From: Prochloron sp. SulCav_FS08_3_32_3330
Lineage (GTDB): Bacteria > Cyanobacteriota > Cyanobacteriia > Cyanobacteriales > DYNF01
Length of the DNA stretch: 64,000 bases
Direction: 5' to 3'
Assembly: GCA_020721205.1 (NCBI GenBank)
Contig: DYNF01000001.1
Location: 1 to 64,000 of the forward strand
This document shows positions 1 through 64,000 of the stretch, in pieces. Made by a program: the position numbers and the translations under genes. A model generated the notes under the pieces. It was not told the DNA's origin and searched no databases. It saw nothing but the letters and a program-made list of their open reading frames with translations. How positions within the stretch are numbered: position 1 is the stretch's first letter; every line of letters begins with the position of its first letter.

Positions 1-75
1 CAAATTTAGGACTAACTTAATGTTGTCCAAGTTTGTCTAAGTTTCTAAGAGCGGTAAGCCTAAATCTGTGGTCAC

Positions 76-143
76 AAAAAAGTCGGGGATTTTCTGCTCG
101 ATCTTTGGAGAAACGAGGGGCAAGAAAAATCTCCGACTTTTTT
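76..143. terminator. Inverted repeat, probable terminator downstream of amt
   Basis: AAAAAAGTCGGGGATTTT ... AAAATCTCCGACTTTTTT arms just beyond the amt stop codon. Confidence 0.65.
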
Positions 144-162
144 AAAGTATGAATATACTAAA

Positions 163-1701
163 TTATCTTTCTAATCCTTGTTCATCCACACTGCCGATTA
201 CACTAGAAGTTCCACCAAACAAGACATCAGATTCTTTGACAAAACCACTATAAGCTTCCATCCCATGTTCGCCAATATCTAAGCCTTTATGTTCTTCTTC
301 TTGAGAAACTCGAATGCCTAAAGTGGCTTTGAGAGCATACCAAACAATGAAACTAATCCCAACGGTGAAACCACCCACGGTTAAAACTCCTAAAATTTGG
401 ACAATTAACTGATTAATGCCACCACCGTAAAGTAAACCTGCTTCTTGATTAAATAAACCAACAGCGATCGTTCCCCAGGTGCCACAAACTAAGTGAACTG
501 AAGTCGCACCCACAGGATCATCAATGCGAATTTTATCAAAGAAACTCACAGCGAAAACGACGATAAATCCGGCGATCGCTCCGATCCAAATCGCTCCCCA
601 ATAGGTAACACCATCACATCCGGCGGTCACCCCTACTAATCCGGCTAAAATACCGTTAATAATCATGGATAAGTCAGGTTTACCATCTTTGATCCAAGAG
701 GTGGCAGTGGCGATAATACCACCGATCGCCGCCGCTAAGTTAGTAGTAACAGCAATATGAGCGACCGACTCATTAGCGGCTAAAGTGGATCCGGCATTAA
801 AACCAAACCAACAAACCCAAAGGATTAAACAGCCTAAAGTAGCAATACTCATATTATGACCGGGTAAAGCATTGATGCGATCGCCCGAATATTTGCCCAT
901 TCTGGGACCTAAAACATAAGCACCGATTAAAGCCGCCCAACCACCAACGGAGTGTACCGCCGTAGATCCAGCAAAATCTTTAAAAGCGAGGGGATTGTCT
1001 GCACCCGTTAAAAAGGTAATATTTGAGAGGATTCCACCACCCCAGATCCAATGTCCAGTAATAGGATAGGCAATACCCACGAGGATGACACTAAAAATTA
1101 AAAAATCTGTAAATTTAATTCTTTCAGCCACCGCACCGGATACAATCGTAGCGGCAGTTCCCGCAAAAGCTGATTGAAACAGAAAAGCTAAGGGAACGGG
1201 TAAACCTGCGGGAAAAGGTTGTAATCCGTAGGTTTCCGGTGTTCCACTGAGGAAAAAGCCACCAAAACCAACAAAACCGCTACCATTTGCCCCAAACATT
1301 AAAGAATAACCGATCGCCCAATAAGCCATCGTAGCTAAAGCAAAAACGATCAAATTTTTTGATAAAATGTTAACCGCATTTTTTTGACGACAAAAGCCAG
1401 TTTCTAACATAGCGAAACCAGCATTCATAAAAATTACGAGGATTGAGGCAACTAACACCCAAATCGCATTGAGAGTTCCCTGTAAGTCTTCCACAGTGGG
1501 AGGAGTAGCCTCCTGAGCATGAATAGCGGTACTCCATGCAATAAAAATAATTGCACTTAAGGGAATACAAGCTAACCAATAAGGAGAAAAAAGACGATTA
1601 ATTTTTTGTAAAGGTTTTAAATAATTAAATTCCTCTAAAGAAAAAGAAAGATCTTTCTTTTTTGAGGGAGATTTTTTTTGATGATGAATAGAATTTGACA
1701 T
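163..1701 (-). CDS. amt: Ammonium transporter, Amt family
   Basis: Multi-TM protein with Amt signatures ([36 protein letters not shown]). Confidence 0.95.
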
Positions 1702-1782
1702 TATTACCCTGAAATTTAATTCTTCAAGTTAAAGTTTAATCAATAAGTTTTAAAATATTGTCTTAAATTAATTGATTTGTCT

Positions 1783-1796
1783 GTATCATTTAATAC
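1783..1796 (-). promoter_or_regulatory. Putative NtcA binding site upstream of amt
   Basis: Perfect GTA-N8-TAC (GTATCATTTAATAC); a TAN3T -10-like TATTTT lies about 25 nt downstream on the minus strand. Confidence 0.75.
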
Positions 1797-1835
1797 TGTT
1801 AAATTTTAGATTTTGTATTGTAGATTTTAAATTTT

Positions 1836-2003
1836 GTTTAATTAATCATAATGATCACAATCTAATCTTCAGAATGATCACAGTTTAATTAATCATAATG
1901 ATCACAATCTAATCATCATAATGATCACAGTTTAATTAATCAGAATGATCACAATCTAATCATCAGAATGATCACAATCTAATCATCATAATAATCACAG
2001 ACT
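1836..2003. repeat. Higher-order tandem repeat, alternating 24-bp and 23-bp units ending in AATGATCACA
   Basis: Seven units alternating between GTTTAATTAATCATAATGATCACA and ATCTAATCATCAGAATGATCACA types. Confidence 0.9.
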
Positions 2004-2013
2004 AATCAATTAA

Positions 2014-3009
2014 TCAGAGTAAAGATTCCCCCACTTTTAAATGATTGCCATTCACAAAATCCCAACCAGATTGTACTTTTTTTCCTGATAATTGTACTTC
2101 TTTTAATAATAAATAACCCGATCCCGTTTGAATTACTGCTCCCCATTTTTTAATAATAGCAATTATTTCTGAAGGTTTACTATTCAATTCTGAAAAGCGA
2201 GAAAAATGTTGTTTCAAAGATTGATATTCTGGCGGTAATTGATCTAAAATTTCTTCAGTTAAGGGAATAGTTGTCATAATTTTAAGTTGTTTATCCCTAA
2301 AATTAGTCTGACAATGAGGATAAAAACCTCGAATTTGATTATGTAATTCTAAAGCAGATTTGTGCCAATTTAATTCATAATCAGATTTAGTAATTAAACT
2401 AGCATAAGTAGCCAGATTATGATCTTGAGGAATAGGTTTAATTTCATTATTTTCTAACTTTAATAAAGTTTCAATCATTAAATTAGCACCAGTTTGAGCT
2501 AAAATTTTTCCTAATTGCTCCGCATTTTCTAACAAATTAATAGGAGTTAAATCTTGTAATAACATCGCTCCTGTATCCATGCCTTTATCCATTAACATGG
2601 TAGTATTTCCCGTTACTTTTTCCCCATGATATAAACACCATTGAATCGGTGCCGCCCCTCGATATTTAGGTAACATTGAACCATGAAGATTAAGACAACC
2701 TAAACGGGGAATATCTAAGATTTTTTGTGATAAAATCTGTCCATAAGCCACGATCACAAAAGCGTCAGCATTTGCCTCTTTTAATTGATTTAAAATGTCT
2801 TGATCTTTTTTTATATTAATTGAGTGCCACACAGGTAAATCATGATTTAAAGCCACTTTTTTTACCTCTGAAGGGATCATTTCACTCCCCCTCCCCCGTC
2901 TTTTATCCGGTTGCGTAACCACACCTTTAACTTCAAAATGAGGATTTTCTAATAATAAATTTAAAGTAGGAACAGCAAAACTAGGAGTACCAAAAAAGAT
3001 AATTTTCAT
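2014..3009 (-). CDS. fmt: Methionyl-tRNA formyltransferase
   Basis: [35 protein letters not shown]. Confidence 0.95.
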
Positions 3010-3062
3010 GATGATTAATATTTTTAAAATTATGAAGCAATTTAATTTTCTCTCTATTGTAG

Positions 3063-3250
3063 CAGGGCGTTTTCATTCTCCAAAAAGCAACAGGTTTCAA
3101 CCTGTTGCTACATAAGCAAAACCTGCCTACGCAGGTTTGATTTTTTTAATATTAGTTAATATTTAATCTCGAAACCCGGGTCGCCCGTGGTTTTGTTTGG
3201 GTAGCAACGGGTTTTAACCCGTTGGGAAAAAAAAGAATGAAAACGCCCTG
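3063..3250. mobile_element. Composite-palindrome MITE-like element, copy 1
   Basis: CAGGGCGTTTTCATTC ... GAATGAAAACGCCCTG ends, flanked by 9-bp direct repeat CTATTGTAG (3054-3062 and 3251-3259). Confidence 0.8.
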
Positions 3251-3259
3251 CTATTGTAG

Positions 3260-3328
3260 CAGGGCATTTTCAAAGTCAAAAAGGCAACGGGTTTAAACCC
3301 GTTGTCTCCCGATAATGAAAACACCCTG
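3260..3328. mobile_element. Short derivative of the same MITE-like family
   Basis: CAGGGCATTTTC ... GAAAACACCCTG with internal CAACGGGTTTAAACCCGTTG; shares the CTATTGTAG/ATATTGTAA flanks. Confidence 0.65.
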
Positions 3329-3640
3329 ATATTGTAACAAAATTGTTGATTTCTTCATCATTAAAAATTTAATTAAAATAAGTAAACTCATCAGTAAAAT
3401 TTTATTGATCCCTAAAAAGATCAGATCAAATTGCTTTTTTGATTAATAATTGATCTTCCCTTGATTAAATCATTAAAAAGGGAAAATTACTGGATAATTA
3501 TTATCCTAAAAAAAAAGCACCATTTATGTTAAAATGAGAAAGGGAAAAATCTCAAAAAAATTCCCTATTTTGATCCTAGTAGATTACTCTTTTTTTACCC
3601 TTAATTAGAAACTTTTATTGAGACGGAGTTTATCATTTCC

Positions 3641-6313
3641 ATGACAATCACACAAGAACGAATTATTCCTACAGATCTCAGTGGTGAGATGTCTCGATCT
3701 TACCTTGAATATGCCATGAGCGTGATCGTAGGTCGAGCTTTACCTGATGCTAGAGATGGCTTAAAACCTGTTCATCGTCGCATTCTTTACGCTATGTATG
3801 AACTAGGTTTGTCCCCCGATCGCCCTTTTCGCAAATGTGCGAGGGTAGTAGGGGAAGTATTAGGGAAATATCACCCTCACGGTGATACGGCGGTTTATGA
3901 TGCTTTAGTGAGGATGGCTCAAGATTTTTCCATGCGGAATCCTCTGATTAACGGACATGGAAACTTCGGCTCGGTGGATAATGATCCTCCTGCGGCTATG
4001 CGTTATACAGAGTGTCGTCTTCAGTCCTTAGCTACCGATGCTTTACTTCAGGATATTGAGTCAGAAACCGTTGATTTTATAGATACTTTTGACGGTTCTC
4101 AACAAGAGCCTGTAGTCTTACCCTCCCGTATTCCTCAACTGTTATTAAACGGTTCTTCCGGGATTGCGGTGGGTATGGCTACTAATATTCCACCTCATAA
4201 TTTAGGAGAATTAATAGACGGGGTAATTGCTCTGATTCACAATTGTGCGTTAACCGATGTAGAATTGATGCAATATATACCCGGTCCTGATTTTCCCACA
4301 GGGGCGCAAATCTTAGGGCGGGGCGGAATTAAAGATGCCTATTTAACCGGACGTGGTTCTATTACCATGAGAGGAGTTGCCGATATTCAAACCCTTGAAC
4401 AGAAAGGCAGACCAAATAAAGAAGCAATTATTGTGACGGAATTACCTTATCAAACAAATAAAGCCGCCTTAATTGAAAAAATTGCTGAATTGGTTAATGA
4501 TAAAAAAATAGAAGGAATTTCTGATATTCGAGATGAAAGCGATCGCAATGGGATGCGGATCGTGATTGAATTGAAGCGAGATGCTTATCCCAGAGTGGTT
4601 TTAAACAATCTTTATAAACAAACCGCTATTCAGAGTAATTTCGGGGCGAATATGTTGGCATTAGTCAATAGTGAGCCTCAAGTTTTAACGATTAAGCAAT
4701 TTTTAACCGTTTTTCTTGATTTTCGAGTAGAGGCTATTACTCGTCGTACTCAATACGAACTCAGAAAAGCTCAGGAAAGAGATCATTTATTACAAGGTTT
4801 ATTGATCGCTTTAGATAACTTAGATGGGGTTATTTCGCTGATTCGGGGAGCGGCAGATTCAGCGATCGCAAAACAAGAATTAATGGATCGTTTTGGTTTA
4901 TCTGATGTTCAAGCGGACGCAATTTTACAGATGCAATTACGCCGTTTAACTGCTTTAGAAGCAGATAAAATAGAAAGAGAACATGAGGCTTTGTTAGAAA
5001 AAATTACCGACTTACAAGATATTCTAGCGAAAAAAGAACGTATTGATCAGATAATTATTGATGAATTAATCAGAATTAAAGAAGCCCATGCCACCCCTCG
5101 ACGCTCAAAAATTATTCAAGGAGAAGGAGATTTATTAGATAAAGATTTAATTGCCAATGAAAAAGCGATTATTTTAGTCACAGAACAAGGCTATATTAAA
5201 CGGATGCCCGTAAGTACCTTCACACAACAAAATCGGGCGACAAGAGGTAAAGCCGCCGCTAAAATAAAAGAGGATGATGTGATTGAGCATTTTATGTCCT
5301 GTTGTGACCATGATAAGGTGCTTTTCTTCAGCGATCGGGGGGTGGTTTATTCCATGTATTCCTATCAAGTGCCTTTAGGATCAAGGGCGGCAAGGGGTGT
5401 TCCCATTTTGCAAATGTTGCCTATTTCCCAAGAAGAAAAAATAACCTCTATTGTCTCAGTAAGTGAGTTTACAGAGGATGAATATTTAATTATGCTCACT
5501 CAAAAAGGCTTTATTAAGAAAACACCTCTTTCCGCTTTTAGTAATATTCGTAATAATGGTTTAATTGCTATTTCGTTAGAAGAAGGAGATCAACTGCGTT
5601 GGGTAAGACTTGCCCGATCGCAAGATAGTGTGATTATTGGTTCTTGTAAAGGGATGGCGATCCATTTTCAACTTAATGATCAACAAATTCGCCCTCTGGG
5701 ACGGAATACGAAAGGAGTAAAAGCGATGAAACTCCGAGCTAACGATGAATTAATTAGTATGGATATTGTTCCTGCTTATGTAATATCTGATTTATTAGCA
5801 ACGCAAAACGAACAAGAAGTAGAGGATAATGAGGAAGAAGATGAGGTAATAGAGGAAACTAATGAAACCTTATGGTTATTGGCAATCACTCGTAACGGTT
5901 TTGGCAAACGAGTTCCCATTTCTCAATTCCGGCTACAACGTCGGGCTGGTCTAGGTTTGAGGGCAATTAAATTCCGTTCTGAACAGGATCAACTGGCGGC
6001 TTTACGCATGGTGAGTCAAGAACAGGAATTGATGATTGTTTCTAATCGAGGTATTATTATTCGTCAGGCGATCGGTGCTATTTCTCTCCAGTCTCGTAGT
6101 GCGATGGGAGTAAGGGTACAACGCTTAGATGAAGATGATGCGATCTCCGAAGTTGCTTTAGTTCCAATTTCAGAAGAAGATGAAAATGAAACTGAGGGAG
6201 AAATGATAGAAGAATCCTCAGAAGCAACGGAAACGGAAACTATCGAAATAACCTCAGAAATAATACCAGAAGAAACCACAGAAGAATCCTCGGAAGAAAC
6301 TCCAGAAATATAA
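3641..6313 (+). CDS. gyrA: DNA gyrase subunit A with acidic C-terminal tail
   Basis: [57 protein letters not shown]; GyrA box-like QNRATRGK. Confidence 0.95.
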
Positions 6314-6370
6314 CTCTTAAATTTTCCCACAGGTTAAAATCTGTCCCGATTCAACTACAAATCGAAGATT

Positions 6371-6402
6371 AAAAAGCAATAGGTTTTAGCCTGTTGCTTT
6401 TT
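6371..6402 (+). terminator. Terminator-like hairpin after gyrA
   Basis: AAAAAGCAATAGG TTTTAG CCTGTTGCTTTTT. Confidence 0.6.
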
Positions 6403-6542
6403 AATTTCTGTAGGTATTTCTAACATTATTTAAAGGAGAAATGTAAAGTGATGTTGCAATTTTTTTCAAAAGTTCCAGATCTGATTTAAAACAAAAGATA
6501 AGATTTAATTTAACAAAATTTGCATTTATTCCTGTAATTTTA

Positions 6543-6797
6543 ATGAACAAAGAAAATCAAAGATATCGGATGATCTGTACTCTCAGTTTTGGAGATATTT
6601 ACGGTCAAATTATTGTGTGGTTAATTGTTATTTTTTTGACCCTTGCCACCACTTTAGCATTATGGAGTAGTACGGGACAAATTTACGCTTTTGCTACCGT
6701 TGGTATTGTTTTAATCTTGTCTCTACCTTTCCTATTATTTTCTTTTGTAACAACTCTTTTAAATCATATTGAGTTTGAGGAAATAGAAGAAAAATAA
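6543..6797 (+). CDS. Small membrane protein, conserved-hypothetical type
   Basis: 84-aa ORF with two hydrophobic segments. Confidence 0.6.
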   Translation: MNKENQRYRMICTLSFGDIYGQIIVWLIVIFLTLATTLALWSSTGQIYAFATVGIVLILSLPFLLFSFVTTLLNHIEFEEIEEK

Positions 6798-6913
6798 GGC
6801 TTAAAATCTTTAAACAATAATCAGTAGGGACTTAATAATATTAAGTCCTTATCTTGGAGAAAATTATTGATTAATTAAGTTTTTTTGAATTTTGAATTTT
6901 GAATTTTGAATTA

Positions 6914-7498
6914 TTAAGCTTGTTTCCCACTTTCACCTTTAATAATAGCAGAACCAATTAAATGAGCAAGACGTAAAGCTTCAGGAACTTTACCACGATC
7001 GGTTAAAATAGGTAAAACTTTACTAATTATCTCAGGATTTTCACCGATTACTTGAAAATAGAAAGGATCAAGATGATAAATTTCTCCAGCTTTCTCCATA
7101 ATTTCTAATCTTTTTTCCCCATCAGAAATGCGACTTAAAGCGTGTTTAATTGCTGTAAATTTAGGATATTTTCGCATCACAGAAACACAAGGTAAATTAA
7201 TATTATGATGAAGTAAAGGTAAATCAATCACATTAAAACCACCAAAACAAAGACCATCTAATAAAAGTAAATGAAGTTGAGGTAAAAACTTGCTATTTAA
7301 TAATAATTGAGTTAGAATTTCCGTAGCATTCCAGCCATCAACTTCCACCTGAGACCATAACATTCCCTCAAAACGAGTACCCGCACAAATTATTCCCCCA
7401 ATATTAACAGGCTCTTTTTGTTGACGAGAAAAAGGGGTATCATCAAAACCGATTACTCTAATGGTTTTATGTTGTTCAATTAAGTCTATTAGTTTCAT
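6914..7498 (-). CDS. DUF99 family protein
   Basis: RVIGFDDTPF, VIDLPLLHHNINLPCVSVMRKYP; DUF99-like pattern. Confidence 0.75.
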   Translation of the reverse strand: MKLIDLIEQHKTIRVIGFDDTPFSRQQKEPVNIGGIICAGTRFEGMLWSQVEVDGWNATEILTQLLLNSKFLPQLHLLLLDGLCFGGFNVIDLPLLHHNINLPCVSVMRKYPKFTAIKHALSRISDGEKRLEIMEKAGEIYHLDPFYFQVIGENPEIISKVLPILTDRGKVPEALRLAHLIGSAIIKGESGKQA

Positions 7499-7664
7499 AA
7501 AATTAATTAGGATAATAAAATAGTTACAGATTAAGCAAATAAATGTTCATAAATTGCTCTGTCATAAATTAATAATTGACAATTGACAATAAACAATTGA
7601 TAATAAAATATAAATTATAAAGCCTAAAATTACACGCTATTTATTGATTACTAAAATCTAAACA

Positions 7665-10600
7665 ATGGTACATATTTCTAAAATCGAACTTTCCCATTTT
7701 AAATCCTTCGGTGGCACTAATTCAGTGCCATTTCGACGGGGTTTTACGGTGGTTTCTGGACCGAATGGTTCGGGAAAGTCGAATATTTTGGATGCTTTGT
7801 TATTTTGCTTGGGTTTAGCCAGTTCTAAGGGTATGAGGGCGGAAAGACTGCCGGATCTGATTAATCACAATCAAAGTCAAACTGGACGTACTGCGGAAAC
7901 GAGGGTGACAGTTACTTTTGATTTATCGGATTTAGAGGAAACCGTAGTTAATCATTTTATTAATGAGGAATATTTTGAATCAGAAGGTATTGAGGATATT
8001 GAGGATTCTGATAACACAGAAAACACAGAAAAATCGAAGCAAAAATCAAATATAACGGTTTCTAATACTTCTGAATGGACTGTAACTAGAAGGTTACGGG
8101 TAACGAAAGGGGGGAGTTATTCTTCTAATTTTTATATTAATGATACTCCTTGTACAGCGACGGAATTACATGAACAATTACGTCGTTTAAGGGTTTATCC
8201 AGAGGGTTATAATGTGGTTTTACAGGGTGATGTAACCAGTATTATTAGTATGAATAGTAAGGAAAGACGAGAAATTATTGATGAATTGGCAGGAGTTGCT
8301 GAGTTTGATCGCAAAATTGAACAAACTAAGGAAACTTTAGAATCTGTGAAGGAAAGGGAGGAGCGTTGTCATATTATTGAACAGGAATTAAAGAATAATT
8401 TAGAAAAGTTAGCTACTGATAGAATTAAAGCGGAAAAATATCAAAAATTAAAGGCAATTGTTCATGAAAAACAACAGTGGGAACTGGTGTTAAAATGGCG
8501 GTTTTTTCAATATCAACATGAACAGTTAATTTTAAAATTGGAAGCGGGAGAACAGGAAAAAGTTAAGTTAAAAGAAGGGTTAAAATTATTAGATGAACAG
8601 ATTAAAAACAAAAATGTAGAGTTAGAGGAATTAAATAATAAAATTAAAGCTTTAGGAGAGGATGAACAGTTATCGGTGGCTTCTAGTATGGCTACTTATA
8701 AAGCTAAACGTCATCAGCTAGAACAGCGTCAACAGGAGTTAAATGACACTTTACAAAATCATCTTAATTTAATTTCTAAAACTGAACAGGAATTTAAAGA
8801 ACGTCAAAAAGAATTAACTCAAGTTGAACAAGAAAAAGCGACTTTAGAAACAGAAATTTTACCTTTTTTAACTGGTCAAAGAAATCAAACTCAAGATGTT
8901 TTAAATACGATCCGAGATCAGGCTAATTCTATCGCTGAAGCTTCGGAGGCTTGGGTACAGGAGCAAAGTGCTTTAACTCGACAAATTTCGACTTTACAAC
9001 AAACTTTTAATCCTTTAACTACGGAACAAGCTCAGTTACAGGAAAGAACGGAAAGATTACAGTTAAATTTGGCTAAAGATGATCAACAATTACAGCTAAT
9101 TTTAACAGAAATTGAGGAAAAAGAAACACAGGTTAAATTATTATCTCAAGATAAAGATACAACCGAAACAAGTTTACAGGAATTAACCAAAGCTTTACAG
9201 GAAGCGGAATCAGAATGTAATTTACAACAGGATACTCATACTCGTTTATTAAAAGAACAAAGGGAAAAACAACGGCAGTTAGATAGGCTAGAAGCCACTT
9301 CTCATGCGGAAAAAGAGGCTCAAGGTACTTATGCCAGTCAACTTATTTTAAATGCTAATTTATCCGGTGTTTATGGTTTGGTGGCTCAACTTGGTCAAGT
9401 AGAACAACAGTATCAATTAGCTTTGGAAGTGGCTGGTGGTGGGCGTTTAGGGAATATTGTGGTGGAAAATGATCAGGTGGCTTCCCTTGCGATCGAATTA
9501 TTAAAACAGAAAAGAGGGGGGAGAGCGACGTTTTTACCGTTAAATAAAATAAAATCTAATTCTATTAGAACAGATATTATTCCGAAATATACTAGAGGTT
9601 TTATAGATTTTGCTGTGAATTTAATTGAGTGTGACGCTGATTATGAAAAAATATTTGCTTATGTTTTCGGTTCGACGATCGTCTTTGAAAATTTAGATAC
9701 AGCCAGATCTCATTTAGGAAAAGCTCGTATTGTCACTTTAGACGGGGAATTATTGGAAAGTAGTGGGGCGATGACTGGGGGAAGTATGGGGAAAAATTCC
9801 GGTTTACATTTTGGTACTGTTTCAACAGAGGAATCTGACGAGATAAAAACTCTGAAAAGTAGATTAAAAGAGATAGGAGAAATTATAACTTATTGTGATC
9901 AATTCGTAACACAAAAATTAGCAGTTGTCAATAATTTAAAACAAGAATTAACAGAAACTAGACAAGAACAAAGAGAGTTACAATTGCGTTTAGAACAGTT
10001 AGAAAAAGAGTTAAATAAGCTGTTATTACAACAATCACAATTAGCGGGTCAATTGCCCCAAAATCAGGGGGAATTAGAGCGTTATCAAGGGCGTTTAATT
10101 GACCTTAATCAAGTTATTCCTGAAATGTCTGAACAATTGCAAAAATTACAACAGAAATTAGCTGATTTGGAGGCTTCTCAAACTCATAGTGAATGGCAAG
10201 AAATTCAGAAATTAATTAAAGTGCAAGAGGCTAAATTACAGGAAAAAGAAATTACTTTGCGTACGGCACAAGAAAAGTTAAAAACTTTAGAAAATAATCT
10301 AGTTCGTTTACAGGAAAAAATGACTGAAGCGACTCAGTCTTTGCAACTTTTACAACAGAAAAAATTGACGGATGAAAATAATATTAAAACGGTGGATCAA
10401 GAATTAGAAAAAGTTGAGGTTAAAATTACAGAAACTAATCAACTTTTAGAGGCTCTTTCTGAAAAATTAAAAGCAGTGAAAGAGGAAAGAAATAATTTTG
10501 AAAATGAGTTAAAAGAATTACAAAATCACCATCAAAGACAAGGCTGGAATATTCAAAAGTTAGAGGAAATTAAAGAAGAAAGAAAGATTCAATTAGCTCA

Positions 10601-11354
10601 TTTAGAAGTAGAGATTAGTTTACACGAAAGTGACCTCCCTGATCCTCTACCCGAAGTGCCTATTTTAGAGATAATTTCTTCACAGGAATTATCAAAAGAA
10701 TTGTATGAAGAAAAACTAGAAGAATTACAAAAGGAAATTCGCAAAGGACAGAAAAAATTAGAAGCTTTAGAACCTGTGAATATGTTAGCTTTAGAAGAAT
10801 ACAATAAAACAGAAGAAAGATTACAAGAATTAACGGATAAATTAAATACTTTAGTGGGGGAAAGAACGGAGTTATTATTAAGAGTTGAAAGGTTTACAAC
10901 CCTTAGATTTAAGGCTTTTAAGGAATCTTTTGACGCAGTTAATGAGAACTTTAAAACTATTTTTGCTACCCTCTCAGAAGGTGATGGTTATTTAGATTTA
11001 GATAACCATGAAAATCCCTTTGAAGGTGGCTTAAATTTAGTGGCACATCCGAAAGGAAAACCTGTACAAAGATTAAGTTCAATGTCAGGAGGAGAGAAAT
11101 CTTTAACGGCTTTAAGTTTCATTTTTGCCCTACAAAGATATCGTCCTTCGCCCTTTTATGCTTTTGATGAAGTAGATATGTTTCTTGATGGTTCAAATGT
11201 GGAAAGATTATCGTCAATGATTAAACAAGAGGCACAACAAGCGCAGTTTATTGTGGTTAGTTTAAGACGACCAATGATCGAAGCTTCGGAAAGAACAATC
11301 GGTGTGACTCAAGCGAGGGGTGCTAATACTCAAGTATTGGGTATTCAGTTGTAA
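7665..11354 (+). CDS. smc: Chromosome segregation protein SMC
   Basis: Walker A GPNGSGKSNILDALLFCLG, hinge, long coiled coils, C-terminal LSSMSGGEKSLTALSFIFALQ. Confidence 0.95.
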   Translation: MVHISKIELSHFKSFGGTNSVPFRRGFTVVSGPNGSGKSNILDALLFCLGLASSKGMRAERLPDLINHNQSQTGRTAETRVTVTFDLSDLEETVVNHFINEEYFESEGIEDIEDSDNTENTEKSKQKSNITVSNTSEWTVTRRLRVTKGGSYSSNFYINDTPCTATELHEQLRRLRVYPEGYNVVLQGDVTSIISMNSKERREIIDELAGVAEFDRKIEQTKETLESVKEREERCHIIEQELKNNLEKLATDRIKAEKYQKLKAIVHEKQQWELVLKWRFFQYQHEQLILKLEAGEQEKVKLKEGLKLLDEQIKNKNVELEELNNKIKALGEDEQLSVASSMATYKAKRHQLEQRQQELNDTLQNHLNLISKTEQEFKERQKELTQVEQEKATLETEILPFLTGQRNQTQDVLNTIRDQANSIAEASEAWVQEQSALTRQISTLQQTFNPLTTEQAQLQERTERLQLNLAKDDQQLQLILTEIEEKETQVKLLSQDKDTTETSLQELTKALQEAESECNLQQDTHTRLLKEQREKQRQLDRLEATSHAEKEAQGTYASQLILNANLSGVYGLVAQLGQVEQQYQLALEVAGGGRLGNIVVENDQVASLAIELLKQKRGGRATFLPLNKIKSNSIRTDIIPKYTRGFIDFAVNLIECDADYEKIFAYVFGSTIVFENLDTARSHLGKARIVTLDGELLESSGAMTGGSMGKNSGLHFGTVSTEESDEIKTLKSRLKEIGEIITYCDQFVTQKLAVVNNLKQELTETRQEQRELQLRLEQLEKELNKLLLQQSQLAGQLPQNQGELERYQGRLIDLNQVIPEMSEQLQKLQQKLADLEASQTHSEWQEIQKLIKVQEAKLQEKEITLRTAQEKLKTLENNLVRLQEKMTEATQSLQLLQQKKLTDENNIKTVDQELEKVEVKITETNQLLEALSEKLKAVKEERNNFENELKELQNHHQRQGWNIQKLEEIKEERKIQLAHLEVEISLHESDLPDPLPEVPILEIISSQELSKELYEEKLEELQKEIRKGQKKLEALEPVNMLALEEYNKTEERLQELTDKLNTLVGERTELLLRVERFTTLRFKAFKESFDAVNENFKTIFATLSEGDGYLDLDNHENPFEGGLNLVAHPKGKPVQRLSSMSGGEKSLTALSFIFALQRYRPSPFYAFDEVDMFLDGSNVERLSSMIKQEAQQAQFIVVSLRRPMIEASERTIGVTQARGANTQVLGIQL

Positions 11355-11452
11355 AATTTAATGTAAATAGAAAAATCGGTAAATTTGAAAAAAAAAATTA
11401 TATATCTATGTTATAATTAAAATTGTTGGTTAATCTTGTCTCAAAATTACTT

Positions 11453-11683
11453 ATGAACTATCAAAAAATTATCACAATTGAACAAGGGAAAAGAAGCGGA
11501 AAACCCTGCATTAGAGGAATGCGAATTACCGTTTATGATATATTAGAATATTTAGCAGGAGGTATGACTGAAGCAGAAATTTTGGAAGACTTTTCTGAAT
11601 TAACATCAGAAGATATTAAAGCCTGTCTTGCTTTTGTGGCTGATCGAGAAAAAAAATTATTTCCTGTGGTTTCTATATCATGA
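11453..11683 (+). CDS. DUF433 family protein (antitoxin-like)
   Basis: GKPCIRGMRITVYDILEYLAGGMTEAEIL; ATG at 11453 preferred over the listed 11423. Confidence 0.8.
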   Translation: MNYQKIITIEQGKRSGKPCIRGMRITVYDILEYLAGGMTEAEILEDFSELTSEDIKACLAFVADREKKLFPVVSIS

Positions 11684-11763
11684 TCTAAATTAAAAGTTAA
11701 ATTTATTTTGTTAATTTTTAATTTGATGCTATAATGATAATTGAACATTTTTTAATAAGAATT

Positions 11764-11979
11764 ATGGATTTTTTAAGCCAAGAAAATCGTCTAAATAAAT
11801 CAGTAATTACAGTTTCATCTTTAACAGATGAGTCTGATGAAAAAGAATATTGGTTTTTAACTACACCCCAAGAAAGATTAACCGCTTTAGAAATAATGAG
11901 ACAAATTAATTATGGTTATGATCCAACTACCGCCAGACTTCAAAGATTTTTTGAAATTGCTGAACTTAAAACAAGTTGA
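11764..11979 (+). CDS. Small antitoxin-like hypothetical protein
   Basis: EKEYWFLTTPQERLTALEIMRQINYGYDPTTARLQRFFEIAEL pattern; partner toxin not adjacent. Confidence 0.5.
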   Translation: MDFLSQENRLNKSVITVSSLTDESDEKEYWFLTTPQERLTALEIMRQINYGYDPTTARLQRFFEIAELKTS

Positions 11980-12040
11980 ATATTTATTAAAACGACTTAG
12001 AAAATTTACCTTAATTCTTACTTTATATTCTTGTGAAATA

Positions 12041-13195
12041 CTAATTAAATAAATCATTTAAAAAATTATTTCCTGTAGTTTCTAAATCCGTATCTAAAGC
12101 AAAATTTAAACTTCTAATATTAATTTGTCCAGTGGTAACATTTAAAGATTTTTCTATATTAGGATAAATTAAAATCGCATTTTTACAGTGTTTTTGGGTT
12201 GCATAACTAACTATTTGATGAAAGTCGGGATGCTTAAATTCTGTTTTATATTTCGTATCTAATACATAACAAGCTTGATCTGTTTTTTTATTATAAATTA
12301 CTAAATCAATATTAAATTTTAAATCTTCATTAATTTTGATTCCTTCATGAATTTTAAGTTTAAATTCTGATGGTAAATTTTGTTTTAACCATTGTGCCAC
12401 AAACTGCTCATAAAGTTGTGCCATATTCACTAAAAAGGGTAAAGTATTATCATTTCCTTGATGATGACTAGGGGAAAGATGTTGTAAGAAAAAATAACAA
12501 ATAATGTGCATTATTTCGTAATCTTGATTTAAACGATTATATTTTCTTTTAATACATTCTTGGGGTTGAAATTGTTTTAATGTAATCGAATATTGTAAAG
12601 CATGATAGGCTTTTCTAATCCGAGAATGAATATTTTGATTAAACATTTTACTTCGACTTAAACAGTTTAATGTCCATAATAAAATTTGATTTTCTTCTAT
12701 ATCATTAGTTTGATCTTGATATTGACAGTTTAATTTAATATTATAGGGTTTTTGGATTAATTTTTTTAGATTAATTTTTCCTTTAATTGTTGTTAATTCA
12801 TTTTCTCGATTAATATAAGTTGTATATAAGCCTTTTTTGGTCCGATTAATTATTTTTTCTGTCAAAGAAATCGCAAAGCGATCGCAAAAATCAGTTAAAC
12901 TTTCACAGTTAGCAATCCCATCTAAAAAATGAAAACTTTTTAAATTTAAAGCATAGTTTAACATAGCAAATAAATTTTTAATCGAAACTTTAGGATTAAT
13001 TTTAATCGCAAAATTAGAATTTAAAGGAATAAAACCTACCCAGCCTTGAGAAGTTAAAGACATTTTATCTTGACCATTTTTTCTAATAATATTTAATTCA
13101 ATTTGTTTATAATATTTAGTTTGAATTAAATCAATAATTTCATCTTGACGAGGAATTATTTTAGTTTTATATTCAGTTAATTCAATGATTTTCAT
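12041..13195 (-). CDS. mcrC: McrC-like restriction subunit with PD-(D/E)XK nuclease
   Basis: QGWVGFIPLN, nuclease-like NIDLVIYNKKTDQACYVLDTKYK, position next to mcrB. Confidence 0.85.
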   Translation of the reverse strand: MKIIELTEYKTKIIPRQDEIIDLIQTKYYKQIELNIIRKNGQDKMSLTSQGWVGFIPLNSNFAIKINPKVSIKNLFAMLNYALNLKSFHFLDGIANCESLTDFCDRFAISLTEKIINRTKKGLYTTYINRENELTTIKGKINLKKLIQKPYNIKLNCQYQDQTNDIEENQILLWTLNCLSRSKMFNQNIHSRIRKAYHALQYSITLKQFQPQECIKRKYNRLNQDYEIMHIICYFFLQHLSPSHHQGNDNTLPFLVNMAQLYEQFVAQWLKQNLPSEFKLKIHEGIKINEDLKFNIDLVIYNKKTDQACYVLDTKYKTEFKHPDFHQIVSYATQKHCKNAILIYPNIEKSLNVTTGQINIRSLNFALDTDLETTGNNFLNDLFN

Positions 13196-13223
13196 TCTAA
13201 TATAATTATATTATTTAATATAG

Positions 13224-13277
13224 GTTTGTTGTTGCACTTTAGTGCTATCTTATTTGTGCTAAAGCACCACAACGAAC
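13224..13277. repeat. GTTTGTTGTTG..GCTAAAGC palindromic repeat between mcrB and mcrC
   Basis: GTTTGTTGTTGCACTTTAGTGC ... GTGCTAAAGCACCACAACGAAC. Confidence 0.75.
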
Positions 13278-13282
13278 TTTTT

Positions 13283-14893
13283 TTAAATTAAAATTTTATC
13301 CTTAATTTTTCCCCAACGAAAATTACTAATTTTCTCATGATCATCAAAGAAATATTCTTCTAAATAAGGCTCAATTTCCATAAGCCAAATATCTTCAATA
13401 TTTTCCTTTAATTCTATTGTTAAAAAGAAAGAAATACCCAATTCATAATGAGGATCATTAATCGTTTTATTTAACTCTTTTAAAACCTTAATTAAACTAT
13501 CAATATTTAACTGATTATTCCCTTTATGATAAGCTTTTAAAATATCATAATTAGAGTTAAGAGTAATAAAAGAAAAACGCCGACGTAAGGCATGATCTAC
13601 TAAAGCGATCGAGCGATCAGCCGTATTCATTGTACCAATAATTCTGACATTTTTAGGCATCGAAAAAACCTCATTACTTCCTGCCAATTTAATATTTTGT
13701 TCTCGATATTCTAATAAATACATTAACTCACCAAAAATAGAAGCAAGATTACCTCGATTAATTTCATCTATGATTAAAACACAAATTCCGTCGCATTTTT
13801 GGGCATTTTCACAAAATTCTAAAAAACGCCCTTTGATCATATTATATTCTAATTGTCCATGATTAGAAATTGGTCTTATTCCTTGAATAAAATCTTCATA
13901 ACTATAACTAGGATGAAATTGTACCAATTCTGAAAATCCATCATTATTACTAATTAAATACTTCGCTAAATATTGAGCTAAAAAAGTTTTACCTGTGCCG
14001 GGAGAGCCTTGTAAAATTATTTGTTTTTTACGGTTAATTACTTTAATAATTGTTTCAATTTTTTCCTGTTTAAAATAGGTATCTTGACATAAATTTTCAA
14101 GGTTATATTCAGGATTAATAAATTTTGTTTCAGTTTCTATATCTTCTAAATTTTCTAATTTTGTATAATTTTCTAAACTAACTAAATATTCTTGAATTTT
14201 ACTTATAGGATCATCATTAATAGTAATTAAAACTAAAGGAAATAAATTTTGATACATATTAATAATATAATTACTTAATTCCAATTGAGAATAATTTAAG
14301 ATTTCTTGACGAGGAATAATCACAGCAATATGTAAATCTTCTTGGGCAATATTTTGTAACCAACTTTCAGGCGTAATCTGATTTTGACTAACTATTTCTT
14401 GATTTTCATTAAGATAATAATTATCTCGACTTCCTAAATAAATTTGATTACTAATATTATAAATATTTTTGATTAAATCAATAATATAATTTTGATTATT
14501 CTGACAAAAATTTATGAATTTATCTCTTTCTTGACTTTCATTTTGACTAATATAAAAACCAAATTCTAAAGTTTCATAATTAAGAAACAAAAATAATTGA
14601 ACATCCTCTATTTTATTACTATTTTTTGTCGAAAAAGTACCCCAAATAAAATCAGGAGTTTTATTTTTGATATAATAATTTTTGGGAGAAAATAAATTTT
14701 TTTCCGTTTCCATTAAATCAGTAATTTCTAAAGGAAGTTGAGAAGCAATATAACTAAATAAAGTCTTAAAAGGATTTTCTACATATTGTTTAAATTCGTC
14801 TTTATTTTTATCATAAAATTCTTTATTAGGGTTATCATGTAATTGTTTTAATAAGGCAAAAGTTTGGCTATTAAAATAAGATTTTTCATTCAT
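13283..14893 (-). CDS. mcrB: McrB-type AAA+ GTPase with DUF2461-like N-terminal region
   Basis: GSPGTGKTFLAQYLAKYL, VLIIDEINRGNLASIFGELMYLLE, GTMNTADRSIALVDHALRRRFSF; N-term YFNSQTFALLKQLHDNPNKEFYDKNKDEFKQYVENPF. Confidence 0.88.
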   Translation of the reverse strand: MNEKSYFNSQTFALLKQLHDNPNKEFYDKNKDEFKQYVENPFKTLFSYIASQLPLEITDLMETEKNLFSPKNYYIKNKTPDFIWGTFSTKNSNKIEDVQLFLFLNYETLEFGFYISQNESQERDKFINFCQNNQNYIIDLIKNIYNISNQIYLGSRDNYYLNENQEIVSQNQITPESWLQNIAQEDLHIAVIIPRQEILNYSQLELSNYIINMYQNLFPLVLITINDDPISKIQEYLVSLENYTKLENLEDIETETKFINPEYNLENLCQDTYFKQEKIETIIKVINRKKQIILQGSPGTGKTFLAQYLAKYLISNNDGFSELVQFHPSYSYEDFIQGIRPISNHGQLEYNMIKGRFLEFCENAQKCDGICVLIIDEINRGNLASIFGELMYLLEYREQNIKLAGSNEVFSMPKNVRIIGTMNTADRSIALVDHALRRRFSFITLNSNYDILKAYHKGNNQLNIDSLIKVLKELNKTINDPHYELGISFFLTIELKENIEDIWLMEIEPYLEEYFFDDHEKISNFRWGKIKDKILI

Positions 14894-14931
14894 TTTTTTT
14901 AATAATGTTGTTTATTTTTTTATATAGGATC

Positions 14932-15169
14932 GCTATGAAATTTATTTCATAGCTAATAGCTAAAATCTGCTAAAGCGATTATTTTTCTTAATTTGATAAT
15001 ATAAAATATAAGATTAATTTTAATAAGTCTAGTCGCTTTAGCTGACTTCTGCTATTAGCTTTGAAATTTATTTCAAAGCGGGTATAATACTTTAAGAATT
15101 AACTTTTAATAATTGACTCGCAATGAAATAAATTTCATTGCTAACAGCAAAAGTCGGCTAAAGCGACTA
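14932..15169. repeat. Three copies of a ~50-bp hairpin repeat (two direct, one inverted)
   Basis: Units at 14932-14981 (+), 15030-15079 (-), 15120-15169 (+); each carries a GCNNTGAAAT/ATTTCANNGC hairpin and GCTAAAGCGAYTA. Confidence 0.85.
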
Positions 15170-15207
15170 AACAAATGTAATTTTATACCAGACTTTGAAC
15201 ATTAGGG

Positions 15208-18200
15208 CTAAAGCCCAACTACAAACAAGTCCTCCATTTCTTTAATAATTTTCATCGTTTCTATACTCACAGTCGTAACTCTTTTTAATAAATCAATTAC
15301 GGTTTCTTTATAATCAGCAAAACAATAATTATTGAATTTTTCGGCAATAGTTGGATCCTTTGGTTTTTTCTCTTTATATTGATCTAATATCCATTCTAAT
15401 GCTGATCTATTTCCTAATTTATATTCCCATACTTCGGGAGGAATTTCTGTTAATGTTGTTACATCATCTAAGATTATTTCATTTTTGATTTTATCGGCTT
15501 TTAATTTAGGTTTAAGTTGCTGATTACTTTTGAATTTTGAATTTTGAATTTTGAATTTATATGGTTTAATTGTTTCATAATTTAAGTGTAAATCCATTAA
15601 TTTTTTACCCCAATTTACCCACATATAAAAATCATCATAAAAGGGGATTCTCGGAAATTCTCTCTTTAAATTTAATTCATATTTCTTTCTATATTCAGGA
15701 TTATGTAACACAGCATAAACATAATAAAATATATTTTCTTTGGTAATTTCATTTTGAATTTTATAATATTCCCTAAACTTTTCTAATCCCCAATCTGTTA
15801 TATTTTCTTGTCTTTTCCCTTCTTTATCATAAGTATATAAAGGTAAGCATTGAGTTTTTTCTAAAATATCTAAACAAAATATTTGATTAGTTGCTAATAC
15901 TGAAAATGATTTAGATGAACTTGTCCCTGAAAACATTATTAGCAGATTATTCTTAGTTAAACTTGAGGAAAAGATTTCATAATGATTAGAAGTTAGTCGA
16001 TCTGATAATATTTTTTCAGAGTAATATAATTTACTAATAAAAGGACGATAATAAAATTTAACAATTAAATCTTGATCAAAATTTAATTTACTATAATTTG
16101 ATAAATTAGTTTTTAAAGTAGCACTCCATTTAATCCGATAATCTAAATTATCATTTTTTTGATTTTGTTCTTTCTGATCATTATAAATTTTGAGAAAATA
16201 TAATATTTTTTCAATTAACTTTTCAGAATTTTCATCTGTTACCCATTCATCTCTTGCTGTTACAACACCATTAGAATATAACTTAAAAATAGCTTTTTCT
16301 TCAGCTTTATTTTTAGATAATTTTGTTTCTTTATTCGCTACAGAAATTAAACTATCAAAATCATTTTCATCTGCTAAATTAATCCAATTATTATTTTGAT
16401 CGGGAATAATATGATCAAAATCAATCTGATCTAATTTATAAGATGATAAAAATTGAAGTTTATCAATAGCTAACTCCTCATCAGGGCGAGAAGTATAATA
16501 TATTTTACAAGGTGTCTTATTTTGGTTATTTTTCTTAATTAAAAAACTAATAGCTACCCCTGTTTGAATACCAAAAACATTATGAGTAGTACCTGCAATT
16601 TTCGGATTTTTTCTCACATCTCCATCTAAATCAATAATATAAATTTCACTAAATTCTTGACTAACTAATTTTCTAAAACCATCAAAAGTTCTCGCATTAA
16701 TAAAAGAAGAATTAGTAATAAAAGCAATAATTCCATTTTCATTTAATCTATCTGTTGCCCATCGAAAAAAGCGAGAATACATATCATAAACTTTAGTTTT
16801 TTGTGCCGTACTTTCCTTAACATAAGTAGCTTTAATTCTTTTATCTATAGCCGGATAATCACGATTTTTATTATTATCATTTTCATTTTGTTGATTAGCA
16901 TTATAGGGAGGATTACCAATAATTACGGAGATTTTCTTCTCATTTTGTCGTTTAATTCTTGCCGTATTTTCCAAAGACATCGCAAACATATCCATCTGTT
17001 TCCCCTCAAAAGAAGTATGATCCAAAGTATCAACAAAACAGATATTATTAAACTCTAAATATTCCCCCATTTTTTGCTGATAAGAATACTCAATATTAAG
17101 ATTAGCAATATAATAAGGTAAAATCGAAACTTCATTACAATGAATTTCATTTTGATACTTATATTTTAAATCTTTAGTTAATAAAAATTCTAAAATTTCC
17201 GTAATAAAAGTACCCGTGCCAGTGGCTGGATCTAATATTTCTACTCCTTGATCACCTAAACTTTTTTGAAAATGTTTATGTAATAAATAATCCGTACTTT
17301 CTACCATAAACTTTACAATTTCATTAGGCGTATAAACGATACCCAATCTATCAGCCGCCAAAGGATTATAAGCCTTATAAAAATTCTCATAAACCACCTT
17401 TAAAAACTTCTGTTTTTCGTGGTGATTAACAATATTACTAGCAGTGCGAATAATCACACTATAATAACTTTCAATCGTCTTTAAAGTATTGCGTTTAAGA
17501 TTACCAGTAAAGAAAGTTTTGATCACATTTTGTAACTGTAAAGCGATATTATTTTCCTGATGAAATTGACTTTCATTAAAAATATTATTAAAAATATCTT
17601 CCGTTAAAATATGTTGAATAATCATCTCTCGAATATCATCCACATTAATATTAGAATTAATGGAATCTTGACAAACTTTTAAAAATTCCAGAAATTTTTG
17701 TTTAAATTCTGTATTATTGCCCTCACCCCCAGCCCCTCTCCCACTGGAGAGGGGAGTTTTTTCGTTAATTGATCCAGATCCCCCCCCTCGCCCTTGGGAG
17801 AGGGGGGCAGGGGGGGTGAGGGCTAATTCTTGATTAATTAAATTTCTTAAAGTATTAATAATTGTGGGTAAATCTTCCTTAAAAGAATTAATTGCTTGAC
17901 GAAAATCCTTAACTTCTGCCCTTTCAAAATCTAAAAATTGATTAATAATTTTATCTAAATCTTCAGGATTTTTCATATCAATCCTTAAAGATTCTATGCC
18001 ATTTTGAATTAAAATAGCGGTATTAGTATCCTCAAAAATAATATTATCCGTAGGATATCCTTTAGCAATTTTCGCCTCAATTTCTGCCTCTAAACTATCT
18101 TTTTCATCCTTCGCTTCCCAATAACCCCAATCAAGCCTTAAAGCATCTTTAATAATACCATCAATGCGAACTTTTGTACCTAACTTAGTCGCAAAATGTA

Positions 18201-18351
18201 ACTCATCAACTAAAATAAAATCTCGACTTTTGCAATAATTATTAAGTAAATTACCAAAAGCAAAACGAATAGATTGCTCATTGCGACTACCGCCAAAACG
18301 GATCCGATCTTCTAAATCTTTATAATATTGATTAATGAGAATACGAGACAT
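15208..18351 (-). CDS. Type ISP/IIG-like restriction-modification fusion protein (nuclease-like N-term plus N6-adenine methylase)
   Basis: VRIDGIIKD..YWEAKDE, methylase motifs ILDPATGTGTFITEIL and VIIGNPPYNANQ; ATG at 18351 plausible (ORF opens at 18399). Confidence 0.85.
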   Translation of the reverse strand: MSRILINQYYKDLEDRIRFGGSRNEQSIRFAFGNLLNNYCKSRDFILVDELHFATKLGTKVRIDGIIKDALRLDWGYWEAKDEKDSLEAEIEAKIAKGYPTDNIIFEDTNTAILIQNGIESLRIDMKNPEDLDKIINQFLDFERAEVKDFRQAINSFKEDLPTIINTLRNLINQELALTPPAPLSQGRGGGSGSINEKTPLSSGRGAGGEGNNTEFKQKFLEFLKVCQDSINSNINVDDIREMIIQHILTEDIFNNIFNESQFHQENNIALQLQNVIKTFFTGNLKRNTLKTIESYYSVIIRTASNIVNHHEKQKFLKVVYENFYKAYNPLAADRLGIVYTPNEIVKFMVESTDYLLHKHFQKSLGDQGVEILDPATGTGTFITEILEFLLTKDLKYKYQNEIHCNEVSILPYYIANLNIEYSYQQKMGEYLEFNNICFVDTLDHTSFEGKQMDMFAMSLENTARIKRQNEKKISVIIGNPPYNANQQNENDNNKNRDYPAIDKRIKATYVKESTAQKTKVYDMYSRFFRWATDRLNENGIIAFITNSSFINARTFDGFRKLVSQEFSEIYIIDLDGDVRKNPKIAGTTHNVFGIQTGVAISFLIKKNNQNKTPCKIYYTSRPDEELAIDKLQFLSSYKLDQIDFDHIIPDQNNNWINLADENDFDSLISVANKETKLSKNKAEEKAIFKLYSNGVVTARDEWVTDENSEKLIEKILYFLKIYNDQKEQNQKNDNLDYRIKWSATLKTNLSNYSKLNFDQDLIVKFYYRPFISKLYYSEKILSDRLTSNHYEIFSSSLTKNNLLIMFSGTSSSKSFSVLATNQIFCLDILEKTQCLPLYTYDKEGKRQENITDWGLEKFREYYKIQNEITKENIFYYVYAVLHNPEYRKKYELNLKREFPRIPFYDDFYMWVNWGKKLMDLHLNYETIKPYKFKIQNSKFKSNQQLKPKLKADKIKNEIILDDVTTLTEIPPEVWEYKLGNRSALEWILDQYKEKKPKDPTIAEKFNNYCFADYKETVIDLLKRVTTVSIETMKIIKEMEDLFVVGL
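17719..17823. repeat. G/C-rich palindromic repeat inserted in-frame in the R-M gene
   Basis: GCCCTCACCCCC ... GGGGGTGAGGGC terminal inverted repeat, 105 bp = 35 codons (ALTPPAPLSQGRGGGSGSINEKTPLSSGRGAGGEG). Confidence 0.85.
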
Positions 18352-18484
18352 AATATTATTACCTAAAAATTTTATTTTAATGTTAGCATAATTAGACACA
18401 AAAATAATATTCCTTATTTTGTATCAAACGTAAAATTTTACCTCTCTACTGCCTTACCTTAGTCGGGCTAAAGCCCTACAGGGA

Positions 18485-18669
18485 GAGGGCGTTTTTATTC
18501 TTTTTTTTGCAACAGATTAAAATCTGTTGCTACCCAAACGAAACCCGTCTTTACGGGTTTTCTGATTAAATATTAACTAATATTAAAAAAATTCAACCTG
18601 CGTAGGCAGGTTTTGCTTATGTAGCAACGGGTTTCAACCCGTTGCTTTTTGGAAAATGAAAACGCCCTG
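18485..18669. mobile_element. Composite-palindrome MITE-like element, copy 2
   Basis: AGGGCGTTTTTATTC ... GAAAACGCCCTG flanked by CTACAGGGA on both sides. Confidence 0.8.
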
Positions 18670-18679
18670 CTACAGGGAG

Positions 18680-18839
18680 CAGGGCGTTTTCATTCTTTTT
18701 TTTGCAACAGATTAAAATCTGTTGCTACCCAAACGAAACCCGTCTTTACGGGTTTTCTGATTAAATATTAACTAATATTAAAAAAATTCAACCTGCGAAG
18801 GCAGGTTTTGCTTATGTAGCAACGGGTTTCAACCCGTTG
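18680..18839. mobile_element. Composite-palindrome MITE-like element, copy 3 (right end truncated)
   Basis: Starts CAGGGCGTTTTCATTC, ends CAACCCGTTG; flanked by CTACAGGGAG on both sides. Confidence 0.75.
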
Positions 18840-18965
18840 CTACAGGGAGAGGGCTAAAGCCCTACTACAAACTTTTTTAGATAAAATAATATTTAGGAAT
18901 AGCTACTTATTTGTTCATTAACTATTAAAATAAGAACTAAATATTGATTATTAATTATTAATTAC

Positions 18966-21104
18966 ATGATGATACCACAGGAATCTTTAGAACAAGCTTT
19001 AAAACAGTTTTTTGGTTATGATACTTTTCGCCCCGGGCAAAAAGATATTATTGAAAAAGCCCTCACGAATCAAGATTTATTAGTAATAATGCCCACCGGA
19101 GGGGGTAAATCTTTATGTTTTCAACTTCCTGCTTTACTAAAAAAAGGTCTCACGATTGTGGTTTCTCCTTTGATTGCTTTAATGCAGGATCAAGTTGATA
19201 GTTTATTGGATAATGGTATTGGTGCAACTTTTCTCAATAGTACCTTAAATTGGGATGAATTAAAATCAAGAGAATTGGCAATTTTAAATGGTAAAATTAA
19301 GTTGTTATATGTGGCACCAGAAAGATTATTGAGTGAGAAATTTTTGTTTTTTTTAGATAGGTTAAAAAATAGTATTGGTATTTCTGGTTTTGCGATTGAT
19401 GAGGCTCATTGTGTATCAGAATGGGGGCATGATTTTCGCCCTGAATATCGCAAAATGATCCTGTTACGTTACCGTTATTCAGATATTCCTATTATGGCTT
19501 TAACTGCTACTGCAACGGAGCGAGTTAAAGAGGATATTGTTAAACAATTAGGTTTACAAAATGCTGAGACTTATTTAAGTAGTTTTAATCGTCCTAATTT
19601 ATATTATGAAGTTAGACCGAAAGAACGTCAAAGTTATAATGAATTATTAACTTATATTCGTACTAATAAAGGGGCAGGAATTATCTATTGTTTAAGTCGA
19701 AAAAATGTAGATGAATTAACTTTTAGATTACAACAGGATAATATTTCAGCTTTACCTTATCATGCGGGTTTAAATGATGAAGTTAGAAGTACAAATCAAA
19801 ATCGTTTTATTCGAGATGATGTGAGAATTATTGTAGCAACAATTGCTTTTGGTATGGGGATAAATAAGCCTGATGTAAGGTTTGTGATTCATTATAATTT
19901 ACCTCGAACTTTAGAAAATTATTATCAAGAATCGGGTCGGGCTGGAAGGGATGGAGAACCTGCTAAATGTATCTTATTTTTTACTTTTAGTGATATTAAA
20001 AGAGTGGAATATTTAATTGATCAACAAAGTGATGAAACTCAACAAAAAATTTCCCGTCAACAGTTAAGAAAGATGATTGATTATTCAGAAGGGACTGAAT
20101 GTAGAAGGATTATTCAACTTAGTTATTTTGGGGAAAAATTCAAGGGAAATTGTCAAAATTGTGATAATTGTTTACAGCCAAAACCTGTAGAAGATTGGAC
20201 GATAGAATCCCAAAAGTTTTTATCTTGTGTAGCAAGGACTAAGGAAAGATTTGGGATTACTCATATTATTGATGTTTTAAGGGGATCAAGTAAGAAGAAA
20301 ATTATGCAATATGGACATCATTTATTATCAACTTATGGCATCGGAAAAGATCGCACTGTAGAGGAGTGGAGAATGTTAGGAAGGTCTTTACTTCATCAAG
20401 GATTAATATCAGAAACTACTGATGGTTATTCGGTTTTAAAATTGAATAAAAAGAGTTGGGAAATTTTAAAAAAAGAAAGAGATGTTAAAATTGCTGTTAC
20501 TTTAAGTAAAAAAGATCAATTATTAAAAGAATATAATTTAAAAAATGCGGAAGGTGAAATTTTATTTGAAAGATTAAAAGGTTTAAGAAAATATATTGCT
20601 GACTTACATTCCATTGCACCTTATGTAATTTTTCCTGATTCAACTTTAAGATTAATGGCACAAATGAAACCTCAATCTTTAACTCAATTTGCTAATATTT
20701 CTGGTATAACTGAATATAAATTAAAGCAATATGGAGAACAATTTTTATCAGAAATTAGAAGTTTTTGTCAAGAGCAAACTTTACCGATAAAATTACCTTC
20801 TGATAGTGAAATGATAACCTTAAGTTTACATCAACAAGGTTTAAATGTTAATAAAATTGCTGAAGTCAGAGGTTTAGCTATTAGTACAATTTATACGCAT
20901 TTAAGTAATTTAATTGAGATGAGACAACCTGTCGAAATTAGTCATTTAATTTCAGTAGAAAAACGTCAAGAAATTGTGAAAGTTATTGATGTTAAAGGAG
21001 ACGTTTCTTTAACACCAATTAAAGAGGAATTAGGGGACAATTATAATTATAATGAAATCCGTTTAGTGCGCTCATGGTGGCGTAAATCTAATCGGACTTG
21101 CTAG
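18966..21104 (+). CDS. recQ: ATP-dependent DNA helicase RecQ
   Basis: MPTGGGKSLCFQLPALL, DEAHCVSEWGHDFRPEY, QESGRAGRDGEPAKC, zinc-binding cysteines, C-terminal HRDC-like region. Confidence 0.93.
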   Translation: MMIPQESLEQALKQFFGYDTFRPGQKDIIEKALTNQDLLVIMPTGGGKSLCFQLPALLKKGLTIVVSPLIALMQDQVDSLLDNGIGATFLNSTLNWDELKSRELAILNGKIKLLYVAPERLLSEKFLFFLDRLKNSIGISGFAIDEAHCVSEWGHDFRPEYRKMILLRYRYSDIPIMALTATATERVKEDIVKQLGLQNAETYLSSFNRPNLYYEVRPKERQSYNELLTYIRTNKGAGIIYCLSRKNVDELTFRLQQDNISALPYHAGLNDEVRSTNQNRFIRDDVRIIVATIAFGMGINKPDVRFVIHYNLPRTLENYYQESGRAGRDGEPAKCILFFTFSDIKRVEYLIDQQSDETQQKISRQQLRKMIDYSEGTECRRIIQLSYFGEKFKGNCQNCDNCLQPKPVEDWTIESQKFLSCVARTKERFGITHIIDVLRGSSKKKIMQYGHHLLSTYGIGKDRTVEEWRMLGRSLLHQGLISETTDGYSVLKLNKKSWEILKKERDVKIAVTLSKKDQLLKEYNLKNAEGEILFERLKGLRKYIADLHSIAPYVIFPDSTLRLMAQMKPQSLTQFANISGITEYKLKQYGEQFLSEIRSFCQEQTLPIKLPSDSEMITLSLHQQGLNVNKIAEVRGLAISTIYTHLSNLIEMRQPVEISHLISVEKRQEIVKVIDVKGDVSLTPIKEELGDNYNYNEIRLVRSWWRKSNRTC

Positions 21105-21196
21105 TGCGATCTTATGCTAAAATTAAAATTAAATTAATTCACAAAAAAAAGGGTTAATCAAATTAACCCCAGTATCATAAAAAAATCTAAATCAAA

Positions 21197-22162
21197 ATGA
21201 GTGAAATTACCGCTAATTACGATGAAACTTGGAAAGAAGCAATAGGAGACTATTTCGAGTCATTCCTGATATTTTTTTATCCAGAAATTCATCAACAAAT
21301 AGACTGGCAAAAAACCCCAATTTCTTTAGATAAAGAACTAGAACAAATAACAGCCTCGGCGGAAACCGAAAAGCGTTATGCTGATAAATTATACAAGGTT
21401 TGGTTACTAAATGGTCAAGAAATTTGGATTTTAATTCATATTGAGATCCAAAGTCAATATGACAAAGAATTTCCCCTGCGAATGTTTATCTATAACTATC
21501 GTGCTTTTGACTTATATCATCAACCTGTAATTAGTTTAGCTATACTAGGAGATGAAACTAAATCTTGGCGACCTAATTCTTATCAATATGGTTTAGGAAA
21601 AAGTCAATTAAAATTAGATTTTTCCATTGTTAAACTTTTAGATTATTCTGAGGAGGAATTATTAGAAAGTAATAATATTTTTGCTATCGTAGTTATGGCA
21701 CATTTAAAAACTAAAGCAACTACGAGTAATTTAACAGCAAGAGAACAATGGAAATGGACTTTAACCCGTTTACTTTATGAAAAAGGTTATAATCGAAAAC
21801 AAATTGTTGATTTATACAAAGTCATTGATTTAATGATGAGTTTATCACAAGATTTACAACTAAGTTTTGAACAAAAATTAACTAAATATCAGGAGGAAAG
21901 AAAAATGCCTTTATTAAGTAATATTGAAAGACGCGCTTGGGAAAAGGGTGAACAAAAAGGAGCTAAAGAAACTTGTCAACAAAATATTATTGATTTACTC
22001 AAAGCTCGTTTTAATACTTTACCCGAAAGCTTAATTACTACTATCAAAAATTTTGATGATTTAGCTTTTTTAAAACAGTTACATTTAACAACAATTACTG
22101 TTAATTCTCTAGCTGAATTTGAGCAATTAATTCATCAAAATCGTACTAATAGTGGTAGTTAA
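21197..22162 (+). CDS. Rpn/PD-(D/E)XK nuclease family putative transposase-like protein
   Basis: WILIHIEIQSQYDKEFPLRMFIYNYRAFDLY, typical cyanobacterial Rpn-like family pattern. Confidence 0.7.
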   Translation: MSEITANYDETWKEAIGDYFESFLIFFYPEIHQQIDWQKTPISLDKELEQITASAETEKRYADKLYKVWLLNGQEIWILIHIEIQSQYDKEFPLRMFIYNYRAFDLYHQPVISLAILGDETKSWRPNSYQYGLGKSQLKLDFSIVKLLDYSEEELLESNNIFAIVVMAHLKTKATTSNLTAREQWKWTLTRLLYEKGYNRKQIVDLYKVIDLMMSLSQDLQLSFEQKLTKYQEERKMPLLSNIERRAWEKGEQKGAKETCQQNIIDLLKARFNTLPESLITTIKNFDDLAFLKQLHLTTITVNSLAEFEQLIHQNRTNSGS

Positions 22163-22256
22163 TATTAGCAGAGAGCGTTTTGATCAACTTAATTTAACGA
22201 CAGATCAACAGGTATTTGTTAAGCCTAAAAATGCCGTACTTTTCTATAATATTTAA
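22149..22256 (+). pseudogene. 3' relic of an ABC-transporter ATPase TOBE domain (CysA-like)
   Basis: Reads NISRERFDQLNLTTDQQVFVKPKNAVLFYNI* immediately after and overlapping the Rpn-like gene end, with no upstream domain. Confidence 0.45.
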
Positions 22257-22264
22257 TTAAGAAA

Positions 22265-22319
22265 GTTTGTTGTTGGGGTTTAGATCTAGCTAGGTGGTGC
22301 TAAAGCACAACAACAAACT
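22265..22319. repeat. GTTTGTTGTTG palindromic repeat
   Basis: GTTTGTTGTTGGGG ... GTGCTAAAGCACAACAACAAAC. Confidence 0.7.
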
Positions 22320-22322
22320 TGA

Positions 22323-25300
22323 TCATGCTATTTTTTTAGGTAAATTAATAATAAATTCCGTATAATTTCCCAATTTACTATTAATATTAATTGTGCCTTG
22401 ATGTTGTCCCACAATGATATCATTAGTTAAAGATAAACCTAATCCTGTGCCTTCTCCGGTCGGTTTTGTGGTGAAAAATGGTTCAAATATTTTCTCCATT
22501 ATTTCGGGTGCAATACCCTCGCCATTATCTTTAATTTTTATTTCTATGATCTCTTGTAAATTAGCAGTTTTAATAGTTAAAATTGGGACAAAATTGGGGT
22601 TTAATTGCTGTTTTTGATAAAGAGAATAACAAGCATTATTAATTAAATTAGTAAAACATCGGCTCATAGATTGAGGAATAACTAAACTTTTTTCCATAGA
22701 TTGATCATAATTAGTTTCTATCTTAATACAAAAGTCTGACCAATTTCCTTGTAAACTTTGGATCACAAATTGTACTGATTCTGATAATAATTGATTAATA
22801 TTTCTTAATTCTAATTCCCCGGATTCTTGACGAGAGTGCATTAACATTGTATTAATAATTTGATTAGCTTTATCTCCTTGTTGATTAATCGCATTAGCAC
22901 ATTCTTTAAGGATAGTTAAATGCTCAATTATATTATTAGAATTGAGATTTAATTCTTCTTCAATTTGATTTAATATTGATAGAGAAATATCAGAAAAATT
23001 ATTAATAAAATTTAGAGGATTTTTTAATTCATGGGAAATTCCGGCGGTTAAACTTCCTAAAGAAGCTAATTTTTCTTGGGCAATCATTTGTTTTTGTGTT
23101 ATAGTTAATTTTTCTAAAGTTTGTTCAAGTATTTCGTTTTTATCTTTTAATTCTTGGGTGCGTTGAGTAACTGTTTCTTCTAAAATATTAGAGTAATTCT
23201 TTGATTTTTGATAGAGTAAAGCATTTTCTAAAGAAATAGCGGCTTGAGATGTTAAAATATTTAAAAGTTTAAGGCGATCGCTATTAAAAACTTGAGGAGT
23301 TTGATCATTTTCTAAATAAAGAATTGCAATTAATTTTTCAAAGCGAATAATGGGTAAACAAAGGATCGCTTTTGGTTGTTTTTGGATGAGATAGGGATCC
23401 CCAGCAAATAAAATTTCGTCTTCAATATTATCAATAATTAAAGCTGTTTTATGTTGAATGACATAATTAATAATTGATTGAGGAATATCCTTAAATTTCT
23501 CAATTTTAATATTAGGAAAAAGACAACATTGACTGGTGCTACATTGAATAGAAATAATAAATTTATCTTCTTCTAATCTTAATAATATACCGGAATTTGC
23601 ACCCCCTGAATTTTCGATAATTACTTTCATAAAATTAGAGAGAAAATGATTAATTTCGATAGATTCAGAAATCACTTGAGAAGCTTTAATCACTGTATTT
23701 AAGTCTAGTAAATTACCCGAAGTAGAAATACTAGAAGCTAAAGTTTCAGTGGTGTTTTCCCCTAAGGAATAATGTTGTTTTAATAAAGGTGTAATTAATT
23801 GAGGATATTTTTTTTCTAAATCATTAATTTTTGCTTTTGCCCCCCAACAGGAATAATAATAATAAGCATCACTTAAATAAATTTTGGCAATCTTTTCTTT
23901 CCCCCAACTTAAATAAAATTTTCCTAATAATTCGTTACTTAATCCTGCTTCTTGAAGATAATTATTTTCTCTTGCTAATTTTATCGCTTTTTCATAATTT
24001 TCTATTGCCTCTAATTTTTGATCTAAAACTCGATTTTTTTCTGCTTCTACTAAATAATATTTATGGAGAAAATTCATAGGAGCATAAGTAGCCCAATGAT
24101 GTATTTTTTCTTGATTTAATGTTACTTTTTCTAAGATTTGTGCTTGTTTTTCGACAGAATTTTGATTAAAGTTTGTTAATAAAGTTAGAGATTGATAAAA
24201 GTAAAATAAAGCAAAAACATTATATCCAGCCACCCCATTAATATAAGCTTCTCCTTCTAAAGCAATTTCTTGGGCTTTTTCAATATTTTCAAATAAATAA
24301 TAAAGAATTAATTGATTAATATAAAATGTGCCGATCGAAAAAGTATCATTAGCTTGTTTGTGAATAGAAACCATAATTTCTTTATTATAAATGTCTCCTT
24401 TTAATTCAAAAGGTATTTCATTTTTTCCAAGTAAATTGAGGACAGATTGCCAATAAATACGATGAAAATTATAAGCTGTATCTTGTTTAAGATGACGAAT
24501 AGCATCACCATAAATTTTCATTTCTTTTGCTAAATCTGATAATTCATTTCCTTGTAAATAAGAAAGGGAACAATAATTATAAATACAGTAAGCCGCAAAT
24601 TCTAAATCCCCCGTTTCTAAACCACTTTGATACCCTTCTAATAAAGGTTTTAATGATTGTTGAAGCGGGTTTTTCCAAGGACGAATAAAGGGATAAACTA
24701 AGTTAAAAACTTTGGCTTTTAATTTAGTTGCATTGAATTTTTCTAATAAATATAATGCGATTTCTCCTGACTCATATCCTTGATCAATATTAGGCGTAAA
24801 TGCACAAATAATTAAGCCATAAGTAGCATAAGCATAAGCAGAATTAGGGCAATTTCCATATTTTAAAGATAAATTAATCTGTTTTAAAATAATTAAAGGA
24901 TAAAGCAACGGAAAACCAATATAAGCGGCAGAAGAAACGATGGCTAAAATAGCGATCGCCCCTATTTTATTTTCATCTTTCATGATTGGCAAATTACTTA
25001 AATCTGTTAAATTTTTTCCTTTTAAATTATTAGCAGTTTCCTTTAAAGCTAAATTAACATCATTTTGATTTATTTTTTCCAGATCAGGAAATTCGATCTC
25101 TAATTTTTTGAGAATATTAAAAGCGGTATTAACTGCTTCTAATAAATTATTTTGAGCAATCAAAGCTTGAATTTTAACTTGATAAATATTAATCGTATCT
25201 AATAAATTTTTAGCATTATTTAACACGATTAAAATTTGATTTTCCATCGCCTCAAAATCGCCGTTTAAATAGGCAGATTCGGCTGTTTTTGTGGATAATT

Positions 25301-27773
25301 CTAATCTTAATTGATAATTATTTTGCCAACTTTCTTCTGTTAGAAGGATCATACCTATATTAAAATATTCTATTGCCGCTTTATAAGCAGTGGAAATTAA
25401 AGCTTTATTTCCCGCAATTAAATTTAACTTTGTTAATTGTATTTTTTCTTGAATATTGGTGATTAAATCAACGCCATAATTTAATTGATTAACAATTTTA
25501 AAAATATTTTCTTCTCGATCTTTTTCGGGAATATTTGCTAATAATAATTGTCCGATTTTTACATGAGTTATTTGTTTTTCAGATTCAGGAATTAATAAAT
25601 AAGCCGCTTGTTGGACTCGATCATGTAAAAATTTATAAGTAATTTTCGAGTCAAAATTATCTTTAATTAAATTTTCCTCTGTCTCTTGTTGATAAAAAAA
25701 CTTGTAAGTTTCATTAATAGGAATAATAAATTCTTCTTTTAAAGCAGACCATAAATATTTTGCTGTTTCTTGAATAGATTTTTGGGAAACTATTGCCAAA
25801 GTTTCTATTTCAAATTGATTACCAATACAAGCGGCTAATTGCAAAAATTCTTGAGTTTGGGACGGTAATTTTTGCAATTGAATAGACATAAATTCTACTA
25901 CATTATTGGTTAAAGCTAATTGTTGAATTTGAGCAATATCACATTGCCAATAACCTAATTTTGATTGAAAATAAATATAATTATCGGTATATAATGCTTT
26001 TAAAAATTGAGTAGCAAAAAAGGGATTTCCTTGGGTTTTTTGATCCACTAATTCCGTTAAAGGTAAGGCTAATCTTAAAGTACAACTTAAAGTATCTGAA
26101 ATTAGCAAATTCAAGTCATTTTTAGTTAAAGGTGATAAAGTTATTTGATTAATAATTGCCCCCTCTTTTCTCATTTCTTCTAAGGTTAAAATTAAAGGAT
26201 GACTAGCATTAACTTCATTATCTCGATAAGCACCAATTAATAATAAAGAAGCTTCGGTTTCTTCTGAGTTTAAATTTTGCTGATTAAATTCACTAATAAT
26301 AATTTTAATTAAATTTAAAGAAGCTAAATCAATCCATTGTAAATCGTCTAAAAAGATGACTAAAGGATGATCTTTTTTCGCAAATAATTTAATAAAATTT
26401 TCAAAGAGTAAATTAAACCGATTTTGACCCGCATTTCCTGATAGTTCAGTTACGGGAGATTGGCGACCAATGATAATTTCTAATTCGGGAATTACATCAA
26501 TTAAAATTTGACCATTATTTCCTAATACTTGTAATATGCTTTCTTTCCACTGAGTAAGGCTTTCTACACTTTGAGTTAGCAATTGTGCCATTAATTCTCT
26601 TAAAGCCTGAACTAAAGCAGAAAAGGGAATATTGCGTTGAAATTTATCAAATTTTCCCTTAATAAAATAGCCTCTTTGTCTAACAATAGGCTTCTGAACT
26701 TCATTAACTACGGCGGTTTTTCCTACCCCGGAATATCCCGCTACTAACATCATTTCTACAGCTTTATTTCTCTCCTTTGTAACAGGAGATTGAGGAGATT
26801 TACTGATTCTTGTAAAAGCATCTAATAAAATTTTAACTTCCGTTTCCCTACCATAAAGTTTCTCAGAAATAATAAAGCGATCACTCCTATCTCTCGTTGC
26901 CAATTGAAAAGAAGTGATATAATTTTTTTCCTTTAATTGTTGTTGACATTGTTCTAAATCATATCTAATTCCTAAAGCAGTTTGATATCGTTGATCAGGA
27001 CTTTTTCCCATTAATTTCAAAATAATATTTGACAAAACTTCTGGAATTTCAGACTTAATATTTTGGGGTGAAATAGGTTGTTGAACAATGTGACTATGCA
27101 CTAACTCAATCAGATCATCGGAAGCAAAAGGTAGTTGATCTGTTAATAATTCATAAAAAGTAATTCCTAAAGAATAAAAATCCGTTCTATAATCAATTCC
27201 TCTATTCATTCTACCTGTTTGTTCTGGGGAAATATAAGCCAATGTTCCTTCTAAAAGATTAGGGGTAATTAAAGATTGATTTTCTTTCGGTAAAAGAGAG
27301 GATAAACTAAAATCTATTAACTTAACTTCTTTCGTTTGAGGGTTAATTAAAATATTACTTGGTTTAATATCTTTATGAATAATTAAATTTTGATAAAGTC
27401 CTGCTAAAATATCAGTAATTGCTGGGGCAATTTCCAGAAATTCTGTTAATTTATCTTGAAAATTATGCTCTTTTATGTTAACATTAAAATATTCTTTTAA
27501 AGAGATCAAACCTTCATCTTTCATGATTAAAGCATAACTATTTTGATAACGGTCTAAAGCGATCGGATAAACAATTCCTGATAAATTTAATCCTTTAATT
27601 AAAGTATATTGATTGCGAAATCTTACCAATTCAGTAAAAGTTGGATATTCATTTTTCAGAACTTTAATAATTACAGGTTCATGATTGACAAGAGAAACTC
27701 CTTTATAAATTAAAGTTTTAGAACTTTCATAAATTTGTTCAATAATTTGATAATTAAAAAGTTGTGTATTCAT
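22323..27773 (-). CDS. Trifunctional Ser/Thr protein kinase / AAA ATPase / GAF / sensor histidine kinase
   Basis: HKDIKPSNILINP (kinase), AGYSGVGKTAVVNEV (Walker A), GAF-like region, GISHELKNPLNFINNF H-box, GEGTGLGLSLTNDIIVGQHQG. Confidence 0.92.
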   Translation of the reverse strand: MNTQLFNYQIIEQIYESSKTLIYKGVSLVNHEPVIIKVLKNEYPTFTELVRFRNQYTLIKGLNLSGIVYPIALDRYQNSYALIMKDEGLISLKEYFNVNIKEHNFQDKLTEFLEIAPAITDILAGLYQNLIIHKDIKPSNILINPQTKEVKLIDFSLSSLLPKENQSLITPNLLEGTLAYISPEQTGRMNRGIDYRTDFYSLGITFYELLTDQLPFASDDLIELVHSHIVQQPISPQNIKSEIPEVLSNIILKLMGKSPDQRYQTALGIRYDLEQCQQQLKEKNYITSFQLATRDRSDRFIISEKLYGRETEVKILLDAFTRISKSPQSPVTKERNKAVEMMLVAGYSGVGKTAVVNEVQKPIVRQRGYFIKGKFDKFQRNIPFSALVQALRELMAQLLTQSVESLTQWKESILQVLGNNGQILIDVIPELEIIIGRQSPVTELSGNAGQNRFNLLFENFIKLFAKKDHPLVIFLDDLQWIDLASLNLIKIIISEFNQQNLNSEETEASLLLIGAYRDNEVNASHPLILTLEEMRKEGAIINQITLSPLTKNDLNLLISDTLSCTLRLALPLTELVDQKTQGNPFFATQFLKALYTDNYIYFQSKLGYWQCDIAQIQQLALTNNVVEFMSIQLQKLPSQTQEFLQLAACIGNQFEIETLAIVSQKSIQETAKYLWSALKEEFIIPINETYKFFYQQETEENLIKDNFDSKITYKFLHDRVQQAAYLLIPESEKQITHVKIGQLLLANIPEKDREENIFKIVNQLNYGVDLITNIQEKIQLTKLNLIAGNKALISTAYKAAIEYFNIGMILLTEESWQNNYQLRLELSTKTAESAYLNGDFEAMENQILIVLNNAKNLLDTINIYQVKIQALIAQNNLLEAVNTAFNILKKLEIEFPDLEKINQNDVNLALKETANNLKGKNLTDLSNLPIMKDENKIGAIAILAIVSSAAYIGFPLLYPLIILKQINLSLKYGNCPNSAYAYATYGLIICAFTPNIDQGYESGEIALYLLEKFNATKLKAKVFNLVYPFIRPWKNPLQQSLKPLLEGYQSGLETGDLEFAAYCIYNYCSLSYLQGNELSDLAKEMKIYGDAIRHLKQDTAYNFHRIYWQSVLNLLGKNEIPFELKGDIYNKEIMVSIHKQANDTFSIGTFYINQLILYYLFENIEKAQEIALEGEAYINGVAGYNVFALFYFYQSLTLLTNFNQNSVEKQAQILEKVTLNQEKIHHWATYAPMNFLHKYYLVEAEKNRVLDQKLEAIENYEKAIKLARENNYLQEAGLSNELLGKFYLSWGKEKIAKIYLSDAYYYYSCWGAKAKINDLEKKYPQLITPLLKQHYSLGENTTETLASSISTSGNLLDLNTVIKASQVISESIEINHFLSNFMKVIIENSGGANSGILLRLEEDKFIISIQCSTSQCCLFPNIKIEKFKDIPQSIINYVIQHKTALIIDNIEDEILFAGDPYLIQKQPKAILCLPIIRFEKLIAILYLENDQTPQVFNSDRLKLLNILTSQAAISLENALLYQKSKNYSNILEETVTQRTQELKDKNEILEQTLEKLTITQKQMIAQEKLASLGSLTAGISHELKNPLNFINNFSDISLSILNQIEEELNLNSNNIIEHLTILKECANAINQQGDKANQIINTMLMHSRQESGELELRNINQLLSESVQFVIQSLQGNWSDFCIKIETNYDQSMEKSLVIPQSMSRCFTNLINNACYSLYQKQQLNPNFVPILTIKTANLQEIIEIKIKDNGEGIAPEIMEKIFEPFFTTKPTGEGTGLGLSLTNDIIVGQHQGTININSKLGNYTEFIINLPKKIA

Positions 27774-27861
27774 GATAATATATCTTTTATTTGATTAGGA
27801 TTATTTGGTTAAAATCTCAATTTTTGATTAATAGTTTCAAAACTATTATGCTGGTCAAAAG

Positions 27862-28044
27862 CAGGGCGTTTTCATTCTTTTTTTTCAACGGGTTAAAACC
27901 TGTTGCTACCCAAACAAAACCCGTCTTTACGGGTTTCGAGATTAAATATTAACTAATATTAAAAAAATCAACCTGCGTAGGCAGGTTTTGTTTATGTAGC
28001 AACGGGTTTCAACCCGTTGCCTCCCGAGAATGAAAACGCCCTGG
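27862..28044. mobile_element. Composite-palindrome MITE-like element, copy 4
   Basis: CAGGGCGTTTTCATTC ... GAATGAAAACGCCCTGG flanked by 9-bp GGTCAAAAG (27853-27861 and 28045-28053). Confidence 0.85.
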
Positions 28045-28181
28045 GGTCAAAAGTGCAATAAATAAAATGTAACATTTTTTTTCACTTTTGTAACTAACTT
28101 TACAAAAAGATACTTTTTTTTTTCAAAATCTCAATATGTGCGAAAGATAAATCATAATTTTAATCATTCCCTAAAAGTTTT

Positions 28182-28225
28182 AACTAGATTTAAAACTTAT
28201 TAAAAAATAAGTTTTAAATCTAGTT
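28182..28225. repeat. Perfect 20-bp inverted repeat with 4-nt loop
   Basis: AACTAGATTTAAAACTTATT AAAA AATAAGTTTTAAATCTAGTT. Confidence 0.9.
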
Positions 28226-28282
28226 GATAAATAGAAAAAGTGTTATATAATCTTAATCAGTGATCAATTTTCCCATCTACCT

Positions 28283-28315
28283 AGTAGGTCAAAATAATTA
28301 CTTTTTTGACCTACT
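28283..28315. repeat. Perfect 12-bp inverted repeat upstream of the Tudor/Agenet-like gene
   Basis: AGTAGGTCAAAA ... TTTTGACCTACT. Confidence 0.85.
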
Positions 28316-28373
28316 ATTTTGACCTTAAATATTACACATTTTCACAACAATTCTAACCATAAAAAAGACAATT

Positions 28374-29666
28374 ATGAGTCAATCCATTATTCAACTTGTT
28401 GACCAACTTCCTAGCGATAATATTACCGTTAAAGTCCTCAAAGCACTGGACTTTATCGCCCCCGGACAATGGACAAATACCGTCGGTTTTGACCAAACTA
28501 TTCGAGTAGTTACGGGAGAACATGATCCTACTAAAATTCAGCGTATTAAAGAGAAAGCTTTAGCTCTTTATGAGGATGATAAAAATGGTTATAAAAGTGC
28601 GATTTCCCTTTATCAAATAGTAGATAAAGCTGATACTGCTATGGCAACCGCCGCTTTAGCTAATAAAATAGGAGAAAAGATTGAATTTCTCTCTTTTCTG
28701 AATAAGATTACCCCGAAAGCTGATACTGCTCAAACGATTGATTTAGTCTTAAAAGTTGTTATTGAAATTATCGCTTTTTGTAAGATTAATGGAATGCCCC
28801 AACCTAATCCACAGGTATTTGTTGAGTCTTTAACTAATAATTATACCGACGCTTCTTTAATGCGTATGGGGGCATTAGTTTGTTTAGATGGACTGTTACC
28901 TTTAGTACCTGATTTCTTAAGTAAAATTCATTCAATTATTGATGGTGGCGACGATTCTTTAGTTAAAGATAACCCAATTTTTAGCTCCATTAGTAATAGT
29001 TTACCCGGAGATAATCCCACCGCAAAATTTGGTTTTATTACCCAAAGTTTTAACGCTGTTCAAGGTTGGATGAATGGTTTAATTAGTAAAACTGGAGTAA
29101 CTCCCTCTGCTATTTTTCAAAAAATTGGTAGTTTTATTCAAGTTGCTGATGATAGTTTAGATTTTGTTGCCGCTTTTATTGATCAAACTACTAACTATTA
29201 TGAGCATACAGGTATTCAAAGCGTAGCCAGAAGCCTCATTTTAAAAGCATACGAATCTGTTAAAAATGAGCTTCCGTCCACCTCTGATCTAGACTCTAAA
29301 TCCTCTGAGAAAGGTGAGTTTAAAGTGGGGCAACTGGTAGATGCCCTCAGTGAAGACTATTGGTATTCTGCTACGATTCGGGAGATTGAAGGAAAACTGT
29401 GTTTAGTACGTTATCTTTATAATAATGATCCGAGTGAAGATGAGTGGATTAAGAAAAAAAATCTTCGTCCGGCGGGAACTAAGTATAAAGTTGGGGATGA
29501 AATTGAAGTTTTATACAGCGATGGAGAATGGTATGAGGCTGAAATTCTCGAAATTGACGGTGATACTTATTTAGTAGAATATACGGATGAGGAGTTTTAT
29601 GATGAGGATGATGATGAGGGAGAAACAGAAAAAGTAGCTTGGCAACGTATTTGTTGCGAAGATTAA
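28374..29666 (+). CDS. Hypothetical protein with tandem C-terminal Tudor/Agenet-like modules
   Basis: FKVGQLVDALSEDYWYSATIREIEGKLCLVRYL...YKVGDEIEVLYSDGEWYEAEILEIDGDTYLVEYTDEE. Confidence 0.75.
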   Translation: MSQSIIQLVDQLPSDNITVKVLKALDFIAPGQWTNTVGFDQTIRVVTGEHDPTKIQRIKEKALALYEDDKNGYKSAISLYQIVDKADTAMATAALANKIGEKIEFLSFLNKITPKADTAQTIDLVLKVVIEIIAFCKINGMPQPNPQVFVESLTNNYTDASLMRMGALVCLDGLLPLVPDFLSKIHSIIDGGDDSLVKDNPIFSSISNSLPGDNPTAKFGFITQSFNAVQGWMNGLISKTGVTPSAIFQKIGSFIQVADDSLDFVAAFIDQTTNYYEHTGIQSVARSLILKAYESVKNELPSTSDLDSKSSEKGEFKVGQLVDALSEDYWYSATIREIEGKLCLVRYLYNNDPSEDEWIKKKNLRPAGTKYKVGDEIEVLYSDGEWYEAEILEIDGDTYLVEYTDEEFYDEDDDEGETEKVAWQRICCED

Positions 29667-29670
29667 TTTT

Positions 29671-29725
29671 GTTTGTTGTTGGGCTTTAGCACTAATGAAA
29701 ATAGGGCTAAAGCCCAACAACAAAC
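29671..29725. repeat. GTTTGTTGTTGGGCTTTAGC palindromic repeat between convergent genes
   Basis: GTTTGTTGTTGGGCTTTAGC ... GGGCTAAAGCCCAACAACAAAC. Confidence 0.8.
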
Positions 29726-29729
29726 TTAC

Positions 29730-30269
29730 TTAACAGCGTGGAATTAATTCTACACCATCTTTCCCATCAATATCTTGAATATAAAATTTAACCTGTTCTT
29801 CTTGGGCAGTGGGTAACTTTTTCCCCGTAAAATCTGGGCGGATTGGTAACTCTCGATGACCTCGATCTACTAATACTAAAAGACGAATAGCTTGAGGTCT
29901 TCCATGATCGCTAACAGCGTTTAAAGCCGCTCGAATCGTCCGTCCTTTATAGATAACATCATCCACTAAAATAACAACTTTTCCTGTTAAATCTAAGGGA
30001 ATATTTGTTTGATTAGGAGTACGCATCGCAATCTGATCTAAATCATCTCGATAAAAGGTAATATCTAAGGAGCCTACAGGCACTTTTATCTGTTCTAAAA
30101 GTTCAATTTGATTAGCAATTAATTTGGCAATAGGAACACCTCTTGTATAAATTCCTATTAATACTAATTGAGATAAATCTTCAACTTTTTCAATCACTTG
30201 AGAAGCTAAACGATTAATCATCCGACGGATGTCTTCAGAGGAGAGAATTGAAATTACTTTTTTTGACAT
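29730..30269 (-). CDS. pyrR: Bifunctional pyr operon regulator / uracil phosphoribosyltransferase PyrR
   Basis: PRPP-binding [21 protein letters not shown]. Confidence 0.9.
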
Positions 30270-30465
30270 TTTGCTAAGTTTTTGTTTTGAATAAAAATTT
30301 AATAAAAATGATTAATATTTAATATTTTTGGCTGTTATAATATTAACTATCTAAACTTTTTTTATTTTGAATTTTAAATTTTGAATTTTGAATTATTCTT
30401 TAGGTGGTCAAACACTGGTAATCTAAATTATAAATATATTCTTAAATAAATCAATATTCTAACCA

Positions 30466-31239
30466 ATGTCAGACAGAATTACACTACTCTCAAAAAGAGA
30501 AATTGACAAAATGCGTCAAGCTGGGCGTTTAGCTTCTCAACTCTTGGATTACCTTGCACCGATGGTAAAACCCGGAATTAGTACACAAGAATTAAACGAT
30601 GAAGCTGAAAAATGGACAAAAGCTCATAATGCAATAAGCGCACCTTTAGGTTATAAAGTAGGAAAAGTTCACTTCCCTAAATCTATTTGTACCAGTATTA
30701 ATGAGGTAATTTGTCACGGTATTCCTAGTAAAAAAGTTATTTTACAAGAGGGAGATATCATTAATATTGATGTTACTCCCATTTTAGACGGTTATCACGG
30801 TGATACTTCTCGTACTTTTTTAGTGGGAGAAGTCTCAGAAACTGCGAAAAAATTAGTCGAAGTAACAGAAGAATGCTTATATAGGGCGATTGAAGTAATT
30901 AAACCTAATGGGAGGCTTGGCGATATTGGAGCGGCGATTCAGGAACACGCAGAATCAGAGGGTTTTTCAGTGGTGCGGGACTTTGTTGGTCATGGAATTA
31001 ACAGAGTATTTCATACTGCTCCCCAAGTGCCTCATTTTGGGGAAAGGGGAACGGGGAAAAAACTCCGTCCCGGCATGGTTTTCACCATTGAACCGATGAT
31101 AAATGAGGGAACTCACGAAGCTGAACTTTTAAAGGACGGTTGGACGGCAGTAACAAAGGATCGCAAACTTTCAGCACAATTTGAGCATACCATTGCTGTA
31201 ACCCATGACGGGGTACAAATTTTAACTTTGAGTGATTAA
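30466..31239 (+). CDS. map: Type I methionyl aminopeptidase
   Basis: INIDVTPILDGYHGDTSRTF, VGHGINRVFHTAPQVPHF, GMVFTIEPM. Confidence 0.95.
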   Translation: MSDRITLLSKREIDKMRQAGRLASQLLDYLAPMVKPGISTQELNDEAEKWTKAHNAISAPLGYKVGKVHFPKSICTSINEVICHGIPSKKVILQEGDIINIDVTPILDGYHGDTSRTFLVGEVSETAKKLVEVTEECLYRAIEVIKPNGRLGDIGAAIQEHAESEGFSVVRDFVGHGINRVFHTAPQVPHFGERGTGKKLRPGMVFTIEPMINEGTHEAELLKDGWTAVTKDRKLSAQFEHTIAVTHDGVQILTLSD

Positions 31240-31366
31240 TTTGATCATTAATTAAAAGTAAGGTGGGCAGATAAAAATTTTAAAAAGTCAAGATAATTTT
31301 GAGTATGCCCACCGATAAATTGTGTTATTTTAGTTATTATTAATCTTTATAAATAACTAATGTAAA

Positions 31367-31750
31367 ATGAAACTAAAAATTTTATTACCAACGGAAGTTT
31401 TTTTAGAAACAGAAATTAATAAAATTACGGCAGAAGCAGAAAATGGACATTTTACTTTATTACCTCGTCATCTTGATTTTGTAACAGCATTAATCCCCGG
31501 AATTTTATTATTTCAAACGATAAATAATGAAACTCAAATTATTGCTATTGATGAAGGAATTTTAGTTAAATGTGGTCAAGAAGTTTTAGTTTCTGTGGGT
31601 AATGCGATTAAAGGAGATTCTTTAGAAACTTTACAACAAACTGTAGAAAAACAGTTTAAAATATTAGATGAACAAGATAGAAAAGCGAGGGCGGCTTCTG
31701 CTAGTTTAGAAGCCAGTTTAATCCGTCATTTTGTGGAATTTGATAAATAA
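31367..31750 (+). CDS. atpC: Epsilon subunit of an N-type (alternate) F1F0-ATPase
   Basis: MKLKILLPTEVFLETEINKITAEAENGHFTLLPRHLDFVTALIPGIL pattern. Confidence 0.8.
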   Translation: MKLKILLPTEVFLETEINKITAEAENGHFTLLPRHLDFVTALIPGILLFQTINNETQIIAIDEGILVKCGQEVLVSVGNAIKGDSLETLQQTVEKQFKILDEQDRKARAASASLEASLIRHFVEFDK

Positions 31751-31785
31751 GTTATTAATTATTAATTATTATTAGTTATAGTTAT

Positions 31786-31917
31786 TAAGTAAGTGGTCAT
31801 AAATATTATCATATATCTAAAAGTTCGTAGTTGGGCTTCAGTTTCCCTATAGGGGAGGGCTGAAGCCCAACTACAAACAATCTTCTTTTTGTTACTTTAT
31901 TTATGACCATTTACTTA
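31786..31917. mobile_element. TA-flanked MITE (IS630/Tc1-like termini), copy A
   Basis: TA-AGTAAGTGGTCATAAA ... TTTATGACCATTTACT-TA with internal GTAGTTGGGCTTCAG/CTGAAGCCCAACTAC palindrome. Confidence 0.75.
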
Positions 31918-31949
31918 GTTATTATTAGTTATAGTTATTAATAATTAAT

Positions 31950-31968
31950 CACAGGCATCTTGCCTGTG
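31950..31968. repeat. Interspersed palindrome CACAGGCATCTTGCCTGTG
   Basis: Second copy with extended arms at 37302-37324. Confidence 0.7.
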
Positions 31969-32019
31969 CCACGAGGGGATATTTTTTATGATAAATTATC
32001 TTTATATTTAAGGAAAATT

Positions 32020-32319
32020 ATGACAGAAAAAAATCAAAATAATCCTGACAATTTCTCTCAAGATATAGGCAAAAAAGCCGAAAGAAAAATCAAAGCTCAA
32101 AAAGAGAAAAATAAAGCTATTTGGTACGGTTTAGGAATGTCCGGTCTAGTAGGTTGGTCGGTCATGTTACCTACTATGTTAGGTTTAAGTTTAGGTATTT
32201 GGATTGATCAAAGATTTCCTAGTGCTTATTCATGGACATTAATGGGTTTATTTATTGGCATTTTTTTAGGTTGTTTAAATGCTTGGTATTGGATCGAAAA
32301 AGAACAGAATAGACGTTAA
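32020..32319 (+). CDS. atpQ: AtpQ/AtpZ-AtpI family small membrane protein of the N-ATPase type
   Basis: KAERKIKAQKEKNKAIWYGLGMSGLVGWSVMLPTMLGLSLGIWIDQRFP; ATG at 32020 with AAGGA RBS preferred over 31960. Confidence 0.75.
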   Translation: MTEKNQNNPDNFSQDIGKKAERKIKAQKEKNKAIWYGLGMSGLVGWSVMLPTMLGLSLGIWIDQRFPSAYSWTLMGLFIGIFLGCLNAWYWIEKEQNRR

Positions 32320-32413
32320 TTTTATCTTAATTTAAGTTACAATTTAATCAGGTTATTAAAAAATATCAAGTAAAATTATTAATTTATAATCCTATTAATG
32401 AGGTAATTGAAAA

Positions 32414-32746
32414 ATGGATAAATTAACAAAATATCGTCAATATATTCAAGAATTTTTAACAGAACAATGTCAAGGAAAATCTATTGGAGGAGATATTGAT
32501 TCAGAAACGGTTTTTGATTTGAATCAAGATCGTTATTTATTAATTGATTTAGGCTGGAATAAACATCGTCGTATTTATAATTGTATCATTCATTTAGAAA
32601 TTAAAAAAGGTAAAATTTTAATTCAAAGAAATCAAACTGATATATTAATTACTGATGAATTGATCAATAAAGGGGTGAATAAAAATGATATTATTGTTGG
32701 TACACAACCTCCTTATCTGAGAGAATATCTTGAGATGAGTAAGTAA
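32414..32746 (+). CDS. xisI: XisI-family fdxN element excision controlling factor-like protein
   Basis: MDKLTKYRQYIQEFLTEQ..., YLLIDLGWNKHRRIYNCIIHLEIKKGKILIQRNQTD..GVNKNDIIVGTQPPYLREY. Confidence 0.85.
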   Translation: MDKLTKYRQYIQEFLTEQCQGKSIGGDIDSETVFDLNQDRYLLIDLGWNKHRRIYNCIIHLEIKKGKILIQRNQTDILITDELINKGVNKNDIIVGTQPPYLREYLEMSK

Positions 32747-32818
32747 CTGAAATGACTACCTACTTATTAATTAATATCGTCTTTTTTCTATTATCAAAAA
32801 TTAAAGGAGTAAATTAAA

Positions 32819-33949
32819 TTGACACAAATAGAAGGACAAGTTAAATTTATAGTTGATAACGCTTTTTATCGTCCTCAATCAAAAATTGTGCGAGATTTAG
32901 GCATATTAGCAGGGGCAGTTTATCAACAAGAAAAACATCAGTTAAAAGTCTTAGATGTGATGAGTGGCTGTGGAGTCAGAAGTTTACGTTATGTAGTAGA
33001 AAGTGGCGCAAATTTTGTTCATTCTAATGAAGGCAATCCTGATATATTATCTATTTTAAAAAGCAATTTAGAAGCAAATCTTAAGCCTGAATTTTATCAA
33101 ATTACAAGCTTAAATGCTAATCAAATATTTTTTAAATGTTCTAATGATAAAAACTATTATGATTTAGTTGATGTGGACTGTTTCGGTAGTGCTAATCCTT
33201 ATTTAACTAATATGATTTATGGGACTAAGTTAGGCGGATTAATGTATATTACAAGCACCGACGGACGCAGTATGACAGGTATTTTACCCGAAAATAGTTT
33301 AAGAAATTACGGTTCTTATTTGCGTCATTTACCAATTAAACATGAACAAGGTTTAAGATTATTAATCGGTAAAATTCAACAATCTGCGGCGGAAAATGGG
33401 TTAGGAATTGAACCAATTTTTGCTTATTTTACTGGACAAAATTATCGAGTTATGGTAAGATTAATTAAGAAAGTAATGTTAACAGAAAATAATTATAGTT
33501 TTTTAGGTTACTGTTATCAATGTGGGGAATATCAAAAAGTACCTTGGCGTAATTTAGGAAAAGTAACTTGTGATTGTAAAATAGAGAGAAAAGAGAATAA
33601 TAATTATTATTCATCTGTTGTTTTAAGTGGGGCAATGTGGTTAGAAAATTTACATAATATAAATTATTTACAAAAAATGAAAGAAATTGCTGTTAAATGG
33701 AATTGGCAAAAGGTGATAAAATTATTAAATATTATGGAAAATGAAGCAAGTTTACCACCTTATTTTTACCCTTTACAAGAAATAGGCTCAAGAGGTAAAT
33801 TAGATTTACCAAAAAGAGATATTTTAATTAAAGAATTACAAAATCAGGGTTATGAAAGTGCGATTTCTCATGTTAATATTCAGGCAATAAAAACTACTGC
33901 TTCTTTTAAAAAAACGGTAGAAATTGCTAAAAAAATTTCATCTCAGTAA
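32819..33949 (+). CDS. Trm1-like tRNA (guanine-N2)-dimethyltransferase
   Basis: VLDVMSGCGVRSLRYVVESGA, DLVDVDCFGSANPY, TSTDGRSMTG; TTG start with AAAGGAG RBS. Confidence 0.8.
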   Translation: MTQIEGQVKFIVDNAFYRPQSKIVRDLGILAGAVYQQEKHQLKVLDVMSGCGVRSLRYVVESGANFVHSNEGNPDILSILKSNLEANLKPEFYQITSLNANQIFFKCSNDKNYYDLVDVDCFGSANPYLTNMIYGTKLGGLMYITSTDGRSMTGILPENSLRNYGSYLRHLPIKHEQGLRLLIGKIQQSAAENGLGIEPIFAYFTGQNYRVMVRLIKKVMLTENNYSFLGYCYQCGEYQKVPWRNLGKVTCDCKIERKENNNYYSSVVLSGAMWLENLHNINYLQKMKEIAVKWNWQKVIKLLNIMENEASLPPYFYPLQEIGSRGKLDLPKRDILIKELQNQGYESAISHVNIQAIKTTASFKKTVEIAKKISSQ

Positions 33950-33952
33950 ACT

Positions 33953-34183
33953 TTTTTTTAGTGCTAAAGCACAACAACAAACTTTTATTTTTTAGTGCTA
34001 AAGCACAACAACAAACTTATTTTTTAGTGCTAAAGCACAACAACAAACTTTTATTTTTTAGTGCTAAAGCACAACAACAAACTTATTTTTTAGTGCTAAA
34101 GCACAACAACAAACTTTTATTTTTTAGTGCTAAAGCACAACAACAAACTTTTATTTTTTAGCGCTAAAGCGCAACAACAAACT
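33953..34183. repeat. Tandem array of seven ~32-34 bp hairpin repeats
   Basis: TTTTTAGTGCTAAAGCACAACAACAAACTT(TT)AT x7; last unit GCGCTAAAGCGC. Confidence 0.95.
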
Positions 34184-34184
34184 T

Positions 34185-35018
34185 ATGAATTTACAAAATA
34201 ATCTCTATTCCCATTTACAACAAATAGTTAGAGAAAGAGACCCTTATCTGGCTTCTGAAGGGCATTTTTATGTCAAAGAATATATCCGTCAAGAGTTAGG
34301 AAAATATGGAGAAGTTATCAATCATAACTTTGATTATAAGGGAAAAACTCATCAAAATTTAATCTTAGAAATTCCCGGAAAACAATCTTTAAAACCGATT
34401 ATTATTGGCGCACATTATGATGGAGTGATTGGCTCTCCCGCCGCCGATGATAATGCTTCAGCAGTGGCGGTTTTATTAGAATTAGCAAGGTTTTTTAGTG
34501 CAAATAACCTTGATTATCCTTTAAGATTAATCGCCTTTGATTTAGAAGAATATGGCTTGATTGGTAGTCAATTTTATGCTAAATCTTTAAAAGAAAAAGG
34601 TGAAAAAATTAGATTAATGTTATCTTTAGAAATGTTAGGATATTGTAACAATGAACCTCATAGTCAAAGTTATCCCACAGGTTTAGATCAATTTTATCCC
34701 AATACGGGTAATTTTATTGCGTTAGTAGGTAATATAAAAATTTTATTAGACTTAAAAAATTTAAGTGAAATTTTCAAAAAAAATGAAATGCCTTGTGAAA
34801 TTTTACCCGTACCTTTTCGGGGTTTACCAGTATTTGAAACTCGTTTAAGTGATCATGCTTCTTTTTGGGATGAAGGCTATCCGGCTTTAATGGTGACGGA
34901 TACAGCTTTTCTTCGTAATCCTAATTATCATAAAGCAAGTGATACAATTGAAACCTTAGATTTAGATTTTTTAACTAAAGTTTGTCAAGGATTAATTGAA
35001 GGTTTAAAAAGTTTATGA
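34185..35018 (+). CDS. M28 family metallopeptidase
   Basis: IIIGAHYDGVIGSPAADDNASAVAVLLELAR, AFDLEEYGLIGSQFYA, LSDHASFWDEGYPALMVTDT. Confidence 0.88.
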   Translation: MNLQNNLYSHLQQIVRERDPYLASEGHFYVKEYIRQELGKYGEVINHNFDYKGKTHQNLILEIPGKQSLKPIIIGAHYDGVIGSPAADDNASAVAVLLELARFFSANNLDYPLRLIAFDLEEYGLIGSQFYAKSLKEKGEKIRLMLSLEMLGYCNNEPHSQSYPTGLDQFYPNTGNFIALVGNIKILLDLKNLSEIFKKNEMPCEILPVPFRGLPVFETRLSDHASFWDEGYPALMVTDTAFLRNPNYHKASDTIETLDLDFLTKVCQGLIEGLKSL

Positions 35019-35050
35019 TCCCAAAAAATTTAACCAGCATTGAACTAAAG

Positions 35051-35227
35051 CAGGGTGTTTTCATTCTTCTGAATGCAACGGGTTGAAACCCGTTGCTACA
35101 TAAGCAAAACCTGCCTACGCAGGTTTAATTTTTTAAAGATTAATCCTAAAACCCGGGTCGCCCGTGGTTTTGTTTGGGTAGCAACGGGTTTTAACCCGTT
35201 GCAAAAAAAAAGAATGAAAACACCATG
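35051..35227. mobile_element. Composite-palindrome MITE-like element, copy 5 (diverged)
   Basis: CAGGGTGTTTTCATTC ... GAATGAAAACACCATG flanked by GAACTAAAG / GAACTTAAG. Confidence 0.75.
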
Positions 35228-35291
35228 GAACTTAAGTTCAATGGTAATAGCTATCGTCAACTAAAGTTGACTAAATCACTTTCAACGTGAT

Positions 35292-36110
35292 CTATTTTTT
35301 GCTAATTTGAGTTAAAATTTCTTGACACCAAGTTAAATATTTTTCGGGTAAATTAGGGATAATTTCCTGTTGATAATCAATACTATAATCATAACAGGCT
35401 CTTTCATAAATTAGGTTAAAAATTTCCTGTAAATTTAAGATTGCTTCTCCATCTTCTTGAGATAAAGGAATAGGAATTATTGGTAAAATATCGGGTAAAT
35501 TAATGCCATATAAATCAGCTAAAGGACGTTTTTCAAATTTACTTACTAAAATTTGATAATCAAAGTTGACTTTTAAATTTTCAATCGGCATTTTTTCATG
35601 ACTTCTTAATAAGTCAATTTCCACAAAATGAGTAGAACTATTTAAAATATTTGCTCTTTTTTTGAGGTATTTATTTCTACCTTCTCCTTGACGTTTATTC
35701 ACAGGAGATAATATTTCAATCGCCGTAACTACATTCCCTTTTTCTAAATCAATTATTTCTATATAATTTTGTTTAATTTCTTCTTTTAAAGGTAAAGTTA
35801 CTGTTAAAGCTTTAGTTTTTGTTTTTGGTTCTAAAACTGCCACATTAGAGGTATTATTTTGATTAGTTTTTGGCTCTTGTTTAGCATTAGTTTTGATCGT
35901 AACATCAGGAATCCCAATTAATAATGAACTATTGCCATTATTATTACTATTATTAACTTGATAAATTCTTTGATCAATTTTAACTCGATATTTAGGGATT
36001 ACTTGAGTCAATAATTCATCAGCGATCGTCACGATTAAACGATCATGAAATTCTGACCAATTATAAGGATTTTCTAAAAAAGGATCCATTCCGGGAAAAG
36101 GTGAAGGCAT
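35292..36110 (-). CDS. DUF4058 family protein
   Basis: MPSPFPGMDPFLENPYNWSEFHDRLIVTIADELL. Confidence 0.88.
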   Translation of the reverse strand: MPSPFPGMDPFLENPYNWSEFHDRLIVTIADELLTQVIPKYRVKIDQRIYQVNNSNNNGNSSLLIGIPDVTIKTNAKQEPKTNQNNTSNVAVLEPKTKTKALTVTLPLKEEIKQNYIEIIDLEKGNVVTAIEILSPVNKRQGEGRNKYLKKRANILNSSTHFVEIDLLRSHEKMPIENLKVNFDYQILVSKFEKRPLADLYGINLPDILPIIPIPLSQEDGEAILNLQEIFNLIYERACYDYSIDYQQEIIPNLPEKYLTWCQEILTQISKK

Positions 36111-36279
36111 AATTTTAACTCCTTATTTTTAAGATATTTACATTATAACTATTCTATCAAAATCCCCGCCTTTAAAAAAAAACGGGGATTTAAGACTGAT
36201 TTGAGAAAATTTAAAAAAAATTTGCTAAAAGACTTCCCTTTTAGCAAAATATCTGTTATGATGATAAAACTTCCTTCTT

Positions 36280-36366
36280 GGAGAGGTGGCTGAGTGGTTG
36301 AAAGCGGCATCCTGCTAAGATGTTGACCTCGTAAGGGGTCCGAGGGTTCAAATCCCTCCCTCTCCG
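36280..36366 (+). tRNA. tRNA-Ser(GCU)
   Basis: GGAGAGG/CCTCTCC acceptor, anticodon loop CTGCTAA, long variable arm, T-arm GAGGGTTCAAATCCCTC. Confidence 0.95.
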
Positions 36367-36393
36367 TTTCAAAAATAAAATATTTCCACACCT

Positions 36394-36428
36394 AAAACTT
36401 CGGCAGTTTCTAAAACTTCCGAAGTTTT
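36394..36428 (+). terminator. Inverted repeat downstream of tRNA-Ser
   Basis: AAAACTTCGG ... CCGAAGTTTT. Confidence 0.5.
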
Positions 36429-36497
36429 AACACATTTTCAGACAAAAAATAGGTAACATTAAGAAATGTAAACTTATTGTTAGGAATTATAAAGTCT

Positions 36498-37286
36498 GTG
36501 ATTGAACTATACCAATTTGAATTTTCTCAATATTGCGAAAAAATCCGCCTAATCCTTGATTACAAGGGTTTAGAATATCGTAAAATTGAGGTAACGCCGG
36601 GGGTAGGACAAATTGAACTATTCCAAAAATACGGTTATCGTCAAGTTCCCATTTTAAAAGATGGGGAAACCATCGTTAAAGATTCCACGGAAATCGCTTT
36701 TTATTTGGATCGTCAATATCCCGATCGCCCTCTGATTCCCACTGATCCTCTGAAAAAAGGACAATGTTTATTAATGGAAGAATGGGCTGATGAATCCCTT
36801 GGTAATAAAGGAAGAATCGCATTTTTCGGAGCTTTAAACAAATACCCTAATCTCCGTACATCCATTTTACCCGATAATATTCCCAGTATTATTAAAAATA
36901 TTGTCGGGGCTGTACCCTCTGAATTATTAAATATTTTAGGGACGGGAGTAGGCTGTAATAATGATGGTTTTAATGAGGCAATGAAAGGCTTAAAACAGGA
37001 TTTAGAGGCTTTAAGTTTAATTTTAAAAGAACGCCCCTATTTAATCTGTGATCAGCCTACTTTAGCGGATTTAACCGTTGCTGGGTTAAGTATGTTACTT
37101 AAATTTCCGACGGATTCTTATTTAGATATACCTGAAGATTTGAAAGGAAAAGGCATACCCGGATTAGCTGATAATAGCGATTATGAGCCTTTCTTTAAAT
37201 GGCGCGATCGTCTATATCGAGATTTTCGTCAATCTGGTGCCACCCCCCCTCCTAACTCCTCTCCTACATCTATTGAGATCGAGTAA
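36498..37286 (+). CDS. Glutathione S-transferase family protein
   Basis: IELYQFEFSQYCEKIRLILDYKGLEYRKIEV; GTG start at 36498 fits better than upstream start 36477. Confidence 0.85.
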   Translation: MIELYQFEFSQYCEKIRLILDYKGLEYRKIEVTPGVGQIELFQKYGYRQVPILKDGETIVKDSTEIAFYLDRQYPDRPLIPTDPLKKGQCLLMEEWADESLGNKGRIAFFGALNKYPNLRTSILPDNIPSIIKNIVGAVPSELLNILGTGVGCNNDGFNEAMKGLKQDLEALSLILKERPYLICDQPTLADLTVAGLSMLLKFPTDSYLDIPEDLKGKGIPGLADNSDYEPFFKWRDRLYRDFRQSGATPPPNSSPTSIEIE

Positions 37287-37301
37287 ATTTTGATTCCTCC
37301 T

Positions 37302-37324
37302 GACACAGGCATCTTGCCTGTGTC
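37302..37324. repeat. Interspersed palindrome GACACAGGCATCTTGCCTGTGTC
   Basis: Shared core with 31950-31968. Confidence 0.7.
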
Positions 37325-37494
37325 TTCCAAAGATCAGTAATGAGAATTAATATTATTAAGAATTTGATATTTTGTAACATTTCATAATATGATAAAAGTA
37401 AAGCAATTGGTTTAGCATAGTCATTCTTCAAAGATTGATCAAAAAGCCATAATTATCATTAACCATATTTAATTGAATAAAAAGGGGGTGAGAA

Positions 37495-37851
37495 ATGTTG
37501 CATAACATTAAAGATCAACAAGACCACTTATTAGTAGATTTAGCAGAAAATATTGTGGCACAAACTACTATTCCTATAACTCACCATGCGGCACTAAGAG
37601 CAGGTTTTGCCGGATATCCAGTCAATCCTCGGTGGTGTGTGACTAAGTTTCAAGCGTGGAAAACGGGACAAAAATGGCAAGAAGCACTCCAAAAAGGAGA
37701 GATGATTATTCGATCGCAGGATCAAATGTTAGTCTCAAATAATCAAGAACAAGAAATCAGAAAAGAAGAATCTCGATCTACAGAATGTTTTAAGTTCTCA
37801 GTTTGGGCAAAACAATTAGTTAGTCATCAATTATCAATAATTAGTCATTAG
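37495..37851 (+). CDS. Hypothetical protein, likely cyanobacterial conserved family
   Basis: ORF with AGGGGGTGAGAA upstream RBS-like stretch. Confidence 0.55.
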   Translation: MLHNIKDQQDHLLVDLAENIVAQTTIPITHHAALRAGFAGYPVNPRWCVTKFQAWKTGQKWQEALQKGEMIIRSQDQMLVSNNQEQEIRKEESRSTECFKFSVWAKQLVSHQLSIISH

Positions 37852-37929
37852 TATATGAAATACTCCCACCCGCTACGCGCTCGGTGGGATCTTCATTTAA
37901 AGAGATTCTATCATTAACAGTTACCAGTA

Positions 37930-37958
37930 GGGGTTAACGGCAGTTAACCCCCTTATTT
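37930..37958 (+). terminator. Strong hairpin with T-tract
   Basis: GGGGTTAAC GGCA GTTAACCCC followed by CTTATTTTTTT. Confidence 0.75.
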
Positions 37959-38165
37959 TTTTAAGAAATTGTAAAGAAATGTTACAATCATGCCATCAAA
38001 GTGGTTTAACATCTTGACAGATTGAAAAAAAGTAGATAGAGTGTAAACACAAAGCTTCGGGATTACCGTTTATCCTTAAGTGGTATCTACTTAAGAACCA
38101 AAAAAAGTAGATAGGTCTAGTTTTTACTCTAGTTTTCCACAAGCGGTACTTAATATTTAAGTGAT

Positions 38166-38546
38166 ATGCAACATAAGCAAAAAGTCACACTTTACCTTCC
38201 CCCCGAACTTCATCGTCAGCTAAAAATTCGAGCGGCGGTGGATGCTACCTCCATGTCAACTCTTTTTGAAAAAGCGATTCATTTCTATCTCCATCATTCC
38301 GATGTGGTAGAAGAAACAGAACACTTAACAGGTCACACTACAGGTAAAACTTATCAAGTTCATACTTGTCCCGATTGTCAAAGTTCCTTCGTGATCAAAG
38401 ATGGCGAAACTGTTTCTTTAAAAAATCAACCAAGCTTTCTCACAGACGAGTTTTCCTTAGAAGTAGCCCACTCAATTTCTCTCAAAGAACAAGGTTCAAC
38501 TCCAGTTAAAACTCCAGTTGAAACTCAAAGTTCCATCGTTTACTAA
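38166..38546 (+). CDS. Ribbon-helix-helix-like protein with a CPDC zinc-ribbon-like segment
   Basis: KVTLYLPPELHRQLKIRAAVDATSMSTLFEKAI; VHTCPDCQSSFVI. Confidence 0.6.
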   Translation: MQHKQKVTLYLPPELHRQLKIRAAVDATSMSTLFEKAIHFYLHHSDVVEETEHLTGHTTGKTYQVHTCPDCQSSFVIKDGETVSLKNQPSFLTDEFSLEVAHSISLKEQGSTPVKTPVETQSSIVY

Positions 38547-38682
38547 TTTCTAACTTGCTCAAGTGTTACTCGATTCGTGTTGATTAATCTTCCTTACTTT
38601 CATTTAACTAGAATTTATTTTAGATAATTTATTTTAGATAAATGATTATTTCCCTAATCTAAGAAGCTCTAACAGGACAGCT

Positions 38683-40287
38683 ATGAAAGAAGAGTTAAGT
38701 ATCCTCATCAAAGCTCAATACCCTCTTATTTATCTGGTCACATCAGAAGAAGAACGAGGTGAAGATGCGATCGCCAAGATTATCGAGAAAATAGAGGCTG
38801 ACAAAGCTCCGAAAAAAGCTCCTAAAAATACTGAAAGATTATCTGAAAGATTCTTAGAAGAACCTAATCCAGAAGGGGAATATTACCCGTATCGGAGAGT
38901 ATTCACATGGACAGTTACTCATGGCATGGTGGAATATGGTCAACCTCGCAATACCACCCAACACAATACCGTTTCCCCCGAAGCCGCTATTGAATGGGTG
39001 ATCCGCCAAAAACAAGACTCTATCTATATCTTTAAGGATATTCATCCTTTTATTGATTCTCCAGCAACGACTAGATGGTTGAGAGATGCGATCGCATCCT
39101 TCAAGGGTACGGAAAAAATTATTATTTTGATGTCTCCTGTACAAACAGTTCCCATTGAACTGGAAAAAGAAGTAGTAGTTTTAGACTATCCCCTTCCCAC
39201 TTTACAGGAATTAGATCATGTACTGGATAAACAACTTAGTAAAACCAAACCCCGTCGTCTCAATCAAGAAGTGAAGGAAAAACTCTTAAAAGCCGCTTTA
39301 GGATTAACTAAAGATGAAGCCGAAAAAGTCTATCGAAAAGCCTTAGTACAAGCGGGACGTTTAACGGAGGGTGAAGTTGAGATTATTCTGTCTGAGAAAA
39401 AACAACTAATCCGACGCAATGGCATTTTAGAATACATCGAAGAAGATGAAACTATTGAGGCGATCGGCGGTTTAGAAGAAATCAAACATTGGCTCAGACA
39501 ACGCTCAAACGCCTTTACGGAAAGGGCAAGGGCTTACGGATTACCCCAACCTAAAGGAATGCTGATTTTAGGAGTTCCCGGATGCGGAAAATCCTTAATC
39601 GCTAAAACCACCTCTCGCCTCTGGGGTTTACCCCTCTTAAGGTTAGATATGGGGCGAGTTTACGACGGTTCAATGGTGGGACGCTCAGAAGCTAATTTAC
39701 GAAATGCTCTGAAAACCGCCGAATCTATTTCCCCCGCAATCTTATTTATTGATGAGTTAGATAAATCCTTTGCAGGGGGAACAGGCTCCGCCGATTCCGA
39801 CGGTGGCACATCAAGCCGGATCTTTGGTTCATTTTTAACTTGGATGCAGGAAAAAACCTCCCCCGTGTTTGTGATGGCAACAGCGAACCGAGTGGATCGC
39901 CTTCCGGGAGAGTTCCTCAGAAAAGGCAGATTTGACGAAATCTTTTTTGTAGATTTACCAAGTTCAGAAGAAAGGCAAGACATTTTCAGGATCCATTTAC
40001 ATAAACGAAGACCAGAAGAAATGAATCGTTTTGACTTGGAGCAACTTGCTAAGACGAGCGATGGTTTTTCCGGTGCCGAGATTGAACAGGCTATTATCGC
40101 CGCAATGTATGAAGCCTTTGCACAGGATCGGGAGTTTACCCAGTTAGATATTATTTCTGCGGTAAAATCAACCCTTCCCTTATCTCGCACCATGACAGAA
40201 CAGGTCAGCGCCCTCAGAGACTGGGCAAGACAGAGGGCAAGACCTGCTTCTGCCTCCGTTGCTGAATATCAGCGAATGGAGTTTTAA
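38683..40287 (+). CDS. ycf46: AAA+ ATPase, Ycf46-like
   Basis: GVPGCGKSLIAKTTSRLWGLPLLRLDMGRVYDGSMVGRSEANLR, FIDELDKSF. Confidence 0.85.
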   Translation: MKEELSILIKAQYPLIYLVTSEEERGEDAIAKIIEKIEADKAPKKAPKNTERLSERFLEEPNPEGEYYPYRRVFTWTVTHGMVEYGQPRNTTQHNTVSPEAAIEWVIRQKQDSIYIFKDIHPFIDSPATTRWLRDAIASFKGTEKIIILMSPVQTVPIELEKEVVVLDYPLPTLQELDHVLDKQLSKTKPRRLNQEVKEKLLKAALGLTKDEAEKVYRKALVQAGRLTEGEVEIILSEKKQLIRRNGILEYIEEDETIEAIGGLEEIKHWLRQRSNAFTERARAYGLPQPKGMLILGVPGCGKSLIAKTTSRLWGLPLLRLDMGRVYDGSMVGRSEANLRNALKTAESISPAILFIDELDKSFAGGTGSADSDGGTSSRIFGSFLTWMQEKTSPVFVMATANRVDRLPGEFLRKGRFDEIFFVDLPSSEERQDIFRIHLHKRRPEEMNRFDLEQLAKTSDGFSGAEIEQAIIAAMYEAFAQDREFTQLDIISAVKSTLPLSRTMTEQVSALRDWARQRARPASASVAEYQRMEF

Positions 40288-40422
40288 CAGTCTTTCACTT
40301 GTAGCGTTTCGCTATTCAAATGAAAGGTTAGTCTAATGATAATTTAATTATTCTGACTAACAATCTTTAATTAAAATACATTTTCTTTGTTGTTGTTTAA
40401 TTTTTTATTGGAGGAAATCCCA

Positions 40423-40773
40423 ATGTCTCACTTTAGCACCCTTCGTACCAAAATCACCGATGCAGAAATTTTAAAATCTTCTTTGCGTGATCTCGGTATT
40501 AATGTACAAACCAACGCTGATGTTCGTGGCTATAATGGTCAAGAAATCCGAGCAGACATCGTTGCGATGCTTGAAGGTGAATATGATCTCGGTTGGTCTG
40601 CTAATAGCGATGGTTCATTTGATCTAATTGCCGATCTATGGGGAGTTGCCAAAAAGCACAATCAAACCGAGTTAATCAACTCTATTAACCAAAAATACGC
40701 CGTTAATAAAACTTTAGCTGAAGTTAAGCTACGGGGTTTACAAAATGCTAACGTCAAGTTATGCGTTCAATAA
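40423..40773 (+). CDS. ycf35: DUF1257 / Ycf35-like protein
   Basis: MSHFSTLRTKITDAEILKSSLRDLGI; RBS TGGAGGAAAT; ATG at 40423. Confidence 0.8.
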   Translation: MSHFSTLRTKITDAEILKSSLRDLGINVQTNADVRGYNGQEIRADIVAMLEGEYDLGWSANSDGSFDLIADLWGVAKKHNQTELINSINQKYAVNKTLAEVKLRGLQNANVKLCVQ

Positions 40774-40851
40774 TTTTTGTTTGATTGAACAAAAATTTAA
40801 AATAAACTCAAAGAAAAGTCATTGATAAAACTTAAATACGTTCCCAAACTA

Positions 40852-40883
40852 GGGGTAAACCGATTTCTGGTTGCCCCTTTTTT
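40852..40883 (+). terminator. Rho-independent-like terminator after ycf35
   Basis: GGGGTAAACC gatttct GGTTGCCCC TTTTTT. Confidence 0.75.
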
Positions 40884-41049
40884 GTTTGTTTAAGACTTAC
40901 GCAAAAATATGTCCTTGGCGACGAGAGGAAGCAATCTAAAACCTTGATTTTTCGTTAAAATGGGTAAGTTCCTGATTACTTGTAACTGGTATGATAATGT
41001 TAAAACAAAATTAACAAAAATTTATTCTTTTTTGATTGTAATTAAAATT

Positions 41050-41856
41050 ATGACTTTATCATTGAAAACAGAAATGTTTAAAACTCAATTTTTTCGTTAT
41101 TGGGAACTTTTACACGTCTTAGTCGAAAGAAATTTAAAAGGACGTTATCGAGGGTCATTTTTAGGGGTATACTGGTCATTATTAAACCCTTTAATTATGA
41201 CAGGAATTTATACAGCAATTTTTGGAGCCACTTTTGCTTCTTATTATAATAATTCTACAATTGATTATGTTTTAGCGGCTTTTACCGGATTAGTTGTCAT
41301 TAATTTTTATTCTGCTTCCACCTCTCAAGCTTTATCCAGTGTAGTAGGAAACGGGGCATTATTAAATAAAATAAAATTACCTGTAAGTGTGTTTCCTGTA
41401 TCAATGATCACCGCTAATATTTTTCAATTTTGTGTAGGAATGTTACCCTTATTAATAATCGTAACATTAATCCGTTCTCACAGTATAATTAATGCAATTT
41501 TTCTCATCTTTCCCTTTGGTGCATTATGTTTATTTTGTGCAGGAGTAGGATTTTTTGTAAGTGCTTTATATGTATTTTTTCGAGATTTACCTTATTTTTA
41601 TGAATTAGTTACCTTTGTGATGTGGTTTAGCTCTCCTGTATTTTATCCAGCAGAAATTGTACCCGATCAAATTAAACCTTTTTTAGGATTAAATCCCCTA
41701 TCTCCTATTATTGAAAGTTTACGACAAATTGCCTTAAAAAATGATTTACCAAGCTTTACTTTAATTGCCCATAGTTGGTTAAGTGGTATTATATTTTTAA
41801 CCATCGGTTTTATTTTTTTTCGTTGGTCTAAACCTAAATTTATGGATTTATTATAA
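41050..41856 (+). CDS. wzm: Polysaccharide ABC transporter permease (Wzm/ABC-2 type)
   Basis: LVERNLKGRYRGSFLGVYWSLLNPLIMTGIYTAIFGATF, LNPLSPIIESLRQI. Confidence 0.88.
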   Translation: MTLSLKTEMFKTQFFRYWELLHVLVERNLKGRYRGSFLGVYWSLLNPLIMTGIYTAIFGATFASYYNNSTIDYVLAAFTGLVVINFYSASTSQALSSVVGNGALLNKIKLPVSVFPVSMITANIFQFCVGMLPLLIIVTLIRSHSIINAIFLIFPFGALCLFCAGVGFFVSALYVFFRDLPYFYELVTFVMWFSSPVFYPAEIVPDQIKPFLGLNPLSPIIESLRQIALKNDLPSFTLIAHSWLSGIIFLTIGFIFFRWSKPKFMDLL

Positions 41857-41916
41857 ACATACATAATAGGAATATGTAAGAATTTAATAAGATTAAATCC
41901 TTACAATCACCTAATA

Positions 41917-42028
41917 TTAAATACTATCAGGATCTATTCCCATTTCTTTTAATTTATCAGCTAATTTTTGTACTTTTGTTTCAGCTTGATCTGCTCTTGT
42001 TTGAGCTTGTTGAGCCTCAAAATGAGTT
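41917..42028 (-). pseudogene. C-terminal relic of a Uma2/Rpn-type nuclease gene
   Basis: Minus strand reads EAQQAQTRADQAETKVQKLADKLKEMGIDPDSI*, no upstream domain. Confidence 0.6.
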
Positions 42029-42152
42029 TAAAACCTCGTCCTTGACAGCTTTGTTTTTTAGGTTTAACAAAAAAACGTGGTATTTTCTTTTTTGTTTGTT
42101 AAAATTTTAACATCCCCATATAAGTTTGCGATAACAAATTTAGAATCTAACC

Positions 42153-42245
42153 TTAGAAATGTTAGGATTAGAACCAGACTGCAAAAATTAAAGTTTAAAA
42201 GTATTACCCACAGAATCAGTTGACACTTATCTCACAATTTTATAA
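42153..42245 (+). pseudogene. Decayed 3' fragment of the retropepsin-like gene (copy 0)
   Basis: LEMLGLEPDCKN*SLKVLPTESVDTYLTIL*: internal stop where copies 1-4 have Q. Confidence 0.85.
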
Positions 42246-42264
42246 TAATAACAGGGAAATTATT

Positions 42265-42717
42265 ATGACTTCAATACTTAATTTATCTCAAAAAGTTATG
42301 GGCAAAGTACACACAAAATTAACAATTATTAATCGTGGTGATCAAATTCGTGCTAAAGATGGCACAATTACTGAAGACAAAATTAGATCTGTCACTTTAG
42401 ATAGAGTTTTAGTAGATACAGGGGCGACTACTCTTTGTTTACCTCCTGAAATTATCGCTAAATTAGGACTAGAATTACTCAAAGAAGTAGATGTCGCCAC
42501 TGCTATGGGTATTGGGAAAGCCCGTATTTTCAGAGATGCTACTATTTCTCTTTACGGTAGAGAAGGCACTTTTGAATGTTTAGAGTTACCCGGAGGAAGG
42601 GATCCCCTATTAGGTGTAATTCCTTTAGAAATGTTAGGATTAGAACCAGATTTAAAAAATCAAAGTTTAAAAGTGTTACCCACAGAATCAGTTGACACTT
42701 ATCTCACAATTTTATAA
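42265..42717 (+). CDS. Retropepsin-like (clan AA) aspartic protease family protein, tandem copy 1
   Basis: VLVDTGATTLCLPPEIIAKLGL; ATG at 42265; 472-bp repeat. Confidence 0.75.
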   Translation: MTSILNLSQKVMGKVHTKLTIINRGDQIRAKDGTITEDKIRSVTLDRVLVDTGATTLCLPPEIIAKLGLELLKEVDVATAMGIGKARIFRDATISLYGREGTFECLELPGGRDPLLGVIPLEMLGLEPDLKNQSLKVLPTESVDTYLTIL

Positions 42718-42736
42718 TAATAACAGGGAAATTATT

Positions 42737-43189
42737 ATGACTTCAATACTTAATTTATCTCAAAAAGTTATGGGCAAAGTACACACAAAATTAACAATTA
42801 TTAATCGTGGTGATCAAATTCGTGCTAAAGATGGCACAATTACTGAAGACAAAATTAGATCTGTCACTTTAGATAGAGTTTTAGTAGATACAGGGGCGAC
42901 TACTCTTTGTTTACCTCCTGAAATTATCGCTAAATTAGGACTAGAATTACTCAAAGAAGTAGATGTCGCCACTGCTATGGGTATTGGGAAAGCCCGTATT
43001 TTCAGAGATGCTACTATTTCTCTTTACGGTAGAGAAGGCACTTTTGAATGTTTAGAGTTACCCGGAGGAAGGGATCCCCTATTAGGTGTAATTCCTTTAG
43101 AAATGTTAGGATTAGAACCAGATTTAAAAAATCAAAGTTTAAAAGTGTTACCCACAGAATCAGTTGACACTTATCTCACAATTTTATAA
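42737..43189 (+). CDS. Retropepsin-like protein, tandem copy 2
   Basis: Identical to copy 1. Confidence 0.75.
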   Translation: MTSILNLSQKVMGKVHTKLTIINRGDQIRAKDGTITEDKIRSVTLDRVLVDTGATTLCLPPEIIAKLGLELLKEVDVATAMGIGKARIFRDATISLYGREGTFECLELPGGRDPLLGVIPLEMLGLEPDLKNQSLKVLPTESVDTYLTIL

Positions 43190-43208
43190 TAATAACAGGG
43201 AAATTATT

Positions 43209-43661
43209 ATGACTTCAATACTTAATTTATCTCAAAAAGTTATGGGCAAAGTACACACAAAATTAACAATTATTAATCGTGGTGATCAAATTCGTGCTAA
43301 AGATGGCACAATTACTGAAGACAAAATTAGATCTGTCACTTTAGATAGAGTTTTAGTAGATACAGGGGCGACTACTCTTTGTTTACCTCCTGAAATTATC
43401 GCTAAATTAGGACTAGAATTACTCAAAGAAGTAGATGTCGCCACTGCTATGGGTATTGGGAAAGCCCGTATTTTCAGAGATGCTACTATTTCTCTTTACG
43501 GTAGAGAAGGCACTTTTGAATGTTTAGAGTTACCCGGAGGAAGGGATCCCCTATTAGGTGTAATTCCTTTAGAAATGTTAGGATTAGAACCAGATTTAAA
43601 AAATCAAAGTTTAAAAGTGTTACCCACAGAATCAGTTGACACTTATCTCACAATTTTATAA
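43209..43661 (+). CDS. Retropepsin-like protein, tandem copy 3
   Basis: Identical to copy 1. Confidence 0.75.
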   Translation: MTSILNLSQKVMGKVHTKLTIINRGDQIRAKDGTITEDKIRSVTLDRVLVDTGATTLCLPPEIIAKLGLELLKEVDVATAMGIGKARIFRDATISLYGREGTFECLELPGGRDPLLGVIPLEMLGLEPDLKNQSLKVLPTESVDTYLTIL

Positions 43662-43680
43662 TAATAACAGGGAAATTATT

Positions 43681-44133
43681 ATGACTTCAATACTTAATTT
43701 ATCTCAAAAAGTTATGGGCAAAGTACACACAAAATTAACAATTATTAATCGTGGTGATCAAATTCGTGCTAAAGATGGCACAATTACTGAAGACAAAATT
43801 AGATCTGTCACTTTAGATAGAGTTTTAGTAGATACAGGGGCGACTACTCTTTGTTTACCTCCTGAAATTATCGCTAAATTAGGACTAGAATTACTCAAAG
43901 AAGTAGATGTCGCCACTGCTATGGGTATTGGGAAAGCCCGTATTTTCAGAGATGCTACTATTTCTCTTTACGGTAGAGAAGGCACTTTTGAATGTTTAGA
44001 GTTACCCGGAGGAAGGGATCCCCTATTAGGTGTAATTCCCTTAGAAATGTTAGGATTAGAACCAGATTTAAAAAATCAAAGCTTAAAAGTGTTACCATCG
44101 GAATCAGTTGACACTTATCTCACCATCTTATAA
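43681..44133 (+). CDS. Retropepsin-like protein, tandem copy 4 (diverged 3' end)
   Basis: Identical to copies 1-3 except the last ~100 bp (e.g. LPSES for LPTES). Confidence 0.75.
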   Translation: MTSILNLSQKVMGKVHTKLTIINRGDQIRAKDGTITEDKIRSVTLDRVLVDTGATTLCLPPEIIAKLGLELLKEVDVATAMGIGKARIFRDATISLYGREGTFECLELPGGRDPLLGVIPLEMLGLEPDLKNQSLKVLPSESVDTYLTIL

Positions 44134-44201
44134 ATTAATTTTGATACTTGTTCCTTCTCACACACTTTATTTTATGGAACAAATTTACTAATTAACCATC
44201 A

Positions 44202-44939
44202 ATGACAGAAGCAATTAGACTTGATCATGTATCTTTGTGGCGACGTACCCAGGAGGAGTTTACCTACGATCTAAAAAAAACAATTTTATCTATGGTAGAG
44301 GGAAAATACCGTCAACCTGCGCGTAAATTAATTTTAAATGATCTTAATTTAGTGGTAGAAGAAGGGGAAAAAATTGGCATTATTGGTGCTAATGGTGCGG
44401 GGAAATCTACTTTATTAAAGGTGATCTGTGGCATTTTAGAACCCACTCAAGGCAAAGTTAGGGTAAAAGGTAATATTGCCCCTTTGATCGAGTTGGGGGC
44501 GGGTTTTGATGCAGATTTATGCCTGATTGATAATATTATTATGTATGGAGTTTTATTAGGTTTTTCTCGTCAAGAAATGAAAGAAAGAATTAACTCTATT
44601 TTAGATTTTGCTGAGTTAGAAGACTACGCCCATGCCCCGGTTAAGTCTTTATCTTCTGGAATGGTAGCTAGACTCGGCTTTGCGATCGCCACCGATATTC
44701 ACCCTGATATTTTAATCTTAGATGAAGTTTTATCCGTTGGGGATGAAAGTTTTAGGAGAAAATGTCACAAAAGAATGGATCGATTTTGGGATAATAATGC
44801 GACAATTTTAGTAGTTTCTCACTCCATGGATTTTATTAAACAATCTTGTGATCAAGCTATTTGGTTAGATAAAGGTAATCTTAAATTAGTTGGAGAAAGT
44901 AAGGAGGTTATTCAATGTTATATTGACAGTGTCAATTAA
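44202..44939 (+). CDS. wzt: Polysaccharide ABC transporter ATP-binding protein (Wzt-like)
   Basis: GANGAGKSTLLKVICGILEPTQGKVRVKGNIAPLIELGAGFD, LSSGMVARLGFAIATDIHPDILILDEVL. Confidence 0.9.
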   Translation: MTEAIRLDHVSLWRRTQEEFTYDLKKTILSMVEGKYRQPARKLILNDLNLVVEEGEKIGIIGANGAGKSTLLKVICGILEPTQGKVRVKGNIAPLIELGAGFDADLCLIDNIIMYGVLLGFSRQEMKERINSILDFAELEDYAHAPVKSLSSGMVARLGFAIATDIHPDILILDEVLSVGDESFRRKCHKRMDRFWDNNATILVVSHSMDFIKQSCDQAIWLDKGNLKLVGESKEVIQCYIDSVN

Positions 44940-45041
44940 AACATAGACAAAATCTTTCCTCAAATCGGAAAAATAATTTGTGATTTAATTATGCTGGATT
45001 TCTACTATGATAGAGACTAAAATAAAATTAAAGTTAATTGT

Positions 45042-45392
45042 ATGGATCAAAAATTTATAATTAAGGTTTTAGAAAATGAACTAGGATCAAGTATTTTTGA
45101 GAAATGGTATTATTCCCTCAAAGATAAACAGATTAGAAGGAGAATATTACTAAGACTGAAAAGAGTTAGCCAAGGAAATTTAGGAGATTGGAAAAGTGTT
45201 GGTTCACAAGTTTTTGAAATGAGGATCGATCTAGGTCCAGGTTATAGAATTTATTTTAGTCGTATAGAAGATACTATTATTGTCTTACTAGCAGGTGGAG
45301 ATAAAAGTAGTCAATCAAGCGATATCAAAAAAGCCATTAAATTATGGGAGGATTATCAAAATGAGACTGAAAGATTTTTGCGAGACTTTTAA
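45042..45392 (+). CDS. RelE/HigB (Gp49)-like toxin
   Basis: GNLGDWKSVGSQVFEMRIDLGPGYRIYFSRIEDTIIVLLAGGDKSSQSSDIKKA. Confidence 0.85.
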   Translation: MDQKFIIKVLENELGSSIFEKWYYSLKDKQIRRRILLRLKRVSQGNLGDWKSVGSQVFEMRIDLGPGYRIYFSRIEDTIIVLLAGGDKSSQSSDIKKAIKLWEDYQNETERFLRDF

Positions 45393-45624
45393 AGAGGATT
45401 TAACCGATCCCGAATTTGTGATTGGCTATTTAGAAGATGCCCTAGAAGAAGGCGGAGTATCTTTATTTATTGATGCTTTAGAAGATGTAGTCATGGTTCA
45501 CCAAAAAGACTCAAATAATCAATTATTTTCTGACTTTCTTAATCATCCTAGGGCAGAAATGTCTTTAGTGTTTGAAATTTTAAATAGTTTAGGTTTAAGC
45601 ATCAATTTAAAAGTTAAATGTTAG
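45361..45624 (+). CDS. Cognate antitoxin (HigA-like, DNA-binding)
   Basis: Overlaps the toxin by 32 nt; FVIGYLEDALEEGGVSLFIDALEDVV. Confidence 0.8.
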   Translation: MRLKDFCETFKEDLTDPEFVIGYLEDALEEGGVSLFIDALEDVVMVHQKDSNNQLFSDFLNHPRAEMSLVFEILNSLGLSINLKVKC

Positions 45625-45830
45625 AATATAGACGACTTGGCTCTCCGTTTGATTGTTAACATTAATTACCTCAAACAGATCATTTACATAAAATATGTTT
45701 TAACCCATACCGAATATGACAAAAACTATTGGAAAAGAGACCCTTACTTTTAACTCAGATGCCTATAAGCTCAATCAGAATTAACTCTTTAAAATTATAA
45801 AAAATATGTTGATAAAATTTATAGTTCCCT

Positions 45831-45905
45831 TTATCTTCGGGAATGGTAGCTAGACTGGGCTTTGCGATCGCTACGGATATTAATATTGTTCTTTTTGATG
45901 AAATA
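45831..45905 (+). pseudogene. Relic of a second wzt-like ATPase
   Basis: LSSGMVARLGFAIATDINIVLFDEIV matches the signature/Walker B region of wzt at 44650-44730. Confidence 0.8.
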
Positions 45906-45951
45906 GTCAAAACTTCCGAATTTTTGACTATTTCGGAAATTTAAAACCTAT

Positions 45952-46085
45952 TAAGTAGATGGTCATAAATAAAGTAACAAAAAAAAGATAGTTCGTAGTT
46001 GGGCTTTAGCCCTATCGCTATAGGGCTAAAGCCCAACTACAAACTTTTTTATATAGGACAATAAATAATTATGACCACCTACTTA
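45952..46085. mobile_element. TA-flanked MITE (IS630/Tc1-like termini), copy B
   Basis: TA-AGTAGATGGTCATAAAT ... ATTATGACCACCTACT-TA with internal GTAGTTGGGCTTTAGCCC palindrome. Confidence 0.8.
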
Positions 46086-46087
46086 TA

Positions 46088-47026
46088 TTAAGACAAGGGA
46101 TGTTGTCTATACCAATCAATCGTATTTTTTAATCCATCTCTTAAAGAAGTTTGGGCAACAAAACCGAAATATTCCTGAGCTTTCTTTGTATCTAAACAAC
46201 GACGAGGTTGACCATTTGGTTGATCTGTTTCCCAAATAATTTCTCCATCAAATTCCATAATTTCACAAATTAATTTCACTAAATTTTTAATCGAAATTTC
46301 CGAATTTGTACCTAAATTAACAGGTTCAGAACTATTATATTTTTGGGTTGCTAAAACAATTCCTTTAGCCGCATCTTCCGCATATAAAAATTCCCTGGTA
46401 GGGCTACCATCACCCCACACATATAAATGTTTTTCCCCTTTTTGTTGAGCATCATAGACTTTTTTAATTAAAGCGGGGATCACATGGGAACTTTCCGGTT
46501 TAAAATTATCACCAATCCCATATAAATTAACAGGTAATAAATAAATACCATTAAAATTATATTGTTGACGATAAGCTTGTAATTGAACTAATAAAGCTTT
46601 TTTCGCAATACCGTAGGGAGCATTAGTTTCTTCAGGATAACCATTCCAGAGGTCTTCCTCTTTAAAAGGAACAGGAGTAAACTTGGGATAGGCACAGATC
46701 GTGCCAACACAGACAAATTTTTCCACTCCTGCTTGATAGGCAGAATGGATCAATTGGGTTCCCATTATGATATTATCGTAAAATAGTTCGGCTGGTTTTT
46801 CTCGGTTAAGTCCAATTCCTCCCACATGGGCGGCTAAGTGAATCACAATATCTTGTTTTTCTACGGCTTTTTGACAATTTTCTAGTTGTCTTAAATCACA
46901 GTCATGCGATCGGGGAATGGTAATATTTTCAAGTTTTGCACCAGCTTGAGTAAGTTGAGAAATTATTTGGTTGCCTAAAAAACCTGAGCCACCTGTAACA
47001 AGAATGTTTTTATCAAATAACAACAT
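46088..47026 (-). CDS. fcl: GDP-L-fucose synthase
   Basis: ILVTGGSGFLGNQI, HLAAHVGGIGLNREKPAELFYDNIIMGTQLIHSAYQAGVEKFVCVGTICAYPKF. Confidence 0.92.
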   Translation of the reverse strand: MLLFDKNILVTGGSGFLGNQIISQLTQAGAKLENITIPRSHDCDLRQLENCQKAVEKQDIVIHLAAHVGGIGLNREKPAELFYDNIIMGTQLIHSAYQAGVEKFVCVGTICAYPKFTPVPFKEEDLWNGYPEETNAPYGIAKKALLVQLQAYRQQYNFNGIYLLPVNLYGIGDNFKPESSHVIPALIKKVYDAQQKGEKHLYVWGDGSPTREFLYAEDAAKGIVLATQKYNSSEPVNLGTNSEISIKNLVKLICEIMEFDGEIIWETDQPNGQPRRCLDTKKAQEYFGFVAQTSLRDGLKNTIDWYRQHPLS

Positions 47027-47108
47027 AATAATTAGAAATTAAATATAAATGATTAAATATTTTATTATAAATTGTCAAATTACACCAAAATATAAAAAAA
47101 TTAATTAA

Positions 47109-47210
47109 TATAGCAGAGAACGAGTTGCTTAGGACATATATTTTCCGTATCTGTCAGTATTACTTGGTTCATAAAGATAAAGTGTCCTAACAAACTCATT
47201 CTGTGCTATA
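47109..47210. mobile_element. MITE with TATAGCAgagAACGAGTT ... TATA-ending terminal inverted repeats
   Basis: TATAGCAGAGAACGAGTTGCTTAGGACA ... TGTCCTAACAAACTCATTCTGTGCTATA. Confidence 0.75.
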
Positions 47211-47303
47211 TTTACAATTATGATTATCAAAAAAATTAAAACAATTTAAAATTTAATTTTGTCAAAGCTAGATTATTTAATAGAAATTAAGGACATTATA
47301 CTA

Positions 47304-48299
47304 ATGGAATCAATACTTCAACGCCTCTATAATTATTGGTGGAATCAAAAATTAAGGGAATTATCAGATTTAACAAAGGAAAATTCAGATATAATAAATC
47401 AAGATAATCCATTTGGTAAATTACGATTTATTTTAGGTATAGGAAGAAGTGGCACAACTTGGGTGGCTCAAACCATTGCCAAAACTAAAGTTCCCCTCCG
47501 TTATTATGAAGAACCTTTATATCACATTAATCCTCGTCTTAATTTAAACTTTTCTAATCAGAAATACGATCATACAGCTATTGATTATTGCTCATCTTTA
47601 AGTCCTAATCATCGTTTAATTAGTAGCTATCAAATATTAGCTGATCAAAATATTCCACAAGAGTTTTTATCCCAAAACTTTATTAAAAGATTTGATAAAA
47701 ACTTTCGTTATACCCTAATAAAAGAAGTACATAGTCTATTGTCTATTGAATCATTGATAAAACATTTTTCAAGTCCATTTATTTTAATATTACGCTCTCC
47801 TTTTAGGATTGTAGATAGTCTGATTGTAGCACAAGGTTATGAATCTTTTTATTTAAAAGGTGAGTATAAAAACATTAAAAATAATACTAAACTCAAAAAG
47901 CTCTTACTTAATATAAAAAACTTAAAAATTCACGAATGTTGTCAAGCAATTGACCGATACTCAGAAGATAATAAGAAAAAAGTGCTTCAGCTTTTACTAA
48001 CTATTAGCGTGATTCAATCACTCTTTAAATTAATGTCTCAAAAATATGCCCATGTATTATCTGTTAATTACGAATCAATTTGTGAACAACCCAATGAGAA
48101 TTTTAACAAGATTAGTGATTTTTTGGGTTTGGACTATCAAGAAAATAACTACATTTTTCAAGGCGAATCAATATCTCCCTACAGTCTTGTGAGGAAGACT
48201 GTACAACAAAATTTAAAACCACTGCATAATTTTTCAGAAGCTGATATTGGTGAATATTTATCATTTTTTCAAACCTATAATATAGGGGTTTGCGATTGA
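47304..48299 (+). CDS. Sulfotransferase family protein
   Basis: FILGIGRSGTTWVAQTIAK (5'-PSB-like loop), later FILILRSPFRIVDSL; ATG 47304 with AAGGA. Confidence 0.8.
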   Translation: MESILQRLYNYWWNQKLRELSDLTKENSDIINQDNPFGKLRFILGIGRSGTTWVAQTIAKTKVPLRYYEEPLYHINPRLNLNFSNQKYDHTAIDYCSSLSPNHRLISSYQILADQNIPQEFLSQNFIKRFDKNFRYTLIKEVHSLLSIESLIKHFSSPFILILRSPFRIVDSLIVAQGYESFYLKGEYKNIKNNTKLKKLLLNIKNLKIHECCQAIDRYSEDNKKKVLQLLLTISVIQSLFKLMSQKYAHVLSVNYESICEQPNENFNKISDFLGLDYQENNYIFQGESISPYSLVRKTVQQNLKPLHNFSEADIGEYLSFFQTYNIGVCD

Positions 48300-48479
48300 G
48301 TGAATACACATATATCCTTGTGTAGAAAGCTTTACAACTATTGCTAATGTTCTCATTCAACTGCACACCGCTATATATCAATTTAAGAAAATAGTTGACA
48401 GAAATAACCAAAGTAAGCTAGTCTAACTTTATTACTTTATATTTGGTAAATATAATTTTATAGGATAAGGAGTGGAACT

Positions 48480-49346
48480 ATGATTTTTAAAAAAGTTATT
48501 AATTTAAAAAATTTAGTATTATCTAAACTAGATAATCTGTTAGATAATACAAAGTTAATAATAGAAAAAATTGAGGTTGTGTTAGGACAAAATGAAAAAA
48601 TATTAAATCAAAAAGAAGCAACAGAAAATAATTATGCTGTAATCAAAAAAATTAATAATGATCCTGTTGATAATTTTCATGGAGATTTTTATATTCGGCA
48701 TAATCAACGACGCTTAGAACATCTTGCTAGTTTACATTTACCTATTTGTGGGACTAAACTTTTAGAAGTAGGAGCAGGTATTGGAGATCATACCTCTTTT
48801 TTCTTGGATCGAGGTTGTGCAGTCGTAACTACTGAGGCAAGAAAAGATAATTTGGATTTGTTACGCAATCGTTATCATTGGATAAGGGTCGAACATTTAG
48901 ACTTAGATGAGCCTCAAGGATTAGAAAATGAACTATTTGACATTGTTTACTGTTATGGTCTTTTGTACCATTTACAAAAACCTGCTCAAGCCATTGAATT
49001 TATGGCTCATCATTGTACAAAAATGCTTTTGTTGGAAACCTGTGTTTCTTTGGGAGATGGAGAAGAAATAAATCTGTGTGACGAACAAGGAGATAACCCA
49101 ACTCAAAGTTTTTCAGGCAAAGGCTGTAGACCTACCAGAAATTGGGTTTTTAATTGTTTGAAAAAGCATTTTGATTTTGTGTATATGCCAATTACCCAGC
49201 CCAACCATCCAGAATTTCCCCTAGATTGGACTAACCTAAATTCTTCGGAAAATCTAACAATATCTATTTTTATCGCTTCAAGGGAAAAAATTAATAATAA
49301 TCTTCTTCTTGAGGATATTCCACTACAACAAATTCATCAGCAATAA
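48480..49346 (+). CDS. Class I SAM-dependent methyltransferase
   Basis: KLLEVGAGIGDHTSFFLDRGCAVVTTEARKDN. Confidence 0.8.
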   Translation: MIFKKVINLKNLVLSKLDNLLDNTKLIIEKIEVVLGQNEKILNQKEATENNYAVIKKINNDPVDNFHGDFYIRHNQRRLEHLASLHLPICGTKLLEVGAGIGDHTSFFLDRGCAVVTTEARKDNLDLLRNRYHWIRVEHLDLDEPQGLENELFDIVYCYGLLYHLQKPAQAIEFMAHHCTKMLLLETCVSLGDGEEINLCDEQGDNPTQSFSGKGCRPTRNWVFNCLKKHFDFVYMPITQPNHPEFPLDWTNLNSSENLTISIFIASREKINNNLLLEDIPLQQIHQQ

Positions 49347-49387
49347 AAGTTACTTACTCAACTGCAAAAATAAGGTTTAAATTAATT

Positions 49388-49930
49388 ATGCTTAAGATGA
49401 TAAACAGTATTTTAAAACTTTTCAAAATGAAGTTAATAGAGGATAATGCTTTGAAGTTCAAGCAAAAAGGTATTAACGTTGAAATTCATGCAACCAGCCA
49501 AATTATTAACCCAGAAAAAATTATTATTGGTGATGGTACTCAATTAAGTATAGGGGTAGTGATATGGGCAAATACAGATGATGATATTATCATAGGTAAA
49601 GATTCAAATATTAATGCTTATAGTTTTGTTCAAGGTAAAGTATCTATAGGGAATCATGTCATGATATCTCCATTATCCGCCATCTTTGGTGGAAGCCACG
49701 ATTTTTCAGATATTTCTAAGCCGATGAAGTATCAAGGTGGGACAATTAAAGGCATTGTAATCGAAGATGACGTTTGGATAGGCTCTCATTGTGTTATTTT
49801 GGATGGAGTTAAATTGGGTAAAGGGTGTATTATTGCAGCTGGTGCTGTTGTCACAAAAGATGTGGAAGAATATACCATTGTGGCTGGGATTCCAGCCACA
49901 AAGATTAAGAGTAGAAAATCAACTTCCTAA
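49388..49930 (+). CDS. Left-handed beta-helix acyl/acetyltransferase
   Basis: Hexapeptide repeats, DDVWIGSHCVILDGVKLGKGCIIAAGAVVTKDV. Confidence 0.88.
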   Translation: MLKMINSILKLFKMKLIEDNALKFKQKGINVEIHATSQIINPEKIIIGDGTQLSIGVVIWANTDDDIIIGKDSNINAYSFVQGKVSIGNHVMISPLSAIFGGSHDFSDISKPMKYQGGTIKGIVIEDDVWIGSHCVILDGVKLGKGCIIAAGAVVTKDVEEYTIVAGIPATKIKSRKSTS

Positions 49931-49943
49931 ATCATTTTTTTAA

Positions 49944-51641
49944 GTGAATCAACTAAATCATTATCAATTTTATCTAAATAAATATACATTCTTAATCGAA
50001 AAAATGACTAATTCTAATCAAAAAAGCAGTTATTCCCAATCAGGGGAAGATTTAATTATTAAGTTTATCTTTGATGCACTAGGTATTAATAAACCTAGTT
50101 ATATTGATATTGGTGCTTATCATCCTGAGATATTAAGTAATACTGCTTTATTTTATCAAAATGGTTCTCGTGGTCTTAATATTGAGGCAAATCCTCAATT
50201 AATTACTAATTTTATTGACCTGCGAAATGAAGATATAAATTTGAATATAGGGATAGGAGAAACCACAGAAAAACTAGATTTTTATGTCATATCTGTGCCA
50301 ACTTTAAGTACATTTTCTGAAACTGAAGCTAAACTATATACGGAAAATGAAAAGTATAAAATTGAGGAAACTATTCCCATTGAAACTTATACAGTTAATC
50401 ATGTAATTAATCATTATTTAGATGGTCATTTTCCTGATTTTTTATCCTTAGATGTGGAGGGGTTTGACTTACTAATTCTTAGGTCAATTGATTATGAAAA
50501 AAGTTATCCTTTGGTAATTTGTGTAGAAACAATTTCTTTTTCCGAAACTGGAGAAGGTATCAAAAATTTAGAAATCATTAATTTTTTAGAATCTAAAGGT
50601 TATTTAAAATATGCCGATACCTATATTAATACTATTTTTGTCAAAGCAAATGTTTGGCTGAATCAAAAAATAACTAATTATGATTTTGACCAGAAGAATA
50701 AAATAATTACTCATGCGATTTCTCATCAAGTAGATCATAACTTGATTTATCAACTTGAACTAGCAAAACAACAAATTACTGCTATGGAAAGTAGCAAATT
50801 TTGGAAGTTACGAAAAATTTGGTTTAAACTTAAAAGTTTTTTAAAATCAGATCATAATCAAGAACAAGATTCTTTTGTTAAAATTGAATCTCAAGCTAGT
50901 TCAAAATTAGAAGAAGTTAATTTAGAACAAGTTAATCTTATACCTGTACAAGTAGGAACGATAAATGAGCAACCTCGTAATCAATGGATCGAAAAACAAC
51001 TCGGACAAATACCCGCAGGATTAAGATTATTAGATGCTGGATGTGGTGAACAACAATATCGAAAATTTTGTCAGCATTTAACTTATGTTGGTCAAGATTT
51101 TGATAGTTATCATGGAGAAGGCGATCTTAAAGGCTTGCAAATGGGAAGTTGGGATCAAAGTAATATTGATATAATTAGCGATATTACTTTAATTCCTCAA
51201 CCGGATCAATCTTTTGATGTTATTTTATGTTCAGAAGTTTTTGAACATCTTCCTGATCCACTATCTGCTTTAAAAGAATTTGAACGGTTGCTTATTCCAG
51301 GAGGAAAGTTAATTTTAACTGCTCCATTTTGTAGTTTAACCCATTTCTCGCCTTATCATTTTTATTCAGGATTTAATCGTTATTTTTATGAAACTAACTT
51401 AAGTAAATATGGATTTGAGATACTAGAGATTGATATAAATGGTAACTTTTTTGAGTATGTTGCACAGGAATTACGTCGTGTAAATTATGTGGGACAGCGT
51501 TATGCTAATTATGATTTTTCTGATCAGGATCATAGTACAATTTATCAATCATTATGTCTGTTAGATACCATTAATCAACAACAAAAAGATTCTGAAGAAT
51601 TGCTTTGTTTTGGTTATCATATCTTAGCTGTAAAAAAATAA
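49944..51641 (+). CDS. FkbM-type methyltransferase fused to a second SAM methyltransferase
   Basis: SYSQSGEDLIIKFIF..YIDIGAYHPEILSNT; linker MESSKFWKLRKIWFKLK; C-term RLLDAGCGEQQYRKF, VILCSEVFEHLPDPLSALKEFERLLIPGGKL; GTG start. Confidence 0.85.
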   Translation: MNQLNHYQFYLNKYTFLIEKMTNSNQKSSYSQSGEDLIIKFIFDALGINKPSYIDIGAYHPEILSNTALFYQNGSRGLNIEANPQLITNFIDLRNEDINLNIGIGETTEKLDFYVISVPTLSTFSETEAKLYTENEKYKIEETIPIETYTVNHVINHYLDGHFPDFLSLDVEGFDLLILRSIDYEKSYPLVICVETISFSETGEGIKNLEIINFLESKGYLKYADTYINTIFVKANVWLNQKITNYDFDQKNKIITHAISHQVDHNLIYQLELAKQQITAMESSKFWKLRKIWFKLKSFLKSDHNQEQDSFVKIESQASSKLEEVNLEQVNLIPVQVGTINEQPRNQWIEKQLGQIPAGLRLLDAGCGEQQYRKFCQHLTYVGQDFDSYHGEGDLKGLQMGSWDQSNIDIISDITLIPQPDQSFDVILCSEVFEHLPDPLSALKEFERLLIPGGKLILTAPFCSLTHFSPYHFYSGFNRYFYETNLSKYGFEILEIDINGNFFEYVAQELRRVNYVGQRYANYDFSDQDHSTIYQSLCLLDTINQQQKDSEELLCFGYHILAVKK

Positions 51642-51664
51642 AAAAAATAGGAGAAATTAAAATC

Positions 51665-54600
51665 ATGTTAAATATCATTGTTTTCAGTAAAGATAGAGCT
51701 TGTCAGTTAGAATTGATGTTAAGAAGTTTGAAATTATTTTTACACAATTGGCAATCTTACTCGGTATATATTATTTATAATTATAGTAACAGTGATTATC
51801 AACAGGGTTATGAATTGGTAAAAAAGCAACACTCTGAATTTCATTATTTACCTGAATCCCAAGAGAAAATTAACAATGATTTCAAAAACAAAGTTTTAGA
51901 ATGTTTTAGTAACAATTCCCCTTATACTATGTTTTTAGTTGATGATTTAGTTTTTAAATCATTTGTTGATTTGATAGATACAACATTTCAAATTTTTGTT
52001 AATAATCCTGATATTCTTTGTTTATCTTTAAGACTTTCTCCTAATATTAAATATTGTTATACAACCAATAGTTTTTCTCCACCACCTTCCTTTGATGAAA
52101 ATTTGGTTTGGAATTGGCAAAATCAATCTAAAAATACTGATTGGGGCTATCCTATGTCTCTTGATGGGCATATATTTAGAACATTAGAAATTTATCATCT
52201 GATACTTAATCAATCATTTAATAATCCTAATACTTTTGAATCTAAGTTAGCTAATCATACTCTTTCATCTCCTCAAATGATCTGTTATTCTGAGAGTAAA
52301 ATAGTTAATATACCAGCTAATAAAGTTCAGAATATTTATAGTAATCGTTATGGGCAAATGGCTGAGGTAAATGAGTTAAATCAAAACTTTTTAAATAATA
52401 ATTGTTTAAGTCTTAAACCTATTCTTGATACTCAAAATATATCTGTTCATCAAGAAATTCCTCTACACTTTTTACCTTATTCACAAGATAAGCATGAAAT
52501 ATCAGTGATTATTTTATGTGCAAATGATGCTTTTCAACTAATTTATCAAATAGAATCTTTACTGGTTCAAACAATTTGTCCCAAAGAAATTATTTGCATT
52601 TGTAATGAAAAATATTTAACAATTATTAACACTGCTGAATTACTAAAACAGTTGTATCCGAATATAAAACTAATAATTAATTCTAGTGGTAATGATACTC
52701 AGATTATAGAAAAAATAATTACAGAAAATAATAAAGTAATTATTTTAGAGACAAATCAATCTATCTCATCCACTTTTATTGAAGATAAGTTCAATAATAA
52801 AAATCTTGAAGATACGGCTTTTAATAATTTACAAAAGCTTAAGTATGAAAAGGAGAAATTAATTTTTAAATCAGAACAAATAGAATCTCAACTACAATTT
52901 CAACTTGAATTTACAAATCCTCAATTACATCAAACTCAAATTCAATTACAACAAATTCAATCTCAATTAAATCAAACTCAAATTCAATTACAACAAACTC
53001 AGTCTCAATTAAATCAAACCCAAATTCAATTACAACAAACTCAGTCTCAATTAAATCAAACCCAAATTCAATTACAACAAACTCAAATTCAATTACAACA
53101 AACTCACATTGAAATTAATGCGATTAAAAGTAGTAAATTCTGGAAATTGCGCGAAAAATGGTTTGAATTTAGACAAAAAATAGGTATAACTAATAATGAG
53201 CAGGGATTATCTTTAAAAAAATTTAGTCGTATCGTTAAAAATAAAATTGAGATTAAACCAAAGATTATTGTAGAAATAGAACAACAAAAGTGGGATCAAA
53301 ATTTACCTTTAGTTAGTGTTATTATTCCCTGTTATAATTATGGAAAATATGTAGAAGAAGCAATAGATTCTGTTTTAAATCAAACATTTCAAAACTTGGA
53401 AATTATAGTAGTTGATGATGGTTCAACTGATCATGATACTATACAAATATTAGATAATCTTAATAAACCTAAAACAAAATTAATTAGAACAACAAATCAA
53501 AAACTTCCTGCTGCTCGTAATAATGGCATTAAATCAGCAAAAGGTAAATATATTTGTTGTTTAGATGCTGATGATTTACTTAAACCAACTTATTTAGAAA
53601 AATGCTTAATTAAATTAGAAACGGAAAACTTAGATATTTGTTGTACTTGGGTTAAAGAATTTGGAGATCATGATGTTATTCATTCTAATATAGAATTTAA
53701 TCTTGAAACTCTAATCTATCAAAATTGTCTTCATGTCTCAGCTATATTTAAACGTAGTATATGGGAGAAAACTGGTGGTTATGATGAAACAATGATTAAT
53801 GGTTATGAAGATTGGAATTTTTGGATTGCGATCTCCAAAGCTGGGGGTATAGGTGGAAAAATAGATGAACCTCTCTTTTTATATCGAAAACATGGTCATT
53901 CGATGATAAATTCTGCTTTTGAAAACCATGATATTTTGTATGAACAAATCAAGGCTAATCATCAAGAGTTATATTTTAATAAAAATATAATTAAAGAAAT
54001 TAATAGTAATCATCAAAAGTATATTGTTAAAAATGGTTATGTGAACTTAGCAAGTAGTTTTCAATATCCATCTCAGGTAAACAAAAATAAGAATCATATA
54101 TTGTTTGCACTACCTTGGATCGTAACTGGAGGTGTAGATACTGTAATTCTACAATTAACTAAAACTTTAAAAAGTCAAGGATTTACGATCACAGTTTGTA
54201 CAACTGTTAAAACAAGTCCAGATATGGGTAATAACACCCCAAAATATGAGGAATTTACCACAGAAATATATGATTTATATAAATTTATCAAACCAGAAAC
54301 TTGGTATGATTTTATTTTTTATTTGATTAAATCTAGGAATATAGATATTATTTTTCTAGCAGGTTCAAGTTATTTTTATAGCATTTTACCAAATATTAAG
54401 CAAGATTTTCCTAATATTAAAATTATTGATCAATTATATAATGAATTTGGGCATATAGATAATAATCGTCGCTATGCTAATTATATAGATATAAATATTG
54501 TTGAAAATGAAACTGTTGAAAATTGTTTGCTTTTTACCTATCAGGAGAAAAGCGAAAAAGTTTGTTTAATTAATAATGGAGTTGATACTAAATATTTTAA

Positions 54601-55195
54601 TCCTAGCACTTACAATGAAAATCTTTTTCTTAAAGTTCCTATCCCAAAAGATAAATTTATTATTTTATTTTTGGGGAGGTTTTCTGAAGAAAAATGCCCC
54701 CATCTTTTTGTCAAAATTGTTAATCATTTAAAAGATAATGATAAACTTTATTTCATTATGGCTGGGAGTGGCAACTTATATGACACAACAACTGAACTCA
54801 TAAATAAATATGAATTAGGTAATAAAATATATTTACCCGGTTTTGTGGATACCAGAGAATACTTGAGTATTTCTAATTTACTGATTTTACCTTCTCAGAT
54901 TGATGGTAGACCAAATGCAGTTTTAGAAAGCTTATCAATGGAAGTACCTGTCATTGCATCATCTGTGGGTGGTTTACCAAAGATTATTCAGGATGGATAT
55001 AATGGTTTTTTATGTGAATCTGGGAATGTGGATAATTTTGTTAATCGTATCCAAGAAGTGATTAATGATCAAAATCTTTACCTGACCATGAAAAATAATG
55101 CTAGAGATTATGCTATAAATAATCTTGATCTTACTACTGTTCAAAGTAAATATATGGAGGTATTTGATCAATTACTGCGATCAAAAAACTCCTAG
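51665..55195 (+). CDS. Multidomain glycosyltransferase (GT2-like + coiled coil + GT2 + GT4)
   Basis: VSVIIPCYNYGKYVEEAIDSVLNQTF, FLGRFSEEKCPHLFVKI, LPSQIDGRPNAVLESLSMEVPVIASSVGGLPKII; ATG 51665 with AGGAG. Confidence 0.88.
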   Translation: MLNIIVFSKDRACQLELMLRSLKLFLHNWQSYSVYIIYNYSNSDYQQGYELVKKQHSEFHYLPESQEKINNDFKNKVLECFSNNSPYTMFLVDDLVFKSFVDLIDTTFQIFVNNPDILCLSLRLSPNIKYCYTTNSFSPPPSFDENLVWNWQNQSKNTDWGYPMSLDGHIFRTLEIYHLILNQSFNNPNTFESKLANHTLSSPQMICYSESKIVNIPANKVQNIYSNRYGQMAEVNELNQNFLNNNCLSLKPILDTQNISVHQEIPLHFLPYSQDKHEISVIILCANDAFQLIYQIESLLVQTICPKEIICICNEKYLTIINTAELLKQLYPNIKLIINSSGNDTQIIEKIITENNKVIILETNQSISSTFIEDKFNNKNLEDTAFNNLQKLKYEKEKLIFKSEQIESQLQFQLEFTNPQLHQTQIQLQQIQSQLNQTQIQLQQTQSQLNQTQIQLQQTQSQLNQTQIQLQQTQIQLQQTHIEINAIKSSKFWKLREKWFEFRQKIGITNNEQGLSLKKFSRIVKNKIEIKPKIIVEIEQQKWDQNLPLVSVIIPCYNYGKYVEEAIDSVLNQTFQNLEIIVVDDGSTDHDTIQILDNLNKPKTKLIRTTNQKLPAARNNGIKSAKGKYICCLDADDLLKPTYLEKCLIKLETENLDICCTWVKEFGDHDVIHSNIEFNLETLIYQNCLHVSAIFKRSIWEKTGGYDETMINGYEDWNFWIAISKAGGIGGKIDEPLFLYRKHGHSMINSAFENHDILYEQIKANHQELYFNKNIIKEINSNHQKYIVKNGYVNLASSFQYPSQVNKNKNHILFALPWIVTGGVDTVILQLTKTLKSQGFTITVCTTVKTSPDMGNNTPKYEEFTTEIYDLYKFIKPETWYDFIFYLIKSRNIDIIFLAGSSYFYSILPNIKQDFPNIKIIDQLYNEFGHIDNNRRYANYIDINIVENETVENCLLFTYQEKSEKVCLINNGVDTKYFNPSTYNENLFLKVPIPKDKFIILFLGRFSEEKCPHLFVKIVNHLKDNDKLYFIMAGSGNLYDTTTELINKYELGNKIYLPGFVDTREYLSISNLLILPSQIDGRPNAVLESLSMEVPVIASSVGGLPKIIQDGYNGFLCESGNVDNFVNRIQEVINDQNLYLTMKNNARDYAINNLDLTTVQSKYMEVFDQLLRSKNS
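52931..53107 (+). repeat. In-frame 42-bp tandem repeat encoding Q-rich coiled coil
   Basis: QTQIQLQQ(I/T)QSQLN repeated. Confidence 0.9.
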
Positions 55196-55253
55196 TTAAA
55201 TTTCATGACAAAAATAATTTAAAAAATAATTTAAGGATCAAAGTTTTATCATA

Positions 55254-56192
55254 ATGAAAATAGGAATTACTGGAGCATCGGGGTTTTTGGGATCATATCT
55301 TCTGAGGTATTTGGTTAATTTAAAAAAATATCGGTTATATGCTCTAACCCGAACAGTGTCATCTGAAAAAATTAATAACGATGATAACGTAGTTTGGATT
55401 AAAGGGGACTTAAATTCTCCTCAAGATTGCCTTGATTTTGTACAAAATCTTGACTTAATTATTCATTTGGCACATACAAATAGCCCTCTTACTTCTAATC
55501 GAGATATTTCTAGTGATGCTTTATTAAATTTAATTCCTACATTGAATCTGTTACAAGCAATTAGAGACTGTAAAACAATTCCCCATCTAATTTATGCTAG
55601 TAGTGGAGGAGCGGTTTACAAACCTTGTAACATTCGTAAACCTTTTAAAGAATCTGACTCCTGTGAACCTTCATCTTCATACGGTATCCAGAAAATTACA
55701 GTGGAACAATACCTGCGTATGGGTTCAGAACAAGGGTGGTTAAGTGCTACGTCCCTTAGAATTGGTAATCCCTACGGCATTTTACTACCATCACAACGGA
55801 TGCAAGGTTTAATTGGGGTTGTGTTAAATCAATTACTTCATCAACAACCTGTGAAAATTTATGGAGATCCAAATAACGTCCGTGATTATATTCACTTAGA
55901 AGATATGTGTCGGATAGTTGAATTGGTGATAAATCAACCATCTACTTTTGAAATTTATAATGTAGGTAGTGGTCAAGGTTATTCCGTAAGTCAAATTTTA
56001 GATTTAATTGAAAAATTTACCGGGCTTTTGATGGTTAAAGAAATAGGACAAACAACTGGAGGTACTAAGCAGTTACCCTCATGGACAGTTTTAGATATTA
56101 CAAAAGCTTATCAAAATTTAGCATGGCAACCTATAATCGAGTTCGAGCAAGGTTTAAAAACTTTATGTGAGCAAACATTATGCAAGAAATAA
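55254..56192 (+). CDS. NAD-dependent epimerase/dehydratase (extended SDR)
   Basis: MKIGITGASGFLGSYLLRYL, YASSGGAVY, SSYGIQKITVEQYL. Confidence 0.88.
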   Translation: MKIGITGASGFLGSYLLRYLVNLKKYRLYALTRTVSSEKINNDDNVVWIKGDLNSPQDCLDFVQNLDLIIHLAHTNSPLTSNRDISSDALLNLIPTLNLLQAIRDCKTIPHLIYASSGGAVYKPCNIRKPFKESDSCEPSSSYGIQKITVEQYLRMGSEQGWLSATSLRIGNPYGILLPSQRMQGLIGVVLNQLLHQQPVKIYGDPNNVRDYIHLEDMCRIVELVINQPSTFEIYNVGSGQGYSVSQILDLIEKFTGLLMVKEIGQTTGGTKQLPSWTVLDITKAYQNLAWQPIIEFEQGLKTLCEQTLCKK

Positions 56193-57112
56193 AAGTTTCT
56201 GTTTTACTTCCCGTTTACAATGGTGGAGCAGCATTAGGTCAGGCGATCAAGTCAATTCTTAAGCAGGATTTAACTGAATTTGAATTATTAATTATTGATG
56301 ACTGCTCCACCGATAATTCCGCCACTATTATTCGTCAATATGTAAAGCAAGATTCGAGGATCAAACCAGTTTTTCACGAAGTGAATATTGGACTTGCTCA
56401 AACTTTAAATGAAGGTCTTAACTTAGCAACTTCAGATTATGTAGCACGGATGGATCAAGATGATGAATCTTTGCCAAATCGCCTTTCAGTTCAATTAAAC
56501 TATATGTCTAATCATCCTGAATCGGTAGTGGTAGGGAGCTTTATTTATCACATGGGAGCTAAACAAGAATTTGATCGCTTAGTGGAACTTCCAATTGAAG
56601 CTCAACAAATTAAAGAAACTTTAGTAAAGTACAATTGTATGTATCATCCCTCAGTAATGATGAGGCGTGGTAAAGTTTTGGAACTTGGCGGTTATCGTCG
56701 TGAGTTCAAAAATGCGGAAGATTACGATTTATGGTTACGAGTTAGTAAATTGTATCCTTTGGCAAATATCCCTGAACCGTTGTTGCGATACCGATTTTCT
56801 GTTACAGGAATGACTTTAAGCAGAAAATGGGAACAACTATTCTATGTCTATCTGGCACAAGCCACTCATGAAGATGAAAAAAAAACAATGGCGGAAGTTA
56901 CTGAAGTAGCGAAACAAATGCTAGAAAAAATGGATAAAAGCTACTTTATGAGGGAGGTGGCTAAAGGTACGGTCCAAGAATTGGTATCACTAAAATTGTG
57001 GAAAGATACCGTTAATTTAATCTGGCAATTTTCCAAGGATATTGGTTTTAAAACGTCAATACATCTTTTAGGATATATTACCAAATCATATTTTAGGTCG
57101 CATATTCCCTGA
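56180..57112 (+). CDS. Family 2 glycosyltransferase
   Basis: VSVLLPVYNGGAALGQAIKSILKQDLTEFELLIIDDCSTDNS. Confidence 0.92.
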   Translation: MQEIKVSVLLPVYNGGAALGQAIKSILKQDLTEFELLIIDDCSTDNSATIIRQYVKQDSRIKPVFHEVNIGLAQTLNEGLNLATSDYVARMDQDDESLPNRLSVQLNYMSNHPESVVVGSFIYHMGAKQEFDRLVELPIEAQQIKETLVKYNCMYHPSVMMRRGKVLELGGYRREFKNAEDYDLWLRVSKLYPLANIPEPLLRYRFSVTGMTLSRKWEQLFYVYLAQATHEDEKKTMAEVTEVAKQMLEKMDKSYFMREVAKGTVQELVSLKLWKDTVNLIWQFSKDIGFKTSIHLLGYITKSYFRSHIP

Positions 57113-57186
57113 TCTAGTGATTAGAGCCAATTCTGACACAAAAAAATAAAGTTATAGACTTTTTTATCAAAGTAGGGTACTATTAT

Positions 57187-57286
57187 ACGTCAGTTCGACA
57201 GAAGCTGAAACCCTGATTCCTTCGTTGGCTGAAAGCCTATTCTTTCGTCAGAAGATCAAAAATTGATGTTTTCGTCGAACTCACGT
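57187..57286. mobile_element. MITE-like element with ACGT(C/G)AGTTCGAC ends
   Basis: ACGTCAGTTCGACAGAAG ... TTTTCGTCGAACTCACGT. Confidence 0.6.
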
Positions 57287-57317
57287 TATTATATAAAATC
57301 CAAAATATTTTTCTTAC

Positions 57318-57409
57318 TATAGCATTTCTCAGCGTTATGAAGTACAAACAATTAGAATAGAGTCCTTATTTCATGAGTATTTCACTTCATCGTTCTGACT
57401 TTTGCTATA
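57318..57409. mobile_element. MITE-like element with TATAGCA...TGCTATA ends
   Basis: TATAGCATTTCTCAGCGTTATGAAGT ... ACTTCATCGTTCTGACTTTTGCTATA. Confidence 0.6.
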
Positions 57410-57473
57410 TATCAGTAAGTTAATCTTTAATACCTGTCAATACTTAAATAGATTTGTCAACTGGAGATAAATT

Positions 57474-58196
57474 ATGCAACGTTTCATAAAATCACTACAA
57501 AATCTTTTTTTGCCGAAGATTAATGGTAATACTTTGGCAATAACTGAAGATAATGAAAATCAAATGCAAAAACAGATTCAGGAATGTAGAGATACCCATG
57601 ATGTTCTTCTCAGTCCTAGTGTCACATATTTCGACCTAGCAGAACCAGCAATGGAAAGCCAGTGGGATGAATATATTTATCCCAATATTAAAAACTTTGA
57701 TTTAAGTATCTGCCTTGAACTTGCTCCCGGTCATGGTCGTAATACCAATAAACTTAAACAATACGCTAAGGAAATACATCTGGTTGATGTCAATCAGAGT
57801 TGCATTGATGCTTGTAAAGAAAGATTTGGGGACAAAAATGAAAATTGTAACTTCTTTTATTATGTCAATGATGGTCATACCTTAAAAGAAATCGGTGATA
57901 ATATGATCCAGTTTGTTTATTCTTGGGATGCAGTCGTTCATTTTGACAAGTTAGTAGTCAAAGATTATGTTAAAGAGTTTTTTAGAATTATGCGCCTAGG
58001 TAGTTATGGGTTTATCCATCATTCTAACTATGGTAAAATTAATTCAAGTTCGGAATGGATGAAAAATCCAGGTTGGCGATCAAATATGACAGCAGAATTG
58101 TTTGTTGAATACTGTGATGAATTTGGATTACAGATTTTAAAGCAACAAATTATTAATAACGATTTAGACTGTATATCAATTTTTTCTAAATCTTAA
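57474..58196 (+). CDS. SAM-dependent methyltransferase
   Basis: LELAPGHGRNTNKLKQYAKEIHLVDVNQSCIDACKERF. Confidence 0.8.
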   Translation: MQRFIKSLQNLFLPKINGNTLAITEDNENQMQKQIQECRDTHDVLLSPSVTYFDLAEPAMESQWDEYIYPNIKNFDLSICLELAPGHGRNTNKLKQYAKEIHLVDVNQSCIDACKERFGDKNENCNFFYYVNDGHTLKEIGDNMIQFVYSWDAVVHFDKLVVKDYVKEFFRIMRLGSYGFIHHSNYGKINSSSEWMKNPGWRSNMTAELFVEYCDEFGLQILKQQIINNDLDCISIFSKS

Positions 58197-58198
58197 TT

Positions 58199-59848
58199 AT
58201 GAAAAATATTCAATTAAATAAGCTGAACAACTTTTACCCTTATTTAGTTTTGTTCCTGTTTATTTCGCCTAGCATAGTGTGGATAATTCTGGATCAGCGA
58301 GTCTTTCCTTGGGATCAAGCTTGGTATGGACAAGTATCAGTAGAATTGTTTTATCGTTTAATCCATACTCCTTTAGACTGGTTTAAAGACATGATTTCTG
58401 CTTTTGGGATTAAAGCACCCGGAGTCGCTTGGTTAGGACAATTTTTTGTTCCTCTTGGTCAGCTTATTGGCTCAATTGAAATCGGATTACTGTTATCAAT
58501 AATAGTAACTCAATTTAGTGTTTTATTACTTATTTATCCCATAATTTTAAAATTAACAAATAGTAGATTAATTTCTGTTATTTGCTGTCTTTTCGCATCT
58601 TCTTCTCCTTTATCAGTAGGATTAAATCATCAGTATCTTGTTGAACCTTTACAAACTCTTTCTATAACTTGGATTATTCTGATCATGGTTTTTGCACCAC
58701 AATGGGATAGTAAGAGAATTATTCTCCATTTAATTAGTGCCGTATCATTAGCAATGATCGCCAAAATAACTTCTCCCTTATATTCTTTTGGGGCAATATT
58801 AGTTATTTTATATCATGTTTATAACAACAGAAATATAAATAAAAACCTTACACAAGTTAACTCTAAAAATTTGTTATCGAAAATCAAACCTTTATATATT
58901 ACCACTTTTTTATTAATCAGTGGATTTTTATTATGGTATGGCAAAAATTTAGCAAATATTTTGTCATTTACTATTCAAGCATCTTCAGGTGAAGCATCAC
59001 TTTTATATGGAGAAAAGGCAAGTTTTTTACCTAAAATACAATATTGGTTATCTTCTTTTCAAAAAAGTTTTTTTGCTCCTATTTCTTTAGTTTTTATTAT
59101 TGCACTCTTGATTTATGTTTTGATAAAAGTTTTTTTCGACTTTAAAAAAGCTTTCACACCAATTAAATTAAGTTATTTTGATATATGTAATATTGTTTCT
59201 GTAGTAGAAATATCTTTAGTTTTGATCCTCTTTAGTTTTCAAGTCAATCAAGAAAACAGATATTTACTACCAATAATACCTTATTTAGCTATTATTTTAG
59301 CTTGGATATTAAAAAAAGTAAATCAAAAAATGATAGTGGCTTTTATTGGAGGTTTATTCATATTACAATTATTCATGGTACAAGGTCAATCATTGGGTTT
59401 AACTTCCGTAAATTCTAATTTATCATATTGGTTATATCCAGTAGATACAAATAATAACAATAAACAATTATTAACAAAAGTAGTAGATGCTACCTGTAGT
59501 CAAAAAGAAAAAGAAAGATATAATATTATTGGTTTAGAATTGCCTTGGTTTAATGCCAATTCAGCCGCATATTTTTCTGCCAAGCAATTGCTAACAAAAG
59601 ACTTTCATTGTTACTATACCTCATTGGGATACGCTGAGAAAGATATAGAAAAAGCATGGCAAAGATTATTTGATTTGAATATTAATTATTTTGCCACTTT
59701 ACAACCTGAATTACAACCTAAACCAGCTAATCCATTAAATGAAGTTTCTTTACCTATGCTAAACCAAATTACAAAAAGTTCAAAATTTAAACTAGACTCA
59801 TCTATTGATAATTCATCAATTTTATTGTATAAAAAAGTTAGTCCTTAA
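58199..59848 (+). CDS. GT39-like membrane glycosyltransferase
   Basis: Multi-TM; DQRVFPWDQAWYG N-terminal acidic motif. Confidence 0.65.
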   Translation: MKNIQLNKLNNFYPYLVLFLFISPSIVWIILDQRVFPWDQAWYGQVSVELFYRLIHTPLDWFKDMISAFGIKAPGVAWLGQFFVPLGQLIGSIEIGLLLSIIVTQFSVLLLIYPIILKLTNSRLISVICCLFASSSPLSVGLNHQYLVEPLQTLSITWIILIMVFAPQWDSKRIILHLISAVSLAMIAKITSPLYSFGAILVILYHVYNNRNINKNLTQVNSKNLLSKIKPLYITTFLLISGFLLWYGKNLANILSFTIQASSGEASLLYGEKASFLPKIQYWLSSFQKSFFAPISLVFIIALLIYVLIKVFFDFKKAFTPIKLSYFDICNIVSVVEISLVLILFSFQVNQENRYLLPIIPYLAIILAWILKKVNQKMIVAFIGGLFILQLFMVQGQSLGLTSVNSNLSYWLYPVDTNNNNKQLLTKVVDATCSQKEKERYNIIGLELPWFNANSAAYFSAKQLLTKDFHCYYTSLGYAEKDIEKAWQRLFDLNINYFATLQPELQPKPANPLNEVSLPMLNQITKSSKFKLDSSIDNSSILLYKKVSP

Positions 59849-59858
59849 TCTCAAATAT

Positions 59859-60983
59859 ATGTTTAGCAGTCAACAACTTCAGAAGATAAAAGATATTTCC
59901 ATTAAGAAATATGATTATATTGATGCTCTTAGGGGCTTTGTAATATTAGGCGTTATTCTTGTTCATACATCACAATGGGTAGTGCCAACATCTGTTTTTC
60001 TATCTCAATTAGTAGCAGAAGGAGCCAGGGGGGTGCAACTTTTTTTCATAGCAAGTGCCTTAACCTTATTTTTATCAATGAAAGCAAGGAAACAGTATGA
60101 ACCACAACCATTGCTCAGTTTTTATATCAGGCGATTTTTTAGAATTGCTCCTCTTTTTTACTTAGCTATTATTGTTTATACATGGCATGATGGAATGTCC
60201 CCAAGCTATTGGGCACCCAATGGAATTGAATGGTGGCATATTCTGTTGACAGTCTTTTTTCTTCATGGATGGAATCCAGAAACAATTACATCTGTTGTTC
60301 CAGGTGGCTGGTCAATTGCGGTTGAAATGACGTTTTATTTATTTTTACCCTATCTTTTTATAAAGTTAAATAACGTCAAATCTAGCTTGATTGCTTTATT
60401 TGGTTCTCTACTTGTAGCAAAATTGGCATCAACTGTACTGCTGTTTTTATTTTCTCCCAACTATCCAGATACTCAACAATATTTAGTTTATACTTTTTCT
60501 ACTCTCTGGTTTTTCTCAGAATTACCGATATTTATCTTAGGAATATTGCTGTATCATATTATCACAAAATGTCCTGATAAAGATAGAACAGTTGGATTGC
60601 TCTTTTTATTTGTTTCAATTTTTCTATTTATCGCATTTTTAACCCCGCAGACTTTTAATGATTTGTTACCCAAACATTTTTTATATGGAATTGCTTTTCT
60701 CTTTTTTGCGTTATCATTATATTTCTATCCAAACGAATTTTTAGTTAATAAGATCACTATCTTAATCGGTAAACTGAGTTTTAGCTTATATCTAGTACAT
60801 TTTATGGTTTTAAATAAAATAGCACAATTTATCAAAATTACACCTGGAGATATTGGATTTATTTTAGCTTTTCTGTTATGTTTACTTTTTTCAATTCTTT
60901 TTTCATATATTACCCATAATTTGATAGAAATTCCTGGAATTCGCCTTGGCAAAAAAGTGATAGAAAAAGTGAGATTTTCTTAA
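59859..60983 (+). CDS. Acyltransferase family 3 membrane protein
   Basis: YIDALRGFVILGVILVHTSQW, PGGWSIAVEMTFYLFLPYLF; ATG 59859. Confidence 0.9.
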   Translation: MFSSQQLQKIKDISIKKYDYIDALRGFVILGVILVHTSQWVVPTSVFLSQLVAEGARGVQLFFIASALTLFLSMKARKQYEPQPLLSFYIRRFFRIAPLFYLAIIVYTWHDGMSPSYWAPNGIEWWHILLTVFFLHGWNPETITSVVPGGWSIAVEMTFYLFLPYLFIKLNNVKSSLIALFGSLLVAKLASTVLLFLFSPNYPDTQQYLVYTFSTLWFFSELPIFILGILLYHIITKCPDKDRTVGLLFLFVSIFLFIAFLTPQTFNDLLPKHFLYGIAFLFFALSLYFYPNEFLVNKITILIGKLSFSLYLVHFMVLNKIAQFIKITPGDIGFILAFLLCLLFSILFSYITHNLIEIPGIRLGKKVIEKVRFS

Positions 60984-61052
60984 CCTAAGAGGTACTCAAA
61001 ATTATAAAAAATAATCAACTCTCTACAGCTTAGATATACTAGATTATATCAA

Positions 61053-61129
61053 AAAAAAGCTCAAAATTGAATTTAAAATAATCTATTGATAATTCATCCA
61101 TTTTATGGTATAAACAAGTCAGTCCTTAA
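61053..61129 (+). pseudogene. Duplicated 3' tail of the GT39-like gene
   Basis: SIDNSSILWYKQVSP* versus SIDNSSILLYKKVSP* at the end of 58199..59848. Confidence 0.8.
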
Positions 61130-61136
61130 ATATCAA

Positions 61137-62537
61137 ATGTTTATGTTTACTAATCAACAACTGCAAAAATGGCGAAAGAGAAACTTATACTACTACAAAG
61201 ACTTGGAACTTTTTTACCAGTTTTGGGTTGAACCTAATACCCGTGTATTGGAGGTAGGAAGTGGGTTAGGAGATTTGCTGAATATAGTAAAACCTAGTTA
61301 TGGTTTAGGTATTGATGTCAACCCTTTAGCAGTAGAAAAAGCTAAGGATAAATATGATCATCTTAACTTTGAAGTGCTTGATGCTGAAGACTTAATCACA
61401 GAAGAAATATTTGATTATATATTATTGGCAAACACAATCAGCTATGTCAGTGATATTCAGAAAGTTTTTGATAATTTGCGGAAATTATGTCATTCATCTA
61501 CAAGAGTTGTTCTAACTTTTCATAATCCCGGATGGGAGTTGATTCTTCGGTTAGCTACATTGCTTAGGCAAAGAATGCCTGTACCTTCTCTCAATTGGCT
61601 AAATTTAGAAGATATTGAAAACTTACTAAATTTGACCAATTTTGAAGTAATTGAACATGGAAAACGTTGTATTTTTCCTAAAAATATTCCTCTTGTATCA
61701 GGATTTTTAAATAAGTTTATTGCTCCTTTACCTTTTTTCAATCAGTTTTGTTTAACTGAATATATCATTGCTAGACCTCGTATTGAGGCTTACGAGTCCC
61801 AAAACAATCTAAGAGAATTAAGCTGTTCTGTGATTATTCCTGCACGGAATGAAGCAGGAAATATAGAAAGTTGTATTACTCGAATGCCAAAACTAGGGAA
61901 ACATACCGAAATTATTTTTATTGAAGGTCATTCCAGTGATAATACTTGGGAAGAAATTCAAAGAGTACAAAATAAATATCAAGATCAATGGGATATCAAA
62001 ATTTGTCAGCAAACGGGGAAAGGGAAAGGAAATGCTGTGAGAGAAGGTTTTGCGATGGCACAAGGAGATATTCTGATTATTTTAGATTCAGATTTAACCG
62101 TTCGTCCTGAAGATTTAATTTATTTTTTTAATGCGATCGCATCTGGTCGTTGTGAATTTGCAAATGGATGTCGTCTAATTTATCCTGTATCTGAGGACAC
62201 TATGCCTTGGCTGAACCGCATGGCAAACCGTTTTTTTGCTTGGTTACTATCTTATTTACTTAATACTAAAATCAAAGATTCACTTTGTGGAACTAAAGTA
62301 TTAAAAAAAATTCATTATCAAAGAATAGCTCAAAATCGCAGTTATTTTGGCGATTTTGACCCTTTTGGGGATTTTGATTTGCTTTTTGGAGCTTCTAAAT
62401 TAGGTTTACAGATTCACGATATTCCCGTAAGATATATGCCTCGTACCTATGGTCAATCCAATATTCAGCATATCAAAGAAGGATTCGTTTTACTCAAAAT
62501 ATGTTTATATGCGGCTAAAAAAATTAAGTTTATTTAA
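61137..62537 (+). CDS. Methyltransferase-GT2 glycosyltransferase fusion
   Basis: VLEVGSGLGDLLNIVKPSYGLGIDVNPLAVEKA; SVIIPARNEAGNIESCITRMP; ATG 61137. Confidence 0.88.
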   Translation: MFMFTNQQLQKWRKRNLYYYKDLELFYQFWVEPNTRVLEVGSGLGDLLNIVKPSYGLGIDVNPLAVEKAKDKYDHLNFEVLDAEDLITEEIFDYILLANTISYVSDIQKVFDNLRKLCHSSTRVVLTFHNPGWELILRLATLLRQRMPVPSLNWLNLEDIENLLNLTNFEVIEHGKRCIFPKNIPLVSGFLNKFIAPLPFFNQFCLTEYIIARPRIEAYESQNNLRELSCSVIIPARNEAGNIESCITRMPKLGKHTEIIFIEGHSSDNTWEEIQRVQNKYQDQWDIKICQQTGKGKGNAVREGFAMAQGDILIILDSDLTVRPEDLIYFFNAIASGRCEFANGCRLIYPVSEDTMPWLNRMANRFFAWLLSYLLNTKIKDSLCGTKVLKKIHYQRIAQNRSYFGDFDPFGDFDLLFGASKLGLQIHDIPVRYMPRTYGQSNIQHIKEGFVLLKICLYAAKKIKFI

Positions 62538-62546
62538 TTAAAAAAT

Positions 62547-63332
62547 ATGCTAAAAAAAATGATTGAGGCTTTAAAACTTCCAGAATCAAAAGAAATAAAA
62601 AATTTAGATGATTCTGAAAATATCTTTATTATCCGAAGAATTATTCAACGAAAGACATTTTTACGCAATACATATTTATCTTTTTACAAAACTTTTTATG
62701 ATATATTATCATCACTCAAAATAGAAGGAGAAGTAATTGAATTAGGTAGTGGTGCTGGTTTCCTAAAAAAAATTGCCCCTTATATTGTGACATCTGATAT
62801 TATTCCTTATGAAGGTGTAGATCAAGTTTTCTCTGGACTGGATATTCCTTTTTCTGATAACAGTATTCGTGGCTTTTTAATGATTGATGTATTACATCAT
62901 GTCAAGGATTCACGTTTATTTTTCCAAGAAATGGAGCGTTGTTTGAAAGCCGGAGGTAAAATAGTCATGATTGAACCAGCAAACACGATTTGGTCACGAT
63001 TTATCTATACTCGGTTTCATCATGAACCCTTTGATCCCAAGGGTGGGTGGGGGTTTGAAGAAGGAGGTCCTTTATCGGGTGCCAATATGGCGATCCCCTA
63101 CATTATTTTCCAAAGAGATATCCAACAATTTACTGATGAATTTCCTAATTTGAAAATATGTTCTATCTCAGTTCATACACCATTTCGATATCTAATCAGT
63201 GGGGGTTTGTCATTTCGTCAACTTCTTCCTTCATTCACTTATCCGCTAATCAATTTTGCTGAATTTTTATTAACTCCATTGAATAGTTTTTTAGGAATGT
63301 TTATGACTATTGAACTAGAAAAAACACTATAA
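62547..63332 (+). CDS. Class I SAM-dependent methyltransferase
   Basis: VIELGSGAGFLKKIAPYIVTSDIIPYEGVDQV. Confidence 0.82.
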   Translation: MLKKMIEALKLPESKEIKNLDDSENIFIIRRIIQRKTFLRNTYLSFYKTFYDILSSLKIEGEVIELGSGAGFLKKIAPYIVTSDIIPYEGVDQVFSGLDIPFSDNSIRGFLMIDVLHHVKDSRLFFQEMERCLKAGGKIVMIEPANTIWSRFIYTRFHHEPFDPKGGWGFEEGGPLSGANMAIPYIIFQRDIQQFTDEFPNLKICSISVHTPFRYLISGGLSFRQLLPSFTYPLINFAEFLLTPLNSFLGMFMTIELEKTL

Positions 63333-63370
63333 ATCTTTGAACAATTTATGATAATACGAGATAAATTAAT

Positions 63371-64000
63371 ATGAAAATATTAGTAACAGGAGGAGCAGGA
63401 TTTATCGGCTCTCATTTGGCCGAGCAAATGGTTAATAAAGGACTAGAAACGATCATATTTGACAACTTGAGTTCGGGTGAAATTACTAATATTAAATCAA
63501 TCAGAGCTAACGTAAGATTGATTGATGCTGATGTTAGAAATTTGGATACTTTAATGTCTGCTATGGAAAATGTGGATTTGGTGTTTCATCTGGCTGCACA
63601 GACTACTATTTCAGGTTCTTTAACTAATCCATTTCTCACCCATGAAATCAATAACACAGGTACATTAAATGTACTTTGGGCAGCTTTGAAAAAAGGAGTA
63701 TCACGGATAGTTATATCTTCTAGTTGTTCGATATATGGAGATCATCATCAACCACCTTTAAAAGAAACCGATTTACCTAATCCTAAATCGCCTTATGCGG
63801 CTAGTAAATTAACAGCAGAAGCATTGGCTGAAAGTTTTTATCATTCTTATGGATTAGAAACAGTTTGTTTAAGGTATTTTAATGTCTATGGCTTACGACA
63901 AAGAGCAGATTCAGATTATGCGGCAGTAATTCCTCGTTTTGTAGAATGTTATCAACAGAAACAATCACCTCTAATTTATGGAACTGGACAACAAAGTCGA
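63371..64000 (+). CDS. NAD-dependent epimerase/dehydratase, truncated at window edge
   Basis: MKILVTGGAGFIGSHLAEQM..., SSSCSIYG, SPYAASKLTAEALAESF; frame open to 64000 (my own translation). Confidence 0.88.
   Translation, partial: MKILVTGGAGFIGSHLAEQMVNKGLETIIFDNLSSGEITNIKSIRANVRLIDADVRNLDTLMSAMENVDLVFHLAAQTTISGSLTNPFLTHEINNTGTLNVLWAALKKGVSRIVISSSCSIYGDHHQPPLKETDLPNPKSPYAASKLTAEALAESFYHSYGLETVCLRYFNVYGLRQRADSDYAAVIPRFVECYQQKQSPLIYGTGQQSR

Follow-up and report, generated by a model that had tools for sequence, protein, structure and literature searches.

A DUF2461/YktB-type domain as a putative recognition module of a cyanobacterial McrB GTPase

The mcrBC operon and its surroundings

The stretch of DNA analyzed here, henceforth the window, comprises 64,000 nucleotides from Prochloron sp. 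SulCav_FS08_3_32_3330 (contig DYNF01000001.1). On its minus strand, an intact open reading frame with an ATG start (13283-14893) codes for a protein of 536 aa, the C-terminal part of which (residues 286-536; 13286..14038) is an McrB-type AAA+ GTPase domain. This part of the protein, for which a reading from the sequence alone had already proposed an McrB identity, is recovered by the Pfam AAA_5 profile (E 3.9e-20), by structures of Escherichia coli McrB (E ~1e-49), and by the NCBIfam McrB model PRK11331 (E 3e-51; 174.6 bits, with an equivalog cut-off of 637). Its motifs are likewise intact, namely, Walker A (GSPGTGKT at residue 296; 13985-14008), Walker B (13754-13783, with IDEINR at residue 375), and the NTAD signature (13616-13627, within MNTADRS at residue 422). 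With this NxxD signature, the protein falls outside the CoCoNuT branch of McrBC, in which NxD takes the place of NxxD and long coiled coils are present.

The mcrC gene (12041-13195) lies downstream on the same strand and codes for a product of 384 aa with the McrBC Pfam domain (PF10117, E 1e-41) and, in a motif scan, a PD-(D/E)XK-type motif, IDLV...VLDTKYK (12236-12310); the McrC model PRK09736 gives it 111 bits, with an equivalog cut-off of 338. The minus-strand spacer of 87 bp between the two genes (13196..13282) contains the palindrome GTGCTAAAGCAC at 13256, which recurs at position 22297 and six times within a 34-bp tandem array (33961-34127).

Upstream of mcrB by 314 bp, and on the same strand, is a Type ISP/IIG-like restriction-methyltransferase gene (15208..18399) with matches to Type_ISP_C (E 2.7e-96), ISP_coupler, and N6_Mtase in Pfam and to REase_MTase_IIG in PADLOC (E 5e-280). 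It is probably a separate system within the same defense cluster as mcrBC. The G+C content of the mcrBC genes is 21-27%, compared with 31% for the window, which would fit a mobile defense cluster. The Type ISP/IIG-like gene also carries an in-frame insertion, ALTPPAPLSQGRGGGSGSINEKTPLSSGRGAGGEG (17719-17823), resembling a small repeat element placed in coding sequence, and a 195-bp direct repeat (18476-18841; 1.9 copies, 98%) separates this gene from recQ.

The N-terminal domain belongs to the DUF2461 superfamily

The N-terminal domain of the window McrB spans approximately residues 1-250 (14144..14893, minus strand). Pfam DUF2461 (PF09365; cut-off, 22.8 bits) matches only a helical region within it, residues 10-54 (14732..14866), with 23.9 bits, or 25.2 bits when the N-terminal part is scanned by itself. 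TIGR02453 matches residues 8-68 with 22-24 bits (22.1 bits), far under its cut-off of 105.4. Since the direct match is marginal, we assessed homology without the window copy. Relatives of the domain were collected from cyanobacterial genomes, a Leptolyngbya boryana plasmid, and contigs of Oculatellaceae, two Verrucomicrobiota, and Trichlorobacter thiogenes, and a set of standalone DUF2461 proteins was assembled by genome searches and from plasmid records covering several phyla. A profile of five relatives, from which the window copy was left out, aligned with the standalone set in hhalign with 97.4% probability (E 1.5e-11) over 200 columns; 60 column shuffles reached at most 2.5%, and reversed profiles reached 0.3-0.4%. 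Eight more distant cyanobacterial members gave 91% against the same set. In the reverse direction, when 297 Thermodesulfobacteriota genomes were searched with the profile of McrB-linked domains, it retrieved an McrB fusion and just two other proteins (E 3.7e-7 and 4.6e-7), both of which are standalone and bear the full DUF2461 signature; one of these (L072) scores 183.6 bits with Pfam DUF2461. The profile-profile match and this reverse retrieval therefore make the DUF2461 homology secure, and we hold the membership of the window domain in the DUF2461 superfamily to be close to certain.

Among the fusions scanned, the window copy is the only one to pass the Pfam cut-off. Sub-threshold matches were obtained in two fusions from other genomes (L067 and L068), the former covering profile positions 2-136, and a PF09365 search of 386 cyanobacterial genomes returned only the window copy and two contigs of one other genome. 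Current profile libraries thus miss most copies of the McrB-linked domain.

Standalone DUF2461 proteins have the motif RxxRDxRFxxx[DN]KxxY in common, most of it invariant in the alignment; this motif is missing from the window copy, which reads PKNYYIKNKTPDFIWG at the equivalent place. In the better-conserved McrB-linked members, among them those of Verrucomicrobiota, Trichlorobacter, and Leptolyngbya, this place is occupied by a long, strongly conserved block of aromatic and charged residues, METEK.IFARI.KNDYG.GGAWDFYWGAFYPKGGKR..DAQLF.W, which includes the elements METEK, KNDYG, and WDFYWGAFYPKG. The alignments show a degenerate form of it (METEK.IFARI.KNDYG.GGAWDFYWGAFYPKGGKR.DAQLF) in the window protein at residues 61-101 (14591..14713), reading METEKNLFS--PKNYYIKNKTPDFIWGTFSTKNSNKIEDVQLF: METEK, KN, DF.WG.F, and QLF are retained, and the remainder of the block is lost. 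To judge from these sequence comparisons, the window domain is a diverged member of the DUF2461 superfamily and not a TIGR02453 protein. Hence, of the DUF2461/TIGR02453 pattern that the sequence-only reading had described, the DUF2461 part stands on the Pfam, profile-profile, and reverse-retrieval results, and the TIGR02453 part falls with its score; the second motif quoted in that reading, FR--RD-RFSKDKTPYKT, is essentially lost from the protein.

Predicted fold and relationship to YktB

A profile and AlphaFold comparison of residues 1-250 with DUF2461 had been proposed as a check; profiles of the relatives yielded the whole-domain match described above, and the AlphaFold model resembles YktB. 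For the window domain (pLDDT 84.5, pTM 0.87) and the Trichlorobacter domain (pLDDT 77.9, pTM 0.80), AlphaFold2 models were built from one set of five sequences. For both, the best solved structure in Foldseek is Bacillus subtilis YktB (2a8e), which we take to be a DUF1054 protein, with a probability of 1.00, E values of 4.4e-7 and 4.7e-8, and TM scores of 0.60/0.70 and 0.67/0.77 for the two predicted models. A second DUF1054 structure, 3mqz, is also matched with a probability of 0.99, and at the sequence level, yktB is matched by the family profile with an E value of 0.0036. A YktB homologue has been described as a DUF1054 protein (PMC3534079). The DUF2461-type domains and DUF1054 thus appear, from the fold and sequence matches, to belong together. 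The likeness consists of the best solved fold for two modeled members and a weak sequence match, whereas YktB is a standalone protein and the identity is about 15%.

Comparison with known McrB recognition domains

The operon resembles E. coli K-12 McrBC in combining an AAA+ GTPase with Walker A and B motifs and NxxD, an adjacent PD-(D/E)XK mcrC, and a module N-terminal to the GTPase; the module itself is MrcB_N/DUF3578 (“ADAM”) in E. coli and of the DUF2461/YktB type in the window. DUF3578, EVE, or another known McrB N-terminal domain had been named as the assignments that would speak against DUF2461; Pfam matched neither DUF3578 nor EVE, and the best solved fold, YktB/DUF1054, is not that of a known McrB reader. 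For MrcB_N, hhalign probabilities of 0.1-0.2% were within the shuffled range, and for EVE, no match was found in the window protein or its N-terminal part at E values up to 10. An MrcB_N search of 118 Thermodesulfobacteriota genomes was without matches, but as its controls were too, it is uninformative. Kinship with the methylcytosine reader MrcB_N of E. coli was considered from the resemblance by eye of KNDYGRGGAWDFYWGAFY to FGYGNFTSIPWFAFL and from weak Foldseek matches of the window model to McrB-N (E 0.1-0.7), which are not seen at that rank with the Trichlorobacter model; with profile comparison negative, we retain it as a lead only.

The module likewise shares with standalone DUF2461/TIGR02453 proteins (PF09365; ~230 aa) a whole-domain profile match and the same order of conserved blocks but differs in being fused to a GTPase, in the missing RxxRDxRFxxx[DN]KxxY motif, and in its TIGR02453 score (22, compared with a cut-off of 105). 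The closest architectural parallels are EVE-McrB and other fusions of readers to McrB (PMC7641849, PMC11090510), which similarly have, alongside mcrC, an McrB GTPase headed by a small, exchangeable N-terminal module, though the module differs. The main texts of the census of McrBC systems and of the survey of EVE domains (PMC11090510, PMC7641849) name neither DUF2461 nor TIGR02453. Our literature search found no paper naming both DUF2461 and McrB or both DUF1054 and McrB and no functional study of DUF2461 or DUF1054; DUF2461 came up only in tables or lists, and TIGR02453 was unmentioned.

Distribution and domain architectures

The survey of DUF2461-McrB fusions suggested by the sequence-only reading showed them to be present in Cyanobacteriota, Verrucomicrobiota, and Thermodesulfobacteriota, where they occur both in McrB lineages that are deeply separated and in related AAA+ proteins. 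Full-length copies of the domain number nine in 386 cyanobacterial genomes, fusion proteins number two in 289 Verrucomicrobiota genomes, and a single McrB fusion occurs in 297 Thermodesulfobacteriota genomes. The fusion adjoins mcrC in Cyanobacteriota, Verrucomicrobiota, and Trichlorobacter. Scans of phage records and viral contigs found no viral copy of either the McrB-linked or the standalone DUF2461 domain, although the pattern scans among them are insensitive.

Three architectures recur. In the window and in five further loci (L003-L005, L012, and L018), the domain is the sole N-terminal module of a GTPase accompanied by mcrC; in five others (L037, L067, L068, L069, and L070), one or more upstream modules precede the domain and the GTPase, again with mcrC. 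In two-gene operons (L032, 2433-6150; L033, 6486-10281; L034, 3370-7012), the domain is followed by TPR repeats and an AAA+ domain, and a second gene comes next, for a nuclease-like partner, which in L032, the one checked of the three, combines DUF2357 and PDDEXK_7 in Pfam. These operons have the appearance of a second restriction-like system using the DUF2461-type domain. In addition, L075 encodes a protein of 617 aa in which the domain is joined to an AAA+ domain.

Six changes of the DUF2461-type label are required on a tree built from 36 GTPase domains. In this tree, the GTPase of Trichlorobacter is placed with that of an McrB bearing MrcB_N and is distant from the cyanobacterial GTPases, and TPR, MrcB_N, and unnamed N-terminal domains are found on neighboring or related GTPases; since several of the deep branches are long, single placements are unsure. 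The close relatives of the window GTPase bear at least four other N-terminal regions, including TPR repeats.

Further McrB N-termini were also noted. Short N-terminal domains are present in the McrBs of L017, L020, L021, L024, L025, and L029, and several of them resemble both ends of the DUF2461-type domain without its middle; as the profile comparison with DUF2461 gives only 7%, homology is unproven. Another domain (FxxLFxEFIxSYPYTxxGLxH...LLINNKSRxVINYF) is common to ten cyanobacterial McrBs (L006, L007, L008, L010, L011, L014, L015, L026, L027, and L031), and in L006, the one scanned, it matched no Pfam family. A third module (YWkIaPGe...GWdElGD...VLGIGTVTG) precedes the DUF2461-type domain in L037 and L067 and occurs without one in L078 and L084, the two pairs being homologous by profile comparison (99.2%); naming it EVE-like was unsupported by Pfam or by a PDB sequence search. 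One match of the first N-domain profile, L060, was discarded as a dGTPase-like protein. Standalone DUF2461 genes adjoin genes for PhzF (L038) and a VOC-family protein (L048), and a Proteus mirabilis DUF2461 gene is near a phenazine operon and EhpR.

Functional considerations

In characterized systems, McrB hexamers hydrolyze GTP, McrC stimulates the hydrolysis and cleaves, and the N-terminal domain gives specificity (PMC11090510, PMC7641849, PMC6344862); as a rule, McrB proteins carry a recognition domain in this place (PMC11090510, PMC7641849). We read the locus as a Type IV (McrBC) operon composed of mcrB and mcrC and lean toward the view that the DUF2461-type domain is its recognition module. 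With no further module recognized by Pfam in either McrB or McrC, this domain is the only candidate for specificity in the operon. We propose that, as in E. coli McrBC, the McrB hexamer would assemble around McrC and that the DUF2461-type domains, projecting from the motor, would bind a feature by which invading nucleic acid is marked; a modified base is the most likely such feature, and some other phage-specific signal is less likely. McrC-stimulated GTP hydrolysis would then drive translocation, followed by cleavage by McrC.

That the domain itself may act as the reader, for which the chances seem even or slightly better, is supported by its being a swappable N-terminal module with other N-domains in its place on closely related GTPases. 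Against this, the window copy has an eroded version of the most conserved block, and the “short” cyanobacterial relatives are without the middle of the domain. In L037, L067, L068, L069, and L070, where further domains come before it, it may not be the reader. Nor can a binding role be carried over from a characterized relative, since neither DUF2461 nor DUF1054 has a known function.

A different possibility, which we regard as rather unlikely, is that the domain is a sensor or regulatory module binding a small molecule, nucleotide, or phage protein and licensing the GTPase, in which case the system would be a triggered nuclease and not a modification-dependent restriction enzyme. The occurrence of the domain on AAA+ proteins of a second type, which have TPR repeats and are partnered by a DUF2357/PD-(D/E)XK protein (L032-L034), its presence on another AAA+ protein in L075, and the standalone DUF2461 genes outside restriction loci are in keeping with such a role; it would, however, leave the canonical McrBC operon of the window with no domain choosing the target DNA. 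Marginally more doubtful still is a role as a structural adaptor that, next to the GTPase, spaces or oligomerizes McrB, with specificity supplied by upstream modules where these are present and with copies like that of the window reduced or decaying. An adaptor might be expected from the position between upstream domains and the GTPase in the five loci with such domains, from the window copy having lost a large part of the conserved block, and from short forms retaining only the domain ends, but it sits poorly with the long aromatic and charged block conserved in other members and with the domain being the sole N-terminal module in the window protein, L003-L005, L012, and L018 and being swapped for others on close GTPases. 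Finally, a DUF2461 match produced by chance or by the composition of an AT-rich, Asn/Lys-rich protein, which the lone above-threshold Pfam match of 45 residues and the near-empty PF09365 search might suggest, is very improbable, being refuted by the whole-length profile match far above shuffles and the reverse retrieval and opposed by the sub-threshold L067 and L068 matches and the concordant fold of the two models.

Returning to the recognition module that we favor, it would extend the known repertoire of McrB recognition domains by one module. The occurrence of the same fusion in other phyla offers a first testable role for DUF2461, and the McrB context makes the roles of both DUF2461 and DUF1054 accessible to standard restriction assays. 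More tentatively, the DUF2461/YktB superfamily could be a previously unrecognized class of nucleic-acid (modified-base) recognition domains, recruited repeatedly by McrB-type motors in several phyla; were this so, reading modified or damaged nucleic acid would be the role of the standalone DUF2461 proteins as well.

Other features of the window

Elsewhere in the window, a 472-bp unit is present in 4.2 tandem copies with 99% identity (42153-44133). Each unit holds an ORF of 165 aa with a DTGATTLCLP motif, by eye a retropepsin-like aspartyl protease, and there are thus four near-identical tandem genes. A protein of 430 aa (28374-29666) has a C-terminal Agenet (Tudor-like) domain (E 2.6e-17); as Agenet domains are mainly eukaryotic, its presence in a cyanobacterium is unexpected.
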